Assembly: GCA_944323725.1 (NCBI GenBank) | Contig: CALUTP010000029.1 | Span: 1-38,717, forward strand | DNA: 38,717 bases | DNA from: Candidatus Gastranaerophilales bacterium | GTDB taxonomy: Bacteria > Cyanobacteriota > Vampirovibrionia > Gastranaerophilales > Gastranaerophilaceae | Reading direction: 5' to 3' | Shown: piece after piece, positions 1 through 38,717 of the stretch | Position numbering within the stretch: the first letter of the stretch is position 1 | Layout: the number at the start of each line of letters is the position of its first letter | Position numbers and translations under genes: made by a program | The notes under the pieces: generated by a model | The model's input: only the letters and a program-made list of their open reading frames with translations | Database searches by the model: none | Told to the model about the DNA's origin: nothing

Positions 1-49
1 TTAAATTTTAAAAAATACTCAAATCAACTGTTAAATTACATTAAAATTA

Positions 50-75
50 AAAAGAGGGTATCTAAAACCCTCTTA
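50..75 (-). terminator. Intrinsic terminator of the tRNA-Met gene
   Basis: A 7-bp stem (positions 52-58 with 68-74, AAGAGGG/CCCTCTT) follows the tRNA on the minus strand and runs into T-rich sequence (complement of 41-51). The GAGGG/CCCTC core resembles the enolase terminator at 3013-3045. Confidence 0.75.
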
Positions 76-78
76 AAA

Positions 79-155
79 TGGTAGCAAGGGAGAGATTCGA
101 ACTCTCGACCTCACGGGTATGAGCCGTGCGCTCTCACCAACTGAGCTACCTTGCC
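79..155 (-). tRNA. tRNA-Met (CAU), elongator type
   Basis: On the minus strand the 77 bases fold into a complete cloverleaf. The acceptor stem is GGCAAGG/CCTTGCT (pair 1-72 is G-U), the D arm is GCTC/GAGC, the anticodon stem is CACGG/CCGTG with loop CTCATAC, the T arm contains TTCGAAT, and CCA is encoded. The anticodon is CAU. The run of three G-C pairs and the unpaired 1-72 position of initiator tRNA are absent, and the anticodon arm matches what I remember of Bacillus elongator tRNA-Met. A tRNA-Ile with lysidine-modified CAU is the alternative and is less likely. Confidence 0.93.
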
Positions 156-228
156 ATATTAACTTTTAAGCCGACTACTAAACCGACAGGTTTTATTCTC
201 ACATAAAAGTTTTCAAATTTCAAGCACT

Positions 229-257
229 TTTTCATAAAAAAATTTTTTATATATAAT
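229..257 (+). promoter_or_regulatory. Leaderless-type promoter of the MATE gene
   Basis: TTTTCA (229-234) and TATAAT (252-257) are separated by 17 bp. The -10 ends six bases before the ATG at 264, so transcription should start at or next to the start codon. No Shine-Dalgarno sequence is present. Confidence 0.65.
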
Positions 258-263
258 ATTTCT

Positions 264-1631
264 ATGATTAAAGATTTAACAAATGGAGAACCTTTAAAAT
301 TAATTCTATTATTTTCAGTTCCTCTATTAATAGGAAATATTTTCCAGCAGTTTTATAATATTGCTGATATTGTAATAGTTGGAAGAACGCTTGGAATGGA
401 AGCTTTAGCGTCTGTTGGGGCGGTTGCTCCATTATTCTTTTTGATTATGTTTGCTGTTGTTGGGCTCGATAATGGATTTTCAGTCATTACAGGTCAGAAA
501 TTCGGTGCTAAAGATTATGATGGTGTAAGGCGTTCTGTTGTTGTTTCAATTATTCTTAGTACGTTATTTACTCTTTTATTTACTGTGATTTGTGCTGTTT
601 TAATGAAGCCTATTCTTTTTATGATGAATGTACCTCAAGAAATTTTTCATGATGCTTATTGGTATATTCAAATTTGTGTAATTGGACTTGTTACTGTTAA
701 TTTTTACAATCTTTTAGCAAGTGTTGTAAGAGCATTGGGGGATAGCAAAACCCCGCTTTATTTTCTTATTTTTGCTTCGATTTTGAATATTTTTCTTGCA
801 CTTTTGTTTATTTTAAAATTTCATTGGGGAGTTCCGGGTTCTGCGGTTGCTGTAGTATTATCACAGGCTGTCTCAGGATTTATGTGTTATTTTTATATAA
901 AAAAGAAATTTCCTATTTTACATTTGCATAAAAAAGATTGGATATTTAGCAAACAGAATCGTAAAAATGATTTGGATTTTGCTTTAGAACATTTACAAGT
1001 GGGGTTCCCTACAGCTATACAATTTTCTGTGTTAGGCATTGGTGTTTTGATTATTCAGAGTGTATGTAATACTTTCGGGGCTAATGTAATAGCTGCATTT
1101 ACTGCTGCTCTTAGAATAGAACAAATTGCTACATTACCTATGATTTCTTTCGGTATAGCTCTAGCTGCTTTTGTTGCTCAAAATTACGGTGCACAAAAAA
1201 TTTCTAGAATCAGACATGGTGTTATCAGAGCCTCTTTTATTAATATTGCATTAAGTATTTTTATGGCTGTGATTATGCATTTTTTCGGTGCTGATATAGT
1301 TGGGTTATTTATTGGTAATGAAAACCCTAATGTTATAAAAATAGCACATGATTATTTATGGATTAGTACATTATTTTATTTTTTCCTTGGGCAAATATTT
1401 ATTTTCAGAAATGCTTTACAGGGAATGGGGCGTCCTTTAATTCCTTTGACATCATCTTTTGCTGAACTTATGGTACGTTCTTTCGCGGCTGTATATCTTG
1501 CTGTGAAATTTAGTTATTTTGGAATTTTCTACGCTGGACCGATTGCGTGGGTTACAGCTTCTTTAATAGTAGCATTTGGATATTTTATTAACATAAGAAA
1601 AATTATTTTGCAAAAATATCAAAATTCTTAA
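264..1631 (+). CDS. MATE family multidrug/cation antiporter
   Basis: The product (455 aa) is a polytopic inner-membrane exporter of the MATE family, which couples drug or metabolite efflux to Na+ or H+ influx. It starts with the typical hydrophilic segment (MIKDLTNGEPLKLILLFSVP) and the family signature region of TM1-2 (QQFYNIADIVIVGR, residues about 29-42). A second half with the same layout begins near residue 240 (VGFPTAIQFSV), giving about 12 TM segments. Length is normal for the NorM/DinF/MepA branch, and the exact substrate cannot be read from sequence. The ATG at 264 has no ribosome binding site and sits six bases after a TATAAT box. No clear terminator separates it from the enolase gene downstream. 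Confidence 0.9.
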   Translation: MIKDLTNGEPLKLILLFSVPLLIGNIFQQFYNIADIVIVGRTLGMEALASVGAVAPLFFLIMFAVVGLDNGFSVITGQKFGAKDYDGVRRSVVVSIILSTLFTLLFTVICAVLMKPILFMMNVPQEIFHDAYWYIQICVIGLVTVNFYNLLASVVRALGDSKTPLYFLIFASILNIFLALLFILKFHWGVPGSAVAVVLSQAVSGFMCYFYIKKKFPILHLHKKDWIFSKQNRKNDLDFALEHLQVGFPTAIQFSVLGIGVLIIQSVCNTFGANVIAAFTAALRIEQIATLPMISFGIALAAFVAQNYGAQKISRIRHGVIRASFINIALSIFMAVIMHFFGADIVGLFIGNENPNVIKIAHDYLWISTLFYFFLGQIFIFRNALQGMGRPLIPLTSSFAELMVRSFAAVYLAVKFSYFGIFYAGPIAWVTASLIVAFGYFINIRKIILQKYQNS

Positions 1632-1664
1632 ATTTAAAGTTTTTTAGATTAGTAGAATTATTAC

Positions 1665-1693
1665 TTGCGGAATATTTTTTTTCGTGCCAAAAT
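1665..1693 (+). promoter_or_regulatory. Possible enolase promoter
   Basis: TTGCGG (1665-1670), 17 bp, then CAAAAT (1688-1693) preceded by TGC, an extended -10. A start near 1700 would leave a leader of about 30 nt carrying the AAGGAG site at 1717-1722. The -10 is a weak match. Confidence 0.4.
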
Positions 1694-1718
1694 CTGTTTA
1701 ACTAGTGGTACAAAATAA

Positions 1719-3012
<1,294 letters not shown>

Positions 3013-3014
<2 letters not shown>

Positions 3015-3045
3015 AAAAAGAGGGTTTTTAAACCCTCTTTTTTTT
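3013..3045 (+). terminator. Intrinsic terminator after enolase
   Basis: A-rich arm and AGAGGG (3015-3024) pair with CCCTCTTTTT (3033-3042), followed by a run of T. It isolates enolase transcription from the attenuator-controlled gene downstream. Confidence 0.9.
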
Positions 3046-3050
3046 AAGTA

Positions 3051-3079
3051 TTGACAAAATATTTTCTTACTTATATAGT
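3051..3079 (+). promoter_or_regulatory. Strong promoter of the Trp-type leader
   Basis: TTGACA (3051-3056), a 17-bp spacer, and TATAGT (3074-3079). The -10 ends six bases before ATG 3086, the start of the leader peptide, so the leader mRNA probably begins at its own start codon. Confidence 0.85.
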
Positions 3080-3085
3080 AATCGT

Positions 3086-3133
3086 ATGAGAAATAATGTA
3101 ATTAAATTAAATAGAAATTGGTGGCGCCTGTAA
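3086..3133 (+). CDS. Tryptophan leader peptide (attenuation)
   Basis: A 15-codon reading frame encodes MRNNVIKLNRNWWRL and ends with TAA at 3131-3133. Two adjacent TGG codons (3119-3124) lie directly before the first pairing segment of the attenuator (3127-3132). The layout is that of enterobacterial trpL, whose E. coli peptide also contains WWR. Its expected role is as a sensor: a ribosome waiting for charged tRNA-Trp at the TGG codons covers segment 1 and lets segment 2 pair with segment 3. The ATG has no ribosome binding site and coincides with the predicted transcription start. Role is inferred from geometry; expression is not shown by sequence. Confidence 0.75.
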   Translation: MRNNVIKLNRNWWRL

Positions 3134-3203
3134 GAGTACAGGTGTATAATGCATAAAATTTTTATGAAAGACCTGTACTATAAAATTCAGTACAGGTTTT
3201 TTA
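3124..3203 (+). promoter_or_regulatory. Transcription attenuator, four-segment, with intrinsic terminator
   Basis: Segment 1 CCTGTA (3127-3132) pairs with segment 2 TACAGG (3137-3142), with outer G-U/C-G pairs. Segment 3 ACCTGTACT (3171-3179) pairs with segment 4 AGTACAGGT (3189-3197), followed by T residues to 3202, forming a terminator. Segment 2 can instead pair with segment 3 (TACAGGT 3137-3143 with ACCTGTA 3171-3177), which removes the terminator. This is the geometry of amino-acid attenuators: 1:2 plus 3:4 stops transcription, 2:3 permits it. The coding region starts at 3230, after an AAAGG site at 3213-3217. Confidence 0.8.
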
Positions 3204-3229
3204 GTTTGTTAGAAAGGTTTTAAAATTTT

Positions 3230-4417
3230 ATGCAAGTTACATTAATCAATACATTATCAGCCCCGCTTAAAGCTGCAGCACGTTTTGTTAATTCTCAAGA
3301 ACAAGCCTCAGGGCTTTCTACATCTCGTTTTATTCAAGATACTGGGACTTGTCTTTTACCAAAGGCTGCTTTTGCAAGAAGTAAAGCAGATTTAGCTGAG
3401 AACGCCGTATTAGAACTTTCTGAAAGTGCATTAGTATATTTTGCCCCAGCTTTAATTGGTGAAAATATTGCAAGAAAGGTTTTTTCTAAAAATCTTAATG
3501 AAGTTGAAAAAAAGCTGGTCTCAATGAATGCAAATGAGCTTATGCAAATGAAAAATCCTGCTGTTAAAAAAGTTTTACCAGTGAAGGCTGCAATTGCTCT
3601 TACTGCTATGCTTATTCCACTTACTGAGTTTACTCTTAATTATTTTAAAAATCTATTTACGTTGAAAGTGTTTAAAAAAGGTGATTTCAATACAATAGCA
3701 GCATTGGATAAATCTCCTGAAGATAAAGCAAAGCAGAAGAAAGTAGAAAAAAGTGCATATAAAAATATTAAAAAAGCGGGTATTATTTTTTCAGCATGTC
3801 TTGGATTAGGGGCTTTAATTGCTAAACGCGGAAAAGATTCTAAAACTCTACAGAATATTTCAGAATTTGTTCTTGCTCCAGGTTCAAAACTTTTCAAAAA
3901 AAATGAAAAGGCTAAAAAGTTTTTTAATAAATATGCCAGCATAGATTTTGCTTCGCAGAATGGCAAATTGGTTTTGAGCAAAGGACAACTGACATCGTGT
4001 GTTTTTATAGGCGGAGCTGGATATTTTGGAGCTTCAAAAGATAGAGGAAAACAAAATTTTTTAGAAACCCTTTTCCGTTATCCGCTAGTTGGATTTTACA
4101 TAATTACCGGTAGTGAGCTTTTTGAAAAAGGATTTAAAAAAATGCTTCAAAAAATGGGCAAATGTAGAGAAACTATTGACAAAAACCTTAATACTCCAAA
4201 ATTTGATAAACTTGAAGAAATTGCAAAGACTCTTGCTAAAAAAAATGGAACAAAAATTGATACTGAATTTAAGAAACTTGCAAAACAAAAAGTCTTAATT
4301 TCTGGAATACCTTATCTATTTAGTATAGGTATTATGGGATTTTTTGTAGCAGGAATTTCAAATTTATTTACAAAGTACCGCTACCAACAGGATTTTCAGC
4401 CCAATAAAGCCTTATAA
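3230..4417 (+). CDS. Trp-free membrane protein behind a Trp attenuator, unknown function
   Basis: I do not recognise the family. The 395-residue product has hydrophobic stretches near residues 68-80, 121-145 (AIALTAMLIPLTEFTLNYF), 182-197 (AGIIFSACLGLGALIA), 253-265, 283-296 (YPLVGFYIITGSEL) and 363-383 (IPYLFSIGIMGFFVAGI), separated by lysine-rich segments, so it looks like an integral membrane protein. It contains no tryptophan, which fits a protein made when tryptophan is short. It is the only gene downstream of the attenuator and overlaps the convergent gene 4368-6257 by 50 bp. A role in tryptophan or indole handling is possible but only inferred from the leader. The lysine-rich loops recall other lineage-specific membrane proteins such as the one at 9169-10200, without evident sequence identity. 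Confidence 0.85.
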   Translation: MQVTLINTLSAPLKAAARFVNSQEQASGLSTSRFIQDTGTCLLPKAAFARSKADLAENAVLELSESALVYFAPALIGENIARKVFSKNLNEVEKKLVSMNANELMQMKNPAVKKVLPVKAAIALTAMLIPLTEFTLNYFKNLFTLKVFKKGDFNTIAALDKSPEDKAKQKKVEKSAYKNIKKAGIIFSACLGLGALIAKRGKDSKTLQNISEFVLAPGSKLFKKNEKAKKFFNKYASIDFASQNGKLVLSKGQLTSCVFIGGAGYFGASKDRGKQNFLETLFRYPLVGFYIITGSELFEKGFKKMLQKMGKCRETIDKNLNTPKFDKLEEIAKTLAKKNGTKIDTEFKKLAKQKVLISGIPYLFSIGIMGFFVAGISNLFTKYRYQQDFQPNKAL

Positions 4418-6257
4418 AAAAGCAGGCTACGTGCTGAACTGAATCTACTCTTACCCACTGGCGGGTTGCTTTGAAGCGGATACCATGTGCTGATTTTGCC
4501 GGATTTCTATGTGAGAAACCTGATTTTTCATCATTAAATAATTGAAATTGACTTTTTGCAGCTTTTTTAGCAGTATCTAAAATTTCTTTTGCGAGTTCAG
4601 TTTCTCCTTGTTTTTTAGCAAGGTAATATGCAGCAATTAATCCTTCAGAGCGTGCTCCATCAGGGTAGAAATGATCACCATAGTTGTAGTAATAGCCCCC
4701 TTCATAGTCTATATAAGGACTATCATTCTTTTTGTAACAGCGCTCCATCATTGCTTTTGCGTCAGTATATACAAAATTTAGCCATTCAGGTTTTTGGAAA
4801 TCCTTATTTTCAGACCATTCTTCTATAGCCTGCATAAGCCAAGCGTCAGAAGGCAGAGCGGTGAATAAATCCTTATAAAATTTTGGACGCTCGTTTACAA
4901 TCCAATCAAGTGCAATTTTTGCCATATTGCGGACTTCTTCTATAAGATCTTCATCATCTTTGAAATGATTTGCAAAAAGTGCTAGACCTAAAAGAGCTTC
5001 TCCTGGGTAGTAGAAAGAAAAAGTTTCTTTTCTTTCTTCATCAGTTAATTTTATTAAGGGTTTTCCATCATTGTAGGATGGATGAATATAATATCCCAGA
5101 AGTTCACCTTCTTTGGTCATACGACTCATTATGTGTCGGGCAAAGCCTTTTATGTACTTGTCATAAGATTTGTCCCCTGAGGCTATACGATACTGCATCA
5201 TCATTATAAGTGCAAGTCCTGTACCGCCTAATTTCCCTTTTCTATTATAATGCACATACATTGCTTTTTTCTTATGATAAGTATGTTCTTTTGTAATAGA
5301 TACAGTAAAATCAATTGCTCTTTTGGCCGCTTCCAGATATTTTTTGTCTCCTGTTTGGGTGTATGCTCTAATAAGAGTAATTGCACCCCCACAGTGTCTT
5401 AAATCATTATAATATAAATCATCAACAGGTCTATTTGGATGTTCATGATCTTTGTTATTATCTTGAGAACAATCGTAATAATACATAAATCTTCCATCAT
5501 CAAGCATATTAGCTATAAGCCAGTCAGAAGATTTTATAAACTGATCAAGTACAATATCATAGCTGAAATCGTCATATAGAATATTTCCTCGATATAGTGG
5601 AACACATTCATCTTTGTAAGTTACAAAAGCTCTGCTTCTAAGTTTAAAAATTTCATATTCACCGCAAGTCTTAAAAATATGCATACGTTCAGGAATTTTA
5701 TCAGATAATTGTCTTATAGGAGTTCTATTTACTGCAAGCCTTAGTGCTGCTTGTAAGCCCATATGACTGTTAATTGTTGCATCTGTCGGCATATAATAAT
5801 AAGACATCTTATCTTTTTTATTTTTAAGTTCCAATCCATTAATGCCTATTTCAAATCTGTATTTATCAAATTTATCTTGCTGAAGTTGATCTAAAGTGAC
5901 TGGCTGGCGTTCTATAACATATTCTAGTAGTATTCTGCATTTGTTTTCATCAGCTACGTCAAATTTTTCAAAAAATTTGTTTTTCCTCAATACTTCAATA
6001 TTTCTGTTAATAGTCATCATAAGATTTTTTTTACGATTACCAAAACGTATTGGAGCCAATCCACTTTGGAAAAGACTTATATATGTCATTGAAAGATACT
6101 GGTCGTAATCCCATATACCCTCAAAATCCAAATCGCTTATATCAATGTAGTTACCTGTGATAAGCCCCTGCCTGATGCGTTTTAATAATTCATTTACTAC
6201 GGTAAAATCTTGTTTGTAAAAATTTCTTTCTATTCCATTTGCCAGCTTGAAGTCCAT
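4368..6257 (-). CDS. Six-hairpin (alpha/alpha) glycosidase-like protein
   Basis: The product (629 aa) has no signal peptide and is probably cytosolic. From about residue 230 to the end it shows regularly spaced helical hairpins with aromatic/acidic motifs (WLIANMLDDGRFMYYYD, GGAITLIRAYTQTGDKKYLEAAKRAIDF, GTGLALIMMMQYRIASGDK, YPGEALLGLALF, RSEGLIAAYYLAKKQG), the pattern of (alpha/alpha) barrel enzymes such as unsaturated glucuronyl hydrolases, C5-epimerases and thioredoxin-domain/N-acylglucosamine epimerase relatives. The first 200 residues form a separate region (RIRQGLITGNYIDISDLDF onward) that faintly recalls AMMECR1; I am not sure. AGGAA stands 8 bases before the ATG. The last 50 bp overlap the convergent gene 3230-4417. 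Substrate unknown. Confidence 0.8.
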   Translation of the reverse strand: MDFKLANGIERNFYKQDFTVVNELLKRIRQGLITGNYIDISDLDFEGIWDYDQYLSMTYISLFQSGLAPIRFGNRKKNLMMTINRNIEVLRKNKFFEKFDVADENKCRILLEYVIERQPVTLDQLQQDKFDKYRFEIGINGLELKNKKDKMSYYYMPTDATINSHMGLQAALRLAVNRTPIRQLSDKIPERMHIFKTCGEYEIFKLRSRAFVTYKDECVPLYRGNILYDDFSYDIVLDQFIKSSDWLIANMLDDGRFMYYYDCSQDNNKDHEHPNRPVDDLYYNDLRHCGGAITLIRAYTQTGDKKYLEAAKRAIDFTVSITKEHTYHKKKAMYVHYNRKGKLGGTGLALIMMMQYRIASGDKSYDKYIKGFARHIMSRMTKEGELLGYYIHPSYNDGKPLIKLTDEERKETFSFYYPGEALLGLALFANHFKDDEDLIEEVRNMAKIALDWIVNERPKFYKDLFTALPSDAWLMQAIEEWSENKDFQKPEWLNFVYTDAKAMMERCYKKNDSPYIDYEGGYYYNYGDHFYPDGARSEGLIAAYYLAKKQGETELAKEILDTAKKAAKSQFQLFNDEKSGFSHRNPAKSAHGIRFKATRQWVRVDSVQHVACFFIRLYWAENPVGSGTL

Positions 6258-6300
6258 AATTTTGTTTCCTAAGTTATAAATTTATCTATGTTTTTTATAG

Positions 6301-6306
6301 TATTAT
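6301..6306 (+). promoter_or_regulatory. -10 element of the leaderless pptase gene
   Basis: TATTAT ends six bases before ATG 6313. The -35 region is poor. There is no Shine-Dalgarno sequence before the ATG. Confidence 0.45.
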
Positions 6307-6312
6307 TTCTAT

Positions 6313-6837
6313 ATGGAACTATTTTACATTAATTCTCAAGAATTTCTACATACACATGGTTTAGATTTCCTTAAAGATTATGCTGAAGGCAGAAATTTTA
6401 AATCTGAAAAACGATTTATTGAATTTACTCTAGGACGTTTTCTGGTTAAAACAGTCTGTAAAAAATTTTATGAGATTAATGATGATGAAATTATAATTAA
6501 TAATTCAAAGCCAGAATTTAAATCTGGTAAAATTCATTTTAGTATATCTCATTCATCAGAGATAATAATGGCTGCATTTGACAAAAAACCTTGCGGGCTT
6601 GATTTAGAAATAATAAAACCACGAGATTTTAAAGCTATTTCTGCTCGTTATGATAAATTTATAGAGACAGCCGAAGAATTTTACAGCTTTTGGACTGCAC
6701 TAGAAGCAGAGATAAAACTTCAAAATTCTGTGAAAGGTAAATTTACAACTAAATTCCAAGATAAATTTATGTTGACAGTAGTATCATCAGATGTTATTTC
6801 TTCACCACCATCTTGTATAAATCTTCTCGCTTTTTAA
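6313..6837 (+). CDS. 4'-phosphopantetheinyl transferase (Sfp/AcpT type)
   Basis: The family transfers phosphopantetheine from CoA to a serine of carrier proteins. The short 174-residue product carries the two core motifs: FSISHSSEI (His80) followed by GLDLE (Asp97, Glu99), and W-T-A-L-E-A-E-I-K (Trp127, Glu131, Lys135). The lysine that usually precedes the catalytic glutamate (WxxKE) is Leu130 here. Length is below that of Sfp itself (about 224 aa) and nearer the shorter Gsp/HetI-like members. No carrier protein or synthase lies nearby, so it may serve fatty-acid ACP. It starts without a ribosome binding site and its last 44 bp overlap the convergent ABC-F gene. Confidence 0.85.
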   Translation: MELFYINSQEFLHTHGLDFLKDYAEGRNFKSEKRFIEFTLGRFLVKTVCKKFYEINDDEIIINNSKPEFKSGKIHFSISHSSEIIMAAFDKKPCGLDLEIIKPRDFKAISARYDKFIETAEEFYSFWTALEAEIKLQNSVKGKFTTKFQDKFMLTVVSSDVISSPPSCINLLAF

Positions 6838-8422
6838 TTAAAGCAGGGTTTTCCAAATAGTCTGTATATTTACTTCTTACATTTATAAATCCTTGCGGAG
6901 CAATTTCTATAATTCTATCAGCAACGGTATCTATAAATTGATAATCTTGAGATGTAAATAATACAGTGCCTGTATAATCTATAATAGCATTATTAAGTGC
7001 AGTTATTGATTCCAAATCAAGATGATTGGTTGGCTCATCCATTAGCATAACATTTGATTCTTCAATCATCATTTTAGCCAGGATACATCTTACTTTTTCT
7101 CCACCTGATAAAACATTTACTTTTTTATCAGCATCTTCACCTGAAAATAGCATTCTGCCAAGGTAACCTCTTAAAAAATTAACATGCTGGTCAGGAGAAT
7201 ATTGTGCTAGCCATTGCATAATTGTAAGATCTGATTCAAAGTAAAAATTATTATCTTTTGGAAAATATGAATGCGTTGCTGTCACCCCCCATTCAATATT
7301 TCCAGAATCAGGCTCTATTTTACCTTCTAATATATCAAATAATACTGATATTGTGAGTGGATTTTTAGAAATAAATGCAACTTTTTCTCCTTGATTAATT
7401 TCAAAACTCATATTTTTGAATAAAAGTTCACCATCGATTGATTTTGTTAACCCTTTTACTTGGACCACATCTTTTCCTGGAATTCTTTGATAATTAAATC
7501 GAATTCTAGGATATTGTCTGGATGATGGTCTAATTTCTTCTAATGATAGCTTGTCAAGCATATTCTTTCTAGAGGTAGCTTGTTTTGCTTTGGAAGCATT
7601 TGCGCTGAATCTTGCTATAAAGGCTTTTAATTCTTCCATTTTTTCTTCGGTTTTCTTATTTTGTTCTTCTTTTTGTTTTTGGATTAACTGGCTGGCTTGT
7701 GACCAGAATGTGTAATTCCCTGTATATAGCTGGATATTTTTATAATCAATGTCTGCCATATGTGTGCATACTTTATCAAGAAATTTTCTATCATGTGATA
7801 CAACGATTACAAGATTTGGAAAATCTATCAAAAATTCTTCAAGCCAGGCAATTGTATTAAGATCAAGGTGATTGGTCGGCTCATCAAGAAGTAAAATATC
7901 TGGGTTCCCGAAAAGTGCTTGAGCTAAAAGTACTCGAACTTTTTCACTGCCGGCTAAATCTTTCATTTGGGAGTAATGAAGCTCATCAGGAATTCCTAGC
8001 TCAGATAAAAGACTCGCTGCCATAGATTCTGCCTGCCAGCCATCTAGTTCAGCAAATTCTTCTTCTAAATGTGCAGCTTTAATACCATCTTCATCATTGA
8101 AATCCGGTTTTGCATATAGAGCATCTCGCTCTTTCATCAAATCATAGAGTTTTTTATGACCATAAATTACCGTATCAATTACGCTAAAATCATCAAATTC
8201 AAAATGGTTTTGTTTTAATACTGCTATACGTTGACCTTTTGTAATATGTACTTCTCCTGAGGTCGGTTCAATTTCTCCTGAGATTACTCTTAATAAAGTA
8301 CTCTTACCGGCTCCGTTTGCTCCTATTACACCATAGCAATTCCCTGATACGAATTTTATGCTTACATTTTCAAACAAAGTTTGTGATCCAAATCTTACGG
8401 TTAATTTATTTGTTGTTATCAT
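6794..8422 (-). CDS. ABC-F ATPase, YbiT/YkpA-like
   Basis: ABC-F proteins are soluble tandem ATPases that act on ribosomes. Domain 1 has Walker A GANGAGKST (34-42), a changed signature LAGSE (156-160), Walker B ILLLDEP and an intact H-loop SHD (209-211). A charged linker spans about 240-300. Domain 2 has signature LSGGE (438-442) and Walker B MDEP, but its P-loop reads FISKNPLTIS (350-359) with no lysine, and the H-loop histidine is Gln492 (SQD). As I recall, the YbiT branch has a relaxed second P-loop, so this may be a family trait carried further. SD AGGGA precedes the ATG by about 6-7 bases. Confidence 0.92.
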   Translation of the reverse strand: MITTNKLTVRFGSQTLFENVSIKFVSGNCYGVIGANGAGKSTLLRVISGEIEPTSGEVHITKGQRIAVLKQNHFEFDDFSVIDTVIYGHKKLYDLMKERDALYAKPDFNDEDGIKAAHLEEEFAELDGWQAESMAASLLSELGIPDELHYSQMKDLAGSEKVRVLLAQALFGNPDILLLDEPTNHLDLNTIAWLEEFLIDFPNLVIVVSHDRKFLDKVCTHMADIDYKNIQLYTGNYTFWSQASQLIQKQKEEQNKKTEEKMEELKAFIARFSANASKAKQATSRKNMLDKLSLEEIRPSSRQYPRIRFNYQRIPGKDVVQVKGLTKSIDGELLFKNMSFEINQGEKVAFISKNPLTISVLFDILEGKIEPDSGNIEWGVTATHSYFPKDNNFYFESDLTIMQWLAQYSPDQHVNFLRGYLGRMLFSGEDADKKVNVLSGGEKVRCILAKMMIEESNVMLMDEPTNHLDLESITALNNAIIDYTGTVLFTSQDYQFIDTVADRIIEIAPQGFINVRSKYTDYLENPALIKKREDLYKMVVKK

Positions 8423-8555
8423 TTTTTTCCCTATATTTCAGCTATCTTTTATTATCATATCATAAAAATCTAAATTTAAGTTGTTAATTCATATATATCT
8501 TATTTCAACATCTATGTTTTATTTATTATTATTTTTTTTTCGAAGTGAAAAATAC

Positions 8556-8584
8556 TTGACAAAAAGTTAGGCATGCCTTACAAT
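8556..8584 (+). promoter_or_regulatory. Promoter with DtxR-type operator 1 in the spacer
   Basis: TTGACA (8556-8561), exactly 17 bp, TACAAT (8579-8584). The spacer and -10 hold a 16-bp near-palindrome GTTAGGCATGCCTTAC (8566-8581, one mismatched pair), which resembles DtxR/IdeR/MntR operators (TTAGG...CCTAA). The same promoter/operator drives the DtxR-family gene at 10213-10641 (15 of 16 operator bases identical). Repressor binding here would block RNA polymerase. Confidence 0.85.
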
Positions 8585-8590
8585 AAAAAT

Positions 8591-8606
8591 GTTAGGTAAA
8601 ACTAAC
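8591..8606 (+). promoter_or_regulatory. Second DtxR-type half-matched operator
   Basis: GTTAGGTAAAACTAAC is a second 16-bp inverted repeat (outer arms GTTAG/CTAAC perfect). Its centre is 25 bp from that of operator 1. It lies at the predicted transcription start and before the AAGGCGG ribosome binding site of the gene at 8619. Confidence 0.6.
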
Positions 8607-8618
8607 AAGGCGGATTAA

Positions 8619-9086
8619 ATGAGAATAGAAGCAGTTTCTTTAGTTAATGTGAAAACTAATAATATACTAAAAAATTCCCATATAAAGCGTGATAATCAGG
8701 CTTTTATGTCAGCATGTAGAGATAATGAAAGTCTCAAGGAGCAGATTTCGGATTTAAGAGTATTTAACCATCATATTTATGAATATGAAAAGGGTTTAAG
8801 AAATCTTATTTTAACTACTGAAAAAGGTAAATATAGAGATTATATTGAAAATAAATTGCAGAATCGTAATATTGATTATGCAATAAATGAAGTTGGTAAT
8901 GGGAAAATTAATGTATTTTTTGGTGAGAAAAGTTGTGTAGATGTAGTAAAAACATTTAGTCCTAGATTGAATGAATTATCTGCTGAACAAGATTTTATGC
9001 TTGGAATAATGCTTGGTTATGACAGAGTAAAACAATGTGAGCGTTATTTGAAAATCAAAAACAAAATAATATTGCTGCGTAAATAA
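8619..9086 (+). CDS. DUF2023-like protein, predicted metal-repressed
   Basis: Residues 49-148 match what I remember of the DUF2023 family (PF09633): FNHHIYEYEKGLRNLIL (49-65), a middle helix pair, GKINVFFGE (95-103), RLNEL and the C-terminal motif GYDRVKQCERY (133-143). Function of DUF2023 is unknown; in Bacteroidota it is, from memory, often found beside flavodoxin or iron genes. The first 48 residues are an extra, non-conserved extension. The protein (155 aa) has no signal peptide or TM segment. An AAGGCGG site precedes the ATG, and the promoter carries two DtxR-type operators, so induction under iron or manganese shortage is the expectation. A strong terminator follows. Confidence 0.85.
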   Translation: MRIEAVSLVNVKTNNILKNSHIKRDNQAFMSACRDNESLKEQISDLRVFNHHIYEYEKGLRNLILTTEKGKYRDYIENKLQNRNIDYAINEVGNGKINVFFGEKSCVDVVKTFSPRLNELSAEQDFMLGIMLGYDRVKQCERYLKIKNKIILLRK

Positions 9087-9131
9087 AATCGAACCCTTTT
9101 TTGTTTATCATATTATTTATACTTAATTACT

Positions 9132-9166
9132 ACTTGTTTATTGAAAAATAAACAAGTTTTTTATTT
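9132..9166 (+). terminator. Intrinsic terminator after the DUF2023-like gene
   Basis: A perfect 11-bp stem (ACTTGTTTATT 9132-9142 with AATAAACAAGT 9147-9157), loop GAAA, then TTTTTATTTT. It stands between convergent genes. Confidence 0.9.
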
Positions 9167-9168
9167 TG

Positions 9169-10200
9169 TTATGAATTCTTTTTATTGGATTGATTTCCAT
9201 TTCGGTAGCCTATACCAGCCCTGTAGCCCGAGATCGCATATAATATAGGAAGTGCAGGCTCTATCCATTTTAACCCAGACATTACTGCAACAGTTGCGAT
9301 GTCATCAGTATGAAGTCCGATATCTAGAGGTTCGGGTCTACGTTCATCAAATAGATGCTTATTTTTATACCTATTGTCATTATTATGTTTTTCAAAACAA
9401 GGATTTATAATTTTATTGCCTATATAATTAGCGATTGCACTGCCTCCTATTACCCCTGTTGTAAGTATTCCGCATATCATTCCTATTGCTCTTTGAGTTT
9501 TTGATTTGATTTTGTATTTTTCCATTATTGCAAGTGCTCCGCCTGCTCCAATGTTGCATAAAAATATATTAGCTAAGTACTGATAAGAACCTTCTTTTAT
9601 TTTATCAGGAATTTTTGATTTCCAATTTTTATCTGTAAGTTTATCTCCAATTATGCCTCCTGATATTCCTCCAAGAACTGGAATTAGACCAAATACTGAG
9701 AGCCTTCCGATTTCAGAAAAAATTTCTTTTGACGTTACATTTTCAGGATCTGGAATTAATTTATTTAAAAATCTTTTTCCAGAAAAATCATTATTAAAAG
9801 TTTTAAATAACTGTTTTATTTCTTTAAATTTTAGAGGTTTTTCTTTTGCTTTTTCTAATATTTTTTTTGTTGATTCTTCAATTGTATTGAGTTCTAAAAA
9901 ATTAGTTATTAATTCTTTGTTTTGTTGTTTTATTACTTTTATTGTCTTTGGAATTGATTCTGTTTTTTTAAAAATTTTATTTGTAATTTTAGGTGCTGCA
10001 AGTGCGGATAACACTGTAATGGCCATTGTTGCGGATGTTCTTATTAGGGATTTTTTCTTTTTATTTTTGGGGGTGTTATGTACTTGTTTTGTAACACATA
10101 TAGCTGCACCTGCTGTTAATATGGAGGGGACTGCTCGTTGAAATTTTGCAACTAAAATCGGCTGGTCAAGAAACTTGCCTGCTATTTTGAGAGTATTCAT
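9169..10200 (-). CDS. Membrane protein co-transcribed with the DtxR-type regulator
   Basis: No known family is recognised. The 343-residue product has glycine/alanine-rich hydrophobic segments near residues 24-38, 53-70, 167-186 (SVFGLIPVLGGISGGIIG), 207-224, 236-258 and 304-328, with a long charged region at 75-165. Such Gly-rich helices suggest a membrane-embedded or phage-holin-like structure rather than a standard transporter; no metal-binding motif stands out. An AAGG site lies 10 bases before the ATG. The gap to the upstream regulator stop is only 12 bp, so both genes should share the metal-controlled promoter at 10674-10702. Function may concern metal storage, transport or envelope adaptation; this is inference from context only. 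Confidence 0.85.
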   Translation of the reverse strand: MNTLKIAGKFLDQPILVAKFQRAVPSILTAGAAICVTKQVHNTPKNKKKKSLIRTSATMAITVLSALAAPKITNKIFKKTESIPKTIKVIKQQNKELITNFLELNTIEESTKKILEKAKEKPLKFKEIKQLFKTFNNDFSGKRFLNKLIPDPENVTSKEIFSEIGRLSVFGLIPVLGGISGGIIGDKLTDKNWKSKIPDKIKEGSYQYLANIFLCNIGAGGALAIMEKYKIKSKTQRAIGMICGILTTGVIGGSAIANYIGNKIINPCFEKHNNDNRYKNKHLFDERRPEPLDIGLHTDDIATVAVMSGLKWIEPALPILYAISGYRAGIGYRNGNQSNKKNS

Positions 10201-10212
10201 TTTATTTTTACC

Positions 10213-10641
10213 TTATCTATTTATTTTGTATATATCTGTAAAATTTTCTATTTCTTTAGAGTAATTGGTGTAATATTCAGTAAATGCAGCAATTCGTTCA
10301 AGAGCATTTTCCGAAATTACATGTTCTATTTTGCAAGCATTCTCTGATGCTTCTTCTGGAGAAAGTCCTAAGATTTTTTCAAAAAAATTATGCAGAGCTT
10401 TATGTTTGGTGATCACTTTTAGTGCTTGCTTTTTACCTTCATCTGTCATAGAAATTACATCATATCTGCCGTAATTTATTAAATCTTTGGAGGCAAGTTT
10501 TTTTAGTGCTTCAGTTACTGAGGCTCTACTTACTTTTAATTCGTGTGAAATATCTATAGCTCGAATACTTTTATTTTTTTCAATAAAATTATAAATGGTT
10601 TCTAGATAATCCTCTAAGCTGGATGATAATTTTTCCTGCAC
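10213..10641 (-). CDS. DtxR/MntR-family metal-dependent repressor
   Basis: The 142-residue protein has the N-terminal winged helix (SIRAIDISHELKVSRASVTEALKKL, 25-49) and the dimerization/metal domain of the short MntR-like members, without the SH3/FeoA-like third domain. By alignment from memory to B. subtilis MntR and C. diphtheriae DtxR, the metal ligands are Asp11, Glu14, His80, Cys103, Glu106 and His107. Asp11 is MntR-like, Cys103 is DtxR-like, so metal choice (Mn or Fe) is not settled. The start is GTG 10641 behind GGAG with 8-base spacing. Its promoter holds the palindrome also found before 8619, indicating autoregulation. It heads an operon with 9169-10200. Confidence 0.92.
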   Translation of the reverse strand: MQEKLSSSLEDYLETIYNFIEKNKSIRAIDISHELKVSRASVTEALKKLASKDLINYGRYDVISMTDEGKKQALKVITKHKALHNFFEKILGLSPEEASENACKIEHVISENALERIAAFTEYYTNYSKEIENFTDIYKINR

Positions 10642-10673
10642 AATTTTTACTCCAAATTATTACTTATATAATA

Positions 10674-10702
10674 ATTGTAAGGCAAGCCTAACATTTTGTC
10701 AA
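10674..10702 (-). promoter_or_regulatory. Autoregulated promoter with DtxR-type operator
   Basis: On the minus strand TTGACA (10697-10702), 17 bp, TACAAT (10674-10679). The spacer contains GTTAGGCTTGCCTTAC (10677-10692), which differs from operator 1 at 8566 by one central base. The -35 overlaps the stop codon of the upstream amidohydrolase gene. Confidence 0.85.
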
Positions 10703-11859
10703 GCTATTACTTTTAAAGATTTTTGAGTAATAGCATCAGGTCTTGATTTAAAAGCTTGTACAGCTGCATTTATTCCAGTCCCTATTGCAAGAGCTCCACC
10801 AATTATTAGTGCGCCGGTTTTGGAGGAAGCGAATTTTTTTACAGCACCTTTAATCCCTTTTGCAGGAATTTTTTTTACCCAATTTTTAGTAAAAAATAAT
10901 TCTTGAGCATTTTCATAGAATAATTTATTTATTAGAGTTTCAGCATTGTTAAATTTGCCTCTTATTGCTGTTTTAATTTGTTCAATATTTTTTCTATAAT
11001 ATTGTGGATCCTTAATCCCGTCAGCTCCAAATTTACCAAGCGGAGCATCCGTTCCAAAAAGAAGTCGGCTGGTCATATCCCCTTTTGAGGTATGTTGTAG
11101 TTTTTCTAAGGTATCAAGTATAACTTTTTTATCAGCTTTTCCATCATCTACCCAAGAGATATCTGCATATATTAAAGCGTCTCCTTTTTCAATTGAATCT
11201 AAAAGTACTTTTACAGCTCTTGAGTGGCTTTCCTCTCCTGCTCCCATATGAGCAAGAATTACTGGCACATTTGGATGGCGTTTTGCTAGTGCATATACTT
11301 GTTCCGGTGAAGAATATGGACATCTTATCGCGTCTGTATGGAATAAGCATGGAAAATTATTTTTTTCGGCAACTCGCATATAATCATCATATTTTGCATC
11401 ATCTGCAGCAAGTTTCATATGCAGTGGATGAAATTTTAGTCCATAAAATTTTCCTTCTTTTATTACTTGTCTAATTTGGTTTGCATTTGGTGTTTCATTC
11501 GGCTGGCAGACAGCAAGGGGTTTTAATATAGGCATTTGGGAGGATATTTTAAGCATTTCTCGGTTACCGTCAAGTTCATTTAAATATCTTATCTGTACTC
11601 CTTTTTGTTTAGCTTTTTTTTCTAATTCTGGAACTTTGTTATTTATGCAGTCTAAATTTGATACAATAATTTTTTCTACTGTGTCTGCTCCGCCGCTTAT
11701 GGGTTGTGATAGAATGTCTTTGAAATGTCGTATTTCAAATTTATCGCATGTCCCAAAAAGCCCGTCGGTAAATGTTCCTACATGAGTATGGGCATCTATT
11801 ATTTTGCCGGTAAATTTCGGGTTGACTCGATTGTGAAGTTGTACATTTTGAACTTTCAT
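10699..11859 (-). CDS. Amidohydrolase-2 family metal-dependent hydrolase with C-terminal membrane segment
   Basis: A TIM-barrel hydrolase of the amidohydrolase superfamily. Metal-binding and catalytic blocks are DAHTHVG (Asp22, His24, His26), YGLKFHP, CLFHTDA, VILAHMGAGEES and LLFGTDAP. The barrel ends near residue 330. It is followed by a lysine-rich stretch and a hydrophobic segment (TGALIIGGALAIGTGINAAV), which could anchor the enzyme to the membrane. The N-terminus has the motif KFTGK (15-19), shared with two unrelated proteins of this window. AGAGG precedes the ATG. A leader of roughly 150 nt with hairpins precedes it (see 11880-12030). Substrate unknown; 386 aa. Confidence 0.85.
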   Translation of the reverse strand: MKVQNVQLHNRVNPKFTGKIIDAHTHVGTFTDGLFGTCDKFEIRHFKDILSQPISGGADTVEKIIVSNLDCINNKVPELEKKAKQKGVQIRYLNELDGNREMLKISSQMPILKPLAVCQPNETPNANQIRQVIKEGKFYGLKFHPLHMKLAADDAKYDDYMRVAEKNNFPCLFHTDAIRCPYSSPEQVYALAKRHPNVPVILAHMGAGEESHSRAVKVLLDSIEKGDALIYADISWVDDGKADKKVILDTLEKLQHTSKGDMTSRLLFGTDAPLGKFGADGIKDPQYYRKNIEQIKTAIRGKFNNAETLINKLFYENAQELFFTKNWVKKIPAKGIKGAVKKFASSKTGALIIGGALAIGTGINAAVQAFKSRPDAITQKSLKVIA

Positions 11860-11931
11860 GGAAAACCTCTTGTTTTTTAATTATTATTTATGCGCCATGA
11901 GACCTTTGGCTGATGATTTTTTGCTAGTTTC

Positions 11932-11950
11932 GGAATACACTAAATTCCGC
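11932..11950 (-). other. Hairpin in the amidohydrolase leader
   Basis: CGGAAT/ATTCCG six-bp stem with loop TTTAGTG on the minus strand. The loop bases TAGT can pair with ACTA just downstream (AAACTAGC), so an H-type pseudoknot is possible. The upstream TATAAT (about 12002-12007, minus) could start this leader. Function unknown. Confidence 0.4.
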
Positions 11951-12079
11951 TAATTCATAATTCCAGTTAATTGTCTATTCGAAAAATTTCTAATGATTTT
12001 TTATTATATTATTTATAAGTCTTTTTGTCTTGTTGTTTACAAAACTTATATATTTTATATATTTTATCGAAAACACTTT

Positions 12080-13432
12080 TTAACTCCTATTATCACTTTC
12101 TATATCCTCTTTTATTGCATTAAATAAAGAAAAACAACAGCCCCACATCGATACAACACTAGGTTTAGCTGTTTTTTCGTAGTTACATTTGTTAAATAAA
12201 ATAGTACCATCGTCTCTTGTATTAAAAAGTAGTTTCCTTGTGGAATCTGTATATTCGCCTTGAAGATAAATCCTTTGATTTTTTATTTCTTCTGCTGAAA
12301 AGGCTTCTTCTATTGGAAAAAGTTTCCCTTTAAAATCTTTTATGTTAAAACGTCTATCCCCATTTAAAAATGATTTAAAATTTTGAATTTCCTGAGGGTT
12401 TGCTTCGACTTCAGCTATATTCCGTCCTACGTATTCAAGTAGATTTTCAATATTTTTTACCATTTTATACTTATCAATAGGATATTCAATAGTAGATTCA
12501 TCTGTAAAGCTAAATCCTTTTACTTTTCCATTTTCTCCTCGTATAGGTGTGAAGTTATAAACTCCTCTTGCTCCTCTTGTAATACAACTATCATAGGATG
12601 TAAATAAATGATCATTATTATTTTTATCTTTTAGTGCAACTTTTTCTGCATTTGAAAGTGAAAATAAATTGAAGTCATACCAATTATTGTTTTTTACAAA
12701 TTTTTTCATTTCACCTACAGTATTATTAATATCTTGACCATGTGAAATGTAATAATAAAATTCTGGTTTAAGTTTTCTATCTCTGGCTAGCCATTTTATA
12801 GAATTTTCTATTGGATGTCCTGATGGAACATATACTTTTATGCCGTTAGCACATGCTTTATTTATTTCTTGGATTATGGGATAAGTATATTCAACACCCT
12901 GCCCCATAGGGTCTAGGGCTCTTATATAGTGCATATTATCATTTGGATATTTTGATAAAATTTCTAACATTTTTAATATTTTACTGCCTTGTTGGTCAAG
13001 ACCTACATTATCTGGTGTTAAATTTATATTTTGCTCAAATATCTTACTCATCTGGTTAGATAAATTTTGCAATGATATATGCATCCCAAGAGGTATTGCT
13101 ATATAATCAGGTTGTTCATTTTTGGGTAAATTATTAATTTGTACAAGGTTATCTCTCAGGCTTTTTAATTGTTTTATTCTGCGGTCTTTTGGATTTAATT
13201 CAAGAGGTAAAATTTTCAAATCCATATTTTTATCTATTGCTTTTGCAAAATAATATAAATCATCAGCATGCTGTCCACCATCCAGCATAAATACATTTTT
13301 ACCATTAAAAGATAAATTATTATATGCACTAAAATTAACACTATTACCGGATCCATGTTTGGGTAATGTGCGTGTTATGTAATTTTTATAATTCTTTTGG
13401 TTAATGTAATTGTTTGTTATACTTAGTTGCAT
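12080..13432 (-). CDS. Protein of unknown function with N-terminal SFNGK motif
   Basis: I do not recognise this 450-residue protein. It has no signal peptide and no clear membrane segment. An Asn/Ser/Tyr-rich N-terminus of about 45 residues ends in LSFNGK (40-45), like two other proteins here. Then follows an ordered region starting NVFMLDGGQHADDLYYFAKAI, with further motifs DYIAIPLGMH, MHYIRALDPMGQG, GIKVYVPSGHPIENS, FYYYISHGQD and SVVSMWGCCFSLFNAI. The alternating strands and the conserved-looking His/Asp/Ser residues suggest an enzyme with an alpha/beta core. No ribosome binding site is visible before the ATG, and it may be co-transcribed with the GNAT gene 59 bp upstream. Confidence 0.8.
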   Translation of the reverse strand: MQLSITNNYINQKNYKNYITRTLPKHGSGNSVNFSAYNNLSFNGKNVFMLDGGQHADDLYYFAKAIDKNMDLKILPLELNPKDRRIKQLKSLRDNLVQINNLPKNEQPDYIAIPLGMHISLQNLSNQMSKIFEQNINLTPDNVGLDQQGSKILKMLEILSKYPNDNMHYIRALDPMGQGVEYTYPIIQEINKACANGIKVYVPSGHPIENSIKWLARDRKLKPEFYYYISHGQDINNTVGEMKKFVKNNNWYDFNLFSLSNAEKVALKDKNNNDHLFTSYDSCITRGARGVYNFTPIRGENGKVKGFSFTDESTIEYPIDKYKMVKNIENLLEYVGRNIAEVEANPQEIQNFKSFLNGDRRFNIKDFKGKLFPIEEAFSAEEIKNQRIYLQGEYTDSTRKLLFNTRDDGTILFNKCNYEKTAKPSVVSMWGCCFSLFNAIKEDIESDNRS

Positions 13433-13491
13433 GATTTATTTTGTGTTATTTAATTTTTAAACTCCGTAAATTTATTTTTTTGCCTTTTAGT

Positions 13492-13983
13492 TTATAAATA
13501 ATATTCCATTATGTAATCATCCATTACAAATCCTGAGCCTATATCTGTAACTACTGCATCTGTTATTTTAAACCCCCATTTTTTATACGTATTGATTGTA
13601 TTTGTATTGTATTTGTTTACTGTTAATCTAATAGTTTTAAGATTTTCCATTATAGTAAGTTCTTTTATTTTTTCAAAAGCTTTTTTACCAATTCCTTTAT
13701 GTCTGTAATCTTTTATTATATATAGTTTTGATAAAAACATATAGTTTTTTTTATTTGAAATCCCAAAATACCCGATATTTTCATTGTTTTCGATAACAAA
13801 ATAGTAGTTATAATCTTCTTCAAGTATTTGTTTTTCTATCGCAGTTGAGGATTGAAATTGTTCAATCATATATTCAATTTGTGCAGGTATTAGGATTTCT
13901 GTCCAATATTCATGCCATATATTAGAAGCAAGTATAGCAAGTTTTTGTATATCTTGATTTAAAACGTTTTTAAATTCTGTCAT
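13492..13983 (-). CDS. GNAT family N-acetyltransferase
   Basis: GNAT enzymes move the acetyl group of acetyl-CoA to an amine. The CoA-binding motif A is RHKGIGKKAFEKI, preceded by the beta-strand FLSKLYIIKDY, and the later NTINTYKKWGFK block is typical. I use ATG 13983 (163 aa): GGAG lies 6 bases upstream, and this ATG overlaps the TGA of the thioesterase gene as ATGA, indicating translational coupling. An in-frame ATG 12 bases further upstream lies within the thioesterase gene and would place the Shine-Dalgarno inside the coding region. Substrate unknown. Confidence 0.88.
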   Translation of the reverse strand: MTEFKNVLNQDIQKLAILASNIWHEYWTEILIPAQIEYMIEQFQSSTAIEKQILEEDYNYYFVIENNENIGYFGISNKKNYMFLSKLYIIKDYRHKGIGKKAFEKIKELTIMENLKTIRLTVNKYNTNTINTYKKWGFKITDAVVTDIGSGFVMDDYIMEYYL

Positions 13984-14726
13984 ACTTGGCTCCATTCACA
14001 GCTTAGTAAACATATGTCTTCACCAGTTTTAGTATTTTTTAATACATGCACTGTTGAAGTTTCACTTGTTAAATATACCAGAGATTGTAATTCTTCTGAA
14101 AATTTGATTTCTTTTTTAAATACCATATCAACTGTTTTTATAGCGTGTTTTATTTTGAAATCAAAACTTAATGGTTCAAATGCCCAGATAATATAATTCC
14201 CATTATTAGCATGTAAATTTACGTCTATGTCATTATATCTAACTTCAAATATTTTTTGAATATCAGGGGAGGTAACGGGAATTTTTATTTTTCCATATTT
14301 TAAATCATCTTCCTGTTTTTCAAAAGGAGGCATAAATGGGTTTTGCAAAACTTTTTCTATAGGTGCTAGTGATTTGTTTTTCATATCAACTAATGACCAA
14401 GTACTTGCAACTCTACAGAGGCATTTATCTTTATTCCACAATTCAAAGTCACGATATGCAAATAATTTATTATAGCCTCTTGGGTTTGTTTTTACAATAA
14501 GATTATTAATTCCTGCGGGGTATTCGTCAAATTCCATTCTGTATTTTAAAAGAAACCACATAAGGTTTTGTTTTGTTATATTGGTATAGCCAAAATTAAG
14601 GCTTTCTGCATTTTCACTTGCAAAATCCTGTAAGTAATTTAAAAGGGCTGATGGTTTTAATGTATGATTACAGTCCATTTCAGAATATTTTATTTCTATA
14701 TTTTTTATAAACCCTTTTTCTATCAT
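13980..14726 (-). CDS. Acyl-ACP thioesterase (FatA/FatB-like)
   Basis: This enzyme releases fatty acids from acyl carrier protein in the cytosol. Two hot-dog domains are visible: the first from residue 1 to about 130 with NYLQDFASENAESLN and MWFLLKYRMEF, the second with the catalytic block RYNDIDVNLHANNGNYIIW (Asp, Asn and His of the D-x-N-x-H motif). Length (248 aa) is normal for the bacterial branch. I place the start at ATG 14726, 9 bases after AGGG; a GTG at 14732 is also in frame but too close to it. The gene forms a coupled pair with the GNAT gene. A TATAAT lies at about 14750-14756 (minus), next to the terminator of the upstream gene. Confidence 0.88.
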   Translation of the reverse strand: MIEKGFIKNIEIKYSEMDCNHTLKPSALLNYLQDFASENAESLNFGYTNITKQNLMWFLLKYRMEFDEYPAGINNLIVKTNPRGYNKLFAYRDFELWNKDKCLCRVASTWSLVDMKNKSLAPIEKVLQNPFMPPFEKQEDDLKYGKIKIPVTSPDIQKIFEVRYNDIDVNLHANNGNYIIWAFEPLSFDFKIKHAIKTVDMVFKKEIKFSEELQSLVYLTSETSTVHVLKNTKTGEDICLLSCEWSQV

Positions 14727-14761
14727 AAACACTTACCCTATTTAAATTCATTATATAATAA

Positions 14762-14791
14762 AAATAAAAAAATGCAGACTATGAAGTCTGC
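14762..14791 (-). terminator. Intrinsic terminator after the methyltransferase gene
   Basis: A 7-bp stem GCAGACT/AGTCTGC with loop of four bases, followed on the minus strand by ATTTTTTTATTTTTATT. It separates 14927-15691 from the thioesterase gene. Confidence 0.8.
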
Positions 14792-14926
14792 GTTAAATAT
14801 CTGTTCATATACCAGTATTATTAATTCCATAGCCTATTTGGACTATTTTATTAATTTATAAATTATATTGTAAAATAATAATAACCATTTGTCTAGTGTT
14901 TTAAAGAAAAATTTTGTCAAAAAAGT

Positions 14927-15691
14927 TTAATGTGTTTTTAGATATTCTAAATCTTCAGAAATTTTACTTTTTCTTTTACCAGTTTGTTTTAGATAAATAT
15001 AATATGAATTTTTTATTATTGTACTAAAATCTTTTTGAGAAATAGTTTTGTCTGAAAATAAATGAAAGTCGTTATAAAAAACATAATTTTTATTAAAATA
15101 TTTTGCTAGATATTTAAGAGTTGTTTTATCATAAAAACTTATATGCTGGCCAGTTTCTGGGGTATAGTACCACCAATTACCAATCTTTGGAATAGGGTAT
15201 GGCAATAAAGGCTGAGAAAATAGTAGGTTAGGTGAAATTTGAAAGAGTTCTTCAAGTTCATGTAAAGGATTTTCTAAGTGTTCAAGCACTTCAAATGCTG
15301 TTATAAGTTCGATTTTATCTTTTTTATTATATTCAAAGCCTTTGGCAAACAGATTTTCGCTATATTTATCAATCCATACAAAATCATATCCGTCATCACG
15401 CATAAGTCTTGTTAAAATTCCCCAGCCTCCTGCATAGTCAAGAAATTTTAAATCACTGTTAAAAAAGCCCTCTATTACAGCAGAAGTTATTATTCTATTG
15501 TCATAATTCCTTTTTAAAATTCCAGTATCTTCTTTTGCAATGGGATTTAGATATGCCTCATTAAGCCAGTATGGTTTTTCAGTTTGCAGATGCTTGCATA
15601 TAGGACATAAATAATATTTTACATCATACTTTTTTAGAATTTTGCCTTCAAAAACTTCGTTACATTCGCTTGAGCAAATATTGCATTTCAT
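14927..15691 (-). CDS. Class I SAM-dependent methyltransferase with zinc-ribbon N-terminus
   Basis: The N-terminal knuckle CNICSSEC...CPIC (Cys3, Cys6, Cys29, Cys32) should bind zinc. It is followed by a Rossmann methyltransferase domain (Methyltransf_23 type) with SAM motif I LKFLDYAGGWGILTRLM, the acidic end of strand 2 (WIDKY) and TAFEVLEHLENP (motif II/post). This layout is common among methyltransferases acting on sugars or small molecules in surface-polysaccharide loci, but no such locus is present here. The product has 254 residues. The start has no Shine-Dalgarno and lies six bases after a -10 element, so the mRNA is predicted leaderless. Confidence 0.88.
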   Translation of the reverse strand: MKCNICSSECNEVFEGKILKKYDVKYYLCPICKHLQTEKPYWLNEAYLNPIAKEDTGILKRNYDNRIITSAVIEGFFNSDLKFLDYAGGWGILTRLMRDDGYDFVWIDKYSENLFAKGFEYNKKDKIELITAFEVLEHLENPLHELEELFQISPNLLFSQPLLPYPIPKIGNWWYYTPETGQHISFYDKTTLKYLAKYFNKNYVFYNDFHLFSDKTISQKDFSTIIKNSYYIYLKQTGKRKSKISEDLEYLKTH

Positions 15692-15697
15692 AAAATA

Positions 15698-15726
15698 ATC
15701 ATAATGTTATTTTATAATTTTTGCAA
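15698..15726 (-). promoter_or_regulatory. Leaderless-type promoter of the methyltransferase gene
   Basis: On the minus strand TTGCAA (15721-15726), 17 bp, TATGAT (15698-15703), then six bases to ATG 15691. No Shine-Dalgarno. Confidence 0.7.
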
Positions 15727-15795
15727 TATTATATTATTTTTAAGTAATAACATTAAAAAAAAATTAATTTTTTTATTATTTTTATAATCTTAGTC

Positions 15796-15911
15796 AATAA
15801 TGTAATTGGTGTTCTTGCACCTCCTGCAAGGTTTAATCCAAGATGATTCTATCGTTTGCAGGGAGTAACCGGAAATTAAATTTCCATTAGGTGAAGTAAT
15901 ATTATATAATT
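15796..15911 (+). ncRNA. Aptamer-like three-way-junction RNA (candidate riboswitch)
   Basis: Pairing by eye: P1 15796-15806 with 15901-15911 (10 of 11 positions pair), an inner helix CACCT (15818-15822) with AGGTG (15889-15893), arm 2 CCTGCAA (15823-15829) with TTGCAGG (15856-15862), and arm 3 GGAAAT (15871-15876) with ATTTCC (15880-15885). Junction strand 15863-15870 (GAGTAACC) is unpaired and could bind ligand. I compared it from memory with TPP, SAM, c-di-GMP, purine, preQ1, guanidine and T-box RNAs and found no match. It precedes a terminator/antiterminator switch, which argues for a cis-regulatory element rather than a free sRNA. Confidence 0.5.
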
Positions 15912-15927
15912 GTGTCATCTTTGTATT

Positions 15928-15985
15928 GATTAAAATAGTCGATTTTAATCGGACTCAAATGTAGTTATGAGTCCGTTTTGTGTTG
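15928..15985 (+). terminator. Terminator/antiterminator switch before 16011
   Basis: Hairpin A: GATTAAAAT (15928-15936) with ATTTTAATC (15942-15950). Terminator: CGGACTCA (15950-15957) with TGAGTCCG (15968-15975), then TTTTGTGTT. Alternative hairpin: AGTCGAT (15937-15943) with ATCGGACT (15948-15955, one bulged G), which opens both. The coding region begins 26 bases after the terminator, behind AAAGGA. Confidence 0.6.
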
Positions 15986-16010
15986 AATAGTGTTATAGAA
16001 AGGAACTTTT

Positions 16011-17378
16011 ATGGAACATTTAAACAAATTACTAGCTTGTGTGGAAAAAGAGTCTTTAATTTTTAAAAATCCAGATTTAAATTTTATCGTTGGACTTACT
16101 AATACTCAAGTTAAGGATTTAAAAAAAATTGCAGTAGAAGAAGGTTTTATTAAAAATGATAAGCAAGAATTTTTTCTAACGGAAAAAGGTAAAATCTATT
16201 TAAAAGAAAATCCTATTAAATCATGGTGTAGTGATAAATTTCCAAAACGCCCTGAGATTAATCTTGAGTATTTAAAACTTGAAAAAATGCCGCCTACACT
16301 GACTAAAGCAATAAGGTGCCTTGCCAGACACTTATTGGAAGGTGAAGAATTAAAAGAAAATTCAATTGAGTCTTATTTGATGAGAGAATTATTATCAAAA
16401 AATTCTACTTGTAAAGATATAAAAAAAGAAATTAAAAAAGATATTCTTAAGGGTAAAAAGATAAAGCTTACTGATTTATTTGAAAAATTCAGTTCTTACG
16501 GACTTACAAAGTCAATTATTAGTATTCTGCTATTAGATGTGCTAGCAGAAAATAAAGATATCCTCGCAATTTATGAAAAATTGCAATTTCAGTTAAAACT
16601 TAATCAATTAATGTTTGATAGAATGATTTTTTGTCCTCAAAACTTTGAAATTCAAAAAACTATTATGGATGATTTACCAATTTTAGAAAGTATTTCAAAA
16701 GTTTTGTCTAAAAATAGTACGAAAAATATTTTGGATATAACAAAAAGCCTTATATATTTTATTAGAGCTTTAGAAAAATATACTCTAAATACAGAAAGAT
16801 TATCTAAAAAGACAATCAGATTTAGAAATGTAATCATGAATGCTAAAGATCCGATAAGTCTTTTTTATCGGGATATTCCAAAAGTTCTTTGTGGAAAATT
16901 ACTTCCTGAATGTGGTGATGAATTCTTAAATGAATATGAAAATTCAATTAATGAAATGAAAAATGCTACTAGAGATATGATTTTTGAGATTAATCGTTTC
17001 TTTTTAGATAATTTTAATTCTAAGTCAAGAACAGAACTTGCCAAAAGATTTGAGGCTGTTGAAGAATATATAGGAGAAAAAGAGCTCAGAGTTTTATTTA
17101 ATAATGTTACGGAAAAAGATGCAGATGATATTCTATGGATTAATCGTATTGCTACATTTATAAATAAATCAAGAGTCCCTAAAGACTGGTCAGATGAAGA
17201 TGTTGCTGATTTTAAAGTTAGAGTAAAAGAATTAGCACTAAAATTTTACACAATTGAAGCTGTTGTTGGCACTTCATACATTGGAATTACCAAAAGTTTT
17301 GATAGAATTATAGATCAACTTTTGAAATTATCTAAACCTGAGCAAAGTGTAATTTTAAGAAAATTTGTAACTATTTAA
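16011..17378 (+). CDS. Unknown protein with N-terminal winged helix and helical C-terminal region
   Basis: The 455-residue product begins with a winged-helix-like region (FIVGLTNTQVKDLKKIAVEEGFI...FFLTEKGKIYL, about 25-67). It continues as a largely helical protein without Walker motifs. The stretch YGLTKSIISILLLDVLAENKD and IYEKLQFQLKLNQLMFDRMI (about 164-210), and the C-terminal KSFDRIIDQLLKLSKPEQSVIL, recall parts of very large BREX/defence-type ATPases (BrxC/PglY, DUF6079), but here with no ATPase. That likeness is from memory and weak. No defence genes are adjacent. AAAGGA precedes the ATG. Expression is likely set by the switch at 15928-15985. Convergent with 17393-18295, only 14 bp apart. 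Confidence 0.8.
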   Translation: MEHLNKLLACVEKESLIFKNPDLNFIVGLTNTQVKDLKKIAVEEGFIKNDKQEFFLTEKGKIYLKENPIKSWCSDKFPKRPEINLEYLKLEKMPPTLTKAIRCLARHLLEGEELKENSIESYLMRELLSKNSTCKDIKKEIKKDILKGKKIKLTDLFEKFSSYGLTKSIISILLLDVLAENKDILAIYEKLQFQLKLNQLMFDRMIFCPQNFEIQKTIMDDLPILESISKVLSKNSTKNILDITKSLIYFIRALEKYTLNTERLSKKTIRFRNVIMNAKDPISLFYRDIPKVLCGKLLPECGDEFLNEYENSINEMKNATRDMIFEINRFFLDNFNSKSRTELAKRFEAVEEYIGEKELRVLFNNVTEKDADDILWINRIATFINKSRVPKDWSDEDVADFKVRVKELALKFYTIEAVVGTSYIGITKSFDRIIDQLLKLSKPEQSVILRKFVTI

Positions 17379-17392
17379 AGAAGAATTATTTT

Positions 17393-18295
17393 TTAGTTAT
17401 GATTTTTTACTGGGGTTTTATTAGTTTTTTGTAAAATTATTGCAAGAACTCCTGTAAGTATAAGTATTATTCCAAGTATAATTTTTGGAGTCAGACTCTG
17501 ATGGAATACAAACACTCCAAAAAATATTGCAGTTAAGGGTTCTAGAGCTCCAAGTATTGCAGTAGGAGTTGAACCGATTAGTCTTATTGATATATTAATT
17601 GTTTCAAGGGATATTACTGTAGGAAATATTGATAATGCTAATGTACATAGCCATAGAAATGGAGTATTTATAATTTGTAGTTCTGAGCAGAATTTTAGAT
17701 TATAGATATATACGAGTAGGCCAAAAAGCATTACATAAAAACTAAGTTTGTCATGTTTTATATGTTTAATTGTTTTATTATTTTTTACACCAACTATGTA
17801 TATTGCATATAATAAAGCTGAAAGTAAAACTAATAAAACTCCTTTTAAATTCATAGCTGAATTAGGTTTGGTATTATATAGCATTATAATGCCTAATGAG
17901 GTAAGAATGATTGCAAAAATTGAAGTCTTTGTGATTTTTTCGTTATAAAAAATAGCCATAATTATTGCAACTATTACGGGATATATAAATAAAATTGTGC
18001 AGGCTATTCCAATTTCTATGTATTTGAAAGCATCAAATAAAGTTAAAGACGAAAGTGAAAAAACTATTCCCAGAATAAAAAGAGGTAAAAATTCAGTTTT
18101 TGATAGTTTAATGGAACTTTTTTTTATAAATTTTATCCATAATCCATAAAAAATTACTGCAAATAAATATCTATAAAACAATACAGAATTAACCCCTATT
18201 CCTCCTGCATAAAGCGGGAGAGCAAATAAAGGATTTGTGCCATAACTTGCGGATGCAATACATCCGTTTATTATACCTGTTAAACGCCTTTTCAT
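17393..18295 (-). CDS. EamA/DMT family transporter
   Basis: A ten-TM drug/metabolite transporter with two EamA repeats. Repeat 1 starts at GIINGCIASASYGTNPLFALPLYA and repeat 2 near residue 147 (NLKGVLLVLLSALLYAIYIVGV), ending with LGALEPLTAIFFGVFVFHQSLTPKIILGIILILTGV, the usual C-terminal signature. I take ATG 18295 as the start (300 aa) because AAAGG is 7 bases upstream; a TTG three bases further up is in frame but worse placed. Substrate unknown; amino acids or metabolites are usual for the family. It is divergent from the ogt gene, sharing a 73-bp intergenic region. Confidence 0.9.
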   Translation of the reverse strand: MKRRLTGIINGCIASASYGTNPLFALPLYAGGIGVNSVLFYRYLFAVIFYGLWIKFIKKSSIKLSKTEFLPLFILGIVFSLSSLTLFDAFKYIEIGIACTILFIYPVIVAIIMAIFYNEKITKTSIFAIILTSLGIIMLYNTKPNSAMNLKGVLLVLLSALLYAIYIVGVKNNKTIKHIKHDKLSFYVMLFGLLVYIYNLKFCSELQIINTPFLWLCTLALSIFPTVISLETINISIRLIGSTPTAILGALEPLTAIFFGVFVFHQSLTPKIILGIILILTGVLAIILQKTNKTPVKNHN

Positions 18296-18368
18296 CAATT
18301 TACCTTTCTTTTGGGGTGTATAATTAAATTATATTTCTATGTTATTATCAAGACAATAGGAGATATAA

Positions 18369-18872
18369 ATGATTTATAAAACTTATTACGACTCACCTAT
18401 TGGTAAATTGATGATTGTTGGGGATAGTAATAATATTATAGGAACATGGGTTGAGGGACAAAAGTATTTTGGTGGGAACCTATCAGAAAATATTTCTCAA
18501 GAAGATGGTATTCCTGTATTTATAAAAACAAAACTTTGGTTTGATAGATATTTTTCTGGTGAAATTGTATCTCCAAAAGAGCTCTACTTAGCTCCTTTTG
18601 GTAGTCATTTTAGGCATGTTGTATGGAATACTCTATTAGAGATTCCATATGGTGAGATTACAACTTATGGAGCTATTGCGAAAAAAGTTGCTAAAATTTT
18701 AAATAAAGACTCTATATCTGCTCAAGCGATTGGCGGGGCTATAGGTCATAATCCTTTATTAATTATAATTCCATGTCATAGAGTAATTGGTGCAAATGGC
18801 AATCTTACAGGTTATGCAGGTGGAATTGATAAAAAACTTCAGCTTTTAAAATTAGAGGGAGTTAATTTATAG
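18369..18872 (+). CDS. ogt: Methylated-DNA-protein-cysteine methyltransferase
   Basis: This suicide repair protein removes alkyl groups from O6-alkylguanine in DNA. The C-terminal domain has the helix-turn-helix recognition region (IPYGEITTYGAIAKKV), the arginine-finger region and the active-site motif PCHRV with acceptor Cys136, followed by GANGNLTGYAGG. The N-terminal ribonuclease-like domain (1-75) is present but no Ada domain, so it is an Ogt/AGT of usual length (167 aa). AGGAG lies 7 bases before the ATG. It runs convergently into 18898-19611 with a 25-bp gap and no evident terminator. Confidence 0.95.
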   Translation: MIYKTYYDSPIGKLMIVGDSNNIIGTWVEGQKYFGGNLSENISQEDGIPVFIKTKLWFDRYFSGEIVSPKELYLAPFGSHFRHVVWNTLLEIPYGEITTYGAIAKKVAKILNKDSISAQAIGGAIGHNPLLIIIPCHRVIGANGNLTGYAGGIDKKLQLLKLEGVNL

Positions 18873-18897
18873 TAGTTTTCAATATTTTTATAAAAAA

Positions 18898-19611
18898 TTA
18901 ACTGCACTGTTTATTAACACATAAATCTTCACAAAGTATTATAATTACAGCTTCTCCGGCTTTTGCATGATAATTGAGTCCTGGAGTAATTAATCCAGTA
19001 ATTAGTCCGACAGATGTTCCCACAGGGATACCTATTGCATATCCTACCCCTAATTTAGCAGGATTTGGTATGAATGCAAATCCTGTTCCTGCACCTGCTC
19101 CTACAATGCCCAATCCTAAAGTCCAAGCTGTTAATTTTCCTGCTGTATGCCAGCCGTTTTCTTTTAAAGAGGAATCTTTACTTTTAGGTCTTGCTGACAT
19201 TGATATGGCGGTTCCGTCAGGTAGGATAAGGCATTCAAAATTAAAATATACTCTAGCATTTTTATTAGGTATTCGTGGTTTTTCAATTTTTATTACTGTT
19301 GCCACAACTTTTGAGCAGGCAGGGATAATAAGTGTACCTTCCTGAGTATAAATTGCTTCTGGGATGCTAAAATTTACTCTGTCTCCTGCTTTTACGCATT
19401 CAGATTTAAATTTTTCATTAAAAACTACTTTTAATGCATTACCTTTACAAATTATATTTCTAAGGTTGGTGATTACAACTTGATTTGTTATTGCACCTTT
19501 TTCACAGAACATATGTTCTTTGGAAATAATTTCTTCCTGACAGTTACATGTATCTGCAAATCTTGTGCAGCCTATACTTATAATACATAATAGAAGCAGT
19601 ATTTTTTTCAT
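18898..19611 (-). CDS. Exported protein with Gly-rich C-terminal region, unknown function
   Basis: The 237-residue product begins MKKILLLLCIISIGC, a signal peptide whose end (ISIGC) resembles a lipobox but has Ser at -3, so lipoprotein processing is possible, not certain. A beta-rich middle part (AGDRVNFSIPEAIYTQEGTLIIPACSKVVATVIKI) recalls the pore-domain folds of VirB10/TrbI or FlgA-like proteins. A glycine-rich hydrophobic segment follows (GLGIVGAGAGTGFAF ... GIPVGTSVGLITGLI, about 167-213). Eleven cysteines, many at both ends, suggest disulfides. Promoter elements place the -10 six bases before the ATG with no Shine-Dalgarno. Family not recognised. Confidence 0.8.
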   Translation of the reverse strand: MKKILLLLCIISIGCTRFADTCNCQEEIISKEHMFCEKGAITNQVVITNLRNIICKGNALKVVFNEKFKSECVKAGDRVNFSIPEAIYTQEGTLIIPACSKVVATVIKIEKPRIPNKNARVYFNFECLILPDGTAISMSARPKSKDSSLKENGWHTAGKLTAWTLGLGIVGAGAGTGFAFIPNPAKLGVGYAIGIPVGTSVGLITGLITPGLNYHAKAGEAVIIILCEDLCVNKQCS

Positions 19612-19617
19612 AAGGTT

Positions 19618-19646
19618 ATTATTTGTAAAAGTTTTAAACTTTACAA
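19618..19646 (-). promoter_or_regulatory. Leaderless-type promoter of 18898-19611
   Basis: On the minus strand TTGTAA (19641-19646), 17 bp, AATAAT (19618-19623), then six bases to ATG 19611. Confidence 0.6.
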
Positions 19647-19665
19647 TTGCCTTATCAGGTTAGTT

Positions 19666-19872
19666 CTAGCCACCGCATTTTTTACAAGGACGTCCACCTC
19701 TTTTTATAGCGTCTTGTTTCTCTATTTTTATGCAGACTTTGCATATTTGAGCATAATGGCAGGATGGTTTGTGGTAGATTTTTGAATTAGGATTAAATAC
19801 GACAGTTTCTGCATAAGATGCTGAGGTGCTCAGTATTAATAATGAAAATAGCGTTAATAAAGATTTTTTCAT
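19666..19872 (-). CDS. Small exported protein with Ada-like cysteine/histidine metal-binding domain
   Basis: A 68-residue protein with a clear signal peptide (MKKSLLTLFSLLILSTSASYA, cleavage after residue 21) and a mature part NSKIYHKPSCHYA...CKVC...AIKRGGRPCKKCGG. This pattern (YHxxxC ... AxxxGxxPCxxC) is the small domain that resembles the zinc-binding N-terminus of Ada and is often attached to nucleases or ComE-type proteins; here it stands alone. It should bind zinc in the periplasm or on the surface. AAGGA lies 6 bases before the ATG. It may share a transcript with 18898-19611, which also has its own promoter. Confidence 0.8.
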   Translation of the reverse strand: MKKSLLTLFSLLILSTSASYAETVVFNPNSKIYHKPSCHYAQICKVCIKIEKQDAIKRGGRPCKKCGG

Positions 19873-19958
19873 ACATTTCCTTTTTGTTTGAACAGATATT
19901 TTTTATTTCATTTTTTATACTTTTATTTTATATTAAAATTGCTAAAAAGGAATAGGTT

Positions 19959-20900
19959 ATGATTATAAGTTTTTTGAATAAGTTAAGTATTTTTAATGAT
20001 TGGATTTTTGTAGGATTTGATAGGTTTATAGAAAGTTTTGGTCTAGCTGATTGGATCACAGATGCTTTAATTGATAGTTTTCATATCATCCCTTTTTTAT
20101 TTATTGTGTTTATTTTTATAGAGATTTTTGAATATTACTATGCTGATAAAATTAATGGTTTTATGAAAGAATCTGAAAAAACTGGACCGGCAATTGGCAG
20201 CTTAGCTGCAATAGTTCCGCAATGCGGGTTTTCAATAATAGCAAGCTCTTTATATTCTGGCGGGTTAATTACAAAAGGTACTTTAATTGCTATTTATCTT
20301 GCTACTTCAGATGAAGCTATTCCTGTATTATTGGCTAGACCTGACAAAGTTTGGCTTGTTTTGCCTGTTATTTTTGTAAAACTTATTGTTGCTATATTTG
20401 CTGGATATTTGATTGATTTTATTTTCAAAACAAAACTCGTAAAAGATGCTGTAGTGGAAATTCCTGAAGAGGGTTGTTGTAAGCATGATATTATTTCAGA
20501 AAATAAAAATAATCTATGGCTTCATCCGCTTTCACATACTGTAAATGTTTTTGCTTTTGTACTTGTTATTACTTTATTTTTAAATTATTTTGTTACTGAC
20601 TCGGTTATTAGTGCATTTTTTTCTAATACGAGTTTTAAATACCGCATACTTGAGCCTATCGTGACTGGTGTTTTGGGCTTAATTCCAAATTGTGCAGTAT
20701 CAATTGCATTTACTATGATGCTTATAAAAGGGACTATAAGTTTTGGGGCTGCTATGGCTGGATTATTCTCAAATGCCGGATTAGGCCTCCTTGTTTTGCT
20801 TAGAAAAAATAAAAGTATAAAAGATACTGCTTTAGTAATTTTATTACTTTTATTTATAAGTCTATTTTCTGGAATTTTTCTTCAGTTTGTAAAAATTTAA
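19959..20900 (+). CDS. Putative 10-TM heavy-metal (manganese) exporter
   Basis: The 313-residue polytopic protein matches the family known as putative 10TM heavy-metal exporter / putative manganese transporter (PF11449, ArsP_2, from memory). Two inverted halves each carry a Pro/Cys motif: AIVPQCGFSIIASSLYSGG (about 83-101) and LIPNCAVSIAFTMMLIKG (about 245-262). Acidic residues EIFEYYYADK follow TM1, and a central loop has GCCKHD (171-176), which could bind metal. AAGGAAT lies 6 bases before the ATG. No copy of the DtxR-type palindrome lies upstream. The stop overlaps the convergent alcohol dehydrogenase gene by 4 bp. Confidence 0.85.
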   Translation: MIISFLNKLSIFNDWIFVGFDRFIESFGLADWITDALIDSFHIIPFLFIVFIFIEIFEYYYADKINGFMKESEKTGPAIGSLAAIVPQCGFSIIASSLYSGGLITKGTLIAIYLATSDEAIPVLLARPDKVWLVLPVIFVKLIVAIFAGYLIDFIFKTKLVKDAVVEIPEEGCCKHDIISENKNNLWLHPLSHTVNVFAFVLVITLFLNYFVTDSVISAFFSNTSFKYRILEPIVTGVLGLIPNCAVSIAFTMMLIKGTISFGAAMAGLFSNAGLGLLVLLRKNKSIKDTALVILLLLFISLFSGIFLQFVKI

Positions 20901-21931
20901 TAGGTAATTGCAATTTTAAGACAGTTATCTATTTTTTCTTCAAACATTTTGTAGGCTTCAATAATATTATCAAAAGGCACTTTTTTACTTATTAAAATGT
21001 CTGTAGAAATTTTACCTTCTGAAATAAATTTAACGAGTTCTGCACAGTGTGTGGCATCGACTCCGCCAGTTTTAAATATGAGATTTTTTCCATACATATC
21101 CGGCAGTGGAAGGGTTTGCGGCGATTCATACATTGCTACCACCGCTACAACAGAATTTGGCCGAGCAATTTTCCAAGCCAGTTCAAAAGTATTTTTCCCG
21201 CCAGCAGCTTCTATTACTCCGTCAGCTCCATCTCCATTGGTAATTATCTCGACTTCGTATTGTGCGTTTTGTTTTGAGGGATTGATTATATAATCTGCTA
21301 AATTATTTTTATATGCTAAATCAAGCCTTTGATTATCAGTGTCTATAGCAATAATTTTAGAAGCTCCAAGTAATTTTGCACACATCATTGTACATAATCC
21401 AACAGGGCCTGCGCCAATTACTGCTATAGTATCCCCTTGTTTAATTTCACAAAGTTCTGCTCCAAAATACCCGCTTGATAATATATCACCAACAAAAAGT
21501 GCATTTTCATAGCTGACATTTTCAGGCAGTTTTGTCAATCCAGTCTGCGCAAATGGAACTCTTATATATTCAGCCTGACAGCCATCTATTTTGCATCCAA
21601 TTTCCCAACCGCCTTTTAAGCAATTGTTTATAAACCCCCTTTTGCAGAATCTGCATTCTCCACAGAAAGTTATACAATTAGCGCATACTCTGTCTCCAAT
21701 TTTAAGATTTTTTATGTTTTTACCAACTTTTACAACTTCACCTACAAATTCATGACCTAATGCAATCCCTTCCTTTGCAAGTGGTACGGCACCATGTATA
21801 ATATGAAGATCACTTGTGCAAATTGTTGATAATTTAACTTTTACAATGGCATCATTCTCATTTAGAATTTCAGGTATAGGTTTTTCACAAATTTCTATTT
21901 TCCCATTTTTTTTATATACAAGTGCTTTCAT
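20897..21931 (-). CDS. Zinc-dependent alcohol dehydrogenase (MDR family)
   Basis: A medium-chain dehydrogenase of 344 residues that oxidises an alcohol or reduces the matching aldehyde or ketone with NAD(P). Catalytic zinc ligands are Cys38 and the GHE motif (His60, Glu61); the structural zinc lobe has Cys90, Cys93, Cys96 and Cys104. The Rossmann motif is VIGAGPVG (about 171-178) with IDTDNQR after strand 2, Asp at that position favouring NAD(H). GGAG precedes the ATG by 6-7 bases. It is divergent from the SulP gene and convergent with the metal exporter gene. Substrate unknown. Confidence 0.93.
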   Translation of the reverse strand: MKALVYKKNGKIEICEKPIPEILNENDAIVKVKLSTICTSDLHIIHGAVPLAKEGIALGHEFVGEVVKVGKNIKNLKIGDRVCANCITFCGECRFCKRGFINNCLKGGWEIGCKIDGCQAEYIRVPFAQTGLTKLPENVSYENALFVGDILSSGYFGAELCEIKQGDTIAVIGAGPVGLCTMMCAKLLGASKIIAIDTDNQRLDLAYKNNLADYIINPSKQNAQYEVEIITNGDGADGVIEAAGGKNTFELAWKIARPNSVVAVVAMYESPQTLPLPDMYGKNLIFKTGGVDATHCAELVKFISEGKISTDILISKKVPFDNIIEAYKMFEEKIDNCLKIAITY

Positions 21932-21982
21932 ATTCTCTCCTTTTTATTTATTATAACATGTGTTTTATAGATTATGGTGTAC

Positions 21983-22011
21983 TTGCCATATTTTATATTA
22001 ACTGTTATCAT
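21983..22011 (+). promoter_or_regulatory. Promoter of the SulP gene, near-leaderless
   Basis: TTGCCA (21983-21988), 17 bp, TATCAT (22006-22011). The ATG at 22021 is nine bases after the -10, so at most a few leader bases are expected. No Shine-Dalgarno. Confidence 0.6.
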
Positions 22012-22020
22012 TGTCATATT

Positions 22021-23553
22021 ATGATTAATACATTTAATATTGCCTCGTTAAAAAAAGATTTTCTTGCTTCAATAATTGTATTTTTAATAGCGATGCCTCT
22101 TGCTATAGGTATTTCTATTGCTTGTGGATTGTCTGTATATAGCGGGTTGATAGCTGCTATAATCGGCGGGATTATTGTGGGGGCATTTTCCGGGAATTCG
22201 CTTCAGGTATCTGGCCCTGCTGCAGGACTTATACTTATTATTGTTGATATTATAGCAACTCTTGGAGTTGATAAATTATTTTTAATTATTTTTGTCGTTG
22301 GGTTAATGCAGATTATTTTTGGACTTTTTTCATTAGGAAAATGGTTCAGGGCGATTTCCCCAGCTATCATTCAGGGTATGCTTGCAGGTATTGGAATTTC
22401 TATTTTCCTTTCGCAGTTTCATATAATGCTTGATAGCAAACCGCAAAATACTTTTTTTGAAAATATTGCAGATTTATTTTCTGTAATTTATAATTCAGTA
22501 TTGCCTTTTGATGGTTCTCAACATCATCATGCTGCTTTTATTGGGATTATTACTATAGGTAGTATTATTTTGTGGAATAATATTCCTTATAAAAAATTTA
22601 AAGTTATTCCAGCAGCACTTGTTGCTGTTATTATTGCGTCATTAGTTGCAGGAGTTTTTCATTTTGATATAAATTATATTGAATTAGGTGCAAAATTTTG
22701 GGATAATGTTAAATTTATAAGCCTTTCTACTTTTAAATTTATTTTTGATTTTAAAATTCTGCTAAGCGCATTGATTATCACTTTTATCGCAAGTGCAGAG
22801 ACACTTCTTACTTCGAATGCAATTGATAAGATGTGTGAGCGTTCTAAGACTGATTATAATAAAGAAATTATTGCTCAAGGTCTCGGTAATTCTATTTCCG
22901 GACTCGTCGGGGGGCTGCCTATTACAGGTGTAATCGTTAGAAGTGCTGCAAATATTAATGCTGATGCTCAGAGTAGGTTTTCTACAATAATGCATGGTAT
23001 ATGGATTATATTTTTTGTCACTTTATTTCCGCAAGTTTTAAATTTTATTCCACAAGCCTCTTTGGCTGGAATTTTAGTATATACAGGCTATAAGCTTGTG
23101 GATGTCAAAGCCGCAAAATATCTTTATCACTTAAGCAAGGGTGAATTCGCAATTTATTTAATTACGCTTATTTCTATTTTGTTTACTAATCTTTTTGAGG
23201 GTATTCTTATAGGTTTTGGTGCTGCTATTGCTAAGAGTGTTTTTAAAATGCTTAAGGTTCATATAAAAGTCGAAGAAAATGAAGAAGAAAATAAAATTAT
23301 CGTGAAATTAAGTGGAAATATAATTTTCTTACAGCTTCCTCAACTTATTGATATTTTTGAGCATCTTCCTGAAGATAAGGAAATTTATGTCTGTGCTGAT
23401 AGACTTCATTTTATGGATCATGCTTGTGTTGATTTTATAAAGGATTGGGAAAATGCAAGAAATTCTACTGCTAAGTCTGCAGTAGAGATTGATTGGAGCC
23501 GTATAAGAAGAACTTATCCTAATTTTAAATGGAAAAAATTCCATAAAAGTTAA
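22021..23553 (+). CDS. SulP family anion permease with STAS domain
   Basis: SulP proteins move sulfate, bicarbonate or other anions. The membrane domain starts SLKKDFLASIIVFLIAMPLAIGI and has the family motif SGNSLQVSGPAAGL (about 60-73), a later GLVGGLPITGVIVRSAANI block (about 293-311) and some 12-14 TM segments. A C-terminal cytosolic STAS domain runs from about residue 415 (KVEENEEENKIIVKLSG) to the end. I use ATG 22021 (510 aa). An upstream in-frame ATG at 21922 would add 33 hydrophobic residues encoded across the promoter and inside the start of the divergent gene. Ion specificity cannot be read; no carbonic anhydrase or sulfur genes lie nearby. Confidence 0.92.
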   Translation: MINTFNIASLKKDFLASIIVFLIAMPLAIGISIACGLSVYSGLIAAIIGGIIVGAFSGNSLQVSGPAAGLILIIVDIIATLGVDKLFLIIFVVGLMQIIFGLFSLGKWFRAISPAIIQGMLAGIGISIFLSQFHIMLDSKPQNTFFENIADLFSVIYNSVLPFDGSQHHHAAFIGIITIGSIILWNNIPYKKFKVIPAALVAVIIASLVAGVFHFDINYIELGAKFWDNVKFISLSTFKFIFDFKILLSALIITFIASAETLLTSNAIDKMCERSKTDYNKEIIAQGLGNSISGLVGGLPITGVIVRSAANINADAQSRFSTIMHGIWIIFFVTLFPQVLNFIPQASLAGILVYTGYKLVDVKAAKYLYHLSKGEFAIYLITLISILFTNLFEGILIGFGAAIAKSVFKMLKVHIKVEENEEENKIIVKLSGNIIFLQLPQLIDIFEHLPEDKEIYVCADRLHFMDHACVDFIKDWENARNSTAKSAVEIDWSRIRRTYPNFKWKKFHKS

Positions 23554-23584
23554 TGCTGATATTATTTAAATAAAAGTTGAACTT

Positions 23585-24439
23585 TTATAACAAAATTAAT
23601 ATTGCAGCACCTACTGTCATTATAATTGCGCCTAGCAGTTTCTTTTTTAAGTCGATTTCTTTAAAAATTTTCCACCCCATTATAACGCTTAATATTGTAG
23701 AGAGTTGAAAAAGTGCAAGTGCATAGCTTACGTTCATATTTTTAAAAACGTAATTAGTTGTGTATTGCATTAGACCAGTAGTTGTTATAAGACAAGCAAT
23801 TTCAATGATTGGTTTTTTATAACTTATTTTAAATTTTGTTTTTTGGAATAAAACTAACAAAAATGAAAAAATTGTACCAAAAATGCACCAGAGTATAAAA
23901 GCTGTTTTTATATCAGTTTGTAAAATAATTTTTTTAATAAAAACGGCTTCAGATGCGGTTAATATCAAGGCAAGTAGTCTATATTGAATGTCTTTCCTTT
24001 TTAAAAGTTTTATAGAAAATCCTTCTTCAGTTGAATCAAATATAAAATAACTGCCGAAAATAATTAATGCTGTTGCAAAAATTCCAGCAAAAGAAGGAAT
24101 TTCTCCAGCTAGGAAAATTCCTGCAATCATTGCAATTACAGCTTTGTAAGAATTTATTGGGCCAAGAATTGATAATTCACCTTTTTCTAGTGCTTTTATC
24201 AAAAAACTATTCCCTAGTGCTCCCAGTAATCCTGCTATTATTGCGTATTTTAATGTATTAAAACCTAATATGAATGTATGTATTTCTGGTATTAAAAATA
24301 CACATAAAATACTCAATCCAAGATATGTAAAAAAGTTAACTATAAATGGAGAATTTCCCTTTGTTGTTAATTCCTTTTGTAATACATTTGAAAATGAATT
24401 TGAGATTATTCTTATTATAATAGCTGTTATAGTTAACAT
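23585..24439 (-). CDS. EamA/DMT family transporter
   Basis: A 284-residue, ten-TM drug/metabolite transporter. Two EamA repeats begin at residue 1 and near residue 145 (KDIQYRLLALILTASEAVFIKKIIL), with the C-terminal block YALALFQLSTILSVIMGWKIFKEIDLKKKLLGAIIMTVGA typical of the family. It differs from the EamA protein at 17393-18295, having a shorter first repeat. The ATG lies 32 bp after the histidine kinase stop and lacks a Shine-Dalgarno; a TATTAA box ends five bases before it, so it may have its own promoter, be read through, or both. Substrate unknown. Confidence 0.88.
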   Translation of the reverse strand: MLTITAIIIRIISNSFSNVLQKELTTKGNSPFIVNFFTYLGLSILCVFLIPEIHTFILGFNTLKYAIIAGLLGALGNSFLIKALEKGELSILGPINSYKAVIAMIAGIFLAGEIPSFAGIFATALIIFGSYFIFDSTEEGFSIKLLKRKDIQYRLLALILTASEAVFIKKIILQTDIKTAFILWCIFGTIFSFLLVLFQKTKFKISYKKPIIEIACLITTTGLMQYTTNYVFKNMNVSYALALFQLSTILSVIMGWKIFKEIDLKKKLLGAIIMTVGAAILILL

Positions 24440-24471
24440 AATTTTTAATAGTTGTTGTGATTATGTTCAAA

Positions 24472-26115
24472 TTATAACATGACTTTTTCTAAATTAGTTT
24501 CAAGCTGTACTCCTGTTGGTATAAAAAATCCAAAGGTATTTTTATTAGTTTTTTTACTTTCTGCTATTAATATGCCATTGTGAGCTTCTATAATTTGTTT
24601 TGCAAGATGTAGTTTTAAGCAAAATCCTATTTTATTATATGATGATTGACCTTTATATTTATCAAACATCATTTCTAAAGCTTCTTTTTTTATGAATGGA
24701 CTTTCTGATATTATTTGCATTTCTATTTCGTCATGAACTTTTTTTATTAGAATTTCTATTTGAGTTCTTTCAAATGCGTATGAAATACTATTTTCTAAAA
24801 TATTTATAACAGCTCTTTTCATAAAATTCCGATCTGCTGATATAAATCCGATATTAGGTTTAGGTTTTATTTGTATTTCAATGTTTTTGTCATTAGCGAG
24901 TTTAGCAAGGTCATTACAGCATTCTGCTGTAAGTTCAATTATATCTACATCTGTATTATGAAGTTTTATTTCTTCATTTTCAAATTTATATGAAAATAAA
25001 ACAGTAGATACCATATCATACATATTTTGACAGGATTCTAATGTCATTTTTAGCATTTCATACTGTTCTCTTGTTACATCACCAAACATTCCGCCTATAA
25101 GCATTTCAAGTGAACGTATTTGAGCAATTACAGGAGTTTTTAAATCATGACTTAATGTTGCTATGAATCTTTCTTTTTGGTGTTCAGCTTCTTTTTCTTT
25201 TTGGATATCAAGTAAAAAAACTGTTATACCAATTATTTTTTTATTCTCATTGATGATTGGTACGCGATATTCTTTACACCATACTGGCGGTTTATTTGGA
25301 ATATTATATATGTGTTCCGTAATTATAGGTTTTTTATTTTTTATTACATTTTTCCTTTCGTATTCAAGGATTTTTTCTTCAGTATTAGTATATGTTTTTG
25401 CTATATTAACTCCTGCTAGGTCATCATGATTCAAGTCTATAAATTCAAGAAATTTATTATTGCCTCTTAAATATTTGCCGTCTTTATCTGTAACAAATGA
25501 AACCATTGGAAGATTATTTAACATTTCACTCACTTGTCTTTGTTTTTCCATAAATTTTGTGCGCATTCGCTCTCTTATTGTAATATCTCTTGCAATTGTC
25601 ATTATTCCATTTACTTCTCCATTTTTTTTCATAGGAGCAGCTATGACGTCATATATTTTTGCGCCAGCAGATGGATGTTCTATTTCAATGGTATATTTAA
25701 CGCTTTTCCCTGTTAATAATACTTTTTTATCTTTTTTCATAACAATAGAAGCTGCTTTTTGCGGTAAAAGCTCAAATGCAGTTTTATTTTTAATAGAGTT
25801 TAGACTTCTTATTTTATATAGGCTGCACATTGCTTGATTACAAGCTATATAACGTAATTGAGCATTTTTATAAGAAATTAAATCTGGACAATTTTCACTA
25901 AATGTATTAACCAAATCTTCAAGGGTTTGAGTTCTGATTTTGAGTTGTTTCAAAAGTTTTTTATTTTCTACAAAAGCTATTAATAAAACTAGAATTAATC
26001 CAATAGTCACAACTGTTTGCGGGCTGGAATTTAAAGCAGCATCCTGATAGACGCTCCAGATTATAAAGCCCGTAAAAAACGTATAAAATATGCTTTTTAC
26101 TAATTTTCTATTCAT
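24472..26115 (-). CDS. PAS-domain histidine kinase with degenerate ATP lid
   Basis: A 547-residue sensor kinase. Two N-terminal TM segments (about 8-22 and 33-49) flank a very short outside loop, then a coiled coil, two PAS domains (about 70-180 and 195-305), HisKA with phosphoacceptor His323 in LSHDLKTPV, and an HATPase domain with N box INILENSISYA (Asn442). The G1 box (DxGxG) is not present: the matching region reads IISESPFIKKE (468-478). The G2 region is IGFCLKLHLAKQII. It probably senses a cytosolic signal and pairs with the NarL-type regulator encoded 37 bp upstream in the same operon. Whether it still has kinase activity is open. Confidence 0.9.
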   Translation of the reverse strand: MNRKLVKSIFYTFFTGFIIWSVYQDAALNSSPQTVVTIGLILVLLIAFVENKKLLKQLKIRTQTLEDLVNTFSENCPDLISYKNAQLRYIACNQAMCSLYKIRSLNSIKNKTAFELLPQKAASIVMKKDKKVLLTGKSVKYTIEIEHPSAGAKIYDVIAAPMKKNGEVNGIMTIARDITIRERMRTKFMEKQRQVSEMLNNLPMVSFVTDKDGKYLRGNNKFLEFIDLNHDDLAGVNIAKTYTNTEEKILEYERKNVIKNKKPIITEHIYNIPNKPPVWCKEYRVPIINENKKIIGITVFLLDIQKEKEAEHQKERFIATLSHDLKTPVIAQIRSLEMLIGGMFGDVTREQYEMLKMTLESCQNMYDMVSTVLFSYKFENEEIKLHNTDVDIIELTAECCNDLAKLANDKNIEIQIKPKPNIGFISADRNFMKRAVINILENSISYAFERTQIEILIKKVHDEIEMQIISESPFIKKEALEMMFDKYKGQSSYNKIGFCLKLHLAKQIIEAHNGILIAESKKTNKNTFGFFIPTGVQLETNLEKVML

Positions 26116-26152
26116 ATTTAATTTTCTTTTTCTCTTTTTTCTTATAGGGTGC

Positions 26153-26824
26153 TTATTTCAAGAGATCATATTTTACTGCTTTTACAGCAGCTTGGACTCT
26201 GTCAGATACAGACAGTTTCGTTAGGATTTTGCAGACGTGTGATTTTGCCGTATGAGGACTTATCATTATAATATCACCAATTTCTGTATTAGATTTTCCT
26301 TCTACGACAAGTTTTAATATATCAAGTTCTCTTTCTGAGAGGTGGATATCAAGTTTCTTTTTGTTGTTATAAAGATTATTGAAATCTGTTGATGCAGGTT
26401 CTGGAAATGCTGATAGTGCCATTCTCGCAATTCTTGGATCAATCCAGACTGCTCCTTTATGGACTTCTTTTATCACATTACACAAGTCAGAAATATGTAT
26501 ATCTTTAAGTGCATAAGCATGTGCTCCAGATGATAATGATGCAAATATTTCTTCATATCTATCATGAGATGTCAGTACAATTACTTTAGTTTTTGGAAAT
26601 TTACGGCTGATTATTTTAGTAGCTTCAAGCCCATTCATATAAGGAAGACCTAAATCCATTAACACGATATCAGCAGGCTTATTTTTTAGTGCTTCCAAGC
26701 CTTCTTCAGCGGTTTCAAATGCTCCTAGTATTTCAAAATCTTTATATAGGGAAAATTTATGTTTATAAGTCGCTCTTGTCAATGAGTAATCTTCAATTAT
26801 ATATAAAGTAATTTTATCTGTCAT
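26153..26824 (-). CDS. NarL/LuxR-family response regulator
   Basis: A 223-residue two-component regulator. The receiver domain has the acidic pair Glu11/Asp12, phosphoacceptor Asp57 in VLMDLGLPYMNG, Thr85/Ser86 (LTSHD) and Lys107. The output domain (about 155-223) is a LuxR-type helix-turn-helix: LSERELDILKLVVEGKSNTEIGDIIMISPHTAKSHVCKIL. The SPHTAKSHV and VSDRVQAAVKAVKYDLL forms are usual in cyanobacterial NarL proteins. A GGAGAGG/AGGAA-rich region precedes the ATG. It is first in the operon with the histidine kinase. Targets cannot be named from sequence. Confidence 0.93.
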   Translation of the reverse strand: MTDKITLYIIEDYSLTRATYKHKFSLYKDFEILGAFETAEEGLEALKNKPADIVLMDLGLPYMNGLEATKIISRKFPKTKVIVLTSHDRYEEIFASLSSGAHAYALKDIHISDLCNVIKEVHKGAVWIDPRIARMALSAFPEPASTDFNNLYNNKKKLDIHLSERELDILKLVVEGKSNTEIGDIIMISPHTAKSHVCKILTKLSVSDRVQAAVKAVKYDLLK

Positions 26825-26888
26825 TTATCTATTCCTATTCCTCTCCATAACTTACTAATCATAACTGTTAGAAAAATAAATTACTATC

Positions 26889-26900
26889 ACCCGAGTGGGT
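26889..26900 (-). other. Short palindrome upstream of the response regulator
   Basis: ACCC-GAGT-GGGT lies in the 112-bp gap between the diguanylate cyclase stop and the response-regulator start, just downstream of AT-rich minus-strand -10-like sequence. It may be an operator or a small RNA hairpin; too short to act as a terminator. Confidence 0.3.
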
Positions 26901-26936
26901 ATATAATAAATGCCAGTTAAAACTTAATTATAATAA

Positions 26937-27605
26937 TTATACTGCTGAAATTACACGATTTCTGCCGCTTTGTTTTGCTGAATATAAAGCTTTGTCAGCC
27001 ATATCAAGGAATTGGCTCGCATTTTCTATATTATCATTACAACTATTTACGCCTATGCTGATTGTAATTTTTATAGGAGTATCATTATATTTAAAAGGAT
27101 AATTTTCAATCCTGCTTCTGAGGCGTTCAAGAGGAATTAAAGCATTCTCAATAGGGGTTTCTGTTAACAGTGCTACAAATTCTTCTCCCCCATATCTAAA
27201 AACCAGATCAGTTTTTCTGAAAGTTTCCATAATCAAGTATGCAACTTCCTTTAATACATAATCACCACAAAGATGTCCATAAGTATCATTTACTTTTTTA
27301 AAAAAATCTATATCAATTACTGCAATACTTAAATCATTTTTATATCTTTTAGCTCTTAAAAATTCTCTTTCAAGATGAACGTCAAGATTTCTTCGGTTAT
27401 AAAGACCAGTCAATGCGTCCGTTACAGAAAGATGTTTTGTATGGGAATACATAAAATTAATTTTTCTTATTACATCCAGCTTGTTACTTTCAGGAACTGG
27501 AAAATTTGTGATAATTTCTTCAATATTTTTTTGAATTTCATCCAGTACTTCTGGCGGCATATCAAAGCTCAGATTGTCAATATCCGGTTCTTTTTTATCA
27601 ACCAT
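26937..27605 (-). CDS. Diguanylate cyclase (GGDEF domain)
   Basis: Makes cyclic di-GMP from two GTP. The protein (222 aa) has an acidic N-terminal helical region of about 60 residues, then the GGDEF domain: DALTGLYNRR (63-72), metal site VIDIDFFKKVNDTYGH (Asp98, Asp100) and the A site GGEEF (139-143). The inhibitory I site RxxD is intact (Arg130-Asp133, five residues before GGEEF), so product feedback is expected. There is no sensor domain or TM segment. GAGGGAG lies 4 bases before the ATG. The gene is divergent from the HD-domain gene. Confidence 0.93.
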   Translation of the reverse strand: MVDKKEPDIDNLSFDMPPEVLDEIQKNIEEIITNFPVPESNKLDVIRKINFMYSHTKHLSVTDALTGLYNRRNLDVHLEREFLRAKRYKNDLSIAVIDIDFFKKVNDTYGHLCGDYVLKEVAYLIMETFRKTDLVFRYGGEEFVALLTETPIENALIPLERLRSRIENYPFKYNDTPIKITISIGVNSCNDNIENASQFLDMADKALYSAKQSGRNRVISAV

Positions 27606-27678
27606 AATCTCCCTCTAATATTTTTATTATAACATAAAATTTGCTTATAAATATTTTTTTTGCTAAAGTTTACACAAG

Positions 27679-28269
27679 ATGAAATTGAGAACAGAAGATA
27701 TTTTAGCAAAATTTTCTAATGATGTTTCCCATCCTAAAGAAGTCAGACGAATTGCATTGATGCTTTTTGATGAATTGAGTAAAAATGTAAAAGGTATGTC
27801 TTTAAAAGATAGAAAGCTTTTAGAAAGTGCAGCGCTTTTACATGATATAGGATATTATGTTGAAGCAAAATCCCACAATAAGCATTCCCAGCAGATAATT
27901 TTAGAAAATGGACTTGACGAATTTTCATTACATGAAACTGAAATGATTGCTTGTATTGCAAGGTACCATAGAGGAAGTCTTCCCAATAAACAAAAACATG
28001 AATTATATGGAAATTTTGAAAAAAAAGATAGGAAAAAAATAAAACGGCTTGCTGGCATATTGAGGATTGCTGATGGGTTGGATAGTGGTCATTTAGCTGT
28101 TATAAAAGATATTACTATTAATTACGATGAAGATAATAATATTATAGAGATTTATCTTACACCAAATACTCCGGAGTTTCTTCCTGATATTACTGTTGCA
28201 ATTCGAAAAAGAGATCTTTTGGAAATTGGGTTTAAAAGTCAGTCTGTTATTAAGTTTACTGGCATATAA
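27679..28269 (+). CDS. HD-domain phosphohydrolase, Ppx/GppA C-terminal type
   Basis: The 196-residue protein is a stand-alone version of the HD domain found after the phosphatase domain in exopolyphosphatase/guanosine pentaphosphatase proteins. Motifs are LESAALLHDIGYYV (His55, Asp56), HNKHSQQII (His69), ARYHRG (His97) and LAGILRIADGLDSGHL. The metal-binding set is intact, so phosphohydrolase activity on a nucleotide or polyphosphate is likely. The start lacks a Shine-Dalgarno. A promoter TTGCTT (27641-27646), 17 bp, TAAAGT (27664-27669, preceded by TGC) ends nine bases before the ATG. Confidence 0.85.
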   Translation: MKLRTEDILAKFSNDVSHPKEVRRIALMLFDELSKNVKGMSLKDRKLLESAALLHDIGYYVEAKSHNKHSQQIILENGLDEFSLHETEMIACIARYHRGSLPNKQKHELYGNFEKKDRKKIKRLAGILRIADGLDSGHLAVIKDITINYDEDNNIIEIYLTPNTPEFLPDITVAIRKRDLLEIGFKSQSVIKFTGI

Positions 28270-28367
28270 CGCTATGTAACAAAAAATTTACAAAAACACT
28301 AAAATTGTAACATTTCTTCATGTAAAATACTTTATATATATAAGGGAAAAATATAAGGAATAAAGTT

Positions 28368-28655
28368 ATGAGTGGTTTCGATGTTAATGTTTTGAGTACA
28401 AAACCTGTAATAAGAGAAGCCGCAAGTATGCAAAATGACGGCGGTGCTGGCAATCTTGGTTATATGCAGCAAGGTGAAAATGAACAGGAAGAGAAAAAAC
28501 GCCGATTTGATGAAAGTATTTTTTCTAAAAAAGAAAAAGATGTTTTTATTTCTGAAAAAGATTTGAAATTTAAAGAACCTGAAGAAAAATTTTCTATTGC
28601 GAAATTTATTGCGCAGATTATTCTTGCTATCAAAAAGTTTTTTAACATTAAATAG
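28368..28655 (+). CDS. Small protein with C-terminal amphipathic helix, unknown
   Basis: Family not recognised. The 95-residue product is hydrophilic and charged in the first 70 residues (ENEQEEKKRRFDESIFSKKEKD) and ends in FSIAKFIAQIILAIKKFFNIK, a basic amphipathic or membrane-associating helix. AAGGAAT lies 7 bases before the ATG, which supports real translation. It lies in a 0.9-kb stretch of small genes between the HD-domain gene and hom. Codon use is like the neighbours. No signal peptide. Confidence 0.7.
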   Translation: MSGFDVNVLSTKPVIREAASMQNDGGAGNLGYMQQGENEQEEKKRRFDESIFSKKEKDVFISEKDLKFKEPEEKFSIAKFIAQIILAIKKFFNIK

Positions 28656-28671
28656 TTTTAAAAATTAATAC

Positions 28672-28700
28672 TTTACAAAAAAGTATCTTCATAATATATT
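28672..28700 (+). promoter_or_regulatory. Promoter of the small gene at 28740
   Basis: TTTACA (28672-28677), 17 bp, TATATT (28695-28700). The start would be near 28707, inside the inverted repeat at 28703-28721. Confidence 0.6.
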
Positions 28701-28702
28701 AT

Positions 28703-28721
28703 TAGTGTAAAATATACACTA
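28703..28721 (+). promoter_or_regulatory. Perfect 19-bp inverted repeat at the transcription start (operator candidate)
   Basis: TAGTGTA-AAATA-TACACTA, perfect 7-bp arms, covers the predicted transcription start and ends 18 bases before the ATG at 28740, just upstream of its AGAGG site. A repressor site is the simplest reading; a 5'-end mRNA hairpin is the alternative. Confidence 0.55.
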
Positions 28722-28739
28722 GTTAAGAGGATAAAGAAT

Positions 28740-29102
28740 ATGAAGATTAATTTTGTACCCCAAAGATTGGCGCAAAGTCTTGCGTTGGAAGAAAAATTTT
28801 CAAATGGTGTAGTAAGACGCTTAATTTCCACACCTAAAAATAAAACTATAGAGATGACTTTAAGTAATTTAGATAGTCTTGGAAATGTTTATCCAAAAGG
28901 ATATTATGTTACATCTGCAAAAGCATATGACAAAAAAGGTATGCTTGTAAAATCTATAGAAAGAAAGGTTACAGGAAGTACTAATTCAGAGACAACTGTA
29001 AAAGAAGTAAGAAAAAATGTAAACGGGAAGTTTATAAATTATAATACATACAGTATTGTAAGAAATAATGATAATGTAGCAAAAATTGATTTAAATAAAT
29101 AA
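28740..29102 (+). CDS. Small beta-rich protein of unknown function
   Basis: The 120-residue product is not recognised. It has no signal peptide or TM segment. The sequence after residue 20 alternates short polar strands (GVVRRLISTPKNKTIEMTLSNLDSLGNV, SAKAYDKKGMLVKSIERKVTGSTNSETTVKEVRKNVNGKFINYNTYSIVR) and looks like an all-beta fold with repeated hairpins. AGAGG lies 9 bases before the ATG. A strong terminator follows at 29111-29139, so it forms a single-gene transcript under the promoter and inverted repeat just upstream. Confidence 0.78.
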   Translation: MKINFVPQRLAQSLALEEKFSNGVVRRLISTPKNKTIEMTLSNLDSLGNVYPKGYYVTSAKAYDKKGMLVKSIERKVTGSTNSETTVKEVRKNVNGKFINYNTYSIVRNNDNVAKIDLNK

Positions 29103-29110
29103 TTTATGCG

Positions 29111-29139
29111 AAAGCCCGAATTAAATTTCGGGCTTTTAT
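29111..29139 (+). terminator. Intrinsic terminator after 28740-29102
   Basis: AAAGCCCGAA (29111-29120) pairs with TTCGGGCTTT (29127-29136), followed by T/A-rich sequence. Confidence 0.9.
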
Positions 29140-29158
29140 ATATTTAAAAATATTTTTA

Positions 29159-29167
29159 TGTTAACAT
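29159..29167 (+). promoter_or_regulatory. Extended -10 of the hom gene, leaderless type
   Basis: TGT-TAACAT (extended -10, hexamer 29162-29167) ends six bases before ATG 29174. No good -35 and no Shine-Dalgarno. Confidence 0.45.
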
Positions 29168-29173
29168 CTTTTT

Positions 29174-30490
29174 ATGGAAAATAATGTTAATGATATTTTG
29201 CAGCCGAAGCAGAATGAAGGGAAAAAGATTAAAGTCGGCATAATTGGTCTAGGTACTGTAGGTTCAGGCGTTTTTAAGACGCTTTGTAATTTTGAAAATA
29301 TTGAAATAGTTGCTATTGCAGTAAAAAATATTAATAAACAAAGGAATATTAAAGGATTAAACGCTTCGATTATTACAGATGATCCGTATAAAATTGTTAA
29401 TAATCCTGAAATTGATATTGTTGCAGAACTAATAGGAGGAGTAAATCCAGCTTTCGATTTGATAAAAACTGCAATAAAAAATGGTAAGCATATAGTTACT
29501 GCAAATAAAGAGCTTTTAGCAAAACATGGCGAAGAATTATTCAATTTTGCAGAAAAACATAATAAAGTTGTACTTTATGAGGCAGCTATTGCTGGGGGTA
29601 TTCCTATTATTATGCCAATCAAGACAATCCTTGCAGGTAATAATATTACAAAAATTGAAGCAATTCTGAATGGTACTACAAATTATATTTTAACTAAAAT
29701 GGATGCTCAGGGAGCATCGTATGAGAATGTATTAAAGGAAGCTCAAGAGCTTGGTTATGCTGAGACTGATCCTACTGGTGATGTTGAAGGCTTTGATGCT
29801 GCATACAAGATTACAACTCTTGCTACTATTGCTTTCAAAAAAAGGATTAAGCTAGAGAATGTTTATCGTGAGGGTATTACAAAAATTAGAGCGCAGGATA
29901 TGCAGGCTGCAAATGATTTAGGTTATAAGATTAAACTTATTGCATCAGCATATATTGATAAAGGGGGCAGAGCGGATGTAAGAGTTCATCCTATGCTTGT
30001 TTCTAAAAAATCTACACTTGCTCATATCGATTATGTAACAAATGCAGTTTCACTAAGCGGTCATCCAATAGGGGATATTACACTATCTGGGCCGGGTGCT
30101 GGAGAATTCCCTACCGCAAGTTCCGTTGTAGGTGATATTCTTGCAATTTCAGCTGAATTAGGCAAGAGTGATTATATATTACCTATGATGAGATGTCGTC
30201 ATAATATTGATGCAGAACCTATTGATATATCTGATACTGATAATAAATATTACCTTTCAATCAATGCAAAAAATAATAAAGGCGTTATTGGTAAGATTGG
30301 TAAGATTTGTGCAGATAATAACATAAGTCTTGCAAGTATTGTGCAACGTGGAGTTTCAGAGGATAATACTGCGGATATTACAGTTATAACGGAATTATGC
30401 AGAGAAAAAGATATGCAAAACGCCCTGCAGGCTTTTGAAAATGATGAATATATTAATAAAGTTAATAATTTGATAAGAGTTCAGATATAA
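29174..30490 (+). CDS. hom: Homoserine dehydrogenase
   Basis: Reduces aspartate semialdehyde to homoserine in the threonine/methionine pathway. The Rossmann motif GLGTVG (25-30) is followed by the catalytic domain with [36 protein letters not shown] and the C-terminal part [16 protein letters not shown]. An ACT domain occupies the last 80 residues ([20 protein letters not shown] onward), the usual seat of threonine feedback inhibition. At 438 aa it is a monofunctional enzyme without aspartate kinase. It is followed 52 bp later by thrC in the same direction, with a common terminator at 31597, so the two form a threonine operon. Confidence 0.96.
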
Positions 30491-30542
30491 CAGAGATAAT
30501 TTAATAAGAAAGGCGGCTTTAGCCGTAAATCAGGTGATAATT

Positions 30543-31595
30543 ATGTACTATCAAGGATTAATAAATACTTTTAGAGAGTATTTGCCTGTTTCAGACAAAA
30601 CTCCAATTGTTACTTTAAATGAGGGCAATACTCCTCTTATTAAAGCAGATAACCTTGCTAAAAAAATTGGATTAGAAGCTGAAATTTATTTAAAATTTGA
30701 GGGTTGTAATCCTACAGGCAGTTTTAAAGATCGTGGAATGACCATGGCAGTTTCCAAAGCAAAGGAAGCCGGTTCAGGTGCAATTATATGTGCTTCGACA
30801 GGTAATACTTCAGCTTCTGCGGCAGCTTATGGCGCAAAAGCTGGCATGAGAACTTTTGTGCTTATCCCTGACGGGTACATTGCACTTGGTAAACTATCTC
30901 AGGCAATGATGTATGGGGCTGAGATTATTGCAATTCAGGGGAATTTTGATGAAGCATTAGAACTTGTTAGAAAAATTGCAGATGAATATCCTATTACATT
31001 GGTAAACTCTGTTAATCCATATAGAATTGAAGGACAAAAAACAGGTGCTTTCGAAATATGCAATGCTCTTGGCGGGGCTCCGGATTACCACTTTATCCCA
31101 GTTGGTAACGCAGGAAATATAACTGCATATTGGAAAGGTTATAAAGAATGGTATAATGCGGGCAAAATTAAAGCACTTCCTAAAATGATGGGGTTTGAAG
31201 CTGAAGGAGCTGCAGCAATTGTTAGAGGTGAGAGGATTTTTAAACCTGAAACACTTGCTACTGCAATTCGTATTGGAAATCCTGCAAGTTGGAAATTTGC
31301 AGAAGCTGCCAGAGATGAAAGTAATGGCATGATTAATTGTGTTACTGATGAAGAAATTGTAAAAGCATATAAACTAATTGCATCTTGTGAAGGGGTTTTG
31401 GCAGAACCAGCAAGTGCAGCATCTGTTGCAGGACTCATTAAAGTCAAAGATCAAATTAAAGAAGGGGCAAAGATCGTCTGTATCCTTACGGGTAATGGTC
31501 TAAAAGATCCTGATAATGCTATTAAATACTCTAATGCAGATGTTAAAAAGACATCATCGGATATGACAGAAATTTTAAAAGCAATGGATATATAA
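30543..31595 (+). CDS. thrC: Threonine synthase
   Basis: PLP enzyme converting O-phosphohomoserine to threonine. The PLP lysine is in [10 protein letters not shown] (Lys62 with the start used), [15 protein letters not shown] and the glycine-rich phosphate loop [15 protein letters not shown] follow, and the C-terminus has [14 protein letters not shown] and [10 protein letters not shown]. It belongs to the shorter, plant/Bacillus-like class (350 aa). I use ATG 30543 with AGGTGA upstream; a GTG at 30534 is in frame but overlaps that site. The gap from hom contains a small hairpin (GGCT/AGCC near 30513-30525) without a T run. Confidence 0.95.
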
Positions 31596-31596
31596 C

Positions 31597-31627
31597 AAAA
31601 GAGCCTGATTATAATCAGGCTCTTTTA
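31597..31627 (+). terminator. Intrinsic terminator of the hom-thrC operon
   Basis: A long perfect stem AAAAGAGCCTGATTA/TAATCAGGCTCTTTT with trailing T. Confidence 0.93.
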
Positions 31628-31650
31628 TTAATTGATAAACAACAGGATTA

Positions 31651-31678
31651 ATTACAAACTTTTAATTTATGATATAAT
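31651..31678 (+). promoter_or_regulatory. Leaderless-type promoter of the TPR gene
   Basis: ATTACA (31651-31656), 16 bp, TATAAT (31673-31678), then six bases to ATG 31685. No Shine-Dalgarno. Confidence 0.65.
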
Positions 31679-31684
31679 TCTGAT

Positions 31685-32599
31685 ATGAAAAAACTTTTAT
31701 TAACAGGTTTGGTTAGTTTGTTATTATCTGTTCCAGCATATGCAAGTGAAATGACAGAGGATTATCTTGATATTGCTAAAAATTATGCTGTTATGGGAGA
31801 TTATGCAGGTGCAATTATATATGTTGATAAGGCTCTTGCTTTAGAACCGGACAATAAAAGTTATAGAGATATAAGAAGTGCATTGATAAGGTTATTAAAT
31901 GTAAATCGTAAATCATATGTAACTAGTAGTAATTCAAAGCTTAATGCAGTAATTGAAGCTAGAAAAAAAGGTGACAGACAGGGGATGCTTGATGCTTTAA
32001 ATAGTGCCGTATCAGGTGGTAACTTCTGGGTATATAGCTTTTTAGGTGATTATTATAGAGAAAATAAGCTCTATGAAAGAGCTGTAGAAGCTTATTCTAA
32101 AGCTTTTGAGTCTCAACCTTCATTTACTCAGGCATTGCTTTCTATTGCTTTATGCTATTTGGAAGCAGGTAAGTATGATGCTGTCATACCTCCGATTACA
32201 AGATTTCTATATTACAATCAACAAGAAGATTTTGGATATTTTATCAGAGCAAAAGCTTATATGGGCATGTCGCAGTTTAATGATGCTGAAACTGAGATTA
32301 ACACAGCAATTGCACTTAATGATGACATTGAATACAGATATGTACATGGGATTATTCTTTATAATAAAGGTAATTATGAAAAGGCTAAAAATCTTTTTGA
32401 AAGTCTTACTCAGGATATTCAAACTTCAGATATATACAAATATATTGGACTATGCTATTATGGTCTCAAAGACTATAATAACGCACTTTTGAACCTTGAT
32501 AAAGCAATCATCCTCTCTGATGATGATAAATTTCTGATTTTAAAGTATAATGAAGTGAAGTCGGCAATAAGTGGTAATCAATCAGAATTGAAAGAATAG
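31685..32599 (+). CDS. Exported TPR-repeat protein
   Basis: The 304-residue product has a signal peptide (MKKLLLTGLVSLLLSVPAYA, cleavage after residue 20) and then tetratricopeptide repeats: YAVMGDYAGAIIYVDKALALEPDN, YRENKLYERAVEAYSKAFESQPS, YLEAGKYDAVIPPITRFLYYN, YMGMSQFNDAETEINTAIALND, YNKGNYEKAKNLFESL and YGLKDYNNALLNLDKAIILSDD. It should act as a periplasmic or surface scaffold. The metallophosphoesterase gene starts one base after its stop, so translation is probably coupled. Its mRNA is predicted leaderless. Partner proteins are unknown. Confidence 0.88.
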   Translation: MKKLLLTGLVSLLLSVPAYASEMTEDYLDIAKNYAVMGDYAGAIIYVDKALALEPDNKSYRDIRSALIRLLNVNRKSYVTSSNSKLNAVIEARKKGDRQGMLDALNSAVSGGNFWVYSFLGDYYRENKLYERAVEAYSKAFESQPSFTQALLSIALCYLEAGKYDAVIPPITRFLYYNQQEDFGYFIRAKAYMGMSQFNDAETEINTAIALNDDIEYRYVHGIILYNKGNYEKAKNLFESLTQDIQTSDIYKYIGLCYYGLKDYNNALLNLDKAIILSDDDKFLILKYNEVKSAISGNQSELKE

Positions 32600-32600
32600 T

Positions 32601-33575
32601 ATGCCAAGAAAAAAATATAAGAAAAAAGAATCTTTTTTTACCAGATTAATGAATGCAATAATTACTCTGGCACTTTCTGGTATGATGATTTATGGATTAC
32701 AATGCTATAGTGCTTCTAGTTTAAAATTTGCTCAGGTAAGTGACGTTCATTTTCTGCAAGAGGGCTCTAATACTACTTTCAAAATGACTGCTGAATCCCC
32801 TAAATTGCTTGATGATGCTGTAGAACAAATTAATGAGATCCCTAATCTTAATTTTGTTATGTTTACGGGAGATTTGATTGATAAACCTTTTGAAAAAGAA
32901 TTAAATGCGGTTCTTCCTCATGTGGAAAAACTTAATGCACCTTGGTATTTTGCTTTTGGAAACCATGATCGATGTGTTGGCGGATTTTTGACTAAGGAAC
33001 TTTATCTTGATATTTTAGGTTCTCATAATGAAAATATGAAGGGAAAAAATCGTTATTATTCCTTTATCCCTAGAAAAGGTTATAGAGTTATTGTTCTTGA
33101 TACTATTATAACTGAAAAAGTTACATCAAAGGGCTATATTGAAGAAGAGCAACTTAAATGGCTTGATACAGAGTTAAGTGAGGCTAAAAATGATACTGTA
33201 TTAATTTTTATGCATGTACCCATAATGGAACCTTTTCCTAGTGAAAGTCATAGACTTCAAAATTCTGGTGAAATTCAAGCTGTGATTGAAAAGTATAAAA
33301 ACCCTATCGCTGTTTTTTCAGGGCATTACCATGCTGCAAAAATTATTCAAAAAGGTAATGTATTATATGTAGATTCTCCTGCACTTGTTTCTTATCCTAA
33401 CGCTTTTAGAATTATAACAGTAACAAATACTCGTAAAAAAGTTATTTTTGATATACAAATGAAAGAGACTCGTGTAACAAATGTTCAAAAAATGGCTAAA
33501 TTACTTGTATTCGCGTCAAATTTATATGCAGGTGAAGCTAAAGATCAAAGCGCAATTTATGAAATAAAAAAATAA
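32601..33575 (+). CDS. Membrane-anchored metallophosphoesterase
   Basis: Calcineurin-like phosphoesterase of 324 residues. A basic N-terminus and one TM segment (about 16-33) anchor it with the catalytic domain probably outside. Metal ligands follow the family order: AQVSDVH (Asp48, His50), FTGDLID, FGNHDR, IFMHVP and SGHYHA. Substrate cannot be named; lipids, nucleotides or sugar phosphates are all known in the family. It is the second gene of a tight cluster (1 bp after the TPR gene, 15 bp before the metallo-beta-lactamase-fold gene), which suggests a shared phosphoester-related task. Confidence 0.9.
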   Translation: MPRKKYKKKESFFTRLMNAIITLALSGMMIYGLQCYSASSLKFAQVSDVHFLQEGSNTTFKMTAESPKLLDDAVEQINEIPNLNFVMFTGDLIDKPFEKELNAVLPHVEKLNAPWYFAFGNHDRCVGGFLTKELYLDILGSHNENMKGKNRYYSFIPRKGYRVIVLDTIITEKVTSKGYIEEEQLKWLDTELSEAKNDTVLIFMHVPIMEPFPSESHRLQNSGEIQAVIEKYKNPIAVFSGHYHAAKIIQKGNVLYVDSPALVSYPNAFRIITVTNTRKKVIFDIQMKETRVTNVQKMAKLLVFASNLYAGEAKDQSAIYEIKK

Positions 33576-33590
33576 TAGAGGTATAATTAT

Positions 33591-34523
33591 ATGAGTGAAT
33601 TTAAAGTAAAATTCAGAGGTGTCAGAGGCAGTTACCCCATTGCCAGAAAAGAATATCTTAAGTATGGCGGAAATACGTCTTGTGTGGAAGTTAATGCAGG
33701 AGGACATTTAATTGTTTTAGATGCTGGTACTGGCATGATTGATGTCGGAGATGAACTTTTAGAAAAATATATTGCGTCCGGCTCTTGTAATAATGATAGA
33801 TCTCCTATTAAAGCTGTTGTATTACTTTCTCATATACACCATGATCATATACAAGGATTTACTTTCTTTAGACCGCTCCATATACCATCTACTACAGTTA
33901 ATGTTTATGGAAATGTTAATTATAATGAATCGCTTTCTGATGAGTTAGCTGAACTTTTATTTGGCAAGTCTTTCCCGCTTGATTTGGGTGATATTGCTGG
34001 TAATCTTAATATTAAGGATATTGCTGAAACTGATGCAATAATTCTTCGTCATGGAGAACCGCCTATTATAAAAAGAATTGAGAAGGAAGATGATTTAATA
34101 GCAGATGAAAATGATGTTGTAATAACTTGTTATCGTTCATATGCTCATCCGCAAGAAGGAGTTATTATATATAAAATTTCTTATAAAGGTAAAACTCTTG
34201 TTTATGCAACTGATAAAGAAAGTTATTTCGGCGGTGATAAAAAACTTGCAAATTTTGCTCGCGGATGTAATCTTTTAATTCATGATGCTCAATATACAAC
34301 TGAAGATTATTTAAATTCATTTGTACCAAAACAAGGATATGGGCATTCTACTTTTGACATGGCTGTAGAATGTCAAAATCAGGTAAATGCTGAAAAGTTA
34401 GTATTTTTCCATTTCGACCCTAGTTATGATGATGAGAAACTAGATTCTATTAATGAGCATTATAAGGGGCTTGGAGGCAAGGCGCTTCTTGCTTATGAAG
34501 GCTTAGAGATTGATTTGCTATAA
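33591..34523 (+). CDS. Metallo-beta-lactamase-fold hydrolase
   Basis: The 310-residue cytosolic protein has the MBL-fold signature HIHHDH (81-86), preceded by the N-terminal block KVKFRGVRGSYP...YGGNTSCVEV and VLDAGTG, which is common to phosphodiesterase-like MBL proteins often linked to signalling modules in cyanobacteria and related groups. Later ligands are in YATDKE, LLIHDAQY and the histidines of YGHSTFD and FFHFDP. Function is probably phosphodiester hydrolysis; substrate unknown. AGAGG lies about 9 bases before the ATG. It ends the three-gene cluster; a 39-bp gap leads to the next TPR gene. Confidence 0.88.
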   Translation: MSEFKVKFRGVRGSYPIARKEYLKYGGNTSCVEVNAGGHLIVLDAGTGMIDVGDELLEKYIASGSCNNDRSPIKAVVLLSHIHHDHIQGFTFFRPLHIPSTTVNVYGNVNYNESLSDELAELLFGKSFPLDLGDIAGNLNIKDIAETDAIILRHGEPPIIKRIEKEDDLIADENDVVITCYRSYAHPQEGVIIYKISYKGKTLVYATDKESYFGGDKKLANFARGCNLLIHDAQYTTEDYLNSFVPKQGYGHSTFDMAVECQNQVNAEKLVFFHFDPSYDDEKLDSINEHYKGLGGKALLAYEGLEIDLL

Positions 34524-34562
34524 AATAATTGACTTTAAGGTATTTTATCCTTAATTTAATCT

Positions 34563-35132
34563 ATGGATAAAGATTGTATGAAAAAATTAGCGCTGATATT
34601 ACTTTTATTTTGTGCCATATTGTTTTCCGGTTATAGGAGACCTGATTTTTATACGATTGATTCTGAAAAGAACGCCTATTATCATAATAATTTGGGATTA
34701 TATTATCTGAAAGACCATTGGTACTATCCAGCTATTCAAGAATTTAAAATCGCCATAAGTCTTAGTCCTAATAGACAGTCTTCAGCTGTATATTACAATA
34801 ATTTAGGTGAATGTTATATGAAAATGGGCTATCCTGATATGGCACAGGATTGTTTTGAAAGAGCTTTAAAACAGTTTAGTTTAAATTTCAGATATTATGA
34901 GAATCTTGCTGACTGCTATGTTGAATTAGGACTTATTGATACTAAAATTAAACAAACCTATGAAAATGATAATCCACTTAATTTGATTATGAGAGGATTA
35001 CTGTATCAAAGACAGGGTAAATTAAGGGATGCAATTACTACTTTGGACGAATTTGCAGTTAAAGAACCTGATTTAATAATTACGCCAGCAGTTAAAGGGT
35101 ACATTAAGCAGCTTGTAAGTCAATTGTATTAA
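34563..35132 (+). CDS. Exported TPR-repeat protein (short)
   Basis: The 189-residue product has a signal-like hydrophobic segment (MKKLALILLLFCAILFSG, residues 6-23) and at least two TPR units: YHNNLGLYYLKDHWYYPAIQEFKIAISLSPN and YYNNLGECYMKMGYPDMAQDCFERALKQ, plus a later YQRQGKLRDAITTLDEF. The second ATG (34578) would make a more usual signal peptide, but neither ATG has a Shine-Dalgarno; ATG 34563 lies a few bases after -10-like sequence with TTGACT at 34529-34534. It overlaps the convergent XRE gene by 4 bp. Confidence 0.82.
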   Translation: MDKDCMKKLALILLLFCAILFSGYRRPDFYTIDSEKNAYYHNNLGLYYLKDHWYYPAIQEFKIAISLSPNRQSSAVYYNNLGECYMKMGYPDMAQDCFERALKQFSLNFRYYENLADCYVELGLIDTKIKQTYENDNPLNLIMRGLLYQRQGKLRDAITTLDEFAVKEPDLIITPAVKGYIKQLVSQLY

Positions 35133-35533
35133 CTATGGATTTGAAATGAACATTTAGAGCAGTGAGCTTTTGGGTGCAAAATGAGATTGTCTTCTAAGTC
35201 ATACATTTTTGCAATTCTAGTAATTAATGGAGCTCCGCATTGAGGACATTTTAAACCGCCTGCTCCATTTAGGATTAGTTCTTTCAAACTCTCTATAATT
35301 TCTTGAGATACAAGGTTATTAGTGAAATCTTTTTCCAAACGTTTGATTTCATCCGGATTACATTTTAATCCTTTTGCAAGACTTTGACGAACGGTAACTG
35401 CGAGAAAAAGCTCTTTCCCTGCTTCTATATCTTCAATTATACTAAGTGGAAAACTACATTTTTCAGCTAAACCTTTAGGTGAAAGTCCTAAATAATCTCT
35501 TCTTTTTTGTACAAATTGTGCTAATGTTTTCAT
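35129..35533 (-). CDS. XRE-like regulator with C-terminal zinc ribbon
   Basis: A 134-residue protein. Residues 1-60 form a Cro/C1-type helix-turn-helix (FVQKRRDYLGLSPKGLAEKCSFPLSIIEDIEAGKE). A helical linker follows, then a zinc ribbon with CPQC (Cys96, Cys99) and CSKC (Cys125, Cys128). The four cysteines suggest zinc or redox sensing, or nucleic-acid binding. TGA-TATAAT on the minus strand (35540-35548) ends six bases before the ATG, with no Shine-Dalgarno. Targets unknown. Confidence 0.85.
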   Translation of the reverse strand: MKTLAQFVQKRRDYLGLSPKGLAEKCSFPLSIIEDIEAGKELFLAVTVRQSLAKGLKCNPDEIKRLEKDFTNNLVSQEIIESLKELILNGAGGLKCPQCGAPLITRIAKMYDLEDNLILHPKAHCSKCSFQIHS

Positions 35534-35539
35534 ATTATA

Positions 35540-35548
35540 ATTATATCA
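35540..35548 (-). promoter_or_regulatory. Extended -10 of the XRE gene, leaderless type
   Basis: TGA-TATAAT on the minus strand (hexamer 35540-35545), six bases before ATG 35533. The -35 position falls in the neighbouring terminator hairpin and does not match the consensus. Confidence 0.6.
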
Positions 35549-35555
35549 CAATAAT

Positions 35556-35586
35556 AAAAAGCTCTTCGTTTAAAGAAGAGCTTTTT
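35556..35586 (-). terminator. Intrinsic terminator after the repeat lipoprotein gene
   Basis: AAAAAGCTCTTC/GAAGAGCTTTTT stem with a five- to seven-base loop; on the minus strand it follows the stop at 35612 and is trailed by TTATT. Confidence 0.85.
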
Positions 35587-35611
35587 GTGTGTTTTATTGT
35601 ATATTTGGAGG

Positions 35612-36685
35612 TTAATCTTCATAATCTTCAGTTTTACTAGGTGCATTGGTAGATTTAACACTAAGTGAAGAATATCTATATTTGCTTCCATATGGATTAT
35701 TTAGAATAATTGAGGATGGCATATCGCCTGGCAGGTATTCGCCTCTATCTTCAGCGGTATTGTCATCTTTTAGTGTATAGCGTTTTACGTCATCAGTTCT
35801 AATATCGTATATATAGTATTCTATAGGTTTCCACTGATCATCTCTGCCATCTTCAGGTTTTCCTTCAATTCTTGGTTTTTCATATGTTAAAGCAAGACTT
35901 CTATCGTTGATTTTAGAGAATTTTAATCTTGCATATTGTTCATTTTTACCAAGAACTACTCCCCCTTGATCTTCATCAAATGGAGTTTTTGTAATATTAA
36001 ATGTCATTTGGTTAACAGAAGAACTCTTTCCATCAAATACTGATTTGTTAAATGAACCATCTTTTTCATCTGTCCAAACCATTTTAACTGGAATTCTACC
36101 ATCACCTGGATCTATATTTAATGTTTTATAGAATTTCTTAATAATAGGTGCTACAGGTGAATCGTATTCTTCTTTCATAAATAATGTGTCAACTTTTGTA
36201 ATTACTCTGTCGATTGTATCATGTATGATTGAATCTCTATAAATTATTTGCGGAATTGTATCATGTATAATAGAGTCCCTATAAATTATAGTATCTTTTC
36301 CTGGAATTTCGACAGGGATTTTAATGGTATCGTGAATTAATGAATCCTTTATTACAGGCACTTCAATTGTATCATGTTCAACTTTATATATAGTATCTGG
36401 ATCCATTACAATTGGGATATATCTATCTACTGTATCAACTGGTACTTTAATTATATAATTATGTTCAAGGTCTAATTTATCGCAACTACCCAAACCGCCC
36501 AGAATCATTGAAGCTGCTAAGGCTCCAGTAGTATATTTAGCACCTTTTAGAAGACTTTTATCCCCATTATCATCTTTTTTCTTTCCTTCAAATTGAAGTT
36601 TTGGGGTAGTCATATTATTATTCTGTTTTGAACGGTTTGCCATATTTTTTGTTGGCATATAACTATTTATAGAGTTTATTCGCAT
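35612..36685 (-). CDS. Probable lipoprotein with 14-residue repeats and long N-terminal tail
   Basis: The 357-residue product (ATG 36685, GGAGG 5-6 bases upstream) is not recognised. Its first 47 residues are polar and include LQFEGK (30-35), like the motif in two other proteins here. Then comes a hydrophobic stretch ending in a lipobox LGSC (65-68; Cys68), unusually far from the start. After it, short repeats of the type IIYRDSIIHDTI occur twice in full (14-residue period) and several times in decayed form (about 80-150), giving a Thr/Asp/Ile-rich stalk. The C-terminal 190 residues look like a beta-rich globular domain. It is probably a surface-exposed lipoprotein; function unknown. Confidence 0.82.
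   Translation of the reverse strand: MRINSINSYMPTKNMANRSKQNNNMTTPKLQFEGKKKDDNGDKSLLKGAKYTTGALAASMILGGLGSCDKLDLEHNYIIKVPVDTVDRYIPIVMDPDTIYKVEHDTIEVPVIKDSLIHDTIKIPVEIPGKDTIIYRDSIIHDTIPQIIYRDSIIHDTIDRVITKVDTLFMKEEYDSPVAPIIKKFYKTLNIDPGDGRIPVKMVWTDEKDGSFNKSVFDGKSSSVNQMTFNITKTPFDEDQGGVVLGKNEQYARLKFSKINDRSLALTYEKPRIEGKPEDGRDDQWKPIEYYIYDIRTDDVKRYTLKDDNTAEDRGEYLPGDMPSSIILNNPYGSKYRYSSLSVKSTNAPSKTEDYED
36213..36296 (-). repeat. Tandem 42-bp coding repeat (two full copies)
   Basis: Copies start at 36213 and 36255, and the first 34 bases of each are alike at most positions. They encode the 14-residue unit IIYRDSIIHDTI plus two residues. Decayed copies flank them on both sides (for example near 36325 and 36366). 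Confidence 0.8.
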
Positions 36686-36717
36686 ATATTCCTCCAATTA
36701 ATACTTTGCTGGTTACA

Positions 36718-36774
36718 TAAAAAAAGAACATGTTTTTTCTTGCTATTTGAAGCTACATAAAAACATATTCTTTT
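36718..36774 (-). terminator. Intrinsic terminator after recA
   Basis: On the minus strand AAAGAATATGTTTTT pairs with AAAAACATGTTCTTT (15 bp with one G-U), loop about 20 bases, followed by a T run. Confidence 0.75.
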
Positions 36775-36793
36775 ACAATTCTTAATATCAAAT

Positions 36794-37816
36794 TTATTCT
36801 GCTAATTTCTCTCTTACTTTAGTTTCGATTTCGTTTAATAAATCAGGGTTCTCTGTTAAGAAATCTCTTGCTTTATCTCTGCCTTGACCAAGTTTTTCAT
36901 CATTGTAACTAAACCAAGAGCCGGCTTTTTTGACGATGTCTAAATTAACAGCCACATCAAGTATGTTTCCAACTTTACAAATCCCTTTACCGAAGATAAT
37001 ATCAAATTCAGCAGTTCTAAAAGGCGGAGCCACTTTATTTTTTAGAACTCTTACTCTGACATGATTCCCGATGTCTTCACCATCACCCTTTACTCCATCA
37101 GTACGTTTGATTTCTAAACGAACTGAGGCATAATATTTTAAAGCATTTCCACCAGTAGTTGTTTCTGGATTCCCATACATAACACCAATTTTCATACGTA
37201 ATTGGTTAATGAAAATAACTGTAGTATTTGTTTTTCCAATAACACCAGTAAGTTTTCTTAAAGCTTTACTCATTAATCTTGCTTGAAGTCCCATCTGTTG
37301 ATCTTCCATAGAGCCTTCAATTTCCGCTTTAGGCACAAGAGCTGCTACTGAGTCAACTACAACAACATCTACAGCTCCAGAGCGAACTAATTCTTCTGTA
37401 ATATCAAGAGCCTGTTCCCCTGTATCTGGCTGTGAAATAAGCAAGTCATCCACTTTAACTCCAAGGTTTCTCGCATATTCAGGATCAAGAGCGTGTTCAG
37501 CATCTACAAATGCAGCAATTCCTCCTCTTTTTTGGCATTCCGCAACGATGTGTTGTGCAAGAGTTGTTTTGCCGGAACTCTCAGGCCCGTAAATTTCAAT
37601 AATACGACCACGAGGTACGCCACCTATTCCCAAAGCTACATCAAGTGCCAAAGCTCCAGTAGGTATAGCTTCTACATTAACAGAAGCTTTATCCCCGAGT
37701 TTCATTATTGAACCTTTACCAAAATCTTTTTCTATTTTTTCTATTGCAAGTTTAAGCGCTTTACTTCTTTCATCAGCATTTGATGTCATTTCTGTTTCTT
37801 TTTCTTTAACGGCCAT
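36794..37816 (-). CDS. recA: Recombinase RecA
   Basis: RecA forms filaments on single-stranded DNA, pairs homologous strands and triggers LexA-type self-cleavage. Walker [10 protein letters not shown], Walker [19 protein letters not shown], the L1 loop region [40 protein letters not shown] (L2) and the C-terminal domain are intact. At 340 residues it is a typical size with a short acidic tail. AAGGA lies 8-9 bases before the ATG. It lies 21 bp after the MerR-like gene, so the two are probably co-transcribed. I see no obvious LexA box in the short gap. Confidence 0.98.
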
Positions 37817-37837
37817 TATACTATCCTTTGTGAATTG

Positions 37838-38365
37838 TTATTCCCAAACATGAGTTTGTTTTTTTCTATATAAACCAAGTCCTACATGTTTATAACTATT
37901 GAGTTCGTTTTTAAGTTGATAGACTTCTTTATTTAAATCAACTATTTTTTGTCTAAGAGTTTCATTATCAGTTTTACATCTGATTAATTCAACAACGACT
38001 TCATCCATCCCTTCAAGTTTTTCATCAATAACTTTAGCAATTTTGTCGCTAAGTGTATTTTCCATTTTCTGTAATGAAGCAAGAATGCTTTTCATAGCAG
38101 AAGGTTGTTTTTGTACCTGCATAACCATTGGATTTGTAACACTCCTATTTTGTGCTTGTACTTTTCTTAGATTTTTTACTTCATCATATGAAAAGTAAGT
38201 TTGACCTTTGCTATTTTTTCTCGGCAAAATAGATGCTCTTTTACAGAGTTCAACAATTTCTTTATTATCTGTATTTAATATGGCTCTGACTTCTTGCGGA
38301 GATAAAGTTTTCTCTTTTAAAGCTTCTTTCAACATAATTTTTACGATTCCCTCAAAACTTCCCAT
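37838..38365 (-). CDS. MerR-like helix-turn-helix protein with coiled coil
   Basis: The 175-residue protein has an N-terminal MerR/excisionase-type winged helix (LSPQEVRAILNTDNKEIVELCKRASILPRKNSKGQTYFSYDEVKNLRKV, about 21-69). A Gln/Met-rich linker and a long coiled coil follow (about 95-160, heptad-like LQKMENTLSDKIAKVIDEKLEGM and NETLRQKIVDLNKEVYQLKNEL). It is probably a dimeric DNA-binding protein, perhaps in chromosome organisation or a regulator of the recA operon, as it lies directly upstream of recA. The start is uncertain: ATG 38365 follows TAAAAT by four bases and lacks a Shine-Dalgarno; an ATG 30 bases downstream is possible. Confidence 0.85.
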   Translation of the reverse strand: MGSFEGIVKIMLKEALKEKTLSPQEVRAILNTDNKEIVELCKRASILPRKNSKGQTYFSYDEVKNLRKVQAQNRSVTNPMVMQVQKQPSAMKSILASLQKMENTLSDKIAKVIDEKLEGMDEVVVELIRCKTDNETLRQKIVDLNKEVYQLKNELNSYKHVGLGLYRKKQTHVWE

Positions 38366-38455
38366 TAATATTTTATTTTAGTTGGACAAAAAAAACAAAT
38401 TAATTTACAAATCTTGTAACACTACTTAATAATATATTTGTGATAAAATGCAGTT

Positions 38456-38717
38456 AATAAAGCAGCTGGATAATCGCGCATGAAAATGTGAGGAAAGTCC
38501 GTGCATTCAAGGACAGACCGCCGGAGAAACTCCGGGCAGCGTGAGCTGGCGGATTAGGACCACAGAAAATATACTGCTAACGGCTTTATAAAGTACGAGC
38601 GATGGTGCAACGGTGAGTTAAGAGCTTCACCAGCGATATTGAGAAATATCGGCTAGGCAACCCCCGGTCGAATGCAAGATTAAATTGAAGGTTATAAAGG
38701 CTGTCCGCCCACTTCTA
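38456..38717 (+). ncRNA. rnpB: RNase P RNA, 5' part (cut by window edge)
   Basis: The catalytic RNA of RNase P, which matures tRNA 5' ends. The conserved core GAGGAAAGTCCG (38490-38501), the CACAGAAA element (38561 region), the GGTGAG..CTTCACC arm and AGGCAACCCC (38655-38664) occur in the right order for a type A bacterial RNA. The 3' part with the second strand of P4 (ACAGAA..GGCTTA) lies beyond 38717. The exact 5' end is uncertain by a few bases; TAAAAT at 38444-38449 could be the -10. Confidence 0.92.

Follow-up and report, generated by a model that had tools for sequence, protein, structure and literature searches.

Leader region between enolase and a membrane-protein gene

The window, by which we mean the whole 38,717-nt stretch of DNA that was analyzed, comes from a genome of Candidatus Gastranaerophilales (1.9 Mb, 99% complete). 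The interval between its enolase gene and a gene for a 395-aa membrane protein holds a promoter, a leader open reading frame (ORF), segments 1–4 and a T run, with the following coordinates.

3051–3079, plus strand: sigma-70-type promoter, TTGACA-17-TATAGT (consensus scan, 11/12 matches)
3086–3133, plus strand: leader ORF, MRNNVIKLNRNWWRL followed by a stop, 15 codons, ATG at 3086–3088, probably leaderless (sequence)
3119–3124, plus strand: control codons TGG TGG (sequence; kept in orthologues)
3126–3132, plus strand: segment 1, which pairs with segment 2 and encodes a conserved Arg-Leu-stop (fold; covariation in type-B relatives)
3131–3133, plus strand: leader stop TAA, inside segment 1 (sequence)
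3136–3143, plus strand: segment 2, partner of segment 1 or segment 3 (fold; covariation; masking)
3171–3179, plus strand: segment 3, partner of segment 2 or segment 4 (fold; covariation; masking)
3189–3202, plus strand: segment 4 (3189–3197) and T run, forming an intrinsic terminator with segment 3 (fold; covariation; covariance model R1)
3230–4417, plus strand: group W membrane protein, 395 aa, Trp-free, all-helical, of no assigned family (sequence, profile searches, AlphaFold2)

A preliminary description of this DNA, made from the letters, had proposed a strong promoter, a leader of 15 residues whose Trp codons are adjacent and whose stop lies within segment 1, and mutually exclusive pairing segments that lead to a terminator with a T run. 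The promoter and the leader can be read directly from the sequence, and the exclusive pairings are borne out by folding, by masking folds and by the covariation described below. Specifically, the region folds with −33.5 kcal/mol, while its shuffled versions average −19.1 (z −4.5, with 0/200 shuffles as good). When segment 1 is masked, the 2:3 antiterminator forms (−14.6, for RNA ending with segment 3); when segment 2 is masked, the 3:4 terminator does (−17.0). In the full-length RNA the terminator is more stable than the antiterminator, which is what a kinetic switch would lead one to expect. With the stop inside segment 1 and segment 2 starting at 3136, the placement lets a terminating ribosome mask segment 2. 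A cmscan of the window against Rfam, including its trp leader family, matched a tRNA and RNase P alone at the gathering score, a result that does not exclude an attenuation mechanism.

The leader ATG lies 6 nt 3′ of the −10 element and has no Shine-Dalgarno sequence. Leaders like that of the window, in which the stop falls in segment 1 (type A), have a distance of 6 nt more often than any other. We therefore regard the leader ORF as probably leaderless, with the transcription start placed from the promoter, a point that the preliminary description had not raised. Type-B Trp leaders, and the Met leaders introduced below, have a Shine-Dalgarno sequence and a spacing of ~25 nt. In Sinorhizobium meliloti, the trpLE(G) leader transcript begins with the ATG of trpL and is thus leaderless, a likeness that in the window is suggested by the 6-nt spacing (PMC7298713).

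Two further features adjoin the switch. A palindromic hairpin with flanking A and T runs follows enolase at 3013–3044, directly upstream of the attenuated promoter, and could serve as a terminator on either strand; at the other end, the last 50 bases of the membrane-protein gene (4368–4417) overlap the 3′ end of a convergent 629-aa ORF on the minus strand.

Conservation of tryptophan and methionine leaders

Of 286 genomes of the order, 158 gave a homologue in a protein search, and we read the upstream regions of 132 homologue genes, which fall into group W (n=99, about 48–100% identical to the window protein) and group M (n=33, 39–49%). In the protein tree, group W is one clade (support 100/100), and W and M together stand apart from all other homologues (100/100). 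Adjacent Trp codons are present in the leaders of 97/99 group W genes, and the remaining two, both from genus g9, have one Trp codon each. In the sister paralogues of group M, 32/33 genes are preceded instead by leaders with Met runs, for example MQNNTMMMQMMMMQSLMSGGHCYAFRMC, a methionine counterpart that also goes beyond what the preliminary description saw. Promoters of the form TTGACx-17-TAnnnT, like that of the window, lie at the equivalent place in orthologues, and the genes upstream differ among orthologues although the leader is kept. Outside its conserved end the leader peptide varies freely, and a C-terminal WWRL-stop is kept in many leaders.

The preliminary description had named an alignment of leaders from related genomes as its own check, with missing covariation and a lost TGG pair as refutation; the outcome is positive both for the TGG pair and for the three pairings. 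We aligned 28 type-B Trp leaders, in which the 1:2, 2:3 and 3:4 helices are paired in 90, 87 and 96% of cells and contain 4, 6 and 6 pairs, respectively, with changes on both sides. The covariation score of each helix was reached by 0/500 shuffles, which take no account of relatedness, and lay above all slid controls. Taken together, adjacent Trp codons in 97/99 genes and compensatory changes in all three helices amount to more than chance. The stems of type-A leaders, to which the window belongs, are nearly invariant and show little covariation of their own. In 17 Met leaders, pairing holds in 93% of cells for the 2:3 helix and in 96% for the 3:4 helix, and the covariation scores of both exceed those of all shuffles, which again ignore relatedness; the count of 2:3 pairs with changes on both sides is unexceptional.

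A covariance model built from type-A leaders (R1) matches the window at 3119–3206 with 86 bits. This is its sole match in the genome, and its top matches across the 286 genomes lie upstream of the W gene. We inspected 20 weaker matches elsewhere and found an adjacent-Trp leader in none of them, most being ordinary gene-end terminators, and we consequently dropped the idea that attenuators of this type also act on other genes.

The leaders also vary in ways that we record here as observations. Met-type leaders (L104–L133, alignment A7) share an invariant CGAATGT at their end, downstream of segment 2, which encodes Arg-Met followed by Cys-stop or by a stop. Some type-B Trp leaders, for example L015, L008 and L026, have a further Trp codon near the leader end (LSWQ-stop, FCWR-stop), and a ribosome stalled there would mask segment 2. 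A Trp-leader sub-type in genus g24 and relatives (L050–L066, L073, L074 and L076) has very different segments, GGGTTAG..AACTACCC and GGGTAGTT, and ahead of the gene a second hairpin, which is long (AACTTGTGAAA..TTTCACAAGTTTT); the g24 structure is larger and arranged otherwise. In certain leaders, most of them from genera g24 and g6, automatic terminator detection failed or returned wrong hairpins.

Divergent homologues of about 415–620 aa occur in other families of the class, several per genome. Some follow leaders with WW or WWW (L315, L316, L317, L325 and L332) and others follow Met-rich leaders (L318, L322 and L328), most with predicted hairpins before the gene. In the tree, these other-order homologues with Trp or Met leaders do not group with the W and M groups of Gastranaerophilales; for this reason Trp and Met leaders seem to have come onto the protein family more than once, and a single ancient split into Trp and Met lines is unsupported.

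The membrane protein and tryptophan supply

The preliminary description had noted that no known trp biosynthesis gene follows the leader, in agreement with our searches, which gave neither a Pfam match over cut-off nor an NCBIfam match, nor any PDB sequence match with a profile; curated families of amino acid transporters likewise gave no sequence match. The protein has about six hydrophobic stretches, and its AlphaFold2 model is all-helical (pLDDT 90.5, pTM 0.86). Foldseek returned a best E of 0.11, and the best PDB hits reached a VIA Z of ≤7.0 with receptors and ABC exporters mixed and no clear family; searches against PDB and viral models yielded nothing significant, an absence that is no proof of a new fold.

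The description had also stressed that this 395-residue membrane protein is free of tryptophan. It does contain none, but the point is weak evidence when taken alone, as two further window proteins of at least 300 aa are Trp-free, and we rejected it as sole evidence (Poisson p 0.056 for one protein). In group W as a whole, Trp makes up 0.12 of every 1000 residues and 94/99 proteins have none at all; the corresponding values are 6.8 for group M and 7.3 for window proteins. Most group W proteins have Leu or Phe at two positions where Trp is common in group M (NWxPKA and RLWTQYR). However, the low Trp content of group W may be partly ancestral, because the group X paralogues are Trp-poor too and have no attenuator. 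Group M, for its part, is conspicuously poor in Met compared with both group W and the window (6.8 per 1000 against 13.1 and 20, start excluded).

Other sequence features concern neighboring families. A third, distant paralogue group of about 350 aa (L233, L234, L235 and L241) has no attenuator and lies directly 3′ of an apparent tatC in several genomes. Several unrelated window proteins (10699–11859, 12080–13432 and 35612–36697) carry a short N-terminal FxG-type motif (KFTGK, SFNGK and QFEGK) that is seen as well in group M and in other-order homologues and is possibly a common N-terminal tag.

Gastranaerophilales have been portrayed as uncultured bacteria that have reduced genomes and many auxotrophies (PMC7801254); the host genome lacks trpC and trpA. 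In a relative without the W gene (G240), a WW leader, MTKNFKNNLFWWCLY followed by a stop, precedes a trpEG-D-C-F-B-A operon (L257:148-310, G240:C73). Its pairings, GCUUGUAC/GUACAAGU (1:2) and ACAAGUC/GACUUGU (2:3) followed by a terminator, give an architecture like that of the window. Both observations uphold the earlier proposal of a response to tryptophan shortage. Directly upstream of the trp operons of G142, G046 and G168, no comparable WW leader was found. The conversion of indole or anthranilate, which the description had offered beside uptake as a possible role, is unlikely, because trpC and trpA are missing from genomes with the W gene.

Within the home family, the W gene occurs in 102 genomes and trpC in 16, and no genome has both (Fisher p 4e-4 over about 265 genomes, phylogeny ignored); in genus g47, 8 genomes have the W gene, 8 have trpC and none has both. 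Of the 27 W-gene genomes tested, all but one lack trpA over the cut-off. The exception is G046, a member of a different family within the order, in which the W gene coexists with trpC and trpA. Genomes with the W gene are thus mostly Trp auxotrophs, though many auxotrophs lack it: more than half of the Trp-auxotrophic relatives have no W gene, which implies that it is not essential for Trp acquisition. Nor does the link to auxotrophy extend to the whole class, since several g78 genomes with WW-leader homologues contain trpC together with a MetH-type gene, so that such genes are not confined to auxotrophs. For methionine, the synthase profile PF02574 matches 13/286 genomes of the order and PF01717 matches 3. 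With both profiles this rare, and with PF02574 and the M gene found together in G144, the comparison says little about any exclusion between methionine synthase and the M gene.

A probable tryptophan attenuator and the likely role of its target

The anatomy of the leader, its conservation, its covariation and the leader of the G240 trp operon make a response to tryptophan shortage well supported, and the leader is very likely a ribosome-mediated Trp attenuator, with stalling and dependence on tRNA-Trp deduced from the arrangement of its parts. Transcription would start at or just before the leader ATG. Given ample charged tRNA-Trp, the ribosome would pass the TGG TGG codons, reach the stop in segment 1 and cover segment 2, upon which the 3:4 terminator would form and the membrane-protein gene would stay untranscribed. 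When Trp is short, the ribosome would stall at the TGG pair and cover segment 1, segments 2 and 3 would pair, no terminator would form, and the gene would be expressed. Its nearly Trp-free product could then be made during Trp starvation, and would most likely aid a Trp-auxotrophic gut bacterium in acquiring Trp, as a membrane component of uptake, with the group M paralogue playing the equivalent part for methionine.

That the hairpins arose by chance, or are merely a terminator that separates enolase from the gene after it, carries next to no weight with us: such hairpins are common between genes, the weaker matches of the covariance model elsewhere are terminators and the enolase gene has a separate hairpin at 3013–3044, but this reading is refuted by conservation in 97/99 genes with differing upstream neighbors, by three covarying helices and by the promoter before the leader. 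It is also very improbable that the leader responds not to Trp charging but to another signal, for instance a translation inhibitor or a nascent-chain arrest of the erm or SecM type. The WWRL-stop kept at the C terminus of many leaders would fit an arrest peptide, yet pairing of segment 1 accounts for the conservation of Arg-Leu-stop while the other residues vary freely, the sister group has Met runs in place of WW at the equivalent position, a leader of like kind stands on the trp operon of G240, and 15 residues are short for nascent-chain arrest.

The main rival accepts the Trp attenuator and disputes the importer. The protein would then belong to the starvation response and be needed in the membrane when Trp (for the sister group, Met) runs out; it might, for instance, regulate growth, the envelope or peptide processing. 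The protein matches no transporter family or fold, the window gene is a single-gene unit, many Trp auxotrophs have no W gene, WW-leader homologues occur in genomes having trpC, and the TrpL-linked TrpP of Corynebacterium glutamicum proved to be no clear Trp transporter (PMC11995493). On the other side, separate Trp and Met paralogues fit amino-acid-specific work more easily than a general starvation response, and the W gene and trpC are mutually exclusive in the home family; we regard a non-transport role as a real possibility but a doubtful one. Two paralogues with switches for two amino acids point to amino-acid-specific functions, most simply uptake, and given Trp attenuation, the protein probably has a role in Trp acquisition, with uptake the form that we infer. 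The statement as a whole, a Trp attenuator that governs a membrane protein for acquiring Trp, and in the sister group Met, we likewise consider fairly likely. Only tentatively, and somewhat short of an even chance, do we suggest that these proteins may form a new family of membrane amino-acid importers in which the control codons before each paralogue reveal its substrate, Trp for group W and Met for group M, and which would include the first ribosome-mediated attenuators with Met codons. Methionine control is known to operate through riboswitches, T-boxes or repressors, and the literature searched, of which our coverage was incomplete, yielded no example of a ribosome-mediated Met-codon attenuator.

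The mechanism is of a known kind; what appears to be new is the gene that it controls, the version with Met codons and the taxon. Like trpL of Escherichia coli, other Proteobacteria and Actinobacteria, the window leader has adjacent Trp codons, a stop in segment 1 (type A), exclusive 1:2, 2:3 and 3:4 pairings and a U-run terminator. Unlike classical trpL, it controls a single uncharacterized membrane-protein gene in a Trp auxotroph, gives no match at the Rfam gathering threshold, and belongs to Gastranaerophilales, non-photosynthetic gut relatives of cyanobacteria. The Sinorhizobium meliloti attenuator governs trpE(G), and its leader peptide and sRNA act in trans (PMC7298713). In Corynebacterium glutamicum, a TrpL with tandem Trp codons adjoins a membrane protein that earlier annotation took for a Trp transporter; this TrpP has 170 aa and three TM helices and is related to SdpI, whereas the window protein matches no Pfam or NCBIfam family (PMC11995493, PMC1262725). 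Histidine leaders on hisS paralogues in bacilli show that leader attenuators can be recruited outside biosynthesis (PMC2965389), as here, where the targets are membrane-protein paralogues with two different control codons.

With these leaders, Trp attenuation reaches cyanobacterial relatives that live in the gut and, in Trp auxotrophs, a target outside biosynthesis; the well-conserved leaders of group M are a candidate for Met attenuation by the ribosome. The RNA switch points to the amino acid that is likely to be involved, which makes the function of this membrane-protein family directly testable. If the uptake reading is true, it would show which nutrients Gastranaerophilales compete for, and could guide the design of culture media.
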